A stretch of 64,000 nt of DNA from Limisphaerales bacterium (lineage in GTDB: Bacteria; Verrucomicrobiota; Verrucomicrobiia; Limisphaerales; AAA164-E04). Both the position numbers and the translations under genes were made by a program. The DNA lies in contig JAMASS010000004.1 of the NCBI GenBank assembly GCA_024761205.1, positions 585,895 to 649,894 on the forward strand, written 5' to 3'. Shown piece by piece: positions 1 through 64,000 of the stretch. A model generated the notes under the pieces. It worked only from the letters and a program-made list of their open reading frames with translations. It ran no database searches and was not told the DNA's origin. Numbering within the stretch: position 1 is the first letter of the stretch; every line of letters begins with the position of its first letter.

Positions 1-2000
1 TCCTTTGCATCCTCTGGTTCGGCGGCAGCGAGGTAGGGGAGTTGAACGAGCGGGCCGCCTTCGTTGGTTGTGTCGAGAGTCAACAGGAAGACAGACTCCT
101 TAGGCAGTGGCCGATTTTCACGTTCTTGTTTGCGTGCTGCTTTCCTGGCTTTTTCCTGTTCGTTATCAGCGATTCTCTTGCTTACGTTCAGCGAGATGGA
201 TTGGCGTCCTTTGAGTTCCAAGTAGCGATCGATATCCTCTCGCACGCAGGCAAAATCTTGGTCCTGTGCGACGCGAGCTTTGGAGGCATCTATTAAGTTG
301 GGGATGTATTTCTTCGTGTGATAGAGTTGGGTGTATTCGGCAGCTCTGATTTTGTCGGGCTCTAGGCTGTTCGGGAGATGTTCCTCACCGATTTCCATGT
401 AGTCGTAGATGGACGGCAAGACGATGTCCGGTTGGACGCCATACTTTTGGGTGGTTTTGCCTCCGACACGATAGAAGGTGGAAATGGTGTATTTGAGCAT
501 ACCGGAGTCTTTAGGCCAGGCGCCCAGTCTTCGGCGCATGAATTGATTGAGATTCTGCAAGGTTTGTACGGTGCCTTTGCCGTGGGTGGATTGATCGCCG
601 ATGATAATCGCGCGGCCGTAATCCTGGAGAGCGGCGGCGGTAATTTCGGAGGCGGAGGCACTTGACCGGCTGACCAAGACAACCAGCGGACCATCGTACG
701 CTGTCCGCGGATCACCATCGGAGAGAACGGTGACGGAGTCTTGGAAGTCGCGAACTTGGACCACTGGACCCTTCGGGAAAAACAAACCGGTGAGTTTTAC
801 TGCCTCGTCCAAGATCCCACCGCCGTTCTGTCGGAGATCCAGGACAATGCCATCAACTCCCTCGAGTTTCAGACGATTGATGATCAGGTGAACATCACGG
901 GCGGAATCGTCATAGTACTGCGGGAGATCAATCACCCCGAGCTTGTTTTGCTGACCGTTTTCACTGGGCCTTTCAATGATCTTGGCACGGACTTGCTGAT
1001 CCTTGAGTTCGATGACATCACGGATGAGCGGAATCACTTTGAGTTCGGATCCGTCTGCTGAGGAGGCGGGAATCACGGTTAGGCGGACTTCCGTGCCTCG
1101 CTCACCTCGAATCATCTCAACCACCTTGTTGATTTTCACTTCGATCACGTTGATCGGTTCACCGTCTGCTTGGGCGACGGCGACAATGCGATCGTTTGGT
1201 TTGAGCTGTTCACTCAATTCCGCAGGACCGCCTGGGACCAATCTGACGATTTTGCAGTAACCGTCCTCAGAGCGAAGAAGGGCGCCGATCCCGGTGAGCT
1301 CGAGTTTGACGTTGTGGATCTCGAAATTTTTAGCTGTGGAAGGGCCCATGTAAGCCGAGTGGGGGTCGTAGGCACTGCCGATCGCCGTCAGGTAGATTTC
1401 AAGAATTTCATCTGGTTCAAGTTCATCCATTGTCTTCAATAGTCGGGTGTAACGTTTGGTGAGCCGTTCTTGCACGGGTTTGAGCAGCTCTTTGTTGAGT
1501 CGCCCTTGAAGGAGATCGGATTTGATGCGTTTTCTCCAGAGCTCGTTGGCCTCTTCAGTGGTTGAAGGCCAGGGTTTTTCCGAGCGTTTGAGTTCGAGAT
1601 CTTCATCGATTTGAAAATCGTGCTCTGCTTGGAGGAGCGACGCAACTTTGCCGACTCGCTCTCGGAGTCGGGTCAAGTAGCGGTTGTAGATTTCAAATGC
1701 TGGGGCAGCGTTTCGGTCCCTGAGGGTCAGGTTGTCGAGTTCAGTGGCGTACTTGTCTCGGAATTCTTTGATGTCCGAGCTCAAGAAAACCTGATGATTG
1801 ACGTCCAGAGCATTGAAGTAGTTGTCGAGGGACAGTTCGGAGAGGCGATCGTTGAAGGCCTCCTGCCGCAAATGGTTGCTGCTGAGGATTTGGCCGACCA
1901 ATTGGGAAATTCGCCCGGATCCGCTTGTGGAGAGATTGACAGCGGATCCCGGATAGGCAAGGGCAAGTAGCAGTGATAAAGTGAGGAACCGACGTTTCAT
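1..2000 (-). CDS. prc: Tail-specific (C-terminal processing) protease, partial
   Basis: Periplasmic serine protease of the Prc/Tsp family (peptidase S41) that degrades proteins with nonpolar C-termini. It starts at ATG 2000 with a hydrophobic signal peptide (MKRRFLTLSLLLALAYPG). The window edge removes the C-terminus; about 666 codons are present, against about 680 residues in E. coli Prc. An N-terminal helical domain leads to a PDZ domain (about residues 230-310, with GIGALL) and then the S41 core. The core shows VLDLRQNGGG, SSASASE at about residue 445 (nucleophile Ser) and THGKGTVQ at about residue 475 (catalytic Lys). The residues near the edge (QEKARKAARKQERE) fit the charged C-terminal extension of long Prc proteins. 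The family call is firm. The substrate is unknown. Confidence 0.95.
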   Translation of the reverse strand, partial: MKRRFLTLSLLLALAYPGSAVNLSTSGSGRISQLVGQILSSNHLRQEAFNDRLSELSLDNYFNALDVNHQVFLSSDIKEFRDKYATELDNLTLRDRNAAPAFEIYNRYLTRLRERVGKVASLLQAEHDFQIDEDLELKRSEKPWPSTTEEANELWRKRIKSDLLQGRLNKELLKPVQERLTKRYTRLLKTMDELEPDEILEIYLTAIGSAYDPHSAYMGPSTAKNFEIHNVKLELTGIGALLRSEDGYCKIVRLVPGGPAELSEQLKPNDRIVAVAQADGEPINVIEVKINKVVEMIRGERGTEVRLTVIPASSADGSELKVIPLIRDVIELKDQQVRAKIIERPSENGQQNKLGVIDLPQYYDDSARDVHLIINRLKLEGVDGIVLDLRQNGGGILDEAVKLTGLFFPKGPVVQVRDFQDSVTVLSDGDPRTAYDGPLVVLVSRSSASASEITAAALQDYGRAIIIGDQSTHGKGTVQTLQNLNQFMRRRLGAWPKDSGMLKYTISTFYRVGGKTTQKYGVQPDIVLPSIYDYMEIGEEHLPNSLEPDKIRAAEYTQLYHTKKYIPNLIDASKARVAQDQDFACVREDIDRYLELKGRQSISLNVSKRIADNEQEKARKAARKQERENRPLPKESVFLLTLDTTNEGGPLVQLPYLAAAEPEDAK

Positions 2001-2337
2001 AATAATCTTTTCTTTTTGAAGTGTGCACCGTTTTGAAACAGAATCAACCCTCTTTGTTCACTTCGCAGCAAGCGGGTTGCGGGTGCATTTTTGACCAATG
2101 CAAGTCTTGATAGAAGGGAAAGCGGGGGAAGATTACTGCACTCCAGGGCCGGACGCTACTGCGTGATTGGAGGGGGCATGAGATGCCGTCAGGTTCTAGT
2201 TTTGTATTGGAGTAAACTCCCTAGGGCGCATCGGTCCCGCCTTGTTTTGGGTGCAGGTGTTCGGAGCCTCGTCAGCTTGCGGCGGCAGCCAAAATGGCTG
2301 TTGAAAATCTGGTCTCGAGAATCTAGGTTGGACTCGG
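2001..2337. other. Intergenic region between divergent prc and rhomboid genes
   Basis: These 337 bases separate two divergently transcribed genes, so they should hold promoters for both. I found no convincing pair of -10/-35 boxes, no RNA gene and no repeat. Short open frames here have no recognisable protein features. Confidence 0.5.
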
Positions 2338-3243
2338 ATGTTGGATGATCGCCCTTACATGAAGAGCGTCTCTTTCGGGCCTGTTTGGTCGGCGACGAAA
2401 GTGATCTTGGTTGCAAACACGGTGCTGTTTGTGTTGCAGAGTATTCTCGAACGATGGTCCAATGTTCCGATCCAAAAATACTTTTACTTGAGCACGGCAG
2501 GGATATCTAATGGCTATGTTTTCCAGCTGGTCACCTATCAGTTCCTCCACGGAGGCGTGTTGCATCTGCTGTGCAATCTCCTGGTGATCTACTTTTTCGG
2601 TAAGGAACTGGAGATAGTTCTGGGACGGAATGACTTTTTGATGCTGTATTTCACTGGAGGCGTCGTGGGCGGCGTTTTTCAGATTACGCTCGCCTGGGCG
2701 TTTCCCAACATCTTCAACGCCACGTTTATCAGCGGCCAGCCGGTTGGCGTGGTTGGCGCTTCGGCTTGTGCTTTTGGGCTGGTAGCGGCCTTTGCTTTGA
2801 TGTATCCGGATCGGGTCATCACGCTATTGCTCTTCTTTGTATTTCCGTTTTCGCTGCGGGCACAAACGTTGTTGTGGATCGCGCTGGCGTTGGCGGTTTT
2901 TGGTATCTTGGTGCCTACGGACAGTATCGCCCACGGCGCTCATTTGGGAGGGATTTGTGTGGGAGTGAGTTATGTGCATTTTGTCATTCGCAACAGTTGG
3001 CGATTCCGTATGCCCTCGTTTTCCCGATTGTTCCCGCAGAAGGTGCGAGCGGGAGGCGGTGGTGGAAAGCGGTGGGCGGCGAATGATCGGGACAGGGGCA
3101 AAAAGGAACCGAGCAGCACCGATTTTATTAGTCGAGAGATTGATCCGATCCTCGAAAAGATTTCTGAGCAGGGTATTCATAGCCTCACCGAGAAAGAGCG
3201 GAAGCTTCTGGAGAATGCTCGTTCGAGGATGGGCCGAAGCTGA
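2338..3243 (+). CDS. Rhomboid family intramembrane serine protease
   Basis: Polytopic membrane protein of 301 residues with the rhomboid fold. It carries the HGGVLHLLCN loop (H and N of the oxyanion region), a nucleophile loop VVGASACAFG (about residue 141) and the distal TM6 histidine motif IAHGAHLGG. The nucleophile context is GASA rather than the common GxSG, so activity is likely but not certain. The C-terminal 80 residues are a charged cytoplasmic tail (RDRGKKEPSS, then LTEKERKLLENARSRM), a short motif often seen at the end of Bacteroidota and Verrucomicrobiota rhomboids. A second in-frame ATG at 2359 (MKSVSF) is an equally plausible start. The gene lies alone, divergent from prc. Confidence 0.9.
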   Translation: MLDDRPYMKSVSFGPVWSATKVILVANTVLFVLQSILERWSNVPIQKYFYLSTAGISNGYVFQLVTYQFLHGGVLHLLCNLLVIYFFGKELEIVLGRNDFLMLYFTGGVVGGVFQITLAWAFPNIFNATFISGQPVGVVGASACAFGLVAAFALMYPDRVITLLLFFVFPFSLRAQTLLWIALALAVFGILVPTDSIAHGAHLGGICVGVSYVHFVIRNSWRFRMPSFSRLFPQKVRAGGGGGKRWAANDRDRGKKEPSSTDFISREIDPILEKISEQGIHSLTEKERKLLENARSRMGRS

Positions 3244-3345
3244 GTTCTCCTGGAGCAGGGGATGAACAGACGGGGGGCATGGTTGCAAAACGCGGGAGAA
3301 ATCTTTTCTTTTTTCATCGGGCGATATTCTGTTTCCTGGTCTCTT

Positions 3346-4662
3346 ATGATTGAGCGTTACTCTCGGCCAGGGATGCGGGACATTTGGTCGGAGCGAAGGA
3401 AACTGGAGCTTTGGCTGGAGATTGAGTTATTGGCTCTGGAGTCGCTGGTGCAACAGGGGACGGTGCCGGATGCGGATTTTCAATTGATAAAGGAGAGGGC
3501 GGCGTTTTCTGTTGAGCGGTGTCGAGAACTTGAAGGGAAGGTGCATCATGATGTGCTGGCTTTCACGCTAAATGTGGCTGAAAGCATCGGTTCGCCGGCG
3601 AGTCGTTGGTTTCATTTTGGTCTGACGAGCAGCGACGTTGTGGATACGGCGTTTGCGGTGCAGATGAGGGAGGCGACGGATGTGTTGCTGGAGGGGTTGA
3701 AGGCATTGCGAAAGGTTATTGCGAGGAAGGCGCTGGATCATCAGTTCACTCCGATGATGGGGCGTAGTCACGGGGTTCACGCAGAGCCAATCACGTTTGG
3801 TTTGAAGCTGGCTGTGATGTTCGATGAGTTTAGCAGAGCATTGACTCGGTTGATAACGATGCGCCGGCGGGTGGCGGTGGGGAAGCTAACCGGTGCGGTG
3901 GGGACGAATGCTTATTTGCCGACTGAGACGGAGGGCTTTGTGTGCGAGCGTCTGGGTTTGAGTCCGGCGAAGGTAGCGACGCAGGTGATTCAGCGAGATA
4001 TTCATGCAGATTTCATTTCGTGTCTGGCTTTGATCGGTTGCAGTGTGGAGCGTTGGGCGACGGAGTTTCGGCATCTTCAAATGACGGAGGTGCTGGAGGT
4101 GGAGGAGTTTTTTTCAAAGGGACAGAAGGGTTCGAGCGCCATGCCTCACAAGCGGAATCCGATCACGGGGGAGCGTCTGTGCGGGTTGTCCCGGGTTTTG
4201 CGGGGGAATGCGACGGCGGCTTATGAGAATGTGGCGCTTTGGCACGAGCGGGATATTAGCCATAGTTCGGTGGAGCGGGTGATTTTCCCTGATTCATGTA
4301 TGTTGCTGGATTACATGCTGGACAAGTTGCGGCAATTGACGGCGGGTTTGACGGTGCACAAGGGTAATATGGCGCGGAATATGAAAAAATCTCTCGGACT
4401 GTGGAGTTCGCAAGCGGTGCTGCTCGAATTGATCCGGCAAGGGTTATCTCGGGAGCAGGGTTACGAGTTGGTGCAGCGAAATGCGATGAAGACTTGGCAA
4501 GCGAAGAATGACGGGGATGTGGGGGACGGTTTCAGGGAGCAGTTGCTTTCTGATCCAGAGGTCAGGAAGTATTTGGATCAGGAGCGGTTGGATGAACTCT
4601 GCGACCCTGAGTTCCATTTCCGACATGTTCGGGAGAGGTTTCGGAGGGTGGGCATCGAATGA
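3346..4662 (+). CDS. purB: Adenylosuccinate lyase
   Basis: Purine-pathway lyase that cleaves SAICAR and adenylosuccinate, releasing fumarate. The fumarase/aspartase superfamily signature SSAMPHKRNP is intact. So are the upstream signature regions TSSDVVDTAFA and GRSHGVHAEP, the latter holding the catalytic His. I chose ATG 3346 (MIERYSRPGM), which gives 438 residues, normal for bacterial PurB. An upstream in-frame ATG at 3262 would add 28 residues unlike the family. The stop overlaps the next gene's start by four bases (ATGA), so purB and the SDR gene are probably translationally coupled. Confidence 0.97.
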   Translation: MIERYSRPGMRDIWSERRKLELWLEIELLALESLVQQGTVPDADFQLIKERAAFSVERCRELEGKVHHDVLAFTLNVAESIGSPASRWFHFGLTSSDVVDTAFAVQMREATDVLLEGLKALRKVIARKALDHQFTPMMGRSHGVHAEPITFGLKLAVMFDEFSRALTRLITMRRRVAVGKLTGAVGTNAYLPTETEGFVCERLGLSPAKVATQVIQRDIHADFISCLALIGCSVERWATEFRHLQMTEVLEVEEFFSKGQKGSSAMPHKRNPITGERLCGLSRVLRGNATAAYENVALWHERDISHSSVERVIFPDSCMLLDYMLDKLRQLTAGLTVHKGNMARNMKKSLGLWSSQAVLLELIRQGLSREQGYELVQRNAMKTWQAKNDGDVGDGFREQLLSDPEVRKYLDQERLDELCDPEFHFRHVRERFRRVGIE

Positions 4663-5438
4663 GTGTCCTCACGGGTAAAGGGATTGTCGTGCTGGGCGGT
4701 ACGACTGGTTTGGGGATCTCCGCAGCCTCAGCGTTTGTTGACGCTGGTGCGGGGGTGGTGGTGGTGGGACGAAACTCCGAGAATCTTGACAAGGCGACCA
4801 AGCGTTTGGGGGATCGGGTGGCGGGCTTGGCTGGTGACGCCCGCCACTCGGATACAGCTGGACGGGCCATCAAGAAGGCGGTTCAGATGTTTGGCGCTTT
4901 TGATGGTCTCTATCATGTTGCCGGTGGATCCGGACGACGAATGGGAGATGGTGCTCTTCACGAGCTCACTGATTCAGGTTGGGACGAAACCTTGGCGCTG
5001 AACTTGAGCTCGGTATTTTATTCGAACCGGGCGGCTGTCAGGTGGTTTCGTGACCAATCCCGAGGGGGGACGATTTTGAACTGCGGCTCGGTGTTAGGAT
5101 TCTCACCGGCACCTCGATATTTCGGCACGCATGCGTATGCGGCAGCTAAGGCTGCCATTATTGGGTTCACGAAGTCATGTGCCGCAAGTTATGCCAAGGA
5201 AGGCATCCGATTTAATGTCATCGCCCCGGCGCTGGTGGCCACGCCAATGTCACAAAGAGCGCAGGTGGATGATGCGATAGTCAAATATGCCAAAGCGAAG
5301 CAGCCGTTGGCTCCGAACGGGATTGCCGACGCTTCAGATGTCGATGGCATTGCGGTTTATTTTATGTCGGATGCCTCGCATGGCGTGACCGGTCAAGTTT
5401 TTGCTGTGGACTGGGGCTGGTGTGTTTCTGAGGGTTAA
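4659..5438 (+). CDS. SDR family oxidoreductase
   Basis: Short-chain dehydrogenase/reductase of 259 residues. The N-terminal nucleotide-binding motif GGTTGLGI fits the TGxxxGxG Rossmann pattern. The catalytic motif YAAAK (after FGTHA) and a Ser in NCGSVLGF complete the Ser-Tyr-Lys triad. An NxxS-type segment (LALNLSSVF) is also present. The C-terminus (GVTGQVFAVDWGW) resembles FabG-like enzymes that end in a cofactor-proximal GG/DGG motif. The substrate cannot be told from sequence. It overlaps purB by four bases and is probably in the same transcript, though no functional link to purine synthesis is evident. Confidence 0.9.
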   Translation: MSVLTGKGIVVLGGTTGLGISAASAFVDAGAGVVVVGRNSENLDKATKRLGDRVAGLAGDARHSDTAGRAIKKAVQMFGAFDGLYHVAGGSGRRMGDGALHELTDSGWDETLALNLSSVFYSNRAAVRWFRDQSRGGTILNCGSVLGFSPAPRYFGTHAYAAAKAAIIGFTKSCAASYAKEGIRFNVIAPALVATPMSQRAQVDDAIVKYAKAKQPLAPNGIADASDVDGIAVYFMSDASHGVTGQVFAVDWGWCVSEG

Positions 5439-5590
5439 AAGGCGAGCATCCGGGTGCTTTTGCGTCTGCTGGAACGTGGAGGTCTATGGCAGAAGGGTGA
5501 GACGTGGCGTCTAGGGTGGCGGTCAGTAGTTTAATTCGGAAGATGAAGACTTTCTTGGAAATCGAGCAAGGGATGGTTTGTTGTAGGAAT

Positions 5591-7762
5591 ATGAGACGAT
5601 GGCTGAATCGAGCATTCCTTGGCGTGCTGGCTCTGTGTCCCTTGGTCAGTTGGGGTGCGGCGACAACCAAGGTGGAGTTGCTTTTGAGTGCGGATCAGAG
5701 TCGCTCAGGAGAAACAGTTTGGGCTGGTGTGCGCTTTGAACTGGCAGATGAGTGGCATACCTATTGGCGTTACGGTGGTGAAGCAGCACAGCCACCTGAA
5801 ATCATATGGCAGCTGCCGGAGGGAGTCACGGCCGGTGAAATTCAATGGCCCGCACCGGAGAAGCTCAATCAGCAGGGCATTTACTCCTATGTCTACCATC
5901 ATGAAACAACCCTATTGGTCCCGCTCAGCATCTCGTCCCCGGAGGGAACCTTGGACATCAAGGCCCGAGTCAAATGGCTTGAATGCAAGGAGGCCTGCGT
6001 TCCTCGCGAGGCGGACGTCAGTGCGACCTTGGTGGTCGGAGATTCAAGTGCTCATTCGGATGCAGCAAATCTCATTGATCAGTGGAGGGCGAAGATACCC
6101 CGTGTTGATGCCGAGTTGCCTCTCAAAGTGGCATGGGCCGGCGAAGGTGCGGGAGACGAGCGTGGTTTCGTGGTGTTCCCGGGAGAGGCGCAGGATTGGG
6201 AGCTAAAGGATTTCTATCCGCATGCTTACGATGATTTTGAAGTCACTGGGGAAACGGTCCCTTGGCAAGGTGAAGGGGGGCAAGAGGGAATTTGTAAAAC
6301 AGTATTCAAGTATGATGGGGCGTGGCCTAATCAGATTGCTGGCCTCGTCGCGATTCAGAAGGAAGCTGGAGAGGAACCGGAACTTGTCGAAACCGTGCTG
6401 GCCTTTGGCAGCGCCTTGAAGGGCCTTGGGGGTGTGGTGCCGGGGGGGGGAGATGGAGTGGGCCGCTCAAGTCCGACCGATGTTGGACGGATGGTTCAGA
6501 TGCTTGTGTTTGCTTTTATTGGCGGGTTCATTCTGAATTTTATGCCCTGTGTGCTTCCGGTGATTGCGCTCAAGATTCTGGGTTTTGTGAACCAGAGCAA
6601 AGAGTCGCCCGGAATGGTGAAGCATCTCGGTCTGTTCTATGCCTTAGGTGTTCTGGTATCGTTCGTGATTCTGGCGGGCGTTGTGATTGGCGTGCAGCAG
6701 GCGGGCCGCCTGGCTAGTTGGGGCCTGCAATTTCAAAACGTTGAGTTCTTGGTTCTGATGATGATATTGATGACTTTGGTGGCCTTGAACTTCTTCGGAG
6801 TGTTTGAAATCAATCTCGGAGGGAAGGCGATGGGGGCAGCGGGCAAGTTTTCCGGGAAAGAGGGCTATTCGGGTGCGTTTTTCAACGGCGTGTTGGCGAC
6901 GGTACTGGCGACTCCTTGCACGGCGCCATTTTTGGCTCCGGCATTGGGATTTGCTTTTGACCAGCCGGCGGCGTTGGTCCTTTTGTTTTTTATTACGATA
7001 GCCTTGGGTTTGGCTTTTCCTTATGTGGTGTTGAGTTGGAATCCGGCATTGATAGCCTATCTGCCGAAGCCAGGGCCGTGGATGGAACGGTTCAAGGTTG
7101 CGATGGGGTTTCCTATGATTGCTACTGCGGTTTGGCTGTATTCGGTCGCCCTGGCGCACTTTTCTCCTGGAGCCGAGTTTTGGTTGGGACTTCTGTTGGT
7201 GGTCGTTGCTCTGTCAGCCTGGATTTGGGGGCGATTTGTGCAACAGGTCACGGTACGACGGCCGTTGTCGATGGGCATTGCGTTGCTGGTTGGTGTGGGG
7301 GGATTTATTTGGATTTTAGAGGGCGAACTGAAGTGGCGAGCGCCACAGGTTGGTGCGAGTGATGCCGGTGACTCCATTGTCGAAAAGGGGATTGAATGGC
7401 GGTTTTGGTCACATGCAGCTGTGATTGAGGCACGGGCGGCAGGGCACCCGGTACTGGTGGATTTCACTGCAAAATGGTGTCCAAACTGTCAGTGGAACAA
7501 GCGATTCAGCATTGAGGTCAATCCCGTCCGAGAAAAGTTGAAAGCGATTGGTGCCGTGACTTTTCGGGCTGATTTTACTCATTACGATCCCAAGATCGCC
7601 GAAGAGTTGGAACGCTACGAGCGGGCTGGCGTGCCGTTGGTCCTGGTATTTTCGCCCGACGCGAACACTCCGGTGCAGACGCTGCCTCCCTTGTTGACAG
7701 CGCAGATCGTTTTGGATGCTCTCGATAAGGCGGCGAATGTCAGGGAAATCGTGTCAAATTGA
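5591..7762 (+). CDS. dsbD: Thiol:disulfide interchange protein, DsbD/ScsB type
   Basis: Membrane reductase that passes electrons from cytoplasmic thioredoxin to the periplasm. From ATG 5591 (MRRWLNRAFLG) it has a signal peptide. A DsbD-alpha/ScsB-like N-terminal domain follows, with CKEACVP as its cysteine pair. The multi-span transmembrane domain (about residues 295-560) carries the two conserved cysteine motifs MPCVLP and TPCTAPF. The C-terminal thioredoxin fold has FTAKWCPNC at about residue 630. All three redox modules keep their cysteines, so it should work. In-frame starts upstream (5504, 5576) add residues that do not look like the family. Length is about 723 residues, longer than E. 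coli DsbD (about 565), as in ScsB proteins. Confidence 0.93.
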   Translation: MRRWLNRAFLGVLALCPLVSWGAATTKVELLLSADQSRSGETVWAGVRFELADEWHTYWRYGGEAAQPPEIIWQLPEGVTAGEIQWPAPEKLNQQGIYSYVYHHETTLLVPLSISSPEGTLDIKARVKWLECKEACVPREADVSATLVVGDSSAHSDAANLIDQWRAKIPRVDAELPLKVAWAGEGAGDERGFVVFPGEAQDWELKDFYPHAYDDFEVTGETVPWQGEGGQEGICKTVFKYDGAWPNQIAGLVAIQKEAGEEPELVETVLAFGSALKGLGGVVPGGGDGVGRSSPTDVGRMVQMLVFAFIGGFILNFMPCVLPVIALKILGFVNQSKESPGMVKHLGLFYALGVLVSFVILAGVVIGVQQAGRLASWGLQFQNVEFLVLMMILMTLVALNFFGVFEINLGGKAMGAAGKFSGKEGYSGAFFNGVLATVLATPCTAPFLAPALGFAFDQPAALVLLFFITIALGLAFPYVVLSWNPALIAYLPKPGPWMERFKVAMGFPMIATAVWLYSVALAHFSPGAEFWLGLLLVVVALSAWIWGRFVQQVTVRRPLSMGIALLVGVGGFIWILEGELKWRAPQVGASDAGDSIVEKGIEWRFWSHAAVIEARAAGHPVLVDFTAKWCPNCQWNKRFSIEVNPVREKLKAIGAVTFRADFTHYDPKIAEELERYERAGVPLVLVFSPDANTPVQTLPPLLTAQIVLDALDKAANVREIVSN

Positions 7763-7932
7763 AACTGCCGATCCGGTTTCACCATTTCGATCTGCGAGCT
7801 TTGCGGCAGGACAAATGGTCGATTTAGTTGATGATTTTTTTCTCGGCCCGCAGCCAGTTGGTTGATTACCGGTTTTTGAAGAGCATCCTGTTCGTGGCGC
7901 ATATTTGAAGAGTCTGCTGACCGGTTATTACT

Positions 7933-8877
7933 GTGAAAGTCTTTAGTGGCACCTCTAATCTCTTGCTGGCCCAAGCTATTAGCAAGTACATTGATATTCC
8001 TTTAGGGAAGTCCACCGTTTCGGCATTTCCGGACGGTGAAACCTTCGTGAAAATTGAGGAAAATGTGCGGGGCGAGGATACCTTCGTCGTTCAGTCGACC
8101 TGTCCGCCGACCAATCATCACTTGATGGAGCTATTTATCATGATCGACGCGTTGCGCCGATCCAGCGCTTCAAGGATTACGGCGGTATTGCCCTTTTACG
8201 GTTACGCCCGTCAGGATCGCAAGGACCAACCGCGGGTACCGATCACCGCCAAGTTGGTGGCGAACCTCTTGGTAGCGTCGGGGGCGAACCGAATGTTGAC
8301 GATGGATCTCCACGCACAGCAGATTCAGGGGTTTTTCGACATTCCGGTGGATCATCTATATGCGGCCCCCGTCATGTATGAGTATCTGAAGACCAAGGAA
8401 TTCGACAAGCTGGTGGTGGTCAGCCCGGACGTGGGTGGCATCAAGATGGCACATGCCTACGCCCAGGTCTTGGGTGCCGACTTAGCGATTGTGGCCAAAC
8501 GGCGAAAGAGCCCTACCGAGATCGAGTCCATGTCGGTGATTGGGGAGATTGAGGGGCGGACAGCCCTTTTGGTCGATGATTTGACCGAAACCGCCGGTAC
8601 GCTAACATCCGCGGCGCAGACCTTAAAGGAGAAAGGAGCATCGCAGATTTTGGCCTGCGTTTCTCATGCACTACTCAGCCAAAAAGGAGTTGAAAGATTA
8701 TGCGAATCAGATATTGACGAGTTGATCACGACTGATACAGTCCTTCGCTCTGCTGTTGAGGGGATCAACGTGACGACCTTATCGGTAGCAGGGTTACTTG
8801 GGGAAGCGATCAAGCGGATTAATAGTAATTCCTCGGTTACATCGCTGTTTCGATTTAACGGCGGGATGACGAGTTGA
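7933..8877 (+). CDS. prs: Ribose-phosphate pyrophosphokinase (PRPP synthetase)
   Basis: Makes phosphoribosyl pyrophosphate from ribose 5-phosphate and ATP. It has 314 residues, the usual class I length, and starts at GTG 7933 (MKVFSGTSNLLLA). The signature DLHAQQIQGFFD with the flexible-loop region before it (YARQDRKDQPRVPI), SPDVGGIKMA, and a PRPP-loop-like LVDDLTETAGT are all visible. In most relatives that last motif reads DDMIDTAGT; the TE is a mild change. It heads a co-directional run with rplY, pth, rpsF, ssb and rplI, a prs-rplY-pth order that is widely conserved. Confidence 0.97.
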   Translation: MKVFSGTSNLLLAQAISKYIDIPLGKSTVSAFPDGETFVKIEENVRGEDTFVVQSTCPPTNHHLMELFIMIDALRRSSASRITAVLPFYGYARQDRKDQPRVPITAKLVANLLVASGANRMLTMDLHAQQIQGFFDIPVDHLYAAPVMYEYLKTKEFDKLVVVSPDVGGIKMAHAYAQVLGADLAIVAKRRKSPTEIESMSVIGEIEGRTALLVDDLTETAGTLTSAAQTLKEKGASQILACVSHALLSQKGVERLCESDIDELITTDTVLRSAVEGINVTTLSVAGLLGEAIKRINSNSSVTSLFRFNGGMTS

Positions 8878-8916
8878 TGGCCCTTTTGGCGTTTATCAAT
8901 ACAGTTTGATTGAATC

Positions 8917-9534
8917 ATGAAAGCAGTTCCACTTAGTGCAGAAACTCGCAGCGTTTTCGGAAGGAATCGCGTAAAGAAAATCCGAGCGAACGGACGGATT
9001 CCCAGTGTGCTGTATGGAAAGGGCGAGGAGCCCGCTGTCATTGATATCTCTGAGAAAGACTTCGAGCGTTTGGTCTATCATTCGGTATCTGAGAACGTCT
9101 TGGTCGATCTCTCGATCGAAGGCGATCAAGCGGGGAAGCATTTGGCGATGATCCAGGAGGTCGATCATCATCCCCTGAGTGGCAAGGTGCTCCATGTGGA
9201 CTTTCACAAAGTTTCGGCCGATGAGCCGGTGACCATCACCGTGCCGATTGAAACCAAGGGTGAGGCTGTGGGGGTCAAGACCTCGGGTGGCACCCTTGAG
9301 CATGTGTTGTTCCGTGCCAAGCTAAAGGCGCTCCCCGAGGATTTGCCGGCGGTGATTACGATTGATGTCACAGAAATGCAGGCGGGTGAGATTCTTCACC
9401 TCGGTGAGGTGCCGTTGCCTGAAGGCGTCGAAATTTTGGGTAATGCGAGCATTCCAGTGATTACCATTACCGCACCTCGGGTCAAAACCGATGCCGCTGA
9501 AGCAGAGGGCGAAGACGGAAAAGAGAAGAAGTAA
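8917..9534 (+). CDS. rplY: Large ribosomal subunit protein bL25 (Ctc/TL5 family)
   Basis: 5S rRNA-binding ribosomal protein with the long two-domain Ctc/TL5 architecture (205 residues). The N-terminal domain has the RNA-binding pattern GRNRVKKIRANGRIPSVLYG, and HPLSGKVLHVDFHKV precedes the C-terminal beta domain (VPIETKGEAVGVK, then VPLPEGVEIL). It ends in an acidic and lysine-rich tail. It lies 40 bases after prs and just before pth. Confidence 0.95.
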   Translation: MKAVPLSAETRSVFGRNRVKKIRANGRIPSVLYGKGEEPAVIDISEKDFERLVYHSVSENVLVDLSIEGDQAGKHLAMIQEVDHHPLSGKVLHVDFHKVSADEPVTITVPIETKGEAVGVKTSGGTLEHVLFRAKLKALPEDLPAVITIDVTEMQAGEILHLGEVPLPEGVEILGNASIPVITITAPRVKTDAAEAEGEDGKEKK

Positions 9535-9612
9535 AGCCGCTGATTGAAATCAATCAGTTGGGTGGGGATGGGCGCATGGCGGTTGCCCGGTGGCCTGATC
9601 AACCATTACCGA

Positions 9613-10203
9613 ATGCAAGGCGCTTATTTAGTGGCCGGGTTAGGCAATCCCGGAGCAGCTTATGCCAACACGCGTCATAATGCCGGATTTCTGGCAGTCG
9701 AGCGGTTGGGTGGGCGAGTGGGTGGTGAGATACAGCCGGAGCGGAAATTTGAGGCCTGTATCGGGAGGGGAATTCTAGCGGATAGGGAAGTCCTCTTTTG
9801 TCAGCCGCAGACGTTTATGAACCTTAGCGGACGATCGATCTCAAGGATCCTCTCGTTCTACAAGATCGAGATCAGCCATTTATTGGTCTTGGTGGACGAT
9901 GTTGATTTGGAATTGGGTGTGATTCGCTTGCGGCGTCGAGGCAGTAGCGGCGGCCATAACGGTCTCAAATCGGTCGCAAAGGAACTAGGGACGGAACAAT
10001 ATGCCCGACTCAAGATCGGGATTGGCCGCCAGGGATCAGGATCGGTTCACGGGTATGTCCTGGGCCGGTTCGCAGATTTCGAGAACGAGCTGTTGACCGA
10101 GGTTTTGGATCGGGTCGCGGATCAGGTTTACACCGCGGTAACTGAAGGATTTGAAGCAGCGATGAATCGCTATAACGGGTTGGTAACGAAAGCAGTAGAC
10201 TAA
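9613..10203 (+). CDS. pth: Peptidyl-tRNA hydrolase
   Basis: Releases tRNA from prematurely dropped peptidyl-tRNA. From ATG 9613 the protein is 196 residues, the normal bacterial length, beginning MQGAYLVAGLGNPG. NTRHNAGFLAV contains the catalytic His. QTFMNLSGRSI, LVDDVDLELGVIRLR and GSSGGHNGLKS are the remaining family signatures. A TTG at 9544 would extend the frame by 23 residues but places the conserved GLGNPG too far from the N-terminus. The frame runs straight into rpsF after a ten-base gap. Confidence 0.96.
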   Translation: MQGAYLVAGLGNPGAAYANTRHNAGFLAVERLGGRVGGEIQPERKFEACIGRGILADREVLFCQPQTFMNLSGRSISRILSFYKIEISHLLVLVDDVDLELGVIRLRRRGSSGGHNGLKSVAKELGTEQYARLKIGIGRQGSGSVHGYVLGRFADFENELLTEVLDRVADQVYTAVTEGFEAAMNRYNGLVTKAVD

Positions 10204-10213
10204 AGAGTAGATC

Positions 10214-10537
10214 GTGAAACAATACGACGGACTATTTATCCTGAACAGTGTCGGGCATGAAGATAGTGTCGACGAGATGATTGATGGTGTTACCTCTTGC
10301 ATCTCGGATGCGGGGGGCAAGGTGGAGTTGGTCGAACGAATGGAAAGCAAGCCGTTTGCTCGAGTTGCCAACAGTAAATATAAGAGCGGGTTCTACTTTT
10401 CCGTCCTTTTTAAAATCTCCGTGGGAGGGCTGCAGCAGGTGCAGGCTGCGCTACGAGACAATGACAATGTCTTTCGTTCGTTGATCAGCCTAGCGAAAAA
10501 ACGCCCGCCCCTTGCGGCGAATGTCACCACGGAATAG
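10214..10537 (+). CDS. rpsF: Small ribosomal subunit protein bS6
   Basis: 107-residue S6 protein with a GTG start (MKQYDGLFILNS). The ferredoxin-like fold is recognisable from the YDGLFIL first strand, the GKVELVERMESKPFA segment, and YFSVLFKIS. It normally binds 16S rRNA as a heterodimer with bS18, whose gene is not found in this operon. It sits 17 bases upstream of ssb. Confidence 0.88.
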   Translation: MKQYDGLFILNSVGHEDSVDEMIDGVTSCISDAGGKVELVERMESKPFARVANSKYKSGFYFSVLFKISVGGLQQVQAALRDNDNVFRSLISLAKKRPPLAANVTTE

Positions 10538-10554
10538 TAACACTACCGCACTAT

Positions 10555-11013
10555 ATGGCATCTTTTAACAAAGTTATTCTAGTAGGAAATCTGACACGGG
10601 ACCCTGAATTGCGGTACACCCCGTCTGGGACTGCGATTGCCAGGATTGGACTGGCAGTGAATCGAACCTGGCGGACCGAGACGGGTGAGAACCGCGAGGA
10701 AGTGACCTTCGTGGATATCGATGCTTTTAGCAAACAGGCGGAGACCATTGCTCAGTATCTCCGCAAGGGACGTCCCATTTTAGTCGAAGGTCGGCTGCGG
10801 CTGGATCAGTGGGACGACAAACAAACAGGGCAGAGGCGGAGCAAATTGGGCGTTGTGCTGGAGAGTTTCCGGTTTTTGGATTCGAGACAGGGAAGAGAGG
10901 ACAGTTCTTCCGCCCCCTCTTCCTATGGTTCGGCTCCGTCCAGCTCACCACCTCGAAGCAGTGCTGGAGCAGGTTCCAGTCCGCCGCCTGAAGATGATGA
11001 CGTACCTTTTTGA
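10555..11013 (+). CDS. ssb: Single-stranded DNA-binding protein
   Basis: Replication and repair protein of 152 residues. The N-terminal OB fold (MASFNKVILVGNLTRDPELR, then VNRTWRTETGE, VDIDAFSKQAE and GRPILVEGRLRLDQW) covers about residues 1-110. A Ser/Pro-rich linker leads to the acidic tip PEDDDVPF, the standard docking site for partner proteins. It sits between rpsF and rplI, the usual S6-SSB-L9 neighbourhood, with rpsR missing. Confidence 0.97.
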   Translation: MASFNKVILVGNLTRDPELRYTPSGTAIARIGLAVNRTWRTETGENREEVTFVDIDAFSKQAETIAQYLRKGRPILVEGRLRLDQWDDKQTGQRRSKLGVVLESFRFLDSRQGREDSSSAPSSYGSAPSSSPPRSSAGAGSSPPPEDDDVPF

Positions 11014-11069
11014 TTCGGGGGTGGCGTTAAAACGAGAGAAAAGAGAATTTTGCGCACACGTTCGAGACT

Positions 11070-11588
11070 ATGGCAAAAATTGAAGTTGTTTTGGTGAAAC
11101 CCATTAGTGGGTTGGGTAAGGAATCGGACCAGGTCCAGGTGGCTGCTGGTTACGCCCGCAACTATTTGATCCCTGAAGGCTTCGCCATTCCGGTGACAGA
11201 GGCGAACAAGCGGCAACTCGCGGTGCTGAAGATGCGTCAGATAGCTCGTGAATCCCGTGAACTCAACGCAGCAAACGAGTTGGTGGCAAGTCTTTCCAAG
11301 CTGCTTCTGACGCTCAAGGTCCGCACGGGTGAGAACGGCCGGCTCTTTGGGTCGGTGACAGCGGCCAATATTTCCACGGAGCTCAAACAGCAGTTTGATG
11401 TGGATGTCGCTCGCCGCAAAATTCATTTGGAGAATCCCATCAAGAAGCTTGGTGAATACGTTGTCGAGCTGCGATTGCATGGTGAGATTACCGCTGAGTT
11501 GCGAGTGAAGGTCGAAAGCATCAATCAAGCCGCCGTCGGAGAGGCGGCAAACACCGCCGAAGCATCGATAAAGGCTAAGCCAGCTTAA
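11070..11588 (+). CDS. rplI: Large ribosomal subunit protein bL9
   Basis: 172-residue L9 protein. The N-terminal 23S rRNA-binding signature is clear: GLGKESDQVQVAAGYARNYL is followed by IPEGFAIP. A long connecting helix (NKRQLAVLKMRQIARES) and the C-terminal domain with GRLFGSVTAANIS and a lysine-poor tail follow. It closes the prs-to-rplI run, and a strong intrinsic terminator begins 32 bases after its stop. Confidence 0.95.
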   Translation: MAKIEVVLVKPISGLGKESDQVQVAAGYARNYLIPEGFAIPVTEANKRQLAVLKMRQIARESRELNAANELVASLSKLLLTLKVRTGENGRLFGSVTAANISTELKQQFDVDVARRKIHLENPIKKLGEYVVELRLHGEITAELRVKVESINQAAVGEAANTAEASIKAKPA

Positions 11589-11620
11589 TGACGCAGGGAT
11601 TCCTGACCCTAATTTGCTCG

Positions 11621-11655
11621 AACCCCGATCGAAACGAATCGATCGGGGTTTTTTG
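11621..11655 (+). terminator. Intrinsic terminator after rplI
   Basis: An 11-base perfect stem (AACCCCGATCG paired with CGATCGGGGTT) with an eight-base loop is followed by a T run. It lies directly downstream of rplI and upstream of the tRNA, so it should end the ribosomal-protein transcript. Confidence 0.9.
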
Positions 11656-11694
11656 TTGCTTTTGATCGGGTCGCGCTTTAAGCGTAAATCGGTT

Positions 11695-11771
11695 GCGCGC
11701 GTAGCTCAATTGGATAGAGCGTCGGCCTCCGGAGCCGAAGGTTGTGGGTTCGACCCCCGCCGTGCGTACCA
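11695..11771 (+). tRNA. tRNA-Arg (anticodon CCG)
   Basis: A 77-base cloverleaf can be folded by eye. The acceptor stem is GCGCGCG/CGTGCGT, with G-U pairs at its end and at position 5-68. The D arm is GCTC...GAGC, the anticodon stem is TCGGC/GCCGA around loop CTCCGGA (anticodon CCG), and the T arm is GTGGG/CCCGC around TTCGACC. The encoded 3' end is ACCA, so CCA is present in the gene. The accessory type I restriction island begins after this gene. tRNA 3' ends are common integration sites, but I did not find a second copy of the 3' end further on. Confidence 0.95.
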
Positions 11772-12641
11772 CTTCGTCGCCTCACAATTCCCTACTGCCG
11801 ATCAGAACCAAAGTAGTCAAATGCCTGTCAGGAGTGAAGACAGGTAAAGGAGTTGCTCGAAGGTGTGTTGATGGATTTTTTGAATCATCAGCTTTCCCAT
11901 AAGAATTCCCAATCCCGGCAGGAACGCAAAGTCCAGAAGCAGGGCTTTGCCGGTTGATCTGTGGAGACCAGCCATCAGCGGCGTTCTGAGCAGGTTATCA
12001 ACAGGAAGCATCAAGCCCCAATGCCGAGGAACTGAGTTTTAGTGAAACAGTTCACCAAGGCATAGAGCGAATAGGCTGGTGCGGCGGCATTCGCGAGAAC
12101 TGTTCCTCCTCGTCATGCCCCCTGGCATGATCGATGGCCTCGCCGGGCCAACAGGCGGCGGGAAGGGTTCTTTCTAGCGTCGGAGATCAATCGGGCGGAC
12201 CGCAACCACTTCCCGAGACGGAAGCTTCGGTACCGCGCAAAGCGCGTTCAGCCCTGAACTCAGCTTCGGCGCAACATCATAGAACGATCTCAACGAAAAT
12301 ATCGCGATCGCAAAATTCACTCACAGCGGTTCCCAAATCACCGCGATTAGACGCCGGAAGGCAGCATGGCCCTAGGCGAACAAATCGCCCGAAGCTACCC
12401 GGAGCAGCGAAGATACTCATTGGCTTACAAACATGGATAGACAAGACTATGGAGGAATCATCATTCGTGCCCCGTTCTTACCCTCATAAAACGCCAACGT
12501 TAGTCACTCAACAAATGCCTCTCCCGAGAAACCATCAAGCGGCTGCCCCAAAAGCTAGCGCTTTCCGTGCCGCCGACGCCCGCCATGTTAAAGGAATTGG
12601 TATGCGGCGGCCCAATCCGTTATCGTATGCCGTATTGAACA
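11772..12641. other. Gene-poor stretch between tRNA-Arg and hsdM
   Basis: About 870 bases with no recognisable gene. A minus-strand open frame at 11817-12014 encodes a hydrophobic peptide of 65 residues with no known motif. A plus-strand frame at 12134-12649 has low-complexity, unstructured composition and probably is not a gene. The stretch may be the left edge of the accessory island. Confidence 0.5.
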
Positions 12642-14309
12642 ATGCCTGACAACACACAACAGTTTCTCAACGACCTCGATAAAAAGCTTTGGAACGCCGC
12701 AGACCGGCTCCGCGCTTCCCTAGACGCCGCCGTCTACAAGCATGCCGTCCTCGGCCTCATCTTCCTCAAATACATCTCCGACGCCTTCCGCATGCGCCAG
12801 GACGAGATCAAGTCCCTTTTCCAAACCCCCGGCCACGAGTATTTTCTCAACCCCGCCGACTACACCGACTATGCCAAGGCCATCCGCACCGAACTCGAAG
12901 ACCGCGACTACTACGAGGAAGAGAACGTCTTCTGGGTCCCCCCTCTCGCCCGTTGGAAGACCATCCAAGACAACGCCAAGCTTCCCCCCGGCGCGGAAAT
13001 CGAAGTCACCAACGGCAAAAAGGAAACCTACCACATCAAATCCCTCGGCCGCTTCATCGACGACGCCCTCGAAGCCGTCGAACGCGAAAACCCCAGACTC
13101 AAGGGCTTCATCGAAAAAAACCGCTACGCCCGCCTCGAACTCCCCCAAGACAACCTCGGCGGCCTCATCGACCTCATCGCCACCATCCCCTTTGAGCATG
13201 CCGACCTCCACGCCAAAGACATCCTCGGCCACGTCTACGAATACTTCCTCGGCCAATTCGCCCTCGCCGAAGGCAAGAAAGGCGGCCAATACTTCACCCC
13301 CAAGTCCATCGTCTCCCTCATCGTCGAGATGCTCGAGCCCTGCCAAGGCCGCGTCTACGACCCCGCCATGGGCTCCGGCGGCTTCTTCGTTCAGAGCGAG
13401 AAATTCATCAAGGAACACGGCGGCAAGCTCGGCAACCTCTCCGTCTACGGCCAGGAATCCAACCCCACCACCTGGCGCCTTGCCGCCATGAACATGGCCA
13501 TCCGCGGCATCGACTTCAACTTCGGCAAAGAACCCGCCAACAGCTTCACCAATGACCAACACCCCGACCTCCGCGCCGACTACGTCATGGCCAATCCCCC
13601 CTTCAACATCAAAGAATGGTGGGACGGCAAACTCGAAGGCGACCCCCGCTGGAAATACGGCACCCCACCCAAAGGCAACGCCAACTTCGCCTGGGTCCAG
13701 CACATGCTCCACCACCTCGCCCCCAATGGCTCACTAGCCCTCCTCCTCGCCAACGGCTCCATGTCCTCCAACGCCGGCGGCGAAGACAGCATCCGCAAAA
13801 ACCTCCTCCAAGCCGACCTCGTCGAATGCCTAGTCGCCCTTCCCGGCCAACTCTTCGCCAACACCCAAATCCCCGCCTGCATCTGGTTCCTCACCAAAAA
13901 CAAAAAAGGCGGTTCACCGAACCGTGTGCCCCTTCGCAACCGCTCCGGTCAAGTCCTCTTCATCGACGCCCGTAACCTCGGTTACATGAAAAACCGCGTC
14001 CTGCGCGACTTTACCCCCGAAGACATCAAGAAAATCGCCGGCACCTTCCAAAAATGGAAACGCAGCGACGGCTACGAAGACAAAGCCGGCTTCTGCAAAT
14101 CCGCCACCCTCCAAGAAATCGCCCAACACGGCCATGTCCTCACGCCCGGCCGCTACGTCGGCGCAGCAGCGCAGGAAGAAGACAGCGAACCATTCGCGGA
14201 CAAAATGGAGCGACTGGTTGCAGAGCTGGAAGAACAACAGGCCGAAGGTGCAAAACTGGACGCCGCCATTGCCGACAACCTGAAATCCCTGGGGTTTGGA
14301 AAAAATTAA
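12642..14309 (+). CDS. hsdM: Type I restriction-modification system methyltransferase subunit
   Basis: N6-adenine methyltransferase subunit that combines with HsdS to methylate the target, and with HsdR to cut unmodified DNA. It has 555 residues. The HsdM N-terminal helical domain (LWNAADRLRASLDAAVYKH, then GLIFLKYISDAF) comes first. SAM-binding motif I is DPAMGSGG at about residue 240, and catalytic motif IV is NPPF at about residue 318. GGQYFTPKSIVSLIVE lies between. Codons are strongly C-ending, unlike the AT-richer genes next to it, a sign of separate origin. Its stop overlaps the fic start by one base (TAATG). Confidence 0.97.
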   Translation: MPDNTQQFLNDLDKKLWNAADRLRASLDAAVYKHAVLGLIFLKYISDAFRMRQDEIKSLFQTPGHEYFLNPADYTDYAKAIRTELEDRDYYEEENVFWVPPLARWKTIQDNAKLPPGAEIEVTNGKKETYHIKSLGRFIDDALEAVERENPRLKGFIEKNRYARLELPQDNLGGLIDLIATIPFEHADLHAKDILGHVYEYFLGQFALAEGKKGGQYFTPKSIVSLIVEMLEPCQGRVYDPAMGSGGFFVQSEKFIKEHGGKLGNLSVYGQESNPTTWRLAAMNMAIRGIDFNFGKEPANSFTNDQHPDLRADYVMANPPFNIKEWWDGKLEGDPRWKYGTPPKGNANFAWVQHMLHHLAPNGSLALLLANGSMSSNAGGEDSIRKNLLQADLVECLVALPGQLFANTQIPACIWFLTKNKKGGSPNRVPLRNRSGQVLFIDARNLGYMKNRVLRDFTPEDIKKIAGTFQKWKRSDGYEDKAGFCKSATLQEIAQHGHVLTPGRYVGAAAQEEDSEPFADKMERLVAELEEQQAEGAKLDAAIADNLKSLGFGKN

Positions 14310-15427
14310 TGGCACCCGTCTACTACCACGATGGCAAATTCCCGCCCGCCGCGCGGCTGGATTGGCCGCGGTTGATTCCATTGCTCGGCCCCGCAGCAGC
14401 GGCCGTCGCACGCTATGACGGCATGCTCGTGAGCATCCCGAACCCGGGCGTTCTGCTGGCGCCTCTAACGACCCAAGAAGCCGTGCTTTCCTCACGCATC
14501 GAGGGCACACAAGCCACCATGGGCGAGGTGCTTGAATTCGAGGCCGGACATATCCCGGAATCGCCCGCGCGTACCGAGGACATCCGCGAAGTACTCAACT
14601 ACCGCAGCGCCATGCGGCAGGCGGAAAAAATGCTGAAAGAACTCCCGCTTTGCCAACGGGTCATCCGGGAAGCACATTCAACATTGCTGGCCGGCGTGCG
14701 CGGCGAGAACAAGACACCGGGCGACTATCGACGCGGTCCCAACTGGATCGGCCCGCTTCGCTGCACCATCGACAACGCCAAGTTCGTACCCATCGGAGCG
14801 GACAAGCTCCCCGATGCGATGAGCGCGTGGGAGAGCTACATCCACGAGGACACCCTCGACCGGCTGGTGCAACTCGCGATTCTGCATGCCGAGTTCGAGG
14901 CCCTTCACCCGTTTCAGGACGGCAATGGCCGCATAGGTCGCATGCTGGTGCCCTTGTTTTTATGGCAACACAAGCTCATCCGGGCACCCACATTCTACAT
15001 CAGCGCCTATTTTGAGGCTCGGCGTGACGCTTACTACGATGCTCTGCTCGCCGTCTCCCGTGACGACGACTGGACCGGCTGGTGCCAATTCTTCCTTGAA
15101 GCGTTACGCGCCCAAGCTGAAGATAACCTGGCTAAGACCCAGGGCATCCTTAACCTGTACAACGACATGAAGAGCCGAGTGGCGAAACTCATTCGTTCTC
15201 AGTACGCAATCCTAGCCCTTGATTGGATATTCCAGAAGCCGTGCTTCGTCAGCACCCATTTTGTAGCCACAGCAGGCATACCCGAGGCGACCGCGCGCCG
15301 GATTCTTCGCACACTCCGTGACGGCGATATTCTGAAGAAGGTTATCTTCCCGAATCTCAGCCACCGAGGAACGTTTCTCATGTTCCCCAAACTCCTGAAT
15401 ATCGCAGAAGGCGCGGACTTATTTTGA
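14309..15427 (+). CDS. Fic family AMP-transferase, type I RM-associated
   Basis: Fic proteins attach AMP (or other phosphate-containing groups) to protein hydroxyls. The catalytic loop HPFQDGNGRIGR (about residues 200-211) is complete. An N-terminal autoinhibitory motif SSRIEG (about residues 61-66) matches [S/T]xxxE[G/N], placing it in class II, where the inhibitory helix precedes the Fic domain. A C-terminal winged-helix-like region (PEATARRILRTLRDGDIL) suggests DNA binding and possibly self-regulation. It starts at ATG 14309, overlapping hsdM by one base, giving 372 residues. Fic genes lying inside hsd operons are known; their role there is unclear, either anti-phage or a toxin-like backup. 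Confidence 0.93.
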   Translation: MAPVYYHDGKFPPAARLDWPRLIPLLGPAAAAVARYDGMLVSIPNPGVLLAPLTTQEAVLSSRIEGTQATMGEVLEFEAGHIPESPARTEDIREVLNYRSAMRQAEKMLKELPLCQRVIREAHSTLLAGVRGENKTPGDYRRGPNWIGPLRCTIDNAKFVPIGADKLPDAMSAWESYIHEDTLDRLVQLAILHAEFEALHPFQDGNGRIGRMLVPLFLWQHKLIRAPTFYISAYFEARRDAYYDALLAVSRDDDWTGWCQFFLEALRAQAEDNLAKTQGILNLYNDMKSRVAKLIRSQYAILALDWIFQKPCFVSTHFVATAGIPEATARRILRTLRDGDILKKVIFPNLSHRGTFLMFPKLLNIAEGADLF

Positions 15428-15451
15428 GACTCATTTATGAACCACAACGTA

Positions 15452-15517
15452 ATTTGGCGATCACTTTTTCGAAAAAATGATCGCCAAATGCTGTTGACGA
15501 TCATGGGTGATCGTCAA
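15452..15517. promoter_or_regulatory. Twin inverted repeats downstream of fic
   Basis: There are two adjacent palindromes. The first pairs ATTTGGCGATCA (15452-15463) with TGATCGCCAAAT (15478-15489). The second pairs TTGACGATCA (15494-15503) with TGATCGTCAA (15508-15517). The arms share a core of GCGATCA/ACGATCA. No T run follows, so they look more like paired operator half-sites than a terminator. A candidate binder is the winged-helix end of the upstream Fic protein, but that is inference. They lie just upstream of the broken nucleotidyltransferase gene. Confidence 0.55.
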
Positions 15518-15538
15518 AATCCCAACGAGGAGAACGAA

Positions 15539-15899
15539 GTGAGACTTGATCTGTATACGACGACACCTGCCCGATGTCGAAGTTTGAGCCTACGGCCTCC
15601 GCCTGAACGGGCGGAGCCACGACGGCAGCGACCTCGACCTAGTGCTGCGCGGGCCGAGGCTAACGAAGATTCCGCGCAACCAACAGCGGGATTTCGAAGA
15701 GGCGGTGCGGGAGTCGACCATCCCGTTTCTGGTAGAGGCGAGGGACTGGGCGCGATTGCCGGGGCGGTTTCGCCGGGAGATTGAGCGGGGTTGCGTGGTG
15801 TTGGTGAGGAGCGATGGACGGCGGATGATTGCAGAAGCAGACAGGCTGCGGATCAGGGCACAGATTACAATACCGACGGAAACTCAATGCCACGCCTAG
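15539..15899 (+). pseudogene. Nucleotidyltransferase (MNT-type) pseudogene
   Basis: Remnant of the small nucleotidyltransferase often found in hsd loci. A ribosome-binding-like AACGAGGAG precedes GTG 15539 and a peptide VRLDLY; the frame then shifts. The main body reads RRHLPDVEV, then TGA at 15585-15587 where relatives have Trp, then AYGLRLNGRSHDGSDLDLVL. The GS..D.D nucleotide-binding pattern is kept. After that comes a recognisable C-terminal part (FLVEARDWARLPGRFRREIE) ending at 15899. An internal deletion near the start and one nonsense codon make it non-functional unless it restarts at GTG 15642, which lacks the active site. Confidence 0.75.
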
Positions 15900-15911
15900 G
15901 TAACTTCGTTT

Positions 15912-17198
<1,287 letters not shown>

Positions 17199-17217
17199 CT
17201 TTAATGTGGAAACACTA

Positions 17218-18069
17218 ATGGCTTTCATACCACCCCATTTTCTCAATACAGTTGTTGCGTTAGGATTACCGTCACAAGATGGGAAAATTCAATACACCGC
17301 AACAGGTTTTCTATACGGTTCCCCTACCGGCGCCACTGATGAGAGTGGAAATATGAGATATCACATCTTTCTCGTAACCAATCGGCACGTTTTCAAAGAT
17401 ATATTTAAAAATAGTGATACGCTCTGTGCCAGATTTAATAAGCCCATGAACACCGGTGCGCATGTATACTCTATACAAAAGGAAGAATCCAGTTTGGCTG
17501 TTCATTCCGATGTTGATGTTGCGGTCTTGGGAATCGATCACAATGTACTAGATTCCAGTGGTATTGAATACTCTTGTTTTGCGGGCGACACGCAAGCTTT
17601 TAGGTTGGAGCAAGCCCTTACCAAGGAGATCAGCGAAGGAGATGGGGTTTTTGTTTTAGGTTTTCCACTAGGTCAAGCCGGAGATGAACGGAATTATGTA
17701 ATTGTGCGACACGGAATCATTGCTCGGATTCAGGATTGTCTAAAAGGGGATGCGCGCACATTCTTGATCGATTCCTCTATTTTCCCGGGAAACAGTGGTG
17801 GTCCGATCCTTCTTAAGCCTGAGATTTCTTCAATTCGAGGGACAAAACCTAATTCTCAATGTGTTCTGATTGGTATGATTTCTTCTTACCTGCCTTATCA
17901 GGAAGTCGCCGTTAGTGAACAAACTGGGCGAAGAAGGATGGTATTTGAGGAAAATTCAGGTCTTGGCGTAGTAGTACCGATTGACTTAATACAAGAGACT
18001 GTCGATATCTTAGTTAGGAAACTTGAACTAGGAGAATCGGCTGATTCTGACACTCAGGGGGCGGATTGA
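17218..18069 (+). CDS. Trypsin-like serine protease (RM-island associated)
   Basis: Chymotrypsin-fold protease of about 283 residues without a signal peptide, so probably cytoplasmic. The triad is visible: His in LVTNRHVF, Asp in HSDVDVAVLG, and Ser in FPGNSGGPI. I chose ATG 17218 (MAFIPPHFLNT) over GTG 17206, which adds four residues. Family members of this type often accompany defence genes, which fits its place between hsdS and DUF3644. What it cleaves is unknown. Base composition is AT-richer than hsdM, hinting that it joined the island separately. Confidence 0.88.
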   Translation: MAFIPPHFLNTVVALGLPSQDGKIQYTATGFLYGSPTGATDESGNMRYHIFLVTNRHVFKDIFKNSDTLCARFNKPMNTGAHVYSIQKEESSLAVHSDVDVAVLGIDHNVLDSSGIEYSCFAGDTQAFRLEQALTKEISEGDGVFVLGFPLGQAGDERNYVIVRHGIIARIQDCLKGDARTFLIDSSIFPGNSGGPILLKPEISSIRGTKPNSQCVLIGMISSYLPYQEVAVSEQTGRRRMVFEENSGLGVVVPIDLIQETVDILVRKLELGESADSDTQGAD

Positions 18070-18111
18070 GAAGTTTTACTTATACGCCAACCGGCAGGCA
18101 AAGGCTGTAGT

Positions 18112-18306
18112 ATGACCCGTGTTCCCGTAAATCCTGAACTTCTCCGCTGGGCACGCGAACGCGCTGGGCGAGCGCAAGAAGATTTGGCACTCAGGTTCAA
18201 GAAGCTCCCGGATGAGCGGATTCGGTTAAATATCGCAGAGTCCCGCACCCTCTCCGCATTACGGGATGCGCTGCTGCCGCGGCTGATGCTGGCGGGAGGG
18301 TGTTGA
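18112..18306 (+). pseudogene. Chimeric scar: XRE N-terminus joined to HsdS C-terminus
   Basis: A 64-residue frame whose first part (MTRVPVNPELLRWARERAGR, then AQEDLALRFKKLP) matches the start of XRE-type helix-turn-helix proteins, many of which carry an ImmA/IrrE-like domain. Its last part (ESRTLSALRDALLPRLML) is the conserved C-terminal helix of HsdS proteins. The two halves meet around KLPDERIR. This looks like a deletion that fused two genes, leaving evidence that another hsdS and a regulator/toxin gene once stood here. It could still be translated, but no intact domain remains. Confidence 0.65.
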
Positions 18307-18326
18307 ACTAGGACGGCTAAAGGAAA

Positions 18327-19316
18327 ATGAAATCATTGTTAAAGGAGTTGTTAGATCGTGCGGTGCTGGCAATGGTGGCTGCCATCGAAATTTACAATAA
18401 ACCCGGATTTTCGTACAGGAATGAGTCGTTCACTATTCTGGCCATCAATGGCTGGGAACTTCTCCTGAAAGCCAAATGGCTAGACATGCATGACAACGAT
18501 AAACAGAGTCTTTATGTTCATGAGACACATAAGACGGCAACTGGAGAAAATAGCAAGAAACCCCCCATTAAGAAAACTCGATCGGGAGTACCGTTCACCC
18601 TCAAGATACGTGACTTGGCCACAAAATTGTCCGGTAAACAGGTTCTTAATCACTCCGTATCTAAAAACATAGAAATACTATTGGATTTTCGAAATTCTGC
18701 CACGCATTTTTATAATGAAGATCCAAAATTTCATACTCGTCTTTATGAAATAGGCGCTGCGTGTGTCAAAAATTTTGTGAATGCAGCCCACGAATGGTTC
18801 GAGTTGGATATTACGAAGTTCGATGTGCACTTAATGCCACTCACATTTAGATCTCTTCCAACTAACATCGAAGGTTCGTTACTCAACGCTGAAGAAAAGA
18901 AATTCCTAGCATTCTTGGATAGTGTCATTGATTATGATGCTGATCCGAACTCTCCTTATTCGGTAAGTGTGAATGTCGAACTCAAATTCACTAAATCAGC
19001 ATCTAGTAATGCGTTTCTTGTAAAGGAAACAAACGACCCTGCGGCATTGCCAGTCACACTAATCGAAGAAGATATTCTGAAAAGATACCCTTGGGACTAT
19101 GCGAAGCTCACCGCTAAGTGTAGAAAACGCTACGATGGTTTCAAGATGAACGGAAAGTATCACAAAATTCGGAAGGGTCTTGAAACTGACAAACGATTTG
19201 CACACTCTCGCTTTCTCGATCCAAAAAACATCAAAAGCTCCAAGAAGACTCTCTATAGTCCCCAAATCATGGAGGGGCTGGACAAACACTACACCAAGAA
19301 ACAATCTACACCATGA
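18327..19316 (+). CDS. DUF3644 domain protein
   Basis: 329-residue protein with the DUF3644 pattern near the N-terminus (ESFTILAINGWELLLKAKWL) and LLDFRNSATHFYNE further on. Families with this domain occur repeatedly in type I restriction and other defence loci, but no activity has been assigned to them. The C-terminal third (YPWDYAKLTAKCRKRYDGFK, then KYHKIRKGLE) resembles a small nucleic-acid or partner-binding module, by analogy only. The gene is AT-rich compared with hsdM and hsdR on both sides. It lies between the XRE/HsdS scar and the hsdR fragment. Confidence 0.8.
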   Translation: MKSLLKELLDRAVLAMVAAIEIYNKPGFSYRNESFTILAINGWELLLKAKWLDMHDNDKQSLYVHETHKTATGENSKKPPIKKTRSGVPFTLKIRDLATKLSGKQVLNHSVSKNIEILLDFRNSATHFYNEDPKFHTRLYEIGAACVKNFVNAAHEWFELDITKFDVHLMPLTFRSLPTNIEGSLLNAEEKKFLAFLDSVIDYDADPNSPYSVSVNVELKFTKSASSNAFLVKETNDPAALPVTLIEEDILKRYPWDYAKLTAKCRKRYDGFKMNGKYHKIRKGLETDKRFAHSRFLDPKNIKSSKKTLYSPQIMEGLDKHYTKKQSTP

Positions 19317-19334
19317 CCACAAGCACCGAGACTA

Positions 19335-19544
19335 ATGGTTGAGCGGGTGGCACATGGGCCAGACGTCGCGCTGGGTATGCTTAATGCGGAGCGCGACGAC
19401 TACGGGCAGGGCGTGCTGGAGCAGCGGTTGAGGGATGCCCTCGTCATACTCAACCCAGACCTTCCCGCCGAGACGTTGGACGACACCTTCCGCCGGCTGA
19501 CCCGCCCGGAAGGTGCAAGGTTTGTGCTGGGGCTTGCTGAATGA
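19335..19544 (+). pseudogene. Truncated duplicate of hsdR 5' end
   Basis: A 69-codon frame closely parallels residues about 28-85 of the intact HsdR that starts next to it. Shared stretches include NAER.DY....LE.RLRDAL and LDDTFR.LTR.EGA. The copy diverges at many positions (for example DLPAETLDDT against NLPAKTLDDT), so it is not a recent tandem duplication. It more likely derives from a related second hsdR lost by deletion. Its end overlaps the real hsdR start by four bases. Confidence 0.75.
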
Positions 19545-22500
19545 TCGGGATATCGGAATCCACCGTTGAACAGGCAGCCCTGGCTTGGCTGGAAGCAGCA
19601 GACTGGAGCGTTGCCCACAACCGCGACATCGCCCCTGGTACCTCGAACGCCGAGCGCGAAGACTACAGGCAAGTCGTGCTGGAGCGGCGGTTGAGGGATG
19701 CCCTCGCCAGCCACAATCCAAACCTTCCCGCCAAGACGTTGGACGACACCTTCCGGCAGCTGACCCGCCTGGAAGGCGCGACGCCGGAAGCCCGCAACCG
19801 CGAGTTTCACCGGATGCTGGTGAACGGCGTGATGGTGGAGTACTGGGCGGATGACAGCGCTACTCGCGGCGCGCAGGCTCAGGTCATTAACTTCACCGAT
19901 CCGTCGGCCAACGACTGGCTTGCCGTCAACCAGTTCACGGTTAGGGAGAACAAAAACAACCGCCGGCCTGACGTCGTGCTCTTCGTGAACGGTTTGCCTC
20001 TGGGCATCATCGAGCTCAAGAACCCGGCCGACGAGGACGCCACCATCTGGACCGCCTGGCAGCAACTCCAGACCTACAAGTCAGAGCTGCCGACGCTCTT
20101 CTCCATGAACGAAATACTCATAGTTTCGGACGGACCTCAGGCGCGCATCGGCTCCCTCACCGCGGGGCGGGAATGGTTCAAGCCCTGGCGCACCATTGCA
20201 AACGGGGACGACAAACCGAAGCTCGAATACCAACTCGAAACTCTCATCCGCGGATTCTTCGAACCCGCCCGACTCCTTGAATACCTCCGCTACTTCATCC
20301 TCTTCGAACAGGACGGCGACCGGCTCATCAAGAAAATCGCCGGCTACCACCAGTTTCACGGCGTCCGCAAAGCCGTCCGTGTGACCCTCACCGCCTCTCA
20401 GAAAGTCGACAACGAAAACAAACTCAAAGAACCCCGCGCCCCCTACGGGAAGGGAGGCGTTCCCGGCTCGAAGAAAGCCGGCGTCTTTTGGCACACCCAG
20501 GGATCAGGCAAGAGCATCTCCATGGCCTGCTACGCCGGCCTGCTCGTCCAGCAGCCCGAGATGAACAACCCTACCCTTGTCGTCGTCACTGACCGGAACG
20601 ACCTCGACGGCCAGCTCTACCAACAATTCTGCTCCGCCAAAGACCTCCTCAAACAAAATCCCGAACAAGCCGACAGCCGCGAAGAACTCCGCCGGAAGCT
20701 CAGCGAACGGCAATCCGGAGGCATCATCTTCACCACCGTCCAAAAGTTCTCCCTCCTTGGAGGCGAAGAACGCCACCCTCCGCTCTGTCAACGCCACAAC
20801 CTCGTCGTCATCTCCGACGAAGCCCATCGCAGCCAATATGGCCTCACCGCCCGCCTCGACAAGAAGAAGGGTGTCTACAAATTTGGCTACGCCAAACACA
20901 TGCGCGACGCCCTGCCGAACGCCTCCTTTATTGGCTTCACCGGCACGCCCATCGAACTCGAGGACAAAGACACCCGCGGCACCTTCGGCGACTACGTCAG
21001 CATTTACGACATTCAGGACGCCGTCGACGACGGAGCCACCGTGGAGATATTCTACGAAAGCCGCCTCGCCAAACTCGACATCAACCGCGCCGAGATCGAA
21101 GCCCTTAACCGGGAGGTCGAGGAAGTCATCGAAGACGAGGAAGACATCGCCGCCCGTGAGAAAACCAAGGGAAAATGGGCTGAACTAGCCAAGCTCGTCG
21201 GGGCCGAAAAACGCCTCAAAGAGATTGCCGCCGATCTCATCCAACACTTCGAGACCCGCATCAAATCCCTTGAAGGCAAGGCCATGATCGTCTGCATGAG
21301 CCGTGACATCTGCGTTTCCCTCTTCAACGAGATCATCGCACTCCGCCCCGGCTGGACCGGCACCCGCCGCAAGAAGCAGGGTCAAGACAGCGGTTACAAC
21401 CCTGAAAATGGCACCATCCGCATTGTCATGACCGGCAACGCCACGGATCGGAAAGCGCTCCAAGACCACGGCTACACGAAACAGGAGAAGCGGCGCCTTG
21501 AACAACGCTTCAAAAACCCCGCCGATCCGCTCAAACTCGTCATTGTCCGCGACATGTGGCTCACTGGCTTTGACGCCCCCTGCTGCCACACCATGTACAT
21601 CGACAAACCCATGCGAGGCCATAATCTCGCCCAGTCGATCGCTCGCGTGAACCGTGTCTTCAAAGACAAGCCCGGCGGCCTCATCGTCGACTACATTGGG
21701 ATCGCCGGAGACCTCAAACGCGCCGTCAAGACCTACACCGACGCCAAGGGCAAAGGCCAACCCACCGTCAAAGCCCAGAATGCCCTCGACATCCTACTCG
21801 AGAAAATGGAGGTCGTCCGGAACATGTATCACAATTTCGACTACTCCGCCTACAGGACCAAGCCCCTTGAAGTCCTCATCCCGGCCGCCAACCACATCCT
21901 CGGTCTCAAAGACGGCAAAAAACGCTACGCCAACGTCATGGCCAGCATCACCAAGTCTTATTCCCTTTGCAGCACCCTCGACGAGGCCGCCGCATGCCGC
22001 AAAGAGATCGCCTTCTTTTCCGCTGTCCGTGCCGTCATTATCAAGGACGCTACCGCCAAAACCGGACCGGCTCGCAAGACCAAAGACTCCGTCCTCAAAC
22101 AAATCCTCAACCACGCCGTCCTCTCTCAAGGTGTCGTCGACATCTTCAAACTTGCCGGTCTAGACAAACCCACCATCAGCCTCCTCTCCGATGAGTTCCT
22201 TGATGACGTCAAGAAGCTCCCGACAAAGCACCTCGCCGTCGAACTCCTCGAACGTCTCATTCGCGATCAAATCCGCTCTCGCGCCCTCACCAACATCGTC
22301 CAGCAAAAGAAGTATAGCGACCGCCTTCTTGAAACTCTCCGCAAATACCACAACCGCGCCATCGAAACCGCAATGGTGATCGAAGAACTCATCGCCACGG
22401 CAAAAGACTTCCAAGCCGCACTCAAACGTGATGAAGAGCTCGGGCTAACCCCGGACGAAGTTGCTTTTTACGACGCTCTCGCCGAGCGCCCCGAGGTTCT

Positions 22501-22729
22501 CGAGGCCATGGGCAACGAGACTCTCAAATCCCTCGCGGCTGAACTCACTGAAAAACTCCGCAACAGCACCACCATCGACTGGCAAGTTCGTGGAAACGTC
22601 CGCGCCAAAATGCGCCTCCTCGTCAAACGCCTCCTGCGGAAATATAAGTACCCGCCCGAAGGCCAAGAAGAATCGATTGCCCGCGTCATCGAACAAGCCG
22701 AAGCCCTCACAAATTCGTGGTCGTCATGA
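19541..22729 (+). CDS. hsdR: Type I restriction endonuclease subunit R
   Basis: 1062-residue restriction/translocase subunit. The N-terminal PD-(D/E)xK nuclease is seen in RPDVVLFVNG with IIELKNPAD (Lys at about residue 160). The SF2 helicase motor follows: Walker A GSGKS at about residue 321, DEAH at about 426, and FTGTPIE. A C-terminal assembly domain is rich in long helices. It cuts DNA far from unmodified sites after translocation with HsdM and HsdS. Codons are strongly C-ending, matching hsdM. All motifs appear intact, so the island is probably active. Confidence 0.97.
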   Translation: MIGISESTVEQAALAWLEAADWSVAHNRDIAPGTSNAEREDYRQVVLERRLRDALASHNPNLPAKTLDDTFRQLTRLEGATPEARNREFHRMLVNGVMVEYWADDSATRGAQAQVINFTDPSANDWLAVNQFTVRENKNNRRPDVVLFVNGLPLGIIELKNPADEDATIWTAWQQLQTYKSELPTLFSMNEILIVSDGPQARIGSLTAGREWFKPWRTIANGDDKPKLEYQLETLIRGFFEPARLLEYLRYFILFEQDGDRLIKKIAGYHQFHGVRKAVRVTLTASQKVDNENKLKEPRAPYGKGGVPGSKKAGVFWHTQGSGKSISMACYAGLLVQQPEMNNPTLVVVTDRNDLDGQLYQQFCSAKDLLKQNPEQADSREELRRKLSERQSGGIIFTTVQKFSLLGGEERHPPLCQRHNLVVISDEAHRSQYGLTARLDKKKGVYKFGYAKHMRDALPNASFIGFTGTPIELEDKDTRGTFGDYVSIYDIQDAVDDGATVEIFYESRLAKLDINRAEIEALNREVEEVIEDEEDIAAREKTKGKWAELAKLVGAEKRLKEIAADLIQHFETRIKSLEGKAMIVCMSRDICVSLFNEIIALRPGWTGTRRKKQGQDSGYNPENGTIRIVMTGNATDRKALQDHGYTKQEKRRLEQRFKNPADPLKLVIVRDMWLTGFDAPCCHTMYIDKPMRGHNLAQSIARVNRVFKDKPGGLIVDYIGIAGDLKRAVKTYTDAKGKGQPTVKAQNALDILLEKMEVVRNMYHNFDYSAYRTKPLEVLIPAANHILGLKDGKKRYANVMASITKSYSLCSTLDEAAACRKEIAFFSAVRAVIIKDATAKTGPARKTKDSVLKQILNHAVLSQGVVDIFKLAGLDKPTISLLSDEFLDDVKKLPTKHLAVELLERLIRDQIRSRALTNIVQQKKYSDRLLETLRKYHNRAIETAMVIEELIATAKDFQAALKRDEELGLTPDEVAFYDALAERPEVLEAMGNETLKSLAAELTEKLRNSTTIDWQVRGNVRAKMRLLVKRLLRKYKYPPEGQEESIARVIEQAEALTNSWSS

Positions 22730-22978
22730 ACCCGAAAGCCGAATATGCCATTACAAACCCCGCCCATGCCGCTGGCAGAGCTCCCCCAGCGCAGCCGCAC
22801 TGCGGTCCATGCCTGAGCATCTCACCAAGGATAGATTCCAAGAAACACGTCCTGGCACAAAGCGCGGAATGCAAACCCTGACCAGCACTTCGAAGCGCAT
22901 CGGCTCTCAACAAACTTCCCACCGGGCCAGGTCGCCCGCGTGAGGGCATTGGGTCTGATGCAACGATTCTTCGATTAA

Positions 22979-23035
22979 AATGACCGGAACCAGGATGGCT
23001 ACCTCGACCAAGAGGAACTGCGGCTGCTCGCCTAG
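22979..23035 (+). pseudogene. EF-hand fragment
   Basis: An isolated peptide NDRNQDGYLDQEELRLLA followed by a stop fits an EF-hand calcium loop (D.N.DGY.D..E). No start or longer frame surrounds it, so it is probably the end of a decayed secreted EF-hand or esterase gene. Confidence 0.45.
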
Positions 23036-23134
23036 CGACAAGCGGCCAATTAATCTCCCAACCGTTCCAATAACAATTGCACCTATCCCTCCGGATGCCG
23101 CGATCGCGATACTGTCGCAAGTGCCGGGAAGGGG

Positions 23135-23790
23135 TTGAGATCAAACTCAACATTGCCTATCGCGAAGGCAACAAAACCTGACAACTTGAGTTGGCGAAAT
23201 CTAAGGCGCCCTCATCATCGCCCCGCAATCATCTTCATCCATGGCGGTGGCTGGCGGAGTGGCGACAAACGAACGGCTAATTTCACCGGACCGGCACTGC
23301 AATACGCCGGCAAGGGCTACGTGACTATGCCGGTGAATTATCGACTCGGCTGCGAGATTTTGCCATGCGTGCAAGATGCCAAATGCGCGGTTCGCTGGCT
23401 TCGAGCCCACGCCGAGCAATGCAACATCGATTCCCAACGCATCGGCGCCTACGGTAATTCCGCCGTAGCCCACCTCGTGACAATGCTCTGCCTCTCGCCG
23501 CACCCATGACTTATGTTTCTGCGGACGCACCCTGCAATGCTGCTTTTCCACGACGCGCGGATCGAACTGTGTCCGTCAACAACACCGATGAATCCGTGAA
23601 AGCGGCTGAAAGCCGCTGGGGGGCCAAGGACATCACCTACAAACGATACACTAACAACTCCGGTCACAGCGTCTTTCAACACAACGCGAAGGAAACACAT
23701 CCCCTGATGGAGACTTCTTCGCCCGCACATTGCAAACACCCACGTCTCGTAACGCAAACGCTCAAGCAAAGACATGTCCGTCCCGTTCAA
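23135..23790 (+). pseudogene. Alpha/beta-hydrolase (esterase) pseudogene 1
   Basis: The first part reads PAIIFIHGGGWRSGDKRT, with the HGGG oxyanion motif, then VNYRLGCEILPCVQDAKCAV and the nucleophile elbow GAYGNSAVAHL, before a stop at about 23507. The C-terminal half continues in another frame (TYVSADAP, then NNTDESVK, GAKDITYKRYTNNSGHSVFQ). This is the pattern of a BD-FAE-like carboxylesterase broken by frameshifts. The elbow reads GNSAVAH where relatives have GxSAGAH. Confidence 0.75.
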
Positions 23791-23971
23791 TCAGAGTGAG
23801 TTATTTCATGCCGCTCTTCAAAAAGCGGACTTCAAGTCGCGCCTCCACCGTGTCGAGGGCGCCGGTCACGGTTTTCTCGATGCCATCAGGGACACACCGG
23901 AATCGTTGTTTGAAATGTCCGCCGCCTTTTTCGACCAACATCTCAACCCTGAACACAACAAAACGAAATAA
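23774..23971 (+). pseudogene. Alpha/beta-hydrolase C-terminal fragment 2
   Basis: A 65-residue frame matches only the end of a prolyl-oligopeptidase-like esterase: VPFNQSELFHAALQKADFKS, HRVEGAGHGF (catalytic His region) and FFDQHL. No upstream part is present, so a deletion removed most of the gene. It partly overlaps the end of the first esterase remnant, suggesting that adjacent paralogues fused. Confidence 0.7.
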
Positions 23972-23979
23972 CCATGCGC

Positions 23980-24638
23980 CCTTTGATTCAATGCTCCGAC
24001 CCCACGCCGCCATTCGCCAAGGTAGCGGAGATCACCGAGGAACTCATCGATTCAGTGCCAGAAAAGCGTTGCTTTCCTGAGTCCTCCGATATCGAGATCG
24101 GCAACCGAGAGAACCGGTCGGCAATCTCGGCACCGTTCTTGAGTTGATCGACACCGTGTTGATGAAACAGTTTAAGATCACCCCTGATCGTGTCTACTGT
24201 CTTGGCCACTCCATGGGCGGGGGCGGTACCTTCACAGGCCATCTATCAGCACCCGAATCGGTTCGCAGCCGCGACACCACCGACGGCATGCTCCCTCCGC
24301 GGCGTGATGCTTTGCGCATCAAGGATGTCTCAGCTAGGCTTGCCATGGTGCAACCCAACCGTTCCTCACGAAGGCACCGCGTTCGTTTTTAACAAGCTCA
24401 AAGCCATCGCAGCAACATGAAATTCACCACCCTCAAAGGCATCAAACACGCCACCGTCACGCCCGCCTTCAGCTACACAGGAGACGACCCCGCTAAGGGA
24501 TTTACTACGGTCCACACCTCAGACCAAACGGACAAGACCAACGATGTTTGGGATTGGTTATTCCCGCAGAAACGGAGAGAGGTTTTAATCCCTGCTCCGT
24601 TGACTATTGATCCAATGCAATGCCGATGTGAAGCGTGA
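23980..24638 (+). pseudogene. Alpha/beta-hydrolase pseudogene 3
   Basis: Pieces in different frames make one esterase. The middle part reads FKITPDRVYCLGHSMGGGGT with the Ser elbow GHSMGG, followed in another frame by AIYQHPNRFAAATPPTAC. The C-terminal part reads KFTTLKGIKHATVTPAFSYT, with its catalytic-His region, and DVWDWLFPQKR. Several frameshifts separate them, so it is non-functional. It is the third esterase remnant in a row. Confidence 0.7.
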
Positions 24639-25690
24639 CATTACTACCCACAAACGTGTGGCGAGTCTTCGCGCTCGTGATCTCTTCTAGCCATACCAGC
24701 ATCGGCGACGAAGCGCTCCACGACTAGTTGGATTGGCACCATCAAAACGTTTCCAGCCAAGCGCCGGAACTCCCCTACTCCAACCATCATCGAAAGGCTT
24801 CGAAGTGGTCTCAAACATGGCGACCCTCCATTTCGATCTAGTCGCACCCACGGTTGGGTCTCAGAGCCATTCACCTTCCAGAAGAAGCAAAGAGCTTGGT
24901 GATTCCCGGTTCTCCCAACCTCCAAATGATAACAATCGACGATAGAGAGCCTACGAAACGCGAGCATCAATCTTTTCAGCCACGGCCCTCGCTGCATTCA
25001 ATCTCACGTTTTTGATCTGATTCCTACGGATGATCAGCGCCAAACGATTCCAACAAAGGGCGAACTTATGTTTCATATCTGGGCGACCAAGTTTTACGTG
25101 GAGGCGAAAATCCACGCGGTTGAACAAACCACGATCACAACCGTGACGCTCACCATTGATTTAATCAAGGAGGTCACTCAAAACCTCAAGGGAAGCGGAA
25201 GGCACCATCACTCGCCCAATCCTGATGCGCGCCGCCAAGCGCACGGGCAATGAAGGCATCGCTATTGCCGGCAAAGGGGAGATTTTTGGTAACTCCTTTC
25301 CCTCTCCCAAAGGGACTGAGGCTATCATCTTCCATCGCACCCGTGATCGTTTTCGACTCCAACAATGTTCCAACCTCAGCAAGGATGGCGCCCTTACCTC
25401 CGGTCAGCCCAAATCCGTCGCGATGCGCCTTCACATCATGGAGAAAACCGCACTAGACGAGATCGCCAGTGCAGTCACCGTCGAGGCCGAACCTTTGACC
25501 AAAGCAGCCTTCAAAATCGGAGCCGGCTTTATACCATTGGAACCGCGCGCCCAGAATCCTTGCGTTGGTTTTACGAATATCCGGAGACGACCTCAACGGC
25601 ATCAATCACCGCCGGAACCGTGGCGAACCGGGAGTTATCGCAATTTGCCACAGGAACACCGGCACCGGCGGCCGACTTGACCTAGCATCA
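24639..25690. other. Decayed region with no identified gene
   Basis: Several short plus-strand frames (around 25068-25253, 25225-25680) have protein-like composition, for example PILMRAAKRTGNEGIAIAG. They switch frames often and match no family I recognise. Probably one or two decayed secreted-protein genes. Confidence 0.4.
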
Positions 25691-25769
25691 TGACCGATGG
25701 CGACGGCCACTCATTGCCGCTCCTAGTTCAAAACAGCAGAAACTTCTCCGGCGAAAACGAAAAGCTTTT

Positions 25770-26752
25770 TTACGATCCCAAGAATCTCAAATACAACGAG
25801 AGCTTCATTTTGCCCATGTGGGCGCCGAGGAATCTCTCCATATCAAGAGCCCTCTCACCTTTCAAAGTTGTGGTAATCACCCCATCAAGCAGCTTTGCTC
25901 CCTCCAAGCGTAGATGCACTACTATCAAATGTCTCTCAGTGTCACCGAAACGACTTGTCACGTACCATTGATTTATTGCTAAGGTTCCACAGGCGGTTGA
26001 TTCTTGGATTCTGTCCAAGAAATAAACTCCTGCATATGTCCTCCTCTCCTGTTGGTGAATCGAAAAGGAATTGCCTCCAGGACCTTTCCATTTCCATAGA
26101 TCGGGCAAGCATTCTGTAATCTTGCCCTTGCCTTTTTCTCCGCTTCCTCGATGCGCTTACTGATCCAATCTTCGTTTTCGGTCTCAAGCGGTATTCCGAG
26201 GGCAAGGGCGGTTTCATTGATCCATTCGACATGATCGGCGTGCCAGTGGGGGCTTCGGGGCGGCCTTCGTTTAGTTCGCGCTCGGAGTCCGTGCGGAGTT
26301 TGTTCAGGTAATCGGCTGCGGTGCGCCAATCCCTTTTCCTTGCCTTGTCCCATTTGATGGTTTGCAAAGCTTTTTCGGCATTCACTTCATCATAGGTGGC
26401 AAAACTAGCGGGCATTTTCTCAAGGAAATCTTTTCCCGTCTGAATTTTCCCGATGCGGCTGCTTCCCTAAGTGCCTCGGCTTCTCGCTTCCGTTCTTTTC
26501 TCGATATATCTCTGCCTTGGCTTCCTTCTCTGTCTGCTTCGGTCTCGAAGCGGTGAATTTCTGAAAGGTACTTGGCATTTCGATTATCTCTGTATTGTCG
26601 GGCTTCCGTTGTTCGCTGCTTTCATTGGCAAAGTTCGGCGGGGTTTCGCCTCCAAGCCAAAGAGTGAAGGCGACTGCCAAGACTCCCTCTCCGATAATGA
26701 TTGAAGGTTTTTTCAGCATGTGGATTTCCGTTGAGCATTTAGCTCTCTCCAT
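25770..26752 (-). pseudogene. Frameshifted gene of unknown function
   Basis: On the minus strand a protein can be followed through at least three frames. It starts at about 26720 with a hydrophobic leader (MLKKPSIIIGEGVLAVAFTL), continues through ALQTIKWDKARKRDWRTAAD and WINETALALGIPLETENED, and ends near RFGDTERHLIVVHLRL and GVITTTLKGERALD. It was probably a secreted or anchored protein. I do not recognise the family. Confidence 0.45.
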
Positions 26753-26755
26753 CTA

Positions 26756-27180
26756 AACAAGCCTCGTAACGAGCGAGTGATTTTCCTCTCAAGTAGTTGA
26801 AAGGATAGTGATATGCTAAGCCCAATAATATCCGTGCCTTTTCTTTCGTATCGTCGATCGCCTTATACAATGCGTCGATTCTGTTCAGTAATGCGTCGAC
26901 CTTTCCATTGCTTTTAATAATTTGGCCTCTCCTTCAACTTTTCGGTCTTTCCGGCGAGTTAAAGGTCTGTCATTTGATCGGTGAGACTGTTGTTCTGCGC
27001 CTCCAGTTCCCCTATTTTGTCATGAGCCGCATTGATCTGGGCTTCGAGAGAATGCGATTGTCCTCACCATCCAATCGCTTATTTCCGAAGCACATTTTTC
27101 GTATTCGTCGTTTATTACTCCCTGCTCGGCTATCAGAGCGGCATCGTGACCTGCCAAAACAGATGAAGGCTAATTATCCC
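26756..27180 (-). pseudogene. Frameshifted coiled-coil protein remnant
   Basis: Minus-strand pieces include EAQINAAHDKIGELEAQ, a heptad-like coiled coil, and in another frame VDALLNRIDALYKAIDDTKE. Stops and frame changes break it. It lies directly upstream of the previous remnant and may be part of the same decayed operon. Confidence 0.4.
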
Positions 27181-27399
27181 TAAGATATAGGGAGTTATAT
27201 TTAGGCAGTTTAGCGCGCCGTCTTGGATTTGCTGCTACTTCGGACATGGAATGAGGAGAATCCACCGGGGTAGAACACCGGGAAAAGGGATACCGCCAAG
27301 AGTGTCACGGTCATCGAGCTGATGAATATGTCCACCCACTTGAGACAGCGGCCGCCAAGTGTGTTTGAAGCGCAAGACTCCCATCGCCAAGCCGGTGCC

Positions 27400-28090
27400 C
27401 TACTAATGCCCGCAGATTGCCGAAGCGACCTCAGCGTGCGCACCGGCACGGCCTTGGAGCGTTCCAAAGTGCGCCGCAAATGGGCAATCGCCGTTACCTG
27501 TGTTTGACCGAGCCTCAAGGGCGGGGTGAGCATGAAACCGCACCGAGAATATCGGCGTCAGCCAAAAGACCGCCTGCTTCAGGCTTGGGCCGCGCGAAGG
27601 CAAGGACGCCTCGTTCTCCGGCCCGGGCTGAGGCGGATGAAACTTACTTTAGCGGGAAACATGCCAACATGAGCAACGCTCGCCGAAGGCCGCTTAAAGG
27701 CACCGGATGCGGGCACCGTGAGCAAAAGAGAGGGAGGGGGGCGGCGGGAAAGTTTTGCGCTCGGTTAGGAACCCGGAACCGCCAAGGGCGGGCGCCGTGG
27801 GCAAGAGGGCGGCGGGAAAGACCGGACGAGGCAGCGGCTTATGCGGGATTCGCCCATGAAGGAGATCAATCACTCCGAATACGTGTGCGGCACGGTGCAC
27901 CCGAACGGTGTGGAATCCTTCTGGCCCATGCTGAAACGGGCATATAGGGGCACGTTTCACAAAATCTCCCCTAGGGACCTGAATCAGTGCATTCAAGAAT
28001 TTTCGTCGGCAAGCTCGGGGCTTCGCCAAGCGGACACGCTGGCGCAAATGACTGCGCTGGCCGTCGGCCTTGTTGGCCGTCGGCACGGCC
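27400..28090 (+). mobile_element. IS1595-family transposase remnant
   Basis: Fragments in different frames match an ISXO2/IS1595 transposase. They are LSVRTGTALERSKVRRKWAI, then the catalytic-core start ADETYFSGK (DDE-type Asp region), and the C-terminal part NHSEYVCGTVHPNGVESFWP with LKRAYRGTFHKISPRDLNQ. Frameshifts and an interruption between the DETYF and HPNGVESFW parts show it is dead. I could not define its terminal inverted repeats. It sits inside the decayed stretch after the restriction island. Confidence 0.75.
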
Positions 28091-28370
28091 CTTTCATCGC
28101 TGATAACGGACTGCCTCTCGGGAAGGGGGGGCATGAGCAGAGTCCACGCTTCAAGGGCGCGACGCCCGAGGGCATTGATGCGAGCAGCCATCCGATTGGG
28201 AACCTTTCCAGCGTCGGCTTGATCGGGCCTTGCCGAAGCTCTAATGGAACGACCTAGCTGCCGTTGGATGATTACCCCACCCCCGAGGTGATGGCGAGAA
28301 ACCGAGTGGACAATGCCCTCTATCCCGCAAAGACTTTTGCCGCTAAATCAAGTGTATAATTCCCAAATCT

Positions 28371-28514
28371 TTAGCCCGTGAGAGGACAGGCAATACCGGC
28401 GAGGATGGCGATGACCACCAACAATTCGATCAACGCAAAAGCGGCTCTTTTTTTCAGTATAAGCTTGGATGAGCTTACTATGCCGAGCTTCTCATCGGCA
28501 TCAAGCTCGATCAT
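28371..28514 (-). pseudogene. Type IV prepilin-like N-terminal fragment
   Basis: A 47-codon minus-strand frame contains AFALIELLVVIAILAGIA, the hydrophobic helix of type IV pilin/pseudopilin N-methylation signals (typically GFTLIELLVVIAI). Ala replaces the Gly at the cleavage site, and a stop follows right after the helix, so the globular domain is gone. Prepilin-like proteins with this signal are abundant in Verrucomicrobiota and Planctomycetota. Confidence 0.65.
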
Positions 28515-28699
28515 GCCTGCGATGGATCAAGATTCCTTGGGACGCAATGGATGCCCGCGAATAGTGTGGCCATCATGGATTTATCAGATGAACATGAATC
28601 TAGGCGCTGTAAATGACCTCTCTCGGTCTTTCCTGACGATTCACGGCCCGAAAGCTCGGACAACAGATGCTTTTGGTTCGTGCGAATAGACTGGCAAAG

Positions 28700-29480
28700 G
28701 TTATGTAAGACGATTTGCTACCCCTCGGGAGATCAGTGGATATCATCGGGGTAATAAGTGCCCCTTGTTCCGCCGCTTCCCGCAAATCAGGAGGCAAATC
28801 CAGAAACTCAATCTCGTGGGAGAGTTCGGACGATCGCTGGCATAGTTGTTACGGAAGATGATTCATCGTCCAGGGTTGAGCCTCAGAAGCTGCGTTAAAT
28901 TGGCAGATGTCGGCGTGAACCCTGAACTTCGTGGGAGCGAAAACCACAATCAGGGTGATTCTTTCTTTTCGGCATAGGTTGTTTGCCGCTTCAAGTATTG
29001 AAACGGTGGTGTTCAATGCTGCGAAATCTCGGGTGACAGTTCACGGCTTGGATATTTGAACCACGTCTGTCTGGGGCTCTTGGTTGGCGGAAGCATCCCG
29101 AAATATCAGGGTGGTGTGCAGTTTATTTTCCGAAACGACGTTTGCCTCGACAAATGAATCGCCCACGACGATGCAATTCGCCGTTGAATAGTGGACTCGG
29201 TTGCGGAATCTATTGTGACCGTTACGAATGTCATAGTCCCAAAAGGTTGTCGATGTTGCATTAATCCAACGGACTAGGGCATCACCATTCATTCTGTTGC
29301 GACTGTGACAGTGCCGATGAAATGTGGATCGGATCCCGGGTGGTCAAATTCCGTGTGTTTTCTCAGGAATCCACCGGTCTCCCCGAAAAGATGCCGGTAG
29401 TCAATCACCTCGAATAACGAGCACGCTTCAGCGATGGTGATCGCTATCAATAAGGGCATGTTGAAGGCAATAAAACGCAT
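28700..29480 (-). pseudogene. SGNH/AlgX-like protein pseudogene
   Basis: Read on the minus strand through several frames. A hydrophobic N-terminus (MRFIAFNMPLLIAITIAEAC) is followed by NRVHYSTANCIVVGDSFVEA, where GDS is the SGNH block I nucleophile. Then come LEAANNLCRKERITLIVVFA with PTKFRVHAD, and LSHEIEFLDLPPDLREAAEQ. The pattern is that of AlgX/AlgJ-related acetyltransferase-like or SGNH proteins. Stops between the segments show decay. Confidence 0.6.
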
Positions 29481-29712
29481 TACCTTCTGGCGTCGATTGA
29501 TGGCCGATACTCAGAAATAGCCAACCCAGCAAGCTGGGACAGGTAAAGGCCGTGAGGATCAGCATTTGCAGCGGAGATGCCCTGCTCGCGCCTCATAGTC
29601 AAATCGTGCCTGCCAGGAGAGATCAATCCAATGCGGCAACGGTCGGCCAGGTTTGGGGACATCCGCGGGAGTGGTGTGCCAGAGTTTTAACGAGGTTCGC
29701 TGCCGATTGATC

Positions 29713-31827
29713 TCATCCGGTGACGGACGGTCGGCGGGAGAGGATCGCGGAGGATCCGGTTTCCAGCGTGGCGAGGATGAGCGCGGCGAGGACCATCCAA
29801 CGCCAGAATTTTTGGCTGCTTTCGATTTCAGTGGCTTTGAGTTTGCTCTGGGCTTCTTCAACGATCGGATTGACTTTCTCTGACGCCTTGGTTTGTCCCA
29901 TCGGGATACCTAATCCGAGTAGTGTCTCTTCGAGGATCGGGGCTGTTGAACTTTCGGAGGGATGCAAATTCACGGCGAAGCGAATCGGTGAATTGGCAGT
30001 CTGAATGGTATAGATGCCGGGTTCGGAAGTGTCTCGAAAGAGAAGGTTGTCGCCGAGATCAATCGTTGTGTTTTCCGGCGTTTGGATCAAAAGCTCCGCC
30101 TCGCTGGTGAGCGAAGTGAGATCGACCTCTTGGCCCACAAAGTAGTGGGATTTGACTTCGTGAATGCCGTCGCCAAAATCCAGCAGAGCGTAGAGAAAAG
30201 GAACGAATTTCGTGGACAAGGCGAACTGACTGCGCTGGGGTTGCCACCCAAAGGCGGTGACAAAGAGGGAGCCCGAGCCTCGTGGGAATTGGACGATTGC
30301 CGGGAGGCCGTTGTCGAACTGGGCAATAATTCGAGCAGTTTCGCAGCTTTCGATATCGAGCGTGTGATGGGTCCAAAATCGGATTTTTGTGAAGTCACTG
30401 AAGCGGGGATCGGCAAAGCTGACGAAGAGGGGATGTTGGAAGTCGATCTCACCAAAGAGGGCGTAGCGCTGCGAGGCGGAGGGGGTGGCGCGGATCGTTG
30501 TGTCTTGGACGAGTGATTGAAGGGTGGGCTCCAAACCGTCTTGATGCAGCGCCAGCAGACCGGTTGTCCCAGCTTCAATGACGCGACCGACCTGGTCCGC
30601 CAACTCAGCGCTGAGGGGTTCGCTGATGACGATCAAACGAGCGTCTTGGAGCGCCTCTTCCAGCAGTGGTTGATTCGGAGGGAACACGGCCGCGGAAACG
30701 ACGTGGCGTTGGGTCTGTTGGAATGCTTTGTCCAGATAGAAGAGTAATCTTTCCGGGTTGTTTTCCGCTGGCCAGCCCAAGTAGATAACCTTACTTTCGC
30801 GCGCTCGCAACGGAACACGCCACACGGTATTGTCAAAGTCATGGTCATCACCACTGATCTTCAGAATGTCTGGCGGAAAATCCGTGGGCTCACCCGGAGC
30901 GTCCAATACGCGACTTTTTCCCGGCGGGATATAGACCTCTGTTTGAGAAGCCATTTGATCTGCGGTCTCGTCCCGAACCCAGCCGAAACGAAATGTTTCC
31001 GCTTCGGATGAAGTTGCGTTGGAGATTCGGATCCGCACGCTCTCGTGTTCCACCAGGCTGGCGTATGCCGCCAAACTCGGGACCGCATGGATGCCGACGT
31101 TGGTGTCGCCGTCAACGTCCACGGCATGAAATTGAACCACGCATCCTTTCGGCCATTCAAAGCCCTGAATGCCGTCCAACAACATGCCGGACTGGAGATC
31201 ACCAATCACCATGACCCGCCAATCCAGATTTTCTTTGTCGTGTTCCCCGATCCGGGTGGATTCTTCCAGGAGATCCACAGCGGTGAGAATCGCCTTGCCT
31301 AAATGGGTCGCCTTCCAAGTCGGTTGGCGCTCACCAGCCTGATTGATGATTTGAATCGCGCGATCTGCGGTCGGCGCGCTGTCCCATTGTTCGAAGGTGA
31401 CAATGGGATGCAGCTGCGTGTCAAAGGTATAGGCCGACACTAGGGCGTTGGAATCGAGCCGATTAACCTCACGCGATAAAATGGTTTGGGCTTCATTCCA
31501 CGCCTGGCCACGTCTCATGCTGGCACTGGCGTCGAGCAGGATAATATTGCGCTGGGGATTCTCAGCCGCCGCCGTGGGATCCAACGCTCGCTTGATGTAG
31601 GGGCGAGCAAAAGCCAGGGCGAGTAAAAGTAAAATCAAGCACCGCAGCAACAGCAGCCACAAGTGCTCGAAGCGGCTTTTTCGGGTCAAACGAGGCGGCG
31701 AGGGTTCGAGGAATCGGATGGTGCTAAACGAAACCTTATTCCGAGTGGACCGTCGGATGAGATGGAAGATAACCGGGAGCACAATGGCGAGTGATCCAGC
31801 AAGAAAGAGGGGATAGAGAAAATTCAT
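29713..31827 (-). CDS. BatA-type protein with VWA domain
   Basis: 704-residue membrane protein of the BatA/aerotolerance-regulator family. The N-terminus has two membrane helices with the family pattern FLYPLFLAGSLAIVLPVIFH followed by LIRRS. A second helix (LLLLRCLILLLLALAFARP) precedes a von Willebrand A domain whose metal site is DASASM (DxSxS). A long periplasmic region follows, then a C-terminal helix (WRWMVLAALILATLE). It belongs to the MoxR-DUF58-BatA cluster, thought to assemble or stabilise envelope proteins with the MoxR AAA+ ATPase. It is 12 bases downstream of DUF58. Confidence 0.9.
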   Translation of the reverse strand: MNFLYPLFLAGSLAIVLPVIFHLIRRSTRNKVSFSTIRFLEPSPPRLTRKSRFEHLWLLLLRCLILLLLALAFARPYIKRALDPTAAAENPQRNIILLDASASMRRGQAWNEAQTILSREVNRLDSNALVSAYTFDTQLHPIVTFEQWDSAPTADRAIQIINQAGERQPTWKATHLGKAILTAVDLLEESTRIGEHDKENLDWRVMVIGDLQSGMLLDGIQGFEWPKGCVVQFHAVDVDGDTNVGIHAVPSLAAYASLVEHESVRIRISNATSSEAETFRFGWVRDETADQMASQTEVYIPPGKSRVLDAPGEPTDFPPDILKISGDDHDFDNTVWRVPLRARESKVIYLGWPAENNPERLLFYLDKAFQQTQRHVVSAAVFPPNQPLLEEALQDARLIVISEPLSAELADQVGRVIEAGTTGLLALHQDGLEPTLQSLVQDTTIRATPSASQRYALFGEIDFQHPLFVSFADPRFSDFTKIRFWTHHTLDIESCETARIIAQFDNGLPAIVQFPRGSGSLFVTAFGWQPQRSQFALSTKFVPFLYALLDFGDGIHEVKSHYFVGQEVDLTSLTSEAELLIQTPENTTIDLGDNLLFRDTSEPGIYTIQTANSPIRFAVNLHPSESSTAPILEETLLGLGIPMGQTKASEKVNPIVEEAQSKLKATEIESSQKFWRWMVLAALILATLETGSSAILSRRPSVTG

Positions 31828-31839
31828 GGCTGGTGGCGG

Positions 31840-32769
31840 CTAGCGAGCAATAACTTTGCTCCGGGACATTCGGGCTTTGAGAAAATCGAATAGCTGCAAC
31901 TCCAGCGGTTGCTCGGTGGTGAGAAAATGGTAGCCGATACCGTTCTTGTTACAAATAGACTCCACGGTCGCAAGGTGTTTCTCAAGTCTTTCGAGGTAGC
32001 CTTTACGCGCCTGATTAGGGTCTACATAGACCTCTTTCCCAGACTCCACATCCTGAAAGAAATTGGCTTGATCGAAAGTAAAGCGGCGTTCGGCTGGGTC
32101 GAGAAGCTGGAACACCTGAACTTCGTGCCCGCAGGCCCGAAGCAAACGCAGGCGATTTTCCAAGGCCTCAATAGGCGCCAACAGGTCTGAAATCAACACC
32201 ACCAGCCCGCGCCTGCGAACCAACTCGACGATTCGCTGCAGCGGGCTTTCAAGATCGGTTGAAGCGCCACTCGGCGGCTTCTCCAGAGCGAGCATGATTC
32301 GCCGGAGATGACCGCTGCGGTTTCGCGCGGGAAGGAAGTCATTGATCTTGTCCGCAAACGATAGCAGCCCCACCGCATCGCCTTGCTGGAAGAGAAAATA
32401 ACCCAGGGTGGCTGCCAGTGTGTTGGCGTAGTGGTATTTTGTATAGTCCCGGCTGCCATACTCCATTGACCGACTTTGATCCACCAGCAGATGACATCGG
32501 AGGTTGGTCTCATCCTCAAACTTTTTGATGTAGTAGCGATCACTCCGAGCATAAAGCTTCCAATCGAGGTAACGGGGATCATCTCCCGGCGAATATTGTC
32601 GATATTCGCTGAACTCGACGGAAAAGCCATGGAAAGGACTGCGATGGAGCCCGTTCCAAAAACCCTCGACGATCACCTTCGCCCGCAGTTCAAGGTTTTT
32701 GACAGCCATGAGGGCTTGGGGACTGACGAACCCCTGCTGACCCAAGACACTCTTTCCTTCTCTTGCCAA
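31840..32769 (-). CDS. DUF58 domain protein
   Basis: 309-residue protein with the DUF58 core: FSEYRQYSPGDDPRYLDWKL, then ARSDRYYIKKFEDET, and a VWA-like site DQSRSM. DUF58 proteins pair with MoxR ATPases and BatA proteins. No ATG fits. The start I use is TTG 32769, preceded by AAGGGAAG at a workable distance; an in-frame TAG lies about 40 bases upstream. The insert that separates this gene from moxR ends just before it, so the original start region may have been replaced. Confidence 0.88.
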   Translation of the reverse strand: MAREGKSVLGQQGFVSPQALMAVKNLELRAKVIVEGFWNGLHRSPFHGFSVEFSEYRQYSPGDDPRYLDWKLYARSDRYYIKKFEDETNLRCHLLVDQSRSMEYGSRDYTKYHYANTLAATLGYFLFQQGDAVGLLSFADKINDFLPARNRSGHLRRIMLALEKPPSGASTDLESPLQRIVELVRRRGLVVLISDLLAPIEALENRLRLLRACGHEVQVFQLLDPAERRFTFDQANFFQDVESGKEVYVDPNQARKGYLERLEKHLATVESICNKNGIGYHFLTTEQPLELQLFDFLKARMSRSKVIAR

Positions 32770-32835
32770 ATGAAACCCGCTTCCCTTGAAATTGCCTTCC
32801 CCGAGAAACTACCCACGATTCCCCGCCAAGCAAAC

Positions 32836-32868
32836 AAAAACGCCCACCCCGGAAAAGCGGAGCGGGCG
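32836..32868 (-). terminator. Intrinsic terminator, copy 1, between insert and DUF58
   Basis: On the minus strand an 11-base stem (CGCCCGCTCCG with CGGGGTGGGCG, two G-U pairs) is followed by TTTTTG. It lies after the last membrane-protein gene of the insert and before DUF58, so it should stop insert transcripts from entering DUF58-BatA. About 90 bases containing this hairpin and its upstream flank recur at 33357-33445. Confidence 0.8.
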
Positions 32869-32924
32869 AAGCGGGCGCAGAAGAAAAGGCGGTTGCCGCA
32901 AGGCCAGCCCTCAGCCGATGCCGC

Positions 32925-33257
32925 CTAATAATCAAACACCTTATATCCGGCGCGGAGCAACAAACTAAGGGCAGTTCCCCCGGAAAGAAACAACAGGAAC
33001 GCCGCTCCCAGCAGGACCGGAACTCGCTGCCGCCGACTGCCCCACACCGCCACCGGAAGCAACATGACCGCGTTTAGGAGAGTCAGAAACACAACGACCA
33101 AACCTAGGCACGCCTCTGCAAGCGAAAATCCGGACAAAGCTGGAAGGCAAAAATCAAAGAAACCAAAAACAACAGCGACCACAAAGATCGCCCGTGCCCA
33201 CCAAAGCCGCTTTGTCAAGCATTTCTGATTGGGGACAAAGTAGGTTTTCAAGTCCAT
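32925..33257 (-). CDS. Small membrane protein, insert paralogue M1
   Basis: 110-residue protein with about three or four membrane helices and the start MDLKTYFVPNQKCLTKRLWW. Conserved parts shared with M2 are ALSGFSLAEAC, LNAVMLLPVAVWGS and RQRVPVLLG. I chose ATG 33257, which gives exactly the length of M2. Function unknown. The hydrophobic, short and repeated nature would suit an anchoring, pore-forming or immunity-like protein, but nothing shows which. It is the last insert gene before DUF58 and is followed by terminator copy 1. Confidence 0.7.
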   Translation of the reverse strand: MDLKTYFVPNQKCLTKRLWWARAIFVVAVVFGFFDFCLPALSGFSLAEACLGLVVVFLTLLNAVMLLPVAVWGSRRQRVPVLLGAAFLLFLSGGTALSLLLRAGYKVFDY

Positions 33258-33274
33258 GCCTGCGCATCCTTTCA

Positions 33275-33340
33275 TCAGCGTCGTTCGTTGCGCCCGTCTC
33301 TCGTCAGATCCCGGCAACCGTAAATCTTAAAGCTATCCAT
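33275..33340 (-). pseudogene. Stub of the CHAT-like gene's 3' end
   Basis: A 21-codon frame, MDSFKIYGCRDLTRDGRNER, parallels the C-terminus of the gene at 34639-35052 (ESWQIYGCADLQRNGP) and of the copy at 34153-34293 (ENYKIYGCADLQRNGP). It sits directly in front of membrane gene M1, as the others sit in front of their membrane genes. That shows the duplicated unit was CHAT-like 3' end plus membrane protein. Confidence 0.5.
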
Positions 33341-33356
33341 CCCGCCGGCAACAAAC

Positions 33357-33387
33357 AAAAAACCCGCCCCGGAAAAACCGAGGCGGG
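33357..33387 (-). terminator. Intrinsic terminator, copy 2, inside insert
   Basis: On the minus strand a ten-base stem (CCCGCCTCGG with CCGGGGCGGG, one T-G pair) around a T-rich loop is followed by TTTTTT. It lies after membrane gene M2 and before M1. Sequence similarity to terminator copy 1 extends upstream into the ends of M1 and M2 (shared GCGGGCGAAGCGGGCGCAG and CGGTTGCCGCAAGGCCAGCC), marking a duplicated gene-plus-terminator unit. Confidence 0.8.
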
Positions 33388-33431
33388 CGAAGCGGGCGCA
33401 GGGGAAAAGGCGGTTGCCGCAAGGCCAGCCC

Positions 33432-33764
33432 TCAGCCGATGCCGTAACGTGCGGCGCGGTCCAATAAACTAAGGGCTTGCATCCAGAAACCGTATAACAG
33501 GAACGCCACTCCCAGCAGGGCCGGAACCCTTTGCCGCCAACTGCCCCACACCACCACCGGAAGCAAAACGACAGCATTCAGGAGCATCAGAAAGTCAAAG
33601 GCCAAACCAAAGCATGCCTCTGCAAGCGAAAATCCAGACAAAGCCGCATTCTCAAACATACTAATTACATTAGCAAATACAACGATTGCCAGAGCAGTGT
33701 ATAACCGCTTGGTCAAAGCGGACTGCTCCGGTATGAAGTAATGTCTGATTTTGTCTTTGTCCAT
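33432..33764 (-). CDS. Small membrane protein, insert paralogue M2
   Basis: 110 residues, hydrophobic, starting MDKDKIRHYFIPEQSALTKR. It is clearly homologous to M1: both contain ALSGFSLAEAC, a long Leu/Val helix, VVWGSWRQRVPALLG and a short Leu-rich end. Function unknown. It sits 63 bases after M3 and is followed by terminator copy 2. The spacing suggests co-transcription with the upstream insert genes. Confidence 0.7.
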   Translation of the reverse strand: MDKDKIRHYFIPEQSALTKRLYTALAIVVFANVISMFENAALSGFSLAEACFGLAFDFLMLLNAVVLLPVVVWGSWRQRVPALLGVAFLLYGFWMQALSLLDRAARYGIG

Positions 33765-33827
33765 TTTCTCCTGTCCGTTCTTCTTAGGGTCAGGGCGCGT
33801 CGGGAGGGGGCGGAGGGTCGGTCCGCC

Positions 33828-34127
33828 TTAAATCCCGGCAATCCATTCAAAAAATATACTCACCCAAAAAACCAGAGGGACGACGGACAGCAACCATGCC
33901 AGCCGCTTCTGCCGACCGATTCCCCATATCGCAACGGGAAACAAGAAAAACGGGATGGCACACATACAGGCACCGAAAAAATCAAGTAATAAGGGATTCG
34001 GGCGGGGAGAGGAAACGATAGCCAAGATCCATGCCAAATAAACGAACAGTGACCCAATCAGCCGGTGTTTCACTTTGCCGAACCGTCTGCCAAGGAAGTA
34101 TTCCTTGAAGTTAAAATTTCGCTTCAT
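33828..34127 (-). CDS. Small membrane protein, insert paralogue M3
   Basis: 99-residue membrane protein with about three helices. The start MKRNFNFKEYFLGRRFGKVK aligns with M4 (KRDYRKIFLGKRF), and the middle has FPVAIWGIGRQKRLAWLLS, parallel to the VVWGSWRQRVPALLG region of M1 and M2. It is more divergent than M1 and M2 are from each other. Function unknown. A copy of the CHAT-like gene's 3' end precedes it. Confidence 0.65.
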   Translation of the reverse strand: MKRNFNFKEYFLGRRFGKVKHRLIGSLFVYLAWILAIVSSPRPNPLLLDFFGACMCAIPFFLFPVAIWGIGRQKRLAWLLSVVPLVFWVSIFFEWIAGI

Positions 34128-34152
34128 ATTTCATCCTCTCCCCGCCTCAAGG

Positions 34153-34293
34153 TTACGGCCCATTTCTTTGCAGGTCCGCGCATCCATAGATCTTATAATT
34201 TTCCATGCCCTCGAACCCATGCTCCAATGCCTTAGTTTTGAAAGCTTCCATGCATGTATTCAACGGCCGGTTCGCCATTCGGTTGGAAAAAGG
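34153..34293 (-). pseudogene. Truncated copy of the CHAT-like gene's 3' end
   Basis: About 46 codons read MANRPLNTCMEAFKTKALEH, then GFEGMENYKIYGCADLQRN, closely matching the last 40 residues of the gene at 34639-35052 (MANQPLYECMRLFTDKALEH). No start or N-terminal part remains. It stands just upstream of membrane gene M3. Confidence 0.7.
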
Positions 34294-34320
34294 CAATCGA
34301 GGCGATCAATTAGTCGATGC

Positions 34321-34632
34321 CTAACGAAACCATGATATCAGGGCTGCTACCAGAGTCGCTAACGGAGGAATAGACAACAAGACCGCCGCGATCTTTTGTC
34401 AGCGTTTTCCCCATAAGATCACCGGAAGCATGACAACCAAGCCCACAAGAAGTATGGAGTATCCGATCATGTCCCGAGGATGGCTGCGTTCACCACTGAA
34501 TCTCAGAGAAGGCATGAACACTCCACTCAAAAGATAAGCCGCGAGTGCCCATAAAAGACGCCAATAGAAACTATTGAAACGTTTGCCAAGAAAGATTTTT
34601 CGGTAATCCCGTTTCACTGTCCTGCCTTTCAC
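34321..34632 (-). pseudogene. Small membrane protein M4 with premature stop
   Basis: A fourth paralogue. The N-terminus (VKRDYRKIFLGKRFNSFYW) and helices match M3. The frame meets TGA at 34401-34399 right after VILWGKR, but continues in the same frame with QKIAAVLLSIPPLATLVAAL to TAG at 34323, giving about the length of M3. One substitution (for example CGA or TGG to TGA) explains it. Two GTG starts (34632 and 34617) are possible; the second aligns with M3. The CHAT-like gene ends six bases upstream. Confidence 0.7.
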
Positions 34633-34638
34633 TTGTGG

Positions 34639-35052
34639 TTAAGGACCGTTGCGCTGCAAGTCCGCGCATCCGTAAATTTGCCAACTTTCTATTCCCTCGA
34701 ATCCATGTTCCAGAGCCTTATCGGTGAACAACCGCATACATTCATACAGAGGCTGGTTCGCCATCCAGTTGTTAAAGAAAACGCCTAGGGCTTCCGCCAT
34801 TTCGTTGTGTTTAGTTCCCCCGTAGGTAAGATTGTTTATTGTAATCAAAGGGTGAAGATACCAAGGACCTTCGGAACCTCTCGGCACTGAAATTGTTTCT
34901 GACCACAGCACGATGGCTCGGGGTTGGCGTCCCGCCCTTTGATACTCCGCCCCGGTGCTGGTCACTTGCGGAATGCCGAAGGCGTCGCACCACTCTTTCC
35001 CGGCGGTATTGCAGCCCATGAGGATGACGAGGCGGTAGGGATACTGGTTCAC
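34639..35052 (-). CDS. Possible caspase/CHAT-like fragment (insert)
   Basis: 137-codon frame with GTG start (MNQYPYRLVILMGCNTAGKE). The hydrophobic strand LVILMGC followed by NTA resembles the strand that ends in the catalytic Cys of clan CD peptidases (caspase, CHAT, gingipain types). The matching upstream HG motif is absent, because the 5' end joins the coupled ORF of cassette C5 in another frame. It is therefore probably truncated by recombination. The C-terminus (FEGIESWQIYGCADLQRNGP) recurs twice downstream. Family assignment is tentative. It could be another alpha/beta protein. Confidence 0.45.
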   Translation of the reverse strand: MNQYPYRLVILMGCNTAGKEWCDAFGIPQVTSTGAEYQRAGRQPRAIVLWSETISVPRGSEGPWYLHPLITINNLTYGGTKHNEMAEALGVFFNNWMANQPLYECMRLFTDKALEHGFEGIESWQIYGCADLQRNGP

Positions 35053-35124
35053 GTTTTCGCTGTCGGACGGAGCCGACGGTGGCCACAGACTGCGCCCCGA
35101 ACTCCTGATTGATCTGAACGGCGT

Positions 35125-35799
35125 TCATGAGGTTTCGGGCGGCGGCGGGCGGAAGGCGCGAGCGTCGATGCACTGCGGGATGTTCTCCGTGGCCGGATCG
35201 AAACCCACCAGGGGCTTGCCCTCCCAGTTTTCAAATTGAATGATGCAGTCGCCGTCCGGCCGGCCATCCTCCAAAAAACCCATCCAAACATAAGGAGCAT
35301 CCGGAAGACAATTTCCGCCGTTCGGATAATCGTCAACACTTCCCTGCACCCGTTCTTTGTATTCCTCCCAGGTCTCGGTGAGATACCAGTAAGTGCCATA
35401 ATCATCACCGGTGGCACACAGTTCGGCGTAGGCATCCCGGTCCGGGTTCAGGTCGTTGCGTTCCCCGCCCACCACGGCGTTGCGGGCGTTGCACGCCGAG
35501 CGAAACCAGATCGGTTGAGGTTTGTAACGGAACCCCAGACCCAGAGCACCGAGACCGATGATTTCCCCTTCTTTTGAGTGGATCGGCTCAATCTCATCCA
35601 TAATCTCACAACGCTTTTCCTGCTGATACAACCGCCATGGATGGTAGAGTTTTCCCTGCCAATGTGCAGGCCATTGATGGTAGAAGAAACTATAGAAATA
35701 TCCCCCTTTTCCCGGGGACAGAATGGCTGCCGCCTTTATCCGCCGGGAGGGCGGGTCGTAAAACATATACCAGTCTTTGTCCGGAGATTTGATCTCCAC
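35125..35799 (-). CDS. Cassette-array protein C5
   Basis: 224-residue member of the repeated family, starting at GTG 35799 behind a strong AAAGGAGG ribosome-binding site. The conserved N-terminal block is MFYDPPSRRIKAAAI. It also has the central NARNAVVGGERNDLNP, the block YWYLTETWEEY, the acidic GRPDGDCIIQFENWEGKP, and the end ATENIPQCIDARAFRPPPPE. No signal peptide or membrane helix. I do not recognise the family. The middle differs strongly from C1-C4. Its ATGA stop overlaps a downstream start (MNAVQINQEFGAQSVAT), but that frame runs on out of pattern into the CHAT-like fragment. Confidence 0.7.
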   Translation of the reverse strand: MEIKSPDKDWYMFYDPPSRRIKAAAILSPGKGGYFYSFFYHQWPAHWQGKLYHPWRLYQQEKRCEIMDEIEPIHSKEGEIIGLGALGLGFRYKPQPIWFRSACNARNAVVGGERNDLNPDRDAYAELCATGDDYGTYWYLTETWEEYKERVQGSVDDYPNGGNCLPDAPYVWMGFLEDGRPDGDCIIQFENWEGKPLVGFDPATENIPQCIDARAFRPPPPETS

Positions 35800-35822
35800 A
35801 AGCCCTCCTTTCGTTACAATAG

Positions 35823-35912
35823 CTATGTTTGTCCTTGCAATGCGGAATGACCGCCGCTTTCATCCACCGGGAGGGACGGGTCGTAAAAGGCATACAAGCT
35901 CTCGATTGCCAT
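35823..35912 (-). pseudogene. Cassette 5' stub with frameshift
   Basis: A 29-codon frame beginning MAIESLYAFYDP, the start of a cassette gene. One extra base after GACCCG shifts the frame (normal continuation SRRMKAAVI, visible in the next frame as SRWMKAAVIPH), and a stop follows. The rest of the cassette is deleted. It lies between the coupled ORF of C4 and gene C5, showing that at least one more cassette existed. Confidence 0.7.
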
Positions 35913-35929
35913 CGACGTCTCTCCTTTGC

Positions 35930-36037
35930 TTACGGCGCCAGAGCTTTCCAGACGGGGAAGCGTAGCCCCACTAGGTTGGCGCAGGCGGTAACCACAGCCT
36001 GCGCCCCGGACTCCTGATTGATTCGAACGATGTTCAT
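35930..36037 (-). CDS. Coupled small ORF after C4
   Basis: 35-residue ORF, MNIVRINQESGAQAVVTACA followed by NLVGLRFPVWKALAP, starting on the C4 stop codon (ATGA). Near-identical ORFs follow C1, C2 and C3. The ATGA overlap would allow translational coupling. It is either a small partner protein or a conserved 3' flank carried along by duplication. Confidence 0.5.
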   Translation of the reverse strand: MNIVRINQESGAQAVVTACANLVGLRFPVWKALAP

Positions 36038-36789
36038 GAGGTTTCGGGCGGCGGCGGGCGGAAGGTGCGGGCGTCGATGAAGGGCTGCGGGAGGTTCTCC
36101 GTAGCCGGCTCGAATTCTAGGCACAGGGGTCCTCCTCCCCATCCATCAAGACAGATTATAGCATCGCCTTCAGGCTGACCGGCGGCATCGATACCCTCCC
36201 AAACAAACACAGGGGTTGTCATCTGACCACGCTCCAGAGGCCACCACGCACGCAGCTCCTCCAGAGACCACGGCAGCACATTCTTATCCTCCAGAGACTC
36301 CCGCACCTCCTTTTCTGTTGGCTTGTCAGGTGCCAGTGCTTCGAATTCCTCCCAGGTCTCGGTGAAATACCAGTAAGCAGAGATTTCGATGGTCTGTTTT
36401 GAGAATGGAGTGCGGGGAGCCTTTAGAAAAGAAACAAGTTCTTTGAAGCCGTCCCGGCCAGGGTGAAGTTCGTTGCGCAGACCATTTACCACAGCGTTGC
36501 GGGCGTTGAACGCCGTGCGAAAACTGTATGGATGGCTGTTCCAGTCGTTGCAGCTGATGGCATCGGCTGGCATCCCGTAGCCGAACCCAAGAACCCCGCC
36601 TGATTTTGAAAATACGAATGACGGCTCGTCTCCTCCCAGTATCGTGAACGACGCCCGGTAAAGGCGACCCCGATGCCCAAAGGCGTCCACGCACACCCCG
36701 TTGTAATGATTTATGACAGCTAGTTTCATCCGCTGGGATGAGGGGTCATAAAAAGCATAGGGGGTCCGTATGAAATCGCCAGTCAGCAT
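36034..36789 (-). CDS. Cassette-array protein C4
   Basis: 251 residues from ATG 36789 (MLTGDFIRTPYAFYDPSSQR), the longest array member. A longer open frame extends upstream but has no family features. Conserved blocks are AFYDPSSQRMKLAVI, FNARNAVVNGLRNELHPGRD, YWYFTETWEEFEAL, AAGQPEGDAIICLDG, and EPATENLPQPFIDARTFRPP. Between these the sequence is largely unlike C1-C3, including an insert rich in charged residues (KPTEKEVRESLEDKN). No export signal. Function unknown. Confidence 0.7.
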   Translation of the reverse strand: MLTGDFIRTPYAFYDPSSQRMKLAVINHYNGVCVDAFGHRGRLYRASFTILGGDEPSFVFSKSGGVLGFGYGMPADAISCNDWNSHPYSFRTAFNARNAVVNGLRNELHPGRDGFKELVSFLKAPRTPFSKQTIEISAYWYFTETWEEFEALAPDKPTEKEVRESLEDKNVLPWSLEELRAWWPLERGQMTTPVFVWEGIDAAGQPEGDAIICLDGWGGGPLCLEFEPATENLPQPFIDARTFRPPPPETS

Positions 36790-36802
36790 AAGTTTTCTTC
36801 TC

Positions 36803-36922
36803 TTACGGCGCCAGAGCTTCCCAGACGTAGTCCCAGACGGGGAAGCGCACCCCCACCAGATTGGCGCAGGCGGTGGCCACAGACTGCGCCCCGAACTCCT
36901 GCTTGATCCCAACGGTGTTCAT
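36803..36922 (-). CDS. Coupled small ORF after C3
   Basis: 39-residue ORF (MNTVGIKQEFGAQSVATACA, then NLVGVRFPVWDYVWEALAP) starting at the C3 stop by an ATGA overlap. Relative to the ORFs after C1 and C4 it has four extra residues (DYVW). Confidence 0.5.
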   Translation of the reverse strand: MNTVGIKQEFGAQSVATACANLVGVRFPVWDYVWEALAP

Positions 36923-37602
36923 AAGGTTTCGGGCGGCGAAGGCAAGGCGGGGATGCCGGAGGCGTTGATGCGCCGAGGAATGTTCTCCGTGGCCAACTCG
37001 AATTCCAGGCACATGTATCTTCTTTTCAATTCCTCAAGCTCAATGATGCAGTCGCCTTCAGGCTCGCCCTCGTCCGAAACGCCCTCCCAGATATAAAGAG
37101 AGCCCGGAGTATGCGAGCCGCAGAGCGGCCAATACCAATCGATATCGCGCTCATCGTCTCGCCGCACTCGCACCTGCTTTCCGAATTCCTCCCAGGTCTC
37201 GGTCAGATACCAGTAACCCACATTCCACGGACCGCCTCCGGCCTGGATGGCAACCTGAACTTCGGCGAAGGTGTCCCGATTCGGGGCCAGGTCGTTGCGC
37301 CCCCAACTACTCTCCATCAACACGGCGTTGCGGGCGTTGACCGCCGGGCGAAACCGGTATTCGGGCGACTGAGCGTCCAGAAAAGCCGCCAGAGAAAAAT
37401 ACCCGAAACCGATGATTCCCCCCTGTTTCGAGTGAATCACCGAAACCTCGTCCATACCTATGTTTGCATCGACATTCTCATAACACCGCCCCCGGTGATA
37501 GAGAAGACTATGCCTGTATTGGGAGGTATACGGCCGAACGAAAGCCGCCTTCATCCTCCGGGAGGGCGGGTCGTAAAAAGCTATCAACTGGTCGCACGCC
37601 AT
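36919..37602 (-). CDS. Cassette-array protein C3
   Basis: 227 residues from ATG 37602 (MACDQLIAFYDPPSRRMKAA), with GAAGGGAAC as a ribosome-binding site. It is the nearest relative of C2: same length and the same central segments (HSKQGGIIGFGYFSL, PEYRFRPAVNARNAVLMESS, NDLAPNRDTFAEVQ). The shared blocks YWYLTETWEEF, YIWEGVSDEGEPEGDCIIEL, and ELATENIPRRINASGIPALP follow. The C-terminal end (IPALPSPPETL) differs from the TFRPPPPETS of C1 and C4. Function unknown. Confidence 0.7.
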   Translation of the reverse strand: MACDQLIAFYDPPSRRMKAAFVRPYTSQYRHSLLYHRGRCYENVDANIGMDEVSVIHSKQGGIIGFGYFSLAAFLDAQSPEYRFRPAVNARNAVLMESSWGRNDLAPNRDTFAEVQVAIQAGGGPWNVGYWYLTETWEEFGKQVRVRRDDERDIDWYWPLCGSHTPGSLYIWEGVSDEGEPEGDCIIELEELKRRYMCLEFELATENIPRRINASGIPALPSPPETL

Positions 37603-37617
37603 AAGCAGTTCCCTTCG

Positions 37618-37701
37618 TTACAGCAGGGCATTCAGGACAATGTTGCCGGCGCCGGGGGCCAGGTCGTAAAAGGCTACCAAAGTCGAGAATTCGTCCGTCA
37701 T
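37618..37701 (-). pseudogene. Mini chimera: cassette start joined to the secreted-protein end
   Basis: A 27-codon frame. MTDEFSTLVAFYD is the start of a cassette gene, and it runs straight into LAPGAGNIVLNALL and a stop, the C-terminus of the 598-residue secreted protein (NDLAPGAGNIVLDVLL). The junction lies in a short shared ACGACC. It is flanked by the coupled ORF of C2 and by C3. It shows that a second copy of the secreted gene once stood here and was deleted. Confidence 0.75.
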
Positions 37702-37715
37702 CGTCTCTCCTTTGC

Positions 37716-37835
37716 TTACGGCGAGAGGGCTTCCCAGACGTAGTCCCAGACGGGGAAGCGCACCCCCACCAGATTGGCGCAGGCGGTGGCCACAGACTGC
37801 GCCCCGAACTCCTGATTGATACGAACGGTGTTCAT
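37716..37835 (-). CDS. Coupled small ORF after C2
   Basis: 39 residues (MNTVRINQEFGAQSVATACA, then NLVGVRFPVWDYVWEALSP), overlapping the C2 stop by ATGA. It is almost identical to the one after C3, including the extra DYVW. Confidence 0.5.
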   Translation of the reverse strand: MNTVRINQEFGAQSVATACANLVGVRFPVWDYVWEALSP

Positions 37836-38515
37836 GAGGTTTCGGGCGGCGAAGGCAAGGCGGGGATGCCGGAGGCGTTGATGCGCCGAGGAATGTTCTC
37901 CGTGGCCAACTCGAATTCCAGGCACATGTATCTTCTTTTCAATTCCTCAAGCTCGATGATGCAGTCGCCTTCAGGCTGGCCCTCGTCCGAAACGCCCTCC
38001 CAGATATAAAGAGCGCCCGGACTATGCGAGCCGCAGAACGGCCAAAACCAATCGATATCGCGCTCATCGTCTCGCCGTACTCGCACCTGCTTTCTGAATT
38101 CCTCCCAGGTCTCGGTCAGATACCAGTAAACCGGGCCTCCCGGACCGCCTCCGGCCTGGATGGCATCCTGAACTTCGGCGAAGGTGTCCCGATTCGGGGC
38201 CAGGTCGTTGCGCCCCCAACTACTCTCCATCAACACGGCGTTGCGGGCGTTGACCGCCGGGCGAAACCGGTATTCGGGCGACTGAACGTCCAGAAAATCC
38301 GACAGAGAAAAATACCCGAAACCGATGATTCCCCCCTGTTTCGAATGAATCACCGAAACCTCGTCCGAACCTATGCCTGTACCGACATCCTGATAACGCC
38401 GCCCCCGGTGATAGAGAAGATTATGACTGTATTGGGAGGTATACGGAACCAAAGCCGCCTTCATCCGCCGGGAGGGCGGGTCATAAAAGGCATACAACTC
38501 GTCGGGGCGTCTCAT
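37832..38515 (-). CDS. Cassette-array protein C2
   Basis: 227 residues from ATG 38515 (MRRPDELYAFYDPPSRRMKA); longer upstream frames lack family features. It is a close duplicate of C3, differing mainly in the segment after AALVPYTSQYSHNLLYH and in the stretch QAGGGPGGPVYWYLT. Conserved blocks are as in C3. No signal peptide, so it is presumably cytoplasmic. Function unknown. Confidence 0.7.
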   Translation of the reverse strand: MRRPDELYAFYDPPSRRMKAALVPYTSQYSHNLLYHRGRRYQDVGTGIGSDEVSVIHSKQGGIIGFGYFSLSDFLDVQSPEYRFRPAVNARNAVLMESSWGRNDLAPNRDTFAEVQDAIQAGGGPGGPVYWYLTETWEEFRKQVRVRRDDERDIDWFWPFCGSHSPGALYIWEGVSDEGQPEGDCIIELEELKRRYMCLEFELATENIPRRINASGIPALPSPPETS

Positions 38516-38532
38516 CTTTTCCCTTCCTTTCG

Positions 38533-38640
38533 TTATGGCGCCAGAGCTTCCCAGACGGGGAAGCGTACCCCCACCAGATTGGCGCAGGCGGTGGCCACAG
38601 ACTGCGCCCCGAACTCCTGATTGATCTGAACGGCGTTCAT
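38533..38640 (-). CDS. Coupled small ORF after C1
   Basis: 35 residues (MNAVQINQEFGAQSVATACA, then NLVGVRFPVWEALAP), starting on the C1 stop codon (ATGA). Confidence 0.5.
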   Translation of the reverse strand: MNAVQINQEFGAQSVATACANLVGVRFPVWEALAP

Positions 38641-39257
38641 GAGGTTTCGGGCGGCGGCGGACGGAAGGTGCGGGCGTTGATGTACTGCGGGATGTTCTCC
38701 GTGGCCAACTCGAATCCCGGGTCTTTGTCTGAGTAGTTGTCAATCTCCATTATGCAGTCGTCGTTGCGCAAGCCCTCATCCGAAACGCCCTCCCAGATAT
38801 AAAAGCCAGCACCACCCAGAGGAAAGTAGTCGATCGGCCAGGCTAACGAGGTCTTAAAACCGCACTTATCTTCTGGAAGGTAGCTCACTCGCTCTTCGAA
38901 TTCCTCCCAGGTCTCGGTGAGATACCAATAAATCGAGGCACATCTATATTTTCTACGATATAGCGTGGCGAAAGTGTTGCCCGGGTATAGATACACGTCA
39001 TTGCGATGCCCATCCACCACGGCGTTGCGGGCGTTGATCGCCGGGCAAAAGCAATGTTCGATCTCATCCTCAAACCCAAAACCGATGACTTTCTCGTCTT
39101 TCGAGTAGATCGTCCCTGTCTCAAGATAACGATCATCAGAACGATACACCCGCCCCCGGTGGTAGAAAGCGTTTTTGTCTGATGAAAACGGAATGACCGC
39201 CGCTTTCATCCGCCGGGAGGGCGGGTCATAAAAGGCATACAATACCTCGTTGGCCAT
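38637..39257 (-). CDS. Cassette-array protein C1
   Basis: 206 residues, the first cassette after the secreted-protein gene. The start is ATG 39257 (MANEVLYAFYDPPSRRMKAA) with GAAGGGAAC upstream. Its middle (EDEIEHCFCPAINARNAVVD, then YRRKYRCASIYWYLTETWEE) differs from other members outside the shared blocks. It ends in FELATENIPQYINARTFRPP. The array position directly downstream of the 598-residue protein suggests co-transcription with it. An immunity-like role is possible but not shown. Confidence 0.7.
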   Translation of the reverse strand: MANEVLYAFYDPPSRRMKAAVIPFSSDKNAFYHRGRVYRSDDRYLETGTIYSKDEKVIGFGFEDEIEHCFCPAINARNAVVDGHRNDVYLYPGNTFATLYRRKYRCASIYWYLTETWEEFEERVSYLPEDKCGFKTSLAWPIDYFPLGGAGFYIWEGVSDEGLRNDDCIMEIDNYSDKDPGFELATENIPQYINARTFRPPPPETS

Positions 39258-39272
39258 AAGCGGTTCCCTTCG

Positions 39273-41069
39273 TTACAGCAGGACATCCAGGACAATGTTG
39301 CCGGCGCCGGGGGCCAGGTCGTTGCACACGGCGGCCAGGATGGCGACGCTGCCGACAGTGTCTTCGCCTCGTTCCAAGTCGCGGGCGTAATCGCGAAAGG
39401 CCGCCTCAAATCGTTCGGCAGTCGCGCCGCTGTTGCCCCAGACGGCGAAGAGCACCGCTCCGGTCCCGAAATAGGGCAAGGCACGGTTAACCAGGCGATT
39501 TTCGTAGAGGGCGGTATGCACGGCCGTCAGCCGATTCCCTTGAAGAAGGATGCCTTCTTTCTGCTTATCGAATTTGTCAAGTAAATCTGGGGCAGGAAGT
39601 TGACCGGCAGCGAGGGCATCATCGATTTCCTGCCTATATTTGAACATTAGTGCCATGTGATTGTGCATTCCCGAACGCGCTATTTGCGCCAAAACACGCC
39701 AGATTTCCTCATTCCAACGATTGACGACGGCTTGATTTATTCTCTGAACCCCAGTTGAGCGAAATCCATCGGTTCTTGTCCTGCCGGACCCACTTCCTGG
39801 TTTTAACCAGTCATATGTACGCTGCAAATGACGTATTGTTTGCACTTCTCCATTCTTCAACGGCGGATTGTAAGGCGGGCCTGTTGTCGGAAGGCGTTCG
39901 CCGTTTGCCTTGACGAGGGTTTTGGCGATGATCTCGACTTGGTTTTCTCCGGCGTCCTTGACGCTGAGCATGGCGAGGTTGCCCGCCGGGGTTTTCTCTA
40001 AGAATACGCCAGCAACATCGCTGGGCGTGACGCTGGTGCCGGTAAGGTCGATAGTGAGTTCGGCCTCGTGCAACCCGGCAGCAAGCGCGGCGAAGGGTTG
40101 CTCGTCGAAGGGGCCGAAGCTGGTGTCAACGGGTGTTGTCGGGGTGGTTGGGGGCGTTGTGGGCGTTGTGGGCGGCACGGTGGTGACGATGAGGCGGAAG
40201 AAGCAGATTGCGTCGCTGTGGTTGAAGCATTCCCTGATTCGTCCGGTGCTGGCGGCGGTGACGGTTTTCAGGGTCGTCCATTGCGGGGCGATTAGGGAGA
40301 GGGCCGCCTCAATCTTGTAGGTGTTGCCTTCCACTCCGTCCCAGAGGAGGCAGAGGTTGTTGGGCGGATTGTACTCGATGGCCAATCGGTCTCCCACGCT
40401 TTGCGCATTGGCTATGGATCGGGAAGCGAGAGGTTGGGCTTTCTCGAATAGTTGACTAGGTTCATCCACGCTTTGCTCTCTGGCTATGGGAGCGGGAGCG
40501 GGAGGCGTCGGTGGAAAGGTAGATGGCCGGCTGGGAATCTGGGTTGGGGTGGTGTCCGGGGTGAAGCCGTAGCGGAGGGTGTAACTGCCGGTGTCGATGG
40601 AACAATAGTGGCGAACCCCGGTCTGGAAGTACTCTATCGGTGGCACTCTATCGGGTGGCGACTCTGTCTCCGTGCTTCCACTCCGCTCCAATGGTACGTT
40701 GTTACGACTAGTGTCGATGGAACAATAGTGGTTCACTTTGACGTAGTAGGTGCCGGCGGTGACTTCGTGGGAAATGTTGAAGTTGTGGCCGGTGCCGCCG
40801 TCGTCGTTCCGGGTCAATTCGTTACCGTTGTTGTCATATAAGCGGCCGTAAGTGTCGGTCTCGTCGCCGGTGTATTCGGTGTAGGCCCAGATGGTGCCGG
40901 CGCACTGCACGGTGAGGTAATAGTTTTCGGAATCGCCGCTGTTGCTGATGGAACCGCTGCGCATTAATGAGAGCTCTTTGCATTGCGCATTGGCGGCGGC
41001 GGGCGCGATGAGGACCGCCGCAATGATGAAAAGTTTGGTGATTTGTTGTCTGAGGCTGAACGTTTTCAT
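39273..41069 (-). CDS. Secreted PPC-domain protein heading the cassette array
   Basis: 598 residues. A signal peptide (KLFIIAAVLIAPAAANAQ) is followed by a pre-peptidase C-terminal (PPC) beta domain (GSISNSGDSENYYLTVQ, then AGTYYVKVNHYCSIDT). A short in-frame duplication repeats HYCSIDT; the 22-base repeat copies begin near 40594 and 40708. A second beta domain (YNPPNNLCLLWDGVEGNTYK) leads to a Pro/Thr linker. The C-terminal half is helical and lacks known motifs (RINQAVVNRWNEEIWRVL, then GTGAVLFAVWGNSGATAERF), ending NDLAPGAGNIVLDVLL. The layout (export signal, beta domains, linker, unknown C-terminal domain) recalls secreted effectors, but a toxin role is only inference. Confidence 0.65.
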   Translation of the reverse strand: MKTFSLRQQITKLFIIAAVLIAPAAANAQCKELSLMRSGSISNSGDSENYYLTVQCAGTIWAYTEYTGDETDTYGRLYDNNGNELTRNDDGGTGHNFNISHEVTAGTYYVKVNHYCSIDTSRNNVPLERSGSTETESPPDRVPPIEYFQTGVRHYCSIDTGSYTLRYGFTPDTTPTQIPSRPSTFPPTPPAPAPIAREQSVDEPSQLFEKAQPLASRSIANAQSVGDRLAIEYNPPNNLCLLWDGVEGNTYKIEAALSLIAPQWTTLKTVTAASTGRIRECFNHSDAICFFRLIVTTVPPTTPTTPPTTPTTPVDTSFGPFDEQPFAALAAGLHEAELTIDLTGTSVTPSDVAGVFLEKTPAGNLAMLSVKDAGENQVEIIAKTLVKANGERLPTTGPPYNPPLKNGEVQTIRHLQRTYDWLKPGSGSGRTRTDGFRSTGVQRINQAVVNRWNEEIWRVLAQIARSGMHNHMALMFKYRQEIDDALAAGQLPAPDLLDKFDKQKEGILLQGNRLTAVHTALYENRLVNRALPYFGTGAVLFAVWGNSGATAERFEAAFRDYARDLERGEDTVGSVAILAAVCNDLAPGAGNIVLDVLL

Positions 41070-41154
41070 ATTACTCTGATGATAGCTTGGTCCTTATTGT
41101 CGCACTCCGGTAAGGCAACGAGACCAACGCAAGCGTAACCCGCACCGGGCCGTT

Positions 41155-41296
41155 TGCAAACATTACCAGTAAAGCACTGAAGTAATTCCCGCTTATTCAT
41201 CTCGCCACTGCCGAGAGCGGAACTCTCCCGGCGCTGTGACGGAACTATTGTATTCGCGAGTAACCCGATGATCGGACGTTACCAATAATGTTTGCA
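41155..41296. repeat. Inverted repeat upstream of the secreted-protein gene
   Basis: TGCAAACATTA at 41155-41165 is the exact reverse complement of TAATGTTTGCA at 41286-41296, about 120 bases apart, between the small 262-codon gene and the secreted-protein gene. Possible paired sites of a regulator or an element end. It could also be chance at this length. Confidence 0.4.
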
Positions 41297-41321
41297 GGAG
41301 GGAATCTATCAAACAGCGGCA

Positions 41322-42110
41322 TTACGGCGAACTTTTTTCACGATTTTTTGCGGCCTGTTCTTTGGCTTCTTCTTTCTGGCGGATTTGGTCGCGCCATTTC
41401 TCAAGGCGTTCTTCCGCTTGGCTCAGGTATTTGCCCGTGCCGGTGAGGATGAAGGGGACGATGAGTTGCGGTCCCCGGACGCCGCTGATTTGCTGGGAAA
41501 TGCGCAGGAATAGTTGGTAGTCCGACAGCAGCGTGCCAAGGGTGGCGAGGAGGTCGTCAGCGATGGGAATGGCGGTCTTGATTTCAGTGAAGGTGTCGTA
41601 GTGCGCCACGTAGTAGAAGTGATCGGCGAAGGAGCAGCCGGCGCTGCATTCGTGGGAGGTTTCGAGGATGAGGATTTCGCCCGTCTTCATCACGGTGTCC
41701 GTTTCCACGGTGAGCGTGACGCTTGTGGTGAGGGTATCGCTGACGGTGACTTTCAGGCCGGTGGTGAAGCTGGGCAGGGCGGGCGGCAGGGTGAGGGGTT
41801 CTTGGCCGATTTTGGCGAGGGCGGCGTTGACGGAGACGAAGGCCATGTTGCCGGTCATGGTGTATTCCTGACCGAGGCGGCCGCGGCGTTTCTGGGTCTG
41901 GCCGAACTCTTTCCAGGCGAGTTTCTGGCGGGCGGTGAGCTCCCGCCAAGCGGCGGCGCAGCAGGCAAGGGAGGCGCGGGCTTCCCGCTGCTTGGGGGTG
42001 TTGGGGTTGACGGGAACGGCCCGGGTGCGGGTGTATTGCCCGAAACGGTTGCGAGAGAAGACTTGACCGCCCTGGGCGCCGGAATTGGGGATGCCTAAGA
42101 ATTTTGCCAT
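41322..42110 (-). CDS. Uncharacterised protein at the insert's upstream end
   Basis: 262 residues, no signal peptide. The start MAKFLGIPNSGAQGGQVFSR and the following RTRAVPVNPNTPKQREARA, LTARQKLAWKEFGQ and NMAFVSVNAAL resemble short proteins that I recall from prophage-like and uncultured bacterial contigs, without a known role. The middle has a Thr-rich beta region (SDTLTTSVTLTVETDTV), and the end is a charged coiled coil (RLEKWRDQIRQKEEAKEQ). It is the first insert gene downstream of moxR. Confidence 0.55.
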   Translation of the reverse strand: MAKFLGIPNSGAQGGQVFSRNRFGQYTRTRAVPVNPNTPKQREARASLACCAAAWRELTARQKLAWKEFGQTQKRRGRLGQEYTMTGNMAFVSVNAALAKIGQEPLTLPPALPSFTTGLKVTVSDTLTTSVTLTVETDTVMKTGEILILETSHECSAGCSFADHFYYVAHYDTFTEIKTAIPIADDLLATLGTLLSDYQLFLRISQQISGVRGPQLIVPFILTGTGKYLSQAEERLEKWRDQIRQKEEAKEQAAKNREKSSP

Positions 42111-42263
42111 AAATTTCAGTCAGGTTAAGGGTTTGGGCATTGGATTTTGCTGATTTTGGCCCGAGAAGTCCAAGGGAAATGTCGAGGGAGGGAAGGGAGG
42201 CGAAGAGGGGTCAAAAATAGCCGTTCACCGTATGGGTATCGGTGGGGTATCGGGGGAGGATGG

Positions 42264-43268
42264 TCAGGCGGGGACGGATTCGAGGAGGTGATCGATGATT
42301 TCGTTGACGGAAATCCCCCCGGCTTCTGCCCGGTAGTTCACCAAGATGCGGTGCCGTAGCGAGGGCTTGGCTAAGGCTTGGATGTCTTGCTGAGTGACAT
42401 GGGCTCGGTTTTGAAGGAGCGCCCGCACTTTGGCGCCGAGGATGAGGCATTGGACGCCTCGGAGACCGGCGCCCCAGCTGATGTAATTCTGGGTGAACTC
42501 AGGGGAGCCGCCTTGATGCGGTCGGGAGGCGGCGGCAAGTTTCACGGCGTGGCGCACGATGTCTCGGGCGATGGGGACCTTCTTGACGATTTGCTGGAAG
42601 CGCAGCACATCATCCCCGTTGAATAAGGCATTGATGGTTTCCGGAGCGGTAGAGGTGGTTTGGGAAACGACTTCGACTTCATCGTCTTCCGACAGATAGT
42701 CAATGACGACGTTGAACATGAACCGGTCAAGCTGTGCTTCCGGAAGCGGGTAGGTGCCTTCCATTTCAATCGGATTCTGTGTGGCCAGGACAAAAAATGG
42801 TGCGGGAAGATTGTGCCGCACGCCGGCTGCCGTGACTTGGTGTTCTTGCATCGCTTCCAACAGGGCGGCCTGGGTCTTGGGCGGGGTGCGGTTGATTTCG
42901 TCCGCCAAGATCATGTTGGCGAACACGGGGCCTTTGACGAAGCGGAGTTTTCGTCCATCGTCGCCGTCCTGAAGGATTTCCGTTCCTGTGATATCCGCCG
43001 GCATGAGGTCCGGGGTGAATTGGATTCTTTGAAATTCAAGGTGGAAGATCTGAGCGATGGACTTCACCAAGAGGGTTTTCGCCAATCCGGGGGCTCCCGT
43101 GATGAGGCAATGCCCGCCGGAAAACAGAGCGATCAGAATCTGCTCGATCGCCTCTTTTTGGCCCACGATCACTTTGCTGAGTTCCTGCTCGATCTGGTTG
43201 CGGCTCTGGAAAATTTGTTCCACGGTTTGCTGCTCGCTGATTCCGCTCTCTGTCGCTTGTGTTTCCAC
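42264..43268 (-). CDS. MoxR family AAA+ ATPase
   Basis: 334 residues. Walker A is GAPGLAKT, Walker B is ILADEINRTPPKTQAALLEA, and the sensor region LATQNPIEMEGTYPLPEAQ is intact. MoxR ATPases act with DUF58 and BatA-like VWA proteins as chaperones for membrane or periplasmic complexes. Its usual partner DUF58 lies 9.5 kb away, because the insert described here separates them. It follows DUF4159 by 94 bases. Confidence 0.93.
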   Translation of the reverse strand: METQATESGISEQQTVEQIFQSRNQIEQELSKVIVGQKEAIEQILIALFSGGHCLITGAPGLAKTLLVKSIAQIFHLEFQRIQFTPDLMPADITGTEILQDGDDGRKLRFVKGPVFANMILADEINRTPPKTQAALLEAMQEHQVTAAGVRHNLPAPFFVLATQNPIEMEGTYPLPEAQLDRFMFNVVIDYLSEDDEVEVVSQTTSTAPETINALFNGDDVLRFQQIVKKVPIARDIVRHAVKLAAASRPHQGGSPEFTQNYISWGAGLRGVQCLILGAKVRALLQNRAHVTQQDIQALAKPSLRHRILVNYRAEAGGISVNEIIDHLLESVPA

Positions 43269-43362
43269 TAAGGTCCTTTCTCTATGTTGGCTTAAATCAT
43301 TCGCCGCCCATTCCGCCAGAGTGGCAAAACGGATCTTTGGTTACCGTGGATAGCTCTTCGAT

Positions 43363-44214
43363 TTAATGGGTGAGGGCGTAGACCACAATGTTAATTCCTA
43401 AGGGATAGGCCTTCTTTTCGGAGAATTCGCGAAAGAAGTATTCGTTATAACCTTCCCATTCCCATCCATCCCCCAAATCCGTGTTGTGACAGATCACCGC
43501 CATCAGGCGGTTTTGATCGTCAAAGATTCCTTTGTAGTGGACCTCTTGGGCGTCCCAACGCTCCCAGGTGATGCCGTGATAACGGCTTTTCATTCCCAGA
43601 TCGACATTGGGGATTTGGGGTTTCTCATCCAAAGGGAACACGCAGTTGAAAATCGGATGGGAGAGCGGCAGCTCTTGCGGCTCTCGCTCGGGAAACACGC
43701 GTTTGATCTCGCGGTGAAAGTTATGCCACTCGCTTTCGCCCCAGAAGTCATCCACCATCATGAAGCCGCCACCGAGCAAGTATTTTCGGAGGGCGCGGAC
43801 TTCGTCGGCCGAAAATCTCAGATTTCCGGGCTCAATGAGATAGATGAACGGGTAATGGAAGAGCTCCGGGTCCGTCAGCCAAAGGGTCTTGCCGTTGGGA
43901 TTCACTTTGAGCGAGGTCATTTCCTGCAAGCGGTAGGAGAAGTTGAGATCGCTGTCGGGATAATCGATCGCCCACTTTCCGCCCCGATTACCCCAATAGT
44001 AGCGTCCGCCCAGGGAGGTGTATTTGATACGAACGAAGGTAAAGACGTCAGTCTTGAATTTCTCTTCAACTTCCCATTCCGGCACGCCGCCTCGATTGTT
44101 CGTCCAGTGTTGGGCCCAACTGTTCAGCGGGCAATGAAGGGCCAGGAGACCGAGGCCTCCGAAGCGCAAGAAGTGAACCAGTTTTTGAAGACTGAAATGA
44201 AACGGCCGCTTCAT
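43363..44214 (-). CDS. DUF4159 domain protein
   Basis: 283 residues with a signal peptide (GLGLLALHCPLNSWAQH). The DUF4159 pattern is FTFVRIKYTSLGGRYYWGN, the segment LRKYLLGGGFMMVDDFWGES, and DDQNRLMAVICHNTDLGDGW. The family typically accompanies MoxR and BatA genes and resembles a periplasmic flavodoxin-like/glutamine-amidotransferase-like fold without known activity. It starts 33 bases after the TPR-peptidase gene's stop, so they are likely co-transcribed. Confidence 0.88.
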   Translation of the reverse strand: MKRPFHFSLQKLVHFLRFGGLGLLALHCPLNSWAQHWTNNRGGVPEWEVEEKFKTDVFTFVRIKYTSLGGRYYWGNRGGKWAIDYPDSDLNFSYRLQEMTSLKVNPNGKTLWLTDPELFHYPFIYLIEPGNLRFSADEVRALRKYLLGGGFMMVDDFWGESEWHNFHREIKRVFPEREPQELPLSHPIFNCVFPLDEKPQIPNVDLGMKSRYHGITWERWDAQEVHYKGIFDDQNRLMAVICHNTDLGDGWEWEGYNEYFFREFSEKKAYPLGINIVVYALTH

Positions 44215-44247
44215 GGGATTTCGGAGATCGTTGGCTGGATCGGGTTG

Positions 44248-46845
44248 CTATTCTTCGACCGATTCCATGGTTGGGTCAGGGGATTCTGGCGAGGGCGCGT
44301 CGAGCCCTTTGATAGATCGGAGGAGCCGATACGCGTCGCGAAATCTTGGCGCCTCTTCCAGGGCACGGATAACGTGATAGTGGGCCTCGCTTTCGCCGCT
44401 CTGGTGCAGCAGTCGGGCGAGTTGGAAGTGCACGCCGGCCGGGTCATGGGGATCAAGCTGTAGGAGATTGCGATAGGCTCCGATGGCTTGGGCAACGTCG
44501 CCAAGTGCCTCACTGGAGCGGGCCAGGTAGCGGTAGGGCTGCGGGATCAGCGGGTTGACCGCCAGCAAGCGGATAACATTGACGTAAATCTCATCCCATC
44601 GTTCCTCATCCAGGTCCAACTTGATGAGCCGTAAGTAGACATCGGGTGCTTCATTATCCGCCGCGGCAATCCCTTGCAAGGTCTGGCGCTCGTTCTCGTA
44701 ATCCTCCAATCCTCGATAACACTGGGCGAGGTATCGAGGGGCAGCATCATTGCCGGGTTGCAAGGGGTAATGGGCGAGGATCTTTTTCAACGGCACCATG
44801 GCTTCCTGCCATTGCTCCGCTTTCACGAGTTCTTCGGCTCGCCGCAAGAGCAGATAGTAATTGTCCGGATTGGTCGCCAAGGCCATTTCCGTGGAAACCA
44901 TGTTGAGCGAATCCTCAGGCATGTCCCAATTGAGCCCCGAGCCCATCTCTTTGGCGAGTGCTTGGGCGTAGCTTTCGAATTGTTCGTCCAATTGTTGGAT
45001 GCTGACGGTGTTCTGCGCCAATGCTTCGTTCGTCAAGACGCCCTCGCCAAGGGCGTTCAAGATATTGACCAGCACGCCCATGCCATAGGTCTCCACCAAG
45101 TATTGAACCACCAAGGCGGATTCATAGTAGGCGAACTGCATGGCCTCATTGGAATTGGCGCGCATGAATGCCGCGCTCAGCTCCGAGACCGGCGTAAGTC
45201 CGCCACCGAGGATCCGATCTCGATATTCCGGTGTCATCGACTGGCCCCAAGACGGATCTTTCTGAAGCTCTTCATAGACGGAAATGCCTTCGCTCAGCCA
45301 ACGCGGCATCTTGTTTTCCGTCATGGTCAAGGTGACCACGTGACAAAACTCATGCCACAAGACCGCTCTCCAGTTCGAGGGGTTGCCCCCTTGGGTCGAA
45401 GGACTATTGGCGGTGATCACGTTGCCGAAACAGACTCCCAGGAAACCCGGATTGTGCGGCATCCCAAATGTGCGGACCCCGAAGTCCTTCTGATGGCCGA
45501 AGAGTTCGAGGATGATCCGGCGCTTGAGCGTGACCCCGTATTTTTCGCAAAGCGTTGTCTTGGCTTCTTCGAGCAGTTCGAGCACTTGATCGCCAAATAT
45601 CGGCGCTTCGTCCGCCGGCATACGGACGATGAAAGAATCGCTTTCCAACGTCACGTATTTGTCCAGCGTGGTTTTGAGTGTTACCAGATTATAGGCGGTG
45701 ACGTTGTAACCATCCTTTTCATGCGCTCGGGCGGCCCAGCGCCAACCCTCTTCCTCCTGCCCCAAACGGAGGAGATCTTGGGCCAAGTGAATCTGGGATC
45801 GGCTGTAATCGGGGTCCGACTTAAGGGCGGCTCTCTGATAGGCTGCGCCTTCTTGAAATCGATATTTCTGAGAGAGTTTCTTGCCGATGAGATGATCGAC
45901 CGCCGGGTTCGTCTTCCAATGCTTGAGGCTTTGCTCGTGCGCCTTCTTCTCTCCCACGGGATCAGATGCCAGGTGGGCGATAACGGCGCGGTAAGCCCAA
46001 GCCTCGGGATGATCGGCATTGACCTGGATCACTTTGGCGATTGAGTCCTCCGCCAAGCGATACTCCTCGGCATTGATGTAGTGATCCGCCAGCATGAGGA
46101 GGGAAGGAATATGCCGGGGATTGACGTCTAAGGCCCGCTCCAGCAGTTCGCTCATCCCTTCCTGATCGCTGCTCTTGAGGGCCGAAGCCAACCCAAACAA
46201 GAGGTCCGGATCCTCTTCAAATTTGGTTAGACCTTCACGGAAAGTCGTAGCGGCAACGGCGAAATCCTCTTTGTCTAGTGCAAGCTGTCCGGCAGCCAAA
46301 ATGGAGTTCCGCAGCGGGGGGTCGGCCTTGCGACCGGGATCAAAAAAGAACTCCAGGACCCAGCGGGGCTCCGCGCCAAGGACCAAGGCGGTCTTCCCCA
46401 GCGCAATGAGATTTTCCGGATCCTGATAAGCCCAGCCGCGACTGCCTGCCAATTCGTTGATCTTCTCGACGTATTTCTGCGCTTCTGCGGGTCGATTCTG
46501 AAAATAGGCAACTTTTCTGCCATCGTAGTAGAGCCGAATACTGCGTTCACGGGTCGCATCAAGGCCTGCTTCCAGGGTCTTATAGGCGTCGTCATATTTT
46601 CCGACCGTGAGTTGGGCTTGGATCAAAAGCAGGAACCAATTCTCATTCGGGCGATTCTGTCCCCTGATTGATTCGCGGCATTGCTTGATGCAGAGTTCGT
46701 AATTCCCTTCAATCAGTGCATTCCTAGCCTCACTAAGCGAGGCACCGGTAAGCCCGGAAAGAGGAAGGCCGAGGAGAAACGCAAAAAGCCCCAGAAGGAT
46801 GCGGTGCGCCCCCAAGCCTGCCCGCTGTTGGAAGGCAATGCTCAT
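44248..46845 (-). CDS. TPR protein with peptidase MA (gluzincin) domain
   Basis: 865 residues, exported by a signal peptide (ILLGLFAFLLGLPLSGLTGA). Many tetratricopeptide-like helices occupy the N-terminal half. The metalloprotease domain contains WHEFCHVVTL, which is HExxH, with a downstream WLSEG motif that fits the third zinc ligand of gluzincins. The C-terminal region returns to TPR-like helices (NPLIPQPYRYLARSSEALGD). It heads the moxR cluster (peptidase, DUF4159, MoxR, then DUF58, BatA), which suggests a role in assembling or processing envelope proteins. Confidence 0.85.
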   Translation of the reverse strand: MSIAFQQRAGLGAHRILLGLFAFLLGLPLSGLTGASLSEARNALIEGNYELCIKQCRESIRGQNRPNENWFLLLIQAQLTVGKYDDAYKTLEAGLDATRERSIRLYYDGRKVAYFQNRPAEAQKYVEKINELAGSRGWAYQDPENLIALGKTALVLGAEPRWVLEFFFDPGRKADPPLRNSILAAGQLALDKEDFAVAATTFREGLTKFEEDPDLLFGLASALKSSDQEGMSELLERALDVNPRHIPSLLMLADHYINAEEYRLAEDSIAKVIQVNADHPEAWAYRAVIAHLASDPVGEKKAHEQSLKHWKTNPAVDHLIGKKLSQKYRFQEGAAYQRAALKSDPDYSRSQIHLAQDLLRLGQEEEGWRWAARAHEKDGYNVTAYNLVTLKTTLDKYVTLESDSFIVRMPADEAPIFGDQVLELLEEAKTTLCEKYGVTLKRRIILELFGHQKDFGVRTFGMPHNPGFLGVCFGNVITANSPSTQGGNPSNWRAVLWHEFCHVVTLTMTENKMPRWLSEGISVYEELQKDPSWGQSMTPEYRDRILGGGLTPVSELSAAFMRANSNEAMQFAYYESALVVQYLVETYGMGVLVNILNALGEGVLTNEALAQNTVSIQQLDEQFESYAQALAKEMGSGLNWDMPEDSLNMVSTEMALATNPDNYYLLLRRAEELVKAEQWQEAMVPLKKILAHYPLQPGNDAAPRYLAQCYRGLEDYENERQTLQGIAAADNEAPDVYLRLIKLDLDEERWDEIYVNVIRLLAVNPLIPQPYRYLARSSEALGDVAQAIGAYRNLLQLDPHDPAGVHFQLARLLHQSGESEAHYHVIRALEEAPRFRDAYRLLRSIKGLDAPSPESPDPTMESVEE

Positions 46846-46964
46846 TTCCGAGGGAGATTACCCTGCTCGTCGCAGAATGCAATGGCTAGCAACCTCCAGA
46901 CAGTCATTTGGTCAGCGTCGGCGCTTTCACAGAAATGGGTTCCCCTCAAGTCCCACGCACAAAC

Positions 46965-47005
46965 GTAGGGGGGGTTGCACTACCTATGTCTTGACCTCCC
47001 CCTAC
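46965..47005. other. Hairpin between the peptidase gene and tkt
   Basis: GTAGGGGG (46965-46972) pairs with CCCCCTAC (46998-47005) over a 25-base loop in the intergenic region upstream of the TPR-peptidase gene and downstream of tkt. No T run follows, so it is not a clear terminator. A short GGAACCTCGAACTTGG repeat-like motif lies next to it. Confidence 0.35.
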
Positions 47006-47090
47006 CACCTGGAACCTCGAACTTGGTATTGGAGACCAATCCCTCAAACCACAGCATCCCTGTGCTCGCGCGCGAGATTGACACGGTCGG

Positions 47091-49151
47091 TTAGGCCTTT
47101 CCCAGGAGCTCTTTGGCCGCTTTGGCCATCGCCGGCCCCGTCAAGCCATGCTTCTCGTAGAGATGTTCCGCGAGGTAGGCGGATTGTCCGAACTCACCGT
47201 CGATCCCCAAGGAGCGGACCTGATGCGCAATCCCGTTGCGCGACAGAGCATGGGAAACCTGTGCCCCCATACCCCCGATGATTTGGTGATCTTCGATGGT
47301 GACGACCCTGCCGCCCGTGTTGGAAACGGCGGGACCAATCGTCGCGATGTCGACTTGGTTGACAAAAGGATTGTTAATGACCGTCGCGAGGATCCGCTCT
47401 TCGCCAAGCAGTGCCGCTGCTTGCTGCGCCTTGGAAAAGAGCGGACCGCTGCCGATCAGAGTGACATCGCTTCCCGCGCTGATCACTTGCGCTTTGCCCC
47501 ATTCGTATTGGGCGTTTTCAACCCAATAAATGGGATAATTTTCTCGACCGACAAAGAAGATGGTCGTTTCCCCGTCTTGCCTCGCGCTGCGCGCCGCTGC
47601 ATAGCGTTGAATGGCCTGATACATCAAGGCTTCGGCTTCGTCCGAACAGGAGGGCGCAACCACAGCCGTATGAGGAATGGCACTGGTGGCCGCAAAGTAG
47701 GTAGTCGCCTGGTGCGAGGCGCCATCGGCGGCGTCTTGAAAGCCGACATGCGAAAAAATCGCAATGACCGGCGCTTGGGAGAGGGCCGCCATTGTGAGTG
47801 GGAGGTTGCCCTTGGTGGCCCCGAACTGGCCGAAGGTATCGACGATGGGAATGAACCCCGCTTTTGCCAATCCGGCGCCGACGCTCACCATGTTGGCTTC
47901 CGCGATGCCCACCTCAACAAAACGATCCGGAAAACTTTTCTGAAACGCGCTAATCCCGGTAGAACCTTGCACATCAGACGAGACCGAATACACGGGATAG
48001 CCCTCTTTGGCGGCGTTGATCGCACCAACGGCCAGACCTGCCTGAATCTTGCTCTTCTTGACCGCAGCAGGAGCAGCGCCGCTACCAGCCTTGGCTGCCT
48101 GATGGGCCTCCCATTGTTGTCGCAATTCGTTGGCCCACTCAGTTAGGGCTTTGGGAACGTTGCCGGACCAAATCTCCGAAACAAATTCAACGATCTTCTC
48201 CCCGCCCTTAAGCGGAAAACCGTGCCCGCCGGAAGCGGACTCCTCGGTCGCCTTCACTCCAAATCCCTTGATCGTCTTGACCAGCAAGCAGACGGGTTTT
48301 GTCGGCGTCTCCTTGGCTGCGGCAATGCCTTTTTCAAGAGCGGTGAAGACGGCTTGCAGATCGTGCCCATTCCCTACGGAAATCACATCCCAACCCAGGT
48401 CATCCATGGCATCGAATGAGGGTTGCATACAGAAGGCGTCGTCGTTAATCCGGCCTGACAGCTTGGTGTTGTTGTCTGAGATCACCAAAATAAAGGGATT
48501 TACTAGGTCCTTGGCGGCCAGACCGGGAATGGCGGCAAACGCCTCCTTCGCCTCGCCTTCCATCGATGCACCATCCGAAACCGTCAGCACAGTTACCCGA
48601 TCCCGACCCGCAGCCCGATCACCAATGGCGAGACCTTGGGCTTGGGCCACTGTCGAGCTCAGCGGGCCATTGCTCAGCAGCATGCCTTCGGGGTTGAGAT
48701 GAGATTCCCCATGTCCGGTCAGCTTGCTGGAGATCGATCGAAAACCGCGCAGGTCCTCCAAAGTCATGTTGTCGAAGCCAAGATTCGCCCGTAGAGCGTA
48801 GATGCCGTTTTCCGTGTGCCCGGCGTCATTGACAAAATTGAAGGCTTCATACCAAGGACGATCCTCAGTGCGGAACATGATGCCATGGATGGCGGCCATA
48901 ATTTCGGCGAACGCCGCCGGTCCGCCCCAATGGCAAGCGGCACCGCCGTTGACGGCGTGGACGTTCATTAACGCCACGAGGGCGCGGGTGGCCCGGGGAT
49001 CGCCCCCGATGACTTCACCTCCGTCTACGCTCCGAACCGTAGTTGGAAATTGGGGGGCGCTCGACGGATTTCCCGCAAGGCGCGGTGGGATGGCGAGGGC
49101 TTTCAGGCCCGGAGATTCAATTGGTTGGGCAGTTGAGATGTCGGCTCCCAT
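47091..49151 (-). CDS. tkt: Transketolase
   Basis: 686 residues, TPP-dependent enzyme of the pentose phosphate pathway that transfers two-carbon units between sugars. The TPP-binding motif reads SDGASMEGEAKEAF and, about 30 residues on, VISDNN. The pyrimidine domain (IAEANMVSVGAGLAKAGFIP) and the C-terminal domain (VVTIEDHQIIGGMGAQVS) follow. The N-terminal HAVNGGAACHWGGPAAFAE is slightly unusual but matches the actinobacterial/verrucomicrobial transketolase-like branch. It stands alone on the minus strand. Confidence 0.93.
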   Translation of the reverse strand: MGADISTAQPIESPGLKALAIPPRLAGNPSSAPQFPTTVRSVDGGEVIGGDPRATRALVALMNVHAVNGGAACHWGGPAAFAEIMAAIHGIMFRTEDRPWYEAFNFVNDAGHTENGIYALRANLGFDNMTLEDLRGFRSISSKLTGHGESHLNPEGMLLSNGPLSSTVAQAQGLAIGDRAAGRDRVTVLTVSDGASMEGEAKEAFAAIPGLAAKDLVNPFILVISDNNTKLSGRINDDAFCMQPSFDAMDDLGWDVISVGNGHDLQAVFTALEKGIAAAKETPTKPVCLLVKTIKGFGVKATEESASGGHGFPLKGGEKIVEFVSEIWSGNVPKALTEWANELRQQWEAHQAAKAGSGAAPAAVKKSKIQAGLAVGAINAAKEGYPVYSVSSDVQGSTGISAFQKSFPDRFVEVGIAEANMVSVGAGLAKAGFIPIVDTFGQFGATKGNLPLTMAALSQAPVIAIFSHVGFQDAADGASHQATTYFAATSAIPHTAVVAPSCSDEAEALMYQAIQRYAAARSARQDGETTIFFVGRENYPIYWVENAQYEWGKAQVISAGSDVTLIGSGPLFSKAQQAAALLGEERILATVINNPFVNQVDIATIGPAVSNTGGRVVTIEDHQIIGGMGAQVSHALSRNGIAHQVRSLGIDGEFGQSAYLAEHLYEKHGLTGPAMAKAAKELLGKA

Positions 49152-49439
49152 AGTTCGTTTGTCGTGTTTCTTTTGCGGGGGCGAATTTAGAGGAGCACTC
49201 TCGAAAAGGAAGCAAAAGATTCGTCAAATCGCTGGAACACGGGATGGATCGAGTCAATCTTCCTTCAAGCCGACCGCAGGAGAATGCGCCTGAGACTTCA
49301 GTCCCTACTCCCCGAAACTAGGGCTAAAGTCCCAGCCACTTGTCGAGAGAGTGCTGATCCACTGAAAACGATCAGAAACCTGGTAGAGAGAATCGACTCT
49401 GTTCTCTCCACTATCGTCTGTTCAAGTCCGATTCCGACG

Positions 49440-50385
49440 ACGATAAGCGACCGTGAGAAGCGTCAGTAGGCCAAAAACCAGTGCCACGGATTGTGGCTCA
49501 GGCACCGCGGCGATACTATTGTTGATCTCATCACGATAGACTCAGGTTCACCATGTAGGATGCACTCCCGAAGACGGAGCTATCGGCCGGTTGTCCGGGA
49601 AAGATGCCGGTGGCTTGAGGAATCCCGGTGAGTTCCCAATTGCTGCCGTTCTTGTAGAAGAGGGCGCCTTCCGGAATCTCCGGCAGCTAGCATGGCTTCA
49701 TCGGGACCCCTTGATCATCAAAGTCGAACGGCAAGGACCGGGATTGTCCGTACCCGGCGTCAACGTCAATCTCATCTATGCGATTAGCACCCCAGCGTTT
49801 GGTGCTGCTGCTAAGCCATTTGTAACCCGAGGCGTTTGCTGGCGAACCCTCTTCGGTCCCGGTCCAAAGTGAAGGGGGGCCGTGCCTTGGTTGACATTCC
49901 ACTGCGTGAGGCTCGTCTCCCGGTTCCGCCCGTCACCGATCGCAATTACCCTGGAACTTAGGGCAGGGGTAGAGGAACTGATGGTGAGATTGGGGAGGGA
50001 CGGATCGGAACCAATCCTGAAGAGCAGGAGATCGGCAACGTCGGAAAGGCCTGAACCGCTTGGATTATTGATGCGAATATCGGATCCGGAAACGGGATTA
50101 TAACTGGAAGCCGTTCAGGCTGATGACTCCAGACTTCATATGAAACGCGGTCAATACCCAGAAATTGCCGGAAAATGATCCTAGGTAAACGCCGATGTCA
50201 CCAACGTTGGCAAAACCGGGATCATCTGCCGTGGCTGTTGTGCTGCCGGTGCCGTCACCCCCTCGAAATAACCACAGCGCTGGCCGGTGAAAAAGGAAGG
50301 CCCCAACAGGCAGAAACCAAGCAGGGAAACCGCTCTCCGGGTTCAGAGCCGCGGAGATGGGTCTTTTCGAATTCATCAATAATTT
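49440..50385 (-). pseudogene. PEP-CTERM trypsin-like protein, frameshifted
   Basis: Minus-strand pieces give DIGVYLGSFSGNFWVLTAFH, where the usual catalytic His region is LTA.HV. The next frame carries SGSDIRINNPSGSGLSDVAD and TSLTQWNVNQGT. At the end AAVPEPQSVALVFGLLTLLT is followed by VAYRRR, a clear PEP-CTERM sorting signal (PEP, hydrophobic helix, Arg cluster). At least three frame changes break it. Such secreted, exosortase-processed proteins are common in Verrucomicrobiota. I see no exosortase gene in this window. Confidence 0.7.
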
Positions 50386-50521
50386 GACTTAGTTTACAAT
50401 TTAGTTGGTTGATGATTTGGCCCTCTCAAATCATGGCGTCGAATCCCAGCTAATTTCATGCTATTTGACAAGGCGTGCAACCCAAGGACAAGACCTTAGG
50501 GTGGTTCAGCCGCAGCCGAAG

Positions 50522-51634
50522 ATGAGTCAGCCGTATCGTGTGATCTTCCATCTCGATATGGACGCGTTCTACGCGTCGATCGAGCAGCGAGACTTCCCTG
50601 AACATCGAGGGCGGCCGGTGATCGTTGGCGCTTCGCCCGTACATCGCGGAGTAGTCTGCGCCGCCAGTTATGAGGCGCGCGCCTTTGGGGTTCATTCCGC
50701 CATGCCGAGCGTGATTGCCGTCCGTCTCTGCCCGAATGCGGTTTTTGTCCAGCCTAGAATGGCGCGCTACCGCGAGGAATCCAAAAAGATCATGAAAATT
50801 GTGGAGGCAACCGGCGCAAAAGTGGAGCAGGTGTCCATTGATGAGGCCTATCTGGATCTCTCTCAGATTGTCACCGGACAGAGCCCAGACAATGCGCTCC
50901 TCAATTCGGTGCAGCTCGCGCGGAGGCTCAAGGAGACTATTCGCAACGCGCTCCAACTTGCCGCCAGTATTGGCATTGCCGGGAACAAGATGTTAGCCAA
51001 ACTGGCGAGTGATTACGGGAAGCCGGATGGTCTTTTGCTCATTACGGAGCGCGACAAGATTCTCTTTTTGAAGGACCTGCCCGTTGATCGAATTCACGGT
51101 GTGGGGCGCGTCACCGCCCGCCGGCTGAAGGCCCTCGGTATCGAAACCATCGGTCAATTGCAGTCCTACCCGGGTGATCTCCGGCCCGTCGCCGGTTCCT
51201 GGAGCCATACGCTGCGTCGCTACGCCCTCGGAGAGGACACTCGTGAAGTGCAATCCTCTGGCTCCGTGAAAGTTGTCAGCAGTGAGAGGACTTTCTCTCA
51301 AGACACCGAGGATCGCAACATCCTTCGCCAAGCCCTCAGGGACCAGGCCGATGAGCTCGGCTCCAGTCTCCAACGAAAGAAGCTCAGAGCGAGGACGATC
51401 CAAGTGAAGGTGAGGTACGGTAACTTCGAAACCTTGACCCGACAACTCTCGGTCGAGAATCCGGTTCAGACCAGTCGCGAGCTCTATCGCTTCGCCTGCC
51501 ACCTATTGGCTCGGCATCGGCTGGTGAAGGCCCCGTTGAGGCTATTGGGTCTGGGAGTTTTCAATCTGGTGGAAGGCGGTTGGTCCCAACTGGAATTCCA
51601 ATTTCCCGGCGCTGCGTCACCCCTTGAGAATTGA
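50522..51634 (+). CDS. dinB: DNA polymerase IV
   Basis: Error-prone Y-family polymerase of 370 residues from ATG 50522 (MSQPYRVIFHLDMDAFYASI). The catalytic patches LDMDAFYASIEQ and SIDEAYLD are complete. A helix-hairpin-helix region (VDRIHGVGRVTARRLKALG) and the little-finger domain (RARTIQVKVRYGNFETLTRQ) follow. An upstream start at 50405 would add 39 residues unlike the family. It probably works in translesion synthesis. I see no recognisable LexA box upstream. Confidence 0.95.
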   Translation: MSQPYRVIFHLDMDAFYASIEQRDFPEHRGRPVIVGASPVHRGVVCAASYEARAFGVHSAMPSVIAVRLCPNAVFVQPRMARYREESKKIMKIVEATGAKVEQVSIDEAYLDLSQIVTGQSPDNALLNSVQLARRLKETIRNALQLAASIGIAGNKMLAKLASDYGKPDGLLLITERDKILFLKDLPVDRIHGVGRVTARRLKALGIETIGQLQSYPGDLRPVAGSWSHTLRRYALGEDTREVQSSGSVKVVSSERTFSQDTEDRNILRQALRDQADELGSSLQRKKLRARTIQVKVRYGNFETLTRQLSVENPVQTSRELYRFACHLLARHRLVKAPLRLLGLGVFNLVEGGWSQLEFQFPGAASPLEN

Positions 51635-51806
51635 CACGCACCAAAAGGCATGAAGGGGAATATCTGAACAGGAGGTAACAGAGAGAACGAAGAATCCCAA
51701 AAAACTTGGCACTCTTGAACTCTGAACTTCCATCCCCGCGCCCATGAATTCAACCCGAAAGGGAGAGCGGGAGGGCACCCGGCTCGACAGCACTCGCCCC
51801 TCAACC

Positions 51807-52691
51807 TTAGTCCTTAACCCTTATCTTCAACCCCTTGAGCGTGCGTTTCAACTGAGCGAGATTAGTTTTCTCCATCGGTGACAAAGGAAGTCGAAACCCG
51901 GGCTCGATGCGGCCCGTGAGGGCCATCGCCGTCTTGATGGGAACCGGATTAGTTTCCATGAACAAGTCCTTGAAGAGCGGATACAAGCGTTGGTGAAGTT
52001 CGAGGGCCTCAGTGGACCTGCCTTCTTGATAGAGGCGCACAATGCGGGACACCGGGCCGGGTAAGAGATTCGACGCCACACTAATGACCCCATTCGCCCC
52101 GACCGAAAGGAACGGAAGCGTCAGGGCATCATCCCCGCTTAGAATGGTGAATCGCGGGCCAAGCGCCTGACGGAGCTGAGAGATCCGGTCCACATCGCCG
52201 CCGGCTTCCTTAATGCCAACGATGTTAGGACAGGCCTTCTTGAGCCGAAGCACGGTAGGCACCTCAATCGGTATGCTGCACCGACCGGGGATGCTGTAGA
52301 GAATAATCGGGAGTTTGGTGTCGCAGGCAATGGCTCGGAAATGTCGAAACAAGCCCTCTTGGGACGGCTTATTGTAATAGGGTGTCACTTGGAGCGACGC
52401 ATCGGCTCCAAGTTTCTCGGCGTCTTGGGTGAGATGAATCGCCTTCTTAGTGCTGTTCGCTCCGGTGCCAGCGATGACTTGGGCCTGATGATCCGCGACA
52501 TCAACGGCCGTTTTGATGATCGCCAAATGTTCGTCGGGACTGAGCGTTGGCGATTCGCCGGTCGTACCAGCCGGGACGATTCCGTCGACCCCCCCCTTTA
52601 TTTGAGCCCTGACCAGATGACGAAAACTAGTTAGATCAAGCTGCCCCTTGGAAAAGGGGGTGATGAGGGCAGTATAAGTTCCTTCAAACAT
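51807..52691 (-). CDS. dapA: 4-hydroxy-tetrahydrodipicolinate synthase
   Basis: First committed step of lysine/diaminopimelate synthesis, condensing pyruvate and aspartate semialdehyde. 294 residues, standard length. The signature GTTGESPTLSPDEH, the Tyr region PIILYSIPGRC, and the Schiff-base Lys in NIVGIKEAGGD are present. Near the end there is a KTAMALTGRIEPGFRLPL segment. It is 50 bases downstream of dapF on the same strand, so the two diaminopimelate genes probably form an operon. Confidence 0.96.
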   Translation of the reverse strand: MFEGTYTALITPFSKGQLDLTSFRHLVRAQIKGGVDGIVPAGTTGESPTLSPDEHLAIIKTAVDVADHQAQVIAGTGANSTKKAIHLTQDAEKLGADASLQVTPYYNKPSQEGLFRHFRAIACDTKLPIILYSIPGRCSIPIEVPTVLRLKKACPNIVGIKEAGGDVDRISQLRQALGPRFTILSGDDALTLPFLSVGANGVISVASNLLPGPVSRIVRLYQEGRSTEALELHQRLYPLFKDLFMETNPVPIKTAMALTGRIEPGFRLPLSPMEKTNLAQLKRTLKGLKIRVKD

Positions 52692-52741
52692 GAACCCACT
52701 TGTCGTTACGTGTCGAATGCGCCGGAGGCCCGCGCGATGCT

Positions 52742-53560
52742 CTAGACCTCGATTTCCCCGGTGAAGACAATCTCGGCGGGTCCCGTTAACCTGACATCCT
52801 CAAAGCCTGATTCCGTTGCCTTGAAATCAACCGTGAGAATATCGCCGCCTTGCACCTTCACGGCGACGGGAGGCAAGATGCGTTTGAGGTGGGACGCGAT
52901 CATCGCCGCTGCCGAGACGCCGGTTCCGCAGGCCAAGGTTTCCCCCTCCACACCCCGTTCATAGGTGCGAACCCGGATCTGATCCGGCTGAACGACTTCC
53001 ACAAAATTAACGTTCGTGCCGGCCGGTCCAAAGTGTTGGTGTCGCCGAATGGCTCGTCCACGTTCCAAAACCATCGCTTCGTCCGCGTCCTCCACGAACA
53101 CCACCGCATGCGGCACCCCCGTGTTGAGGGAATGAGCCGTGAGCGTGGTGCCGTTCAACTCCAGAGATTGATCGAGTTGCAGTTGCTCCGGAGGGGTGAG
53201 GGTGACGGTGACCAAGTTGTCCGCAAAGCTCGCCTGGATAATTCCGGCTAGAGTCTCAAAAGTTATCGGCGATGTATGACCGGTGAGATGCCGAATAAAA
53301 GCCGCGAAGCAACGCGCACCGTTGCCGCACATATCCCCGGTCCCGCCATCGCTGTTGAAAAACTGCCAGCTCCAATCCGCCGTGCCCTTCGGGTTCGGCT
53401 CCAATATTAATAACCCATCCGCGCCGACACCGCGCTGACGGTTGCACAAACATCGCACTTGCTCGCGATTCAGCTGCAGAAACTGGCTGCGATTATCAAT
53501 GAGGACAAAATCATTTCCTGCCCCATTCATTTTGGTAAATGCGATTCGCATCGGAGCCAA
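52742..53560 (-). CDS. dapF: Diaminopimelate epimerase
   Basis: Converts LL- to meso-diaminopimelate for cell wall and lysine synthesis. 272 residues. The two catalytic cysteines are seen in GDMCGNGARCFA and ETLACGTGVSAAA. FTKMNGAGNDFVLIDN marks the N-terminus. The start could be ATG 53560 or ATG 53551. It is placed upstream of dapA. Confidence 0.96.
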   Translation of the reverse strand: MAPMRIAFTKMNGAGNDFVLIDNRSQFLQLNREQVRCLCNRQRGVGADGLLILEPNPKGTADWSWQFFNSDGGTGDMCGNGARCFAAFIRHLTGHTSPITFETLAGIIQASFADNLVTVTLTPPEQLQLDQSLELNGTTLTAHSLNTGVPHAVVFVEDADEAMVLERGRAIRRHQHFGPAGTNVNFVEVVQPDQIRVRTYERGVEGETLACGTGVSAAAMIASHLKRILPPVAVKVQGGDILTVDFKATESGFEDVRLTGPAEIVFTGEIEV

Positions 53561-53644
53561 ATTAGCGGCGAGAAATCACCTTTCAAAGCAGATTTTTCGA
53601 AAGCGAACAAGAGAAATTTGAACAGGAGAGGAAGGAGTTAAGTC

Positions 53645-53730
53645 CGAAGTGTCAAGTTTCATGTTCAAAGTTCTAGGTTTCAAGTGCCAGGTGCCAAGTT
53701 TTAGATTCTAGGTTTGAAGTTCAGTGTTTC
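53645..53730. repeat. CAAGTT-type degenerate intergenic repeat
   Basis: About 85 bases made of loosely repeated units such as CAAGTTTCATG, CAAAGTTCTAGG, CAAGTGCCAGG and CCAAGTTTTAGA between dapF and the small secreted gene. Similar short tracts occur near 47007-47031, 51702-51730 and 54505-54527. Such heptamer-like tracts are known from Verrucomicrobiota intergenic regions. No function is clear. Confidence 0.55.
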
Positions 53731-53760
53731 ACCTTCTCCATTCTCTCCTGTTCAAATTTC

Positions 53761-54225
53761 TCACCAAAGAAAACTCTCCTGTGCCGCCAACAGGGTTTCC
53801 CCGTCCCAGAGACTGACCCGCCAAGCGATCACCTCCCCTAGCTGAGCGTATTCGGAACCTGTGATCGTGATTTCCTGCCACCGAGATCGCCGCTTCTTCT
53901 GGGTATCGGCGGGAACCGACTTTGAGAACTCTTTGATCGAGTTCCCGCTTCCGTGCCGGACTTCCACTCGAAGCATTGGCTGAGTCCCGCCGGTGCTCTT
54001 CAGTTTCCATTGAATGTGGAATCGCATGCCACTAACCTCATCAAGGTGTTCCCGCAAATGTGCTTGATAAGCGTCGCGATCCAGCAGGCTAGGAGATACT
54101 GTGTGACGCCCTTCCAGATCAAGGAGATGGCGGAGAACTTTAGTAATCCTACCGTGGGACTCCGCTGCCTGCAACGAGAGGCTAACACAAACCCAGACGC
54201 CAAAAGAAAACATGAGCGAGCGCAT
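53761..54225 (-). CDS. Small secreted protein of unknown function
   Basis: 154 residues from ATG 54225 (MRSLMFSFGVWVCVSLSLQA), a signal peptide with cleavage probably after LQA. Upstream in-frame ATGs (to 54393) would add about 56 residues that bury the signal peptide, so I reject them. The mature part has beta-like segments (RFHIQWKLKS, MLRVEVRHGSGNSIKEFSK, WQEITITGSEY, AWRVSLWDGETLL). It resembles lineage-specific verrucomicrobial proteins; no named family recognised. Confidence 0.65.
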   Translation of the reverse strand: MRSLMFSFGVWVCVSLSLQAAESHGRITKVLRHLLDLEGRHTVSPSLLDRDAYQAHLREHLDEVSGMRFHIQWKLKSTGGTQPMLRVEVRHGSGNSIKEFSKSVPADTQKKRRSRWQEITITGSEYAQLGEVIAWRVSLWDGETLLAAQESFLW

Positions 54226-54592
54226 CCAGTTCAAACTAGTAGGACCGCCTCTTGATCTCAATGGATAATTTAAGTTGCACCACTGCCTGTCTCCCAATGA
54301 AATGACGGGGATGATTGCTGCAAAGGGATCGCCCATGAAATCAAACGTGCCCCCGGTGGGGCGTGAGTTCCTCGAACCGCCATCATCCTTCACTGGGCTA
54401 CGGAGGGCGGATTTCTCCCCTCACAGCGTAATTCCGGCAAATCGTGTCATCTTTAAAGCATTTTGGGACCACGGTAGCACGGAAGGACCACAGAACCAAA
54501 GAGCTTCAAACTTGGAAATTTGAACTAAGACCGAGCCCATTACATTCTTCATAATCCGTCGATTCACCCACGCCTCCGCCCCCGCAACCCTG
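54226..54592. other. Intergenic region upstream of the secreted-protein gene and cca
   Basis: About 370 bases between divergent genes. Apart from a short CAAACTTGGAAATTTGAAC tract of the repeat type seen near dapF, I see no RNA gene, and the open frames here have no protein features. Promoters for both genes should lie here. Confidence 0.45.
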
Positions 54593-56005
54593 ATGGAGCT
54601 CTTTCAATCTCACGATTTCAACGATCGCCTTCCCGAGGCGCTACTCGACCTGCTGCAACAAGAACCTGTCGTTTCGCATGCCTATGTCGTCGGCGGCTTT
54701 GTTCGGGATGCCTTACTCGGCGAACCATCGAAAGATATTGATATCGAGGTCTTCGGCACTTCATATGCCAAGCTAGCGAGTGCTTTGGAACGTTGGGGCC
54801 GGGTTGATCAAGTCGGCAGATCCTTCGGTGTGATTAAGTTGACCTTGCCCGGATGCAAGGCCATTGACTTTACAATCCCTCGGCAGGATGCCAAAATCAA
54901 TCCGGGGCACCGGGGCTTCTCGGTTCAATTCAGCCAGAATATGACACAGCAAGAAGCGGTCACCCGCCGAGACTTCACGATCAACGCGCTCTTCTATGAC
55001 CCCCGGGAGCGCTACGTGATGGATTGCGTGAACGGCTTGGAGGACCTCTCTCAAAAACGGCTCCGAGTGGTGGACCGAACAAGTTTCGCGGAGGACCCGC
55101 TGCGCGTCCTCCGCGCCATGCAATTTGCCTCTCGATTTGATTTGGAAATTGACGCCGAGCTGCTTTCTCTGAGTCAGGAGATGTTCCCGAGTTTTACGGA
55201 ACTGGCCAAGGAACGCATTTGCGAGGAATGGCTCAAATGGGCGGCAAAAAGTCGACGTCCTTCCGCCGGCCTTGAATTCCTGCTTCGCTGCCGGTGGATC
55301 GAACACTTCCCAGAACTTAGCGCCATTGTGGATGTCCCCCAGGATCCGGAATGGCACCCCGAGGGAGATGTTTTTGCGCATACTTGCTATTGCTGTGACG
55401 CCCTGTCCGAACTTCCGGAATGGAAGTGTCTGCCACCTGGCGATCGGAGTGTCTACCTGATGGCGACGTTGCTACACGACCTGGGCAAGGCCACAACCAC
55501 GGTTGAAGCGCTTCGAAACGGAAGCCTTCGTGTTGTTTCTCCTGGGCATGAACAGGTGGGCGGCAGGTGGGCGAAAAATTTTTTGGCCCGACTGGGCGTC
55601 CCCCACGCGTTTCACCAGCGCGTCATCCCCTTGGTGGCGAATCACATGGTACACCTCCATGAGCCGACCGACCGAGCGATCCGCCGCTTGGCCTATCGCC
55701 TCCAACCCGAGACGATCAAAGGCCTCTGCATGGTCATGAAGGCGGACAGTCTCGGTCGGCCGCCCAAGCCCAAAACCATCCCTGAATCCATCCGACAATT
55801 GCAAAAACGATCCGAGTCTCTGGAACTCGAGCAAGCGGCACCCAAGAATATCCTCCAAGGCCGCGATTTACTGCGTCTCGGGATTAAGCCAGGTCCGAAG
55901 ATGGGAGAAATCCTCGCCAAAGTCTTCAATGCCCAGCTAGACGGTCAGATCACTACCCGAGAATCCGCCATCGCCTGGGCGCAGTCCAAAAAACTAATCC
56001 AATAA
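54593..56005 (+). CDS. cca: CCA tRNA nucleotidyltransferase with HD domain
   Basis: 470 residues. The class II nucleotidyltransferase head is VVGGFVRDALLGEPSKDIDI, with DIDIEVFG as the metal-binding DxD. The template region RRDFTINALFYDP and the BxB-type motifs follow. A C-terminal HD phosphohydrolase domain has LLHDLGKATTT. The enzyme adds or repairs the CCA end of tRNAs, and its HD domain adds phosphatase/phosphodiesterase activity in relatives. It stands alone. Confidence 0.93.
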   Translation: MELFQSHDFNDRLPEALLDLLQQEPVVSHAYVVGGFVRDALLGEPSKDIDIEVFGTSYAKLASALERWGRVDQVGRSFGVIKLTLPGCKAIDFTIPRQDAKINPGHRGFSVQFSQNMTQQEAVTRRDFTINALFYDPRERYVMDCVNGLEDLSQKRLRVVDRTSFAEDPLRVLRAMQFASRFDLEIDAELLSLSQEMFPSFTELAKERICEEWLKWAAKSRRPSAGLEFLLRCRWIEHFPELSAIVDVPQDPEWHPEGDVFAHTCYCCDALSELPEWKCLPPGDRSVYLMATLLHDLGKATTTVEALRNGSLRVVSPGHEQVGGRWAKNFLARLGVPHAFHQRVIPLVANHMVHLHEPTDRAIRRLAYRLQPETIKGLCMVMKADSLGRPPKPKTIPESIRQLQKRSESLELEQAAPKNILQGRDLLRLGIKPGPKMGEILAKVFNAQLDGQITTRESAIAWAQSKKLIQ

Positions 56006-57588
56006 AGAATAATATAATAGCAGATCGTGACAATATCATTTAGTTAAAAATGAACTCTACAGGCCATCCATAACACCAGCGAGTGATGGTTTGGAGCGGA
56101 ATCACTGTATCCCGATCATGTTGTTGGGAGCAAAGACCACCTACTCAAACTAAACAGCCAAACGCCTAGGGAAACTCTGATTAACAACTATCTGATAGTA
56201 GCTTCTGATGATGATCTCATAACCCATTGTCACGGGATTGAGACACGCTCGGGACTATTACTATCTATGGTCGCACAGCGGTGGGTTTGATCCCGAAGAG
56301 AATTAGCTTGATAGCGGTGCCAAAATACTCGGTTAGTGAGCAACGGCACACTCGCGATTGGAAGGAGATTTCGACCGGGAAGAACCGATGTTTGCGGCGG
56401 GTCTTTATTTCCTAAAGCTAACGAAAACGCAAGACACTGATGAGATTGAAATGGTATCACGTGACGATGAGTTTCGTTGGCAGGAAAAGCTGTAATTGAT
56501 CAAGATTCAGTTCCGAACTGCTGTTGAAAAGGTTTTTGAAAGACGGTCTTCGCTACGTTTGGATGAGTTCGATCAAAGTGGGCTTTGAGCGACCTTGAAG
56601 CTATTGAACTGAACACAATAGTGAAAGGGTCGTTGAGGTAAATCTTCACGTTTTACATTGAGCTACCTAGCCTCGAAAGATACCTCAGATTTTAGTACGT
56701 TCCTCACGAATGGAGCATCAGGCTCAAAGCTATCTAAAGTAAATTTCAACTCAACTTCGACAGGTCGGCGATGAACTTTATGAGTTATTTTATCTGGAGG
56801 ACTTAGCCGTGCTCTTCGGTTGCTGGTAGATATCAAGGAAGAAGTTCAAGAGATTTGTAGTGGCCGCCTTTTCACCTGATGGAAGCCATCAGGTCCTCTG
56901 CGAAGAAAGGCTAAAGCGAAATCGTCATTTTTTAACGTTCTTCGGATATAAAGTCGCAACACCAAATCCCCCGACGAAGGATATGTCGATGGGGATAGAG
57001 GAATCCCTTTTCGCTTTTTTCTTGATATTGATGGCTTTCAAATGCAGTAGAGGTGTTCCGAATGTCGAAGACACCTCCTGGACATCGATGACTATTCATC
57101 GCTCTGTCCGATCACAAAGTGAACGGGTACGAGCCAACCATTAGCAGCGGGACTGCACTTGTTTGAAGGATGAAGCGAGGCTTGGCTCCTCGGCTACGAA
57201 CGCTCACTGAACTTGTCGATCTCTTAACTCCGCTCCCGTTGTGTGGCTTCAATGGTTTAGAGTTGGAGTATTCGCAATCGAACGTATTATTGGGAGAAAG
57301 GCTTGCCTACATCTGACTCAATACCCAAACACCATGCCCTCCTCGTGACGATGTTCCCGTTAATCAGAGCCACTTTGCTCTCAATTCGGTAATGGATGCG
57401 GCCAATTCTGCGATGTTCGATAAAGATGAAGGCTCAATGATCATTGTCAATGGCCAATGGGGTTTAAACAGGATATAATAGTGGAAGTAGAGAGGTTTAT
57501 CTTTGCAATCGACGCTTCGTTTTCTTTGTTGCCTTTTGTTTATGCTCGTGTCCTGTCTTTTAGGAGATAATAGATTGCTGTAGTCTCA
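56006..57588. other. Long AT-rich stretch with no identified gene
   Basis: About 1.6 kb with many stops in all frames. A 94-codon frame at 56860-57144 has no recognisable motif. The base composition is more AT-rich than the neighbouring genes. It is probably a decayed accessory region. I see no RNA gene, repeat array or promoter I would stand behind. Confidence 0.5.
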
Positions 57589-57639
57589 ATGGCGTTGTTG
57601 CCATGTTCTGCCGATGGGTTACGGATTCTGCTTCTGGCC

Positions 57640-57940
57640 CCGCGGTCTGTGGTCTCATCTGCTCACGCAGCCACTACGCTTGAAACGGCGTATTGCTACG
57701 ACGAGGTTGGGAATTTAACGAGTCAAAAGAATGGGCGAGAGAAGATTGCCGCGTTCGCCTATGTCTCTCTGGGTTCGACGACTGACGCGCTCACTACCGG
57801 GCAGCAGTCCTACAAAGCAGTTTTATTATGATGGCGAGGGAAATCTGAAGACTCATGTCAAGTTCGATACCAAACATCGAGTTCATCTTTATGACGAAGT
57901 TATGACGAAGCCCATCGCCTGGTTGAACGTGCATTGAAGA
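57640..57940 (+). pseudogene. RHS/YD-repeat protein remnant
   Basis: Two YD-repeat units survive in different frames: TLETAYCYDEVGNLTSQKNG, and FYYDGEGNLKTHVKFDTKHR. These fit the RHS/YD consensus (YDxxGNLxxxxD). A frameshift separates them and no flanking domain remains. RHS proteins deliver polymorphic toxins; here only the fragment is left. Confidence 0.65.
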
Positions 57941-58379
57941 ACAACGTAAGTGTGCCTAAGGGGGCTTTTATTATTAAGTGTTGGGATGTAAAACGCAACT
58001 CATTTATCATCGATATATTGCAGCAAAGTTTATGATCGAAGACAAGTGTTTGACTAGGAAAAACGGTTTAACTTATTCGCAGTAGGGAGATTATATCTTG
58101 TTGATTAACAGTTGATTGCGGAAATACCATATGAACTGCTGGTAGTATAATATGGAGGAGTTTTTTAGGTGATCTTTAGCCAATTGGCATGAAACGCGTT
58201 TTAAATGGATACATTTTTTAGCGACTTGCCTCTTTCGAAAGACGGTTGTATGCGTGCTTGGCGTTAGTCTTTCGGTCGTCTGTTGCGGACAGGAGGCATC
58301 CTCTGGTAAATTCAGCCAGACAGTCTACGGCTAGGGGAAATTACTACTCTGGACAGCTTGATGTTCTAGAAGGCGTGGG

Positions 58380-60900
58380 GGGGGTAATGGCGGTAGATTC
58401 GGGTCGGGTCCATACTTAGTCATCAAGGTTGACGGAACAGTCGTTGGTTGGGGAGCGAAATAGCCATCGGAGCCATCGAAGAATTTGAGTGATGTTACCG
58501 TCATTGCCGTGACGAGACATGGAGTGGCATTGCGTTCTGACGGGGTTGTGGTTTGGGGATCAGATGATCACGGGTAATCCGAGGCGCTACAGGGCCTCAG
58601 TGGTGGTGTTGGTATCGCCGCCGGTTTCGACTGTACATCTTGGCCCTAAAGTCCGATGGTCAGGTTGTCGCTCGAGGCGGTAGTTTTGGTAGATAAACGG
58701 ATGTGCCGGCCGATCTAGATCAAGTGACTGCCATTGCAGAGGGCAGAATGTTCGCAATGGCCTTAAGGGAGAACGGGATTGTGGTTGGGGTGAAATCCGG
58801 CAAGAGCCCATTGTCGTACCAGCAGAGATCACAGATGTTGTTGCCATCGTTGCCGGGTATGGCCATGCCCTTGCTCTAACGGCAGATGGCAAAGTTGTTA
58901 GCTTTGGTTCCAATGGGATCGGAGAACGGGATGTGCCGCGCGGATTGAAGAATGTGCGGGTCATTATTGCCGGCGGCAATCACTCGGTCGCTTTAATTGA
59001 TGGATTGAAACCGATTTTGTTGGGGCCACCGGAGAAGTCACCGTTGTTGTCGGTCACTGTGTTTTATTGAATGTCGACGTTTTGGGACAAAGGCAGTTTT
59101 CGTTCCAATGGGCAAAGGTGGCATCCCTATTAACGGGAGCAATAGGGATGCCATACGAGATTTCGGAAGAGCAGGACCGCGTGATTCGGGACTGTATAAA
59201 CTCATGGCGACTATTTGAGAGGGTATCGAGGTTGGATATGAGATGCTGGTTCCGGTCATCGCTGTCCCGAGATCGGCGTCTTTAACTGGGGGATTCGTGG
59301 TTTGTGGCGATGAATCCGAGATGGCATACTAGCAGGCTCTCCCGGACTTGAACTAGTAAGAGCGTTGCCGCTGGCTGAAGGCATCGGGATTACGGTTTCA
59401 GGAAAGGTCATTGTGTGGGGAGTTAATTTTTCAGGAAGCACAGGAGGTGCCGGAGGGTTTAGAGAACGTGAGCCAAATCGCTGCCGGTGGTCATTTCAGT
59501 TTGGCTTTGAGCGAGTCGGGAATAGGTGCGGCCTTGGGGGCGGAATGAATATGGGTAGACCGAAGTGCCGGAAGATCTGAGCGAGGTAATTGCGATCGTG
59601 GCGGGATCGCGACATAGGCACTTGCCTTGTTGTCCGATAGCAGGGTTGTGGCTTGGGGGAGGGTATCGACGGTGATTCGCTGATTTTGACGGTCTTGAGA
59701 GTGCGGTCGTAATTCAAGGTGGGCTTGACGTATTGCTAGCACTGTTTCCTGACGGAACCGTGGCTCAGTGGGGTGGCGAAATCCGCTTTATGAAGATCCC
59801 CCGAAGCCTTCAAGGAATTGTCGGAATAGCGATGACCGAACAGCATATGGTTGATTGAAAGACAGACAATCGTGTTTTTGCATGAGGGGTTGGATGATTT
59901 CGGTCAAGCGACTGCGCGGGCAGACTTTTGATAGCGCTGTAGTGGCTGCGGGACAGAGCGCCGGAGTGGCACTCATCGCTCCGGAATGTTTGCGAGTGCG
60001 GGAAGCAGTGACCGAGATCGCCACTCAGGTTGGACATCGAGTCTCCCTCTCAGCTGAGGCTTTTGGCAGGGACCTGAGCTACCAGTGGTTTAAGGACAGC
60101 AAAATACTACTCGGAAAAACTGAGGCCCAACTAGAATTGGCGTCGGTTACGGAAACGGATTCCGGAATCTACACTGTGGAGGTGGTCAACCCCTTGGGAA
60201 AGGGCGAGCAAAAATTCGTGTTGGAAGTCAAGTCCCCTCTCGCTCCGACGACGGGTTCCACACCTTGGTTTCGTGAATCCGAGGGATTCAGGAGTCCACT
60301 CCTGTTCCCGCTGGACTGTGTGCAGTGAAGTCGGTGGCGGTTGGTTTTCGTAAACGGCAGCACTTCGTCCGGGTGGCTGGTCGTGTTGTTCGCTCACCTC
60401 GGTAACGAGTTGCAGGTTCCTTTCGGATTGGCTCGGGCAAAGGATGTTGTGACGGGGCACGAATTTACGATGATGTTGGACTTTGAGGGGAAGGTGTATG
60501 CTGAGGAGATCTCTTGTCGAGAGGAGAACCGTTCGAGTTGGACAGGCACAGTAATGCGATTGACATTGCCGCCGGGACGAGTCAGGCACTAGTTATCTTG
60601 AGCGCCGGCTTCGGTTGATCTTTGGCAGCGGGAAAAGCATCCGAGGCCACGGTGCCGGATGGACTGACGAACGTGATTCAAGTTGAGGCATCTTCCGATC
60701 ATTCCTTGGCATTGCGATCTGACGGCTCGGTGATTGTCTGGGGTTGGAACCCTCACGGACAGTTGGACGTGCCTCGGGATCTCGGTACCGTCTCCGAGGT
60801 TGCGGCTGGAGAATTTTATTCGGTCGCCTTGTGTGTGGATGACCGTATGGTTATCTAGGGAAGTTATCTGCAAGGGGGTAGCTTTGTTCGGCATCGTCGA
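58380..60900 (+). pseudogene. Giant RCC1-repeat and Ig-domain protein, decayed
   Basis: Many RCC1-type units remain, with frame changes between them: LVIKVDGTVVGWGAK, RHGVALRSDGVVVWGSDDHG, and ASSDHSLALRSDGSVIVWGW. Two Ig-like segments interleave: EVTVVVGH, then NVDVLGQRQFSFQW, and HRVSLSAEAFGRDLSYQWFK with TETDSGIYTVEVVNPLGKGE. This layout is typical of large secreted verrucomicrobial proteins. At least ten stops or frame changes in 2.5 kb show the gene is dead. Confidence 0.7.
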
Positions 60901-61019
60901 GAGCCGGTTTGAGAATTTCGAGCATGTCAGGCAGGTCTTGGCTTATCGAACGGTTACTGCGACATTACTTGAAAATGATACTGTGCTGTAAGGCTTTGTT
61001 GCATGATTAAACCTGTAAT

Positions 61020-61350
61020 CCTCTTGGGCCCGGCCTCCCCTGTCGAACAAAAGCATCACGGATTTTACTTTTCATGGCGGCTTCGGCGATTTGATGCCGA
61101 AGGTCTCTTTGCCCTGAGTTCCGCACCGAAGGTCTTCTTGATGCGGAACATCGCCGTTCCCACCAAGCTCTGCGCCGATGGCACCCGCTTCGCTCTTTCC
61201 AGGACTCTCCCCCCCTGTTCCGGGATGTGTTTCACCGCCTCATCCCGTTCGCGTGCCTCGTCAATCTGGCAGGCACTAGCGCCACGGACCTTGGGACGCC
61301 CCCGCCGTTTCTCGGGCTCAGGTTGCTTCCAGCCGTTCAAGACCTGGGCA
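61020..61350 (-). mobile_element. IS5-type transposase C-terminal remnant
   Basis: On the minus strand KHIPEQGGRVLERAKR, SLVGTAMFRIKKTFGAELRA and, in the next frame, HQIAEAAMKSKIRDA fit the C-terminal end of IS5-family DDE transposases (relatives read YHRRSLVETAMYRIKKTFG). A KRRGRPKVRGA segment precedes. One or more frameshifts break it, and I see no start or terminal repeats. Confidence 0.6.
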
Positions 61351-62761
61351 TTGAGTCAGGGGATGGTGTTGCCTCCGTTGAATCAGACTCCGATGAATGC
61401 TACTGAGCCCCATGCTTCACCTGATAGCGGCACGCCGACTTGCCACTGAGCAGACGCCTCGCAAAGGCGGGGCAAAGGTGCAAGCGATAAGTGTGTCACG
61501 GATCCGCTTTGAATCATGCCTCAACGCTGCGCTGTTCTGGGACGGAAACTCCAATCGAATGATGACCTTTCCTGAGAGTATCACCGGCGAGCGGGAAATC
61601 CTGCAGACTGAGTCCAGCAAAAATGACCTTTTGGCTATTCTGGCACCGGAGGCTTCTGAAATTCTTCCCTCCTCAATCAAGCAGGTTTATGCCGCAGGAC
61701 ACAGCGCGGGAATCAGCTTCGGTGTGCTCCACGTAGGGGAGGTAGGTTTATGGGTGGCAGAAGGATGGCAAGCCTTTTGAGAGCATCAATTACCCCAGCC
61801 TGCATTTTTTCTTGATGGACGTTGCTAATTCAGATGTCTATACTGCTCTATTTCTTTTTAATGACGTCGTCGAAACCCGAGACGTAATGTTTGAGGTTGT
61901 TGAGCCCCCTTGAAGAAACGTGATGACCGGACGCTTATTAACTATCTGCCGAAAAATCATTTTCGGAAGGCGCAGATGGAGGAGGTCTGTTGAGGGGCGT
62001 TCATGAAGGGCCGAAGCGATCCCTTACCTCCTTGCGGGGAGTGGGTGATATCCTCGAACTCGGCGGCATTGAGCCGCCGGCGCGCCTTTCCGGGTTACCC
62101 TCCGGCAAGGAGGGCGGCAGCCGCAGGCGGCTCGAAGAGGCACGGTGGCCACTCGCTTGACCTTGAGCCAGGAAGCGTTGTCCGGCACGAGAATCCAGCG
62201 ACAGCGTTTTCGGCCTTGGATTGAATTTCGAAGCGCCGGCGCAGGCCACCCAAAGCAGAAAAACAGAACCTAGCACAGCCTAAGTTTCCGGAAATTTATC
62301 TGGGCAGATGCTCTAACTGCTATAGGACACCACGCTTCCTATCGGTAGACACTGAGATCATCCTAGATCAACACGGCACGCTCACGCGAATCAGTGAACG
62401 TTGCATCCTAGCCATCTCGGGCGATCTGAGTTTGCAACTACGGTCTCTTTTCAGCTTACCTAGCGATTTCTTGCAGCATCCCCGCATCAATATCTGAACC
62501 TCCAACGGTCGGATCGAACTTTCTTGGAATACCCAGTCAGATACAAACGACGCCACCAAAGCATCCGGCTCGTCGATCAAGTATCCCACTTTGGCAGCCC
62601 CGCCAGAATCAACCGGAGATTCAGAATAATAGCGCCGTCATACTCCTAGATTCTGAGATGCACCTGGAAGTCTCCCGCTAGTGCCAGCAATCTCTAGAGA
62701 TACTCAGATCGAAAAGAGACACTATCCTTGGACGCGCCAAGCCTCTGGGTTGCCCCTCCAA
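61351..62761. other. Gene-poor region before the aldo/keto reductase
   Basis: About 1.4 kb. A 127-codon plus-strand frame (61397-61780) has protein-like composition but no recognised motif. Around 62000-62200 is a GC-rich tract with short inverted segments (GGCGGCATTGAGCCGCC). Nothing here is a convincing gene. Confidence 0.45.
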
Positions 62762-63769
62762 TCACTTAGCAACTTGAGGCCGCAGCTGTGCTCCGTCCAG
62801 CTCTGGAGCGCGCCGCTCGCGCTCCTGGAGAATCGTTCCGACGGCAGTCAAATCCTCCTCGCTCAAGAAAACCCCGCAGGCCTTGACCGTTTCGGCGATT
62901 TGCCCGGGCCTCCTTGCGCCAACAATGGCAGCAGTCATCACCGGCTCTCGCAAAATCCAAGCCAACGCCAGCTGTGCCATCGCAAGGCCATTCTTTGCCG
63001 CAATCGGTCTTAATTGATCGATCGTCTCCAAATTAATGCTCAATTGCGGTTCATTGAAGAACGGACTTCGCTTCCGCCAATCCGTTTCCGGTAAAGCCGC
63101 GGCGCTCTCCTTCGTGAACTTGCCCGTGAGTAATCCCGCCTGCATCGGACTATAGGCGATCACTCCAATCTGGTTTTCAGCACAGAATGGCAAAAGGTCC
63201 TTTTCAATGGAGCGCCGAAACATTGAGTAGGGTGGCTGCAACGAAGTCACCGGATGAATTGCATGAACCCGCTTCAACTGCTCCAATCTGAAGTTTGAAA
63301 CGCCCCCATAACGCACTTTGCCCTCTTGAATCAACTCCACAATGGTCGACCACCCCTCTTCGATTTCTTCATCCGGTTCCGGCCAATGCATTTGATAGAG
63401 ATCGACCCGTTCGATCCCTAACCGTCGCAGACTCGCCTCTAGCTCCTGCTTGATGCTGTCCTTCTTCAGCCGCTTCCCAATCAAGCGAGCGTTGTCCCAA
63501 ACGCGTCCGCACTTCGTCGCGACGATGACTTCATTCCGCCGATCTCGGATCGCCTGTCCCACGACCTCTTCAGCACGTCCCAAACCATAGACCGGTGCGG
63601 TATCAATCCAACTGATCCCCGAATCAATCGCCTCGTGCACCGCTTTCTGAGATACCCAATCATCCTGCGGCCCCCATCCAAATGCCCAATCATCCCCTCC
63701 CATCGCCCACGTTCCCAGGCCAATGGTGGTCAACTCCAAATCACTATTTCCAAGAATTCGTTTTTCCAT
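62762..63769 (-). CDS. Aldo/keto reductase
   Basis: 335 residues, NAD(P)H-dependent TIM-barrel reductase. The start is MEKRILGNSDLELTTIGLGT. The catalytic tetrad can be placed at WIDTAPVYG (Asp and Tyr), VATKCGRV (Lys) and DLYQMHWPEP (His). GVSNFRLEQLKRVHAIHPV and PGQIAETVKACG near the end fit the family. The substrate is unknown. The gene stands alone. Confidence 0.93.
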   Translation of the reverse strand: MEKRILGNSDLELTTIGLGTWAMGGDDWAFGWGPQDDWVSQKAVHEAIDSGISWIDTAPVYGLGRAEEVVGQAIRDRRNEVIVATKCGRVWDNARLIGKRLKKDSIKQELEASLRRLGIERVDLYQMHWPEPDEEIEEGWSTIVELIQEGKVRYGGVSNFRLEQLKRVHAIHPVTSLQPPYSMFRRSIEKDLLPFCAENQIGVIAYSPMQAGLLTGKFTKESAAALPETDWRKRSPFFNEPQLSINLETIDQLRPIAAKNGLAMAQLALAWILREPVMTAAIVGARRPGQIAETVKACGVFLSEEDLTAVGTILQERERRAPELDGAQLRPQVAK

Positions 63770-64000
63770 GAGTTATGATAAGAAGCATCTAAACCACACA
63801 CTGATTTGGCAAGTCTGACCATCAGCGAACTTGTCAAAACCCTAAGAACCGAAACATTCAGGGAATTATATGAGAATTACATACAAGCTGGTCCTGAAAT
63901 TAACTTGGAGCTACAGAGGATGATTGGTGGCGTGCGGGAATGTTGGTCGATTGGATTGTCGATAATGCTCTTTCGCACTTCATCACGGTGGCGGTAACCC
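63770..64000. other. Window end, no firm gene
   Basis: A 63-codon plus-strand frame (63806-63997) reads SLTISELVKTLRTETFREL, then LELQRMIGGV, and in another frame MLVDWIVDNALSHFITVAVT. It may be a broken protein start or the edge of a further gene outside the window. No family can be assigned. Confidence 0.3.

What the first reader, a model, noticed from the sequence alone, without database searches (positions are those of the whole stretch)
32770..42263. 9.5 kb cassette array inserted between moxR and its DUF58 partner
Seen: all insert genes run in the same direction as the host cluster. They comprise one 262-aa protein, one secreted 598-aa protein, five paralogous cassette genes, a possible caspase/CHAT-like fragment and four related membrane proteins. 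Known: moxR, DUF58 and BatA genes normally sit next to each other. Inference: a multi-gene system expanded by tandem duplication was placed inside the cluster. I do not recognise it as a described system. The conserved ends and divergent middles of the cassettes suggest ongoing diversification.
Basis: partly seen in the sequence, partly recalled or inferred. Interest (0 to 1): 0.85.

Follow-up and report, generated by a model that had tools for sequence, protein, structure and literature searches.

The report
Toxin-tail-tagged immunity gene array
Between two normally adjacent genes, this bacterium carries 9.5 kb of gene copies that mostly follow a leftover tail of a secreted-protein gene, and which likely act as a stored set of immunity genes against a family of predicted swappable-tip toxins.

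The parts
42264..43268 (-). moxR (AAA_3), upstream flank of the insert
   Evidence: Pfam PF07726 E 4.1e-63
31840..32769 (-). DUF58 gene, downstream flank; its 5' end is also copied on contig C24
   Evidence: Pfam PF01882 E 9e-53; L017 7407-7569 and 9009-9277 98% identical to this region
41322..42110 (-). 262-aa protein; member of a dispersed, fragment-rich family of this genome, probably not part of the effector/immunity array
   Evidence: 10 matches in this genome on the window's contig and six others, none in 57 relatives; no Pfam or PHROGs family, only non-significant NCBIfam rows
39273..41069 (-). 598-aa secreted effector, type A: signal peptide, PPC-like trunk (about 27-293), unique C-terminal domain (about 321-598)
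   Evidence: one hydrophobic segment, residues 10-28; trunk 89% identical to the 939-aa CHAT protein; weak PPC (E 0.056), NF038127 just below its cut-off; C-domain 50% identical to P0013 over 135 columns
38637..39257 (-). C1, putative immunity gene next to the full-length type A effector
   Evidence: alignments A1, A4
38536..38652 (-). type A effector tail remnant, upstream of C2
   Evidence: tblastn 65% identity, E 2e-12
37832..38515 (-). C2, putative immunity gene
37719..37847 (-). type A effector tail remnant after C2
   Evidence: 72% identity, E 9e-17
37621..37719 (-). second, 598-like tail remnant fused to a cassette start, upstream of C3
   Evidence: 50% identity, E 1.3e-4; DNA repeat D13, 85% over 132 bp
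36919..37602 (-). C3, putative immunity gene, about 88% identical to C2
36806..36934 (-). type A effector tail remnant, upstream of C4
   Evidence: 70% identity, E 3e-16
36034..36789 (-). C4, the C paralog with the highest dS to the others (start codon uncertain)
35933..36049 (-). type A effector tail remnant, upstream of the decayed C copy
   Evidence: 56% identity, E 2e-9
35804..35912 (-). decayed 5' remnant of a sixth C gene
   Evidence: tblastn E 3.6e-5; DNA repeat D4
35125..35799 (-). C5, putative immunity gene
35078..35140 (-). truncated type A tail, junction into the CHAT fragment; same junction on contig C24
   Evidence: E 0.003; junction sequences printed
34639..35052 (-). type B effector fragment: 3' half of a CHAT domain with the Cys block, lacking the His half
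   Evidence: 57% identical to the 939-aa protein; alignment A3
34399..34617 (-). membrane gene m1, stops early relative to paralogs
34156..34290 (-). type B (CHAT) tail remnant, upstream of m2
   Evidence: 64% identity, E 5.7e-18
33828..34127 (-). membrane gene m2, three hydrophobic segments, putative immunity
33432..33764 (-). membrane gene m3; no tail detected upstream
33293..33340 (-). type B (CHAT) tail remnant, upstream of m4
   Evidence: 62% identity, E 4.7e-4
32925..33257 (-). membrane gene m4, three hydrophobic segments, putative immunity
33362..33388 (-). terminator-like stem-loop after m3
   Evidence: 11-pair stem and T run; terminator-like sites as a class are not in clear excess of shuffles
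32841..32868 (-). terminator-like stem-loop at the end of the array, before DUF58
   Evidence: 11-pair stem and T run; same caution

Best explanation
The insert is an array of partner genes, 8 of its 10 C-type and membrane genes (decayed and shortened copies counted) lying directly behind a 3' piece, or once the whole, of a secreted protein gene, and it likely works as a store of immunity genes against that protein family's predicted toxic C-terminal domains. Shown: one trunk carries either the type A domain or the CHAT peptidase domain, a related PPC front on contig C45 carries a DUF3238-like end, and each of the three is followed by its own tandemly duplicated partner family. Inferred steps: (1) the C-terminal domains would be the toxic tips, delivered to neighbouring cells; (2) the soluble C proteins would neutralise type A tips and the small membrane proteins would block the CHAT tip; (3) when recombination replaced or displaced an effector, its partner gene was kept together with the last codons of the old effector; (4) unequal crossing-over between these homologous ends would then multiply and shuffle the cassettes and copy them between chromosomal loci.
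Confidence: 0.62

Rival explanations
1. The secreted PPC proteins are extracellular enzymes or surface proteins, and the downstream genes are dedicated chaperones or inhibitors that merely duplicated; no conflict between bacteria is involved.
For: Among the hits of the 598-aa protein, PPC is joined to many secreted domains: Peptidase_C14 (P0019, P0029, P0030, P0045), other peptidase families and a ricin-type lectin.
Against: Chaperone genes do not explain an array with no effector (C24), tails left in front of most copies, two unrelated partner families in one array, or the switch of C-terminal domains on a shared trunk.
Confidence: 0.2
2. The cassettes are a selfish or recombinogenic repeat: the conserved tail segments act as recombination sites, integron-like, and the C and membrane genes are passengers.
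For: Tails recur at near-constant places, segments are shared between contigs, a DUF58 5' piece travelled with the C24 array, and moxR|DUF58 is interrupted in two genomes of the genus.
Against: No integrase or transposase was recognised among the insert's ORFs; the tails are colinear 3' ends of effector genes, and no inverted repeats of 30 nt or more were found (shorter or imperfect sites could be missed); dN/dS is below 1 in 20 of 21 C pairs.
Confidence: 0.08
3. A self-directed cell-death or defence system: the CHAT peptidase cleaves the small membrane proteins and activates them, as peptidase-activated pore formers do.
For: A CHAT protein of a CRISPR system is a protein-cleaving partner enzyme (PMC10028731, title and start of abstract in a listing); here the partner is a small membrane protein.
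Against: The trunk begins with a signal peptide in the 598-aa protein, and the same segment stands upstream of the CHAT copy on C11, though in another frame; no PADLOC match; in the window the membrane genes remain without the His half of the peptidase; it does not explain the type A half.
Confidence: 0.1

Closest known systems
Polyimmunity loci of polymorphic toxin systems (PMC3482391; passages read)
   Same: Tandem paralogous immunity genes near secreted proteins with exchangeable C-terminal domains; caspase-like domains at C-termini of such toxins are described there
   Different: No listed Imm or Tox family was matched by the proteins tested here; a find in the held 300,000 of 357,715 characters returned 0 for PPC and for CHAT; here most copies keep an effector tail
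Type VI immunity gene arrays of Vibrio cholerae (PMC5361080; passages read)
   Same: Effector displaced, immunity gene retained, 3' end of the old effector shifted back; arrays of orphan immunity genes
   Different: No T6SS gene recognised in the insert; the Vibrio arrays are thought to come from horizontal transfer, whereas here tandem duplication within the array is evident
Orphan cdiA-CT/cdiI and mafB-CT/mafI cassettes (PMC3150448 and PMC4287609; passages read)
   Same: Secreted protein with constant front and variable tip, followed by immunity gene and orphan cassettes
   Different: Orphan CTs there usually start at the VENN motif and the EC93 one was functional; here only 16-135 residues of 3' end remain per remnant in the window
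Tandem esaG/tipC immunity paralogs of type VII systems (PMC9484751; abstract read)
   Same: Conserved blocks shared by tandem immunity paralogs, reshuffled by homologous recombination
   Different: Different families and a Gram-positive secretion system; the abstract mentions no effector tails between copies

Membership tests
Polymorphic toxin system | Constant N-terminal trafficking region with exchangeable C-terminal domains | tested here: met
   89% trunk identity over 282 columns, then unrelated C-termini; same in metagenome relatives
Polymorphic toxin system | C-terminal domain is toxic | not testable with these tools
   CHAT fold supported; for the type A domain only P0013 was found to share it; no assay possible
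Polymorphic toxin system | Linked gene whose product gives specific immunity | tested here: inconclusive
   Linkage shown, 15 of 17 and 7 of 9; protection untested
Polyimmunity locus | Tandem paralogous or mixed immunity genes | tested here: inconclusive
   Tandem C and membrane paralogs shown; that they are immunity genes is inferred
Polyimmunity locus | Members belong to a listed Imm family | tested here: not met
   No Pfam match for C1-C5, P0005, P0009 or four membrane proteins, save a MARVEL row at E 0.16; no NCBIfam match for C2 and two membrane proteins; so not filed under any Imm family
CDI/Rhs/MafB orphan toxin-immunity modules | Their own trunk families (filamentous-haemagglutinin-type or Rhs repeats, MafB N-terminus; labels recalled) | tested here: not met
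   Pfam and NCBIfam on both effectors list PPC-type and other weak matches, none of these trunks
CHAT / caspase-like (clan CD) peptidases | His and Cys after hydrophobic strands in a caspase-like fold (motif rule recalled) | tested here: met
Integron cassette array | Integrase gene with the array | tested here: not met
   None recognised among the insert's ORFs
Integron cassette array | attC-like sites | tested here: inconclusive
   No inverted repeats of 30 nt or more; short imperfect sites would be missed
Known anti-phage defence system | Match to a defence-system protein model | tested here: not met
   7 proteins, 0 PADLOC families

The most novel reading that the evidence does not exclude
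A rare polymorphic weapon family built on a secreted PPC trunk, with a caspase-like CHAT peptidase as one swappable warhead blocked by a new three-helix membrane immunity family and a second new warhead blocked by the C family, which stores immunity as cassettes tagged with a stub of the effector they defeat and copies them between three chromosomal loci.
Probability: 0.4. Interest if true: 0.75.

Novelty: new variant of a known kind. Interest (0 to 1): 0.6.

Why it matters
If true, it adds an exported trunk type, a CHAT peptidase warhead and two immunity families to bacterial conflict systems, in families so rare that a search of 5.8 billion proteins returned only 10 for the C family, several of them from this genome. 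The retained tails are a fossil record in DNA of which effector each immunity gene once accompanied, so the usually invisible history of orphan immunity genes could be read directly, and pairing becomes predictable: each partner should neutralise the effector type whose stub precedes it.

Tried and rejected
Normal part of the operon: rejected. I examined the best DUF58 loci of 14 relatives out of the 19 searched: 11 have moxR and DUF58 38-96 bp apart; in L037 (G001) they are 8.6 kb apart; in L041 and L044 moxR was not in the held sequence, nor in L065, which extends L044 to its contig end. The further DUF58 loci (lower identity) were not examined.

Phage or plasmid origin: C family, CHAT and membrane family gave no relative in viral contigs; P0012 and C2 gave none in plasmids. 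The phages collection was not searched. Named GTDB genomes (genome contigs): nothing for the C family or CHAT; these scans need exact short patterns.

Wide CHAT search: 180 of 387 genomes of the phylum (own genome included) matched A3, but every listed match outside this genome lies at profile positions 256 or lower, before the CHAT part. The list was truncated and for most genomes only two candidates were scored, so CHAT-only matches may have been missed. In the protein search for the CHAT part only the 7,997 candidates sharing most words were scored.

Assembly artefact: unlikely. The C24 array carries 98%-identical DUF58 pieces, so it belongs to this genome, and it lies inside its 62 kb contig.

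Rows dropped from the census: membrane-query matches on the wrong strand or far from the arrays (L017 12066-12122, L018 10637-10717 and 2890-2958) and a type A query match lying inside a membrane gene (L018 11917-11997).

Host identity was not determined. No secretion machinery was searched for. Loci L126 and L127 were fetched and used only as part of the control loci.
Full report
What is there. The insert (32770-42263) lies between moxR and DUF58, on the same strand as both. Read in its own direction it runs: 262-aa gene; 598-aa secreted protein; C1; tail; C2; tail; second tail; C3; tail; C4; tail; decayed C copy; C5; truncated tail; CHAT fragment; m1; CHAT tail; m2; m3; terminator-like site; CHAT tail; m4; terminator-like site; DUF58.

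The organising rule. Behind the stop codons of C1-C4 (overlapping ATGA) lies a 35-43-codon frame, behind C5 a truncated one. It is not a new gene: it matches a longer tail on contig C24, which in turn matches the 598-aa protein's own C-terminus (38% over about 47 columns, E 4e-5). Likewise the CHAT-like fragment and two shorter pieces match the C-terminus of a 939-aa protein on contig C11. Over window, C24 (L017) and C11 (L018), 15 of 17 membrane genes directly follow a CHAT tail or the full-length CHAT gene, and 7 of 9 C genes follow a type A tail or the full-length gene (tblastn E <= 0.05; decayed and partial copies counted; four spurious rows dropped, see Tried and rejected). Exceptions: m3, L017 13461-13721, C5 (behind a decayed C copy) and L017 14031. 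In the 64 kb window all 10 tail-query places with E <= 0.003 are in the insert (one is the 598-aa gene itself); the best outside is 0.041; 75.9 kb of control loci give nothing below 0.21; 5 of 20 shuffles had one hit at E <= 0.05.

The effectors are polymorphic. The 598-aa and 939-aa proteins are 89% identical over 282 columns of trunk and then have unrelated ends. The trunk has weak PPC matches (E 0.056 and 0.013, below cut-off) and NF038127 (over cut-off for the 939-aa protein, slightly under for the 598-aa one). P0013 from a metagenome shares the type A domain (50% over 135 columns) and also shares a different trunk with the CHAT proteins P0046 and P0048. On contig C45 a third PPC protein ends in a DUF3238-like domain and is followed by two tandem 66%-identical genes. 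So three C-terminal types each have their own duplicated downstream family.

Partners. C1-C5 show no hydrophobic segment; the membrane proteins have two or three in 11 of 12 tested, one in shortened m1. C1-C5 have no Pfam family; the four membrane proteins tested have none either, save a non-significant MARVEL row (E 0.16) for one; C2 and two membrane proteins have no NCBIfam or PADLOC family. The C-family search returned 10 proteins, four of them (P0007-P0010) with sources outside this genome. dN/dS is 0.39-0.86 in 20 of 21 C pairs and 1.14 in the youngest (C2-C3).

Movement. The C24 array carries two 5' pieces of this DUF58 gene at 98% identity, so part of this locus was probably copied there. 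The C5-tail-CHAT junction is shared between the two arrays. C24 and C11 share 476 identical bases spanning a tail end and a membrane gene. In the same genus, G002 and G003 have no insert (49 and 46 bp), while G001 has 8.6 kb of different content including an IS66-type transposase.

How it most likely works (inferred). Exported trunks carry alternative toxic tips; the gene behind each tip encodes its antidote. When a new tip and antidote arrive or an effector is lost, the old antidote stays with the last codons of its effector, including the native stop-start junction and ribosome-binding site of the antidote gene. Homologous tails and gene ends then support unequal crossing-over, giving tandem copies, hybrids (37621-37719) and decayed copies (35804-35912). 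The cell keeps protection against relatives that still use the old tips.

Comparison with known systems. Polyimmunity loci, homogeneous and heterogeneous, and C-terminal caspase-like toxins are described in PMC3482391 (passages). Arrays formed by effector displacement that keeps the immunity gene are described for V. cholerae T6SS (PMC5361080, passages). Orphan CT/immunity cassettes are described for CDI (PMC3150448, passages) and MafB (PMC4287609, passages); recombination at conserved blocks for type VII immunity genes (PMC9484751, abstract). It works like these; it is not filed as a member of CDI, Rhs, MafB or T6SS, because those trunks were not found. A paper search for 'CHAT domain' with toxin, immunity and polymorphic found two papers, both on fungi by their titles; one for PPC domain, toxin, immunity protein and caspase-like (3 of 4 terms) found eight, none holding 'PPC domain'; one for polymorphic toxin, Verrucomicrobia and immunity listed eleven, of which I read passages of one. 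These searches cover open-licence PMC papers only.

Limits. Toxicity, neutralisation and delivery are untested; host identity was not determined; metagenome DNA around the distant relatives could not be fetched.

Noticed in passing
L017 (contig C24) 7407-9277: A 386-aa gene (7823-8983) lies between two copies of the 5' end of this window's DUF58 gene; a relative of it (25% identity, E 2e-13) sits in the different moxR|DUF58 insert of the same-genus genome G001. The moxR|DUF58 junction looks like a recurrent insertion point.
   Followed up: partly
window 41322-42110: The 262-aa gene has partial or broken copies on six other contigs of this genome (C26, C67, C14, C4, C45, C5) and none in 57 relatives: a dispersed, decaying repeat family.
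   Followed up: partly
L018 (contig C11) 14930-15320: The start of the 939-aa effector gene is in another reading frame than the rest when compared with the 598-aa gene, so this copy may be broken at its N-terminus or mis-assembled. Described only.
   Followed up: no
L125 (contig C45) 2735-8173: A third PPC protein with a DUF3238-like end, followed by two tandem paralogs of about 420-430 aa that end in a hydrophobic, anchor-like stretch by eye.
   Followed up: partly
window 41130-41414: The stretch upstream of the 598-aa gene is 82% identical to L017 5279-5565 and, in its part up to 41220, about 94% to L018, so the upstream region is shared by several genes of this genome.
   Followed up: no
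window 27417-28257 (+): Two overlapping frames look by eye like pieces of a broken transposase gene downstream of the BatA-type gene; not tested.
   Followed up: no
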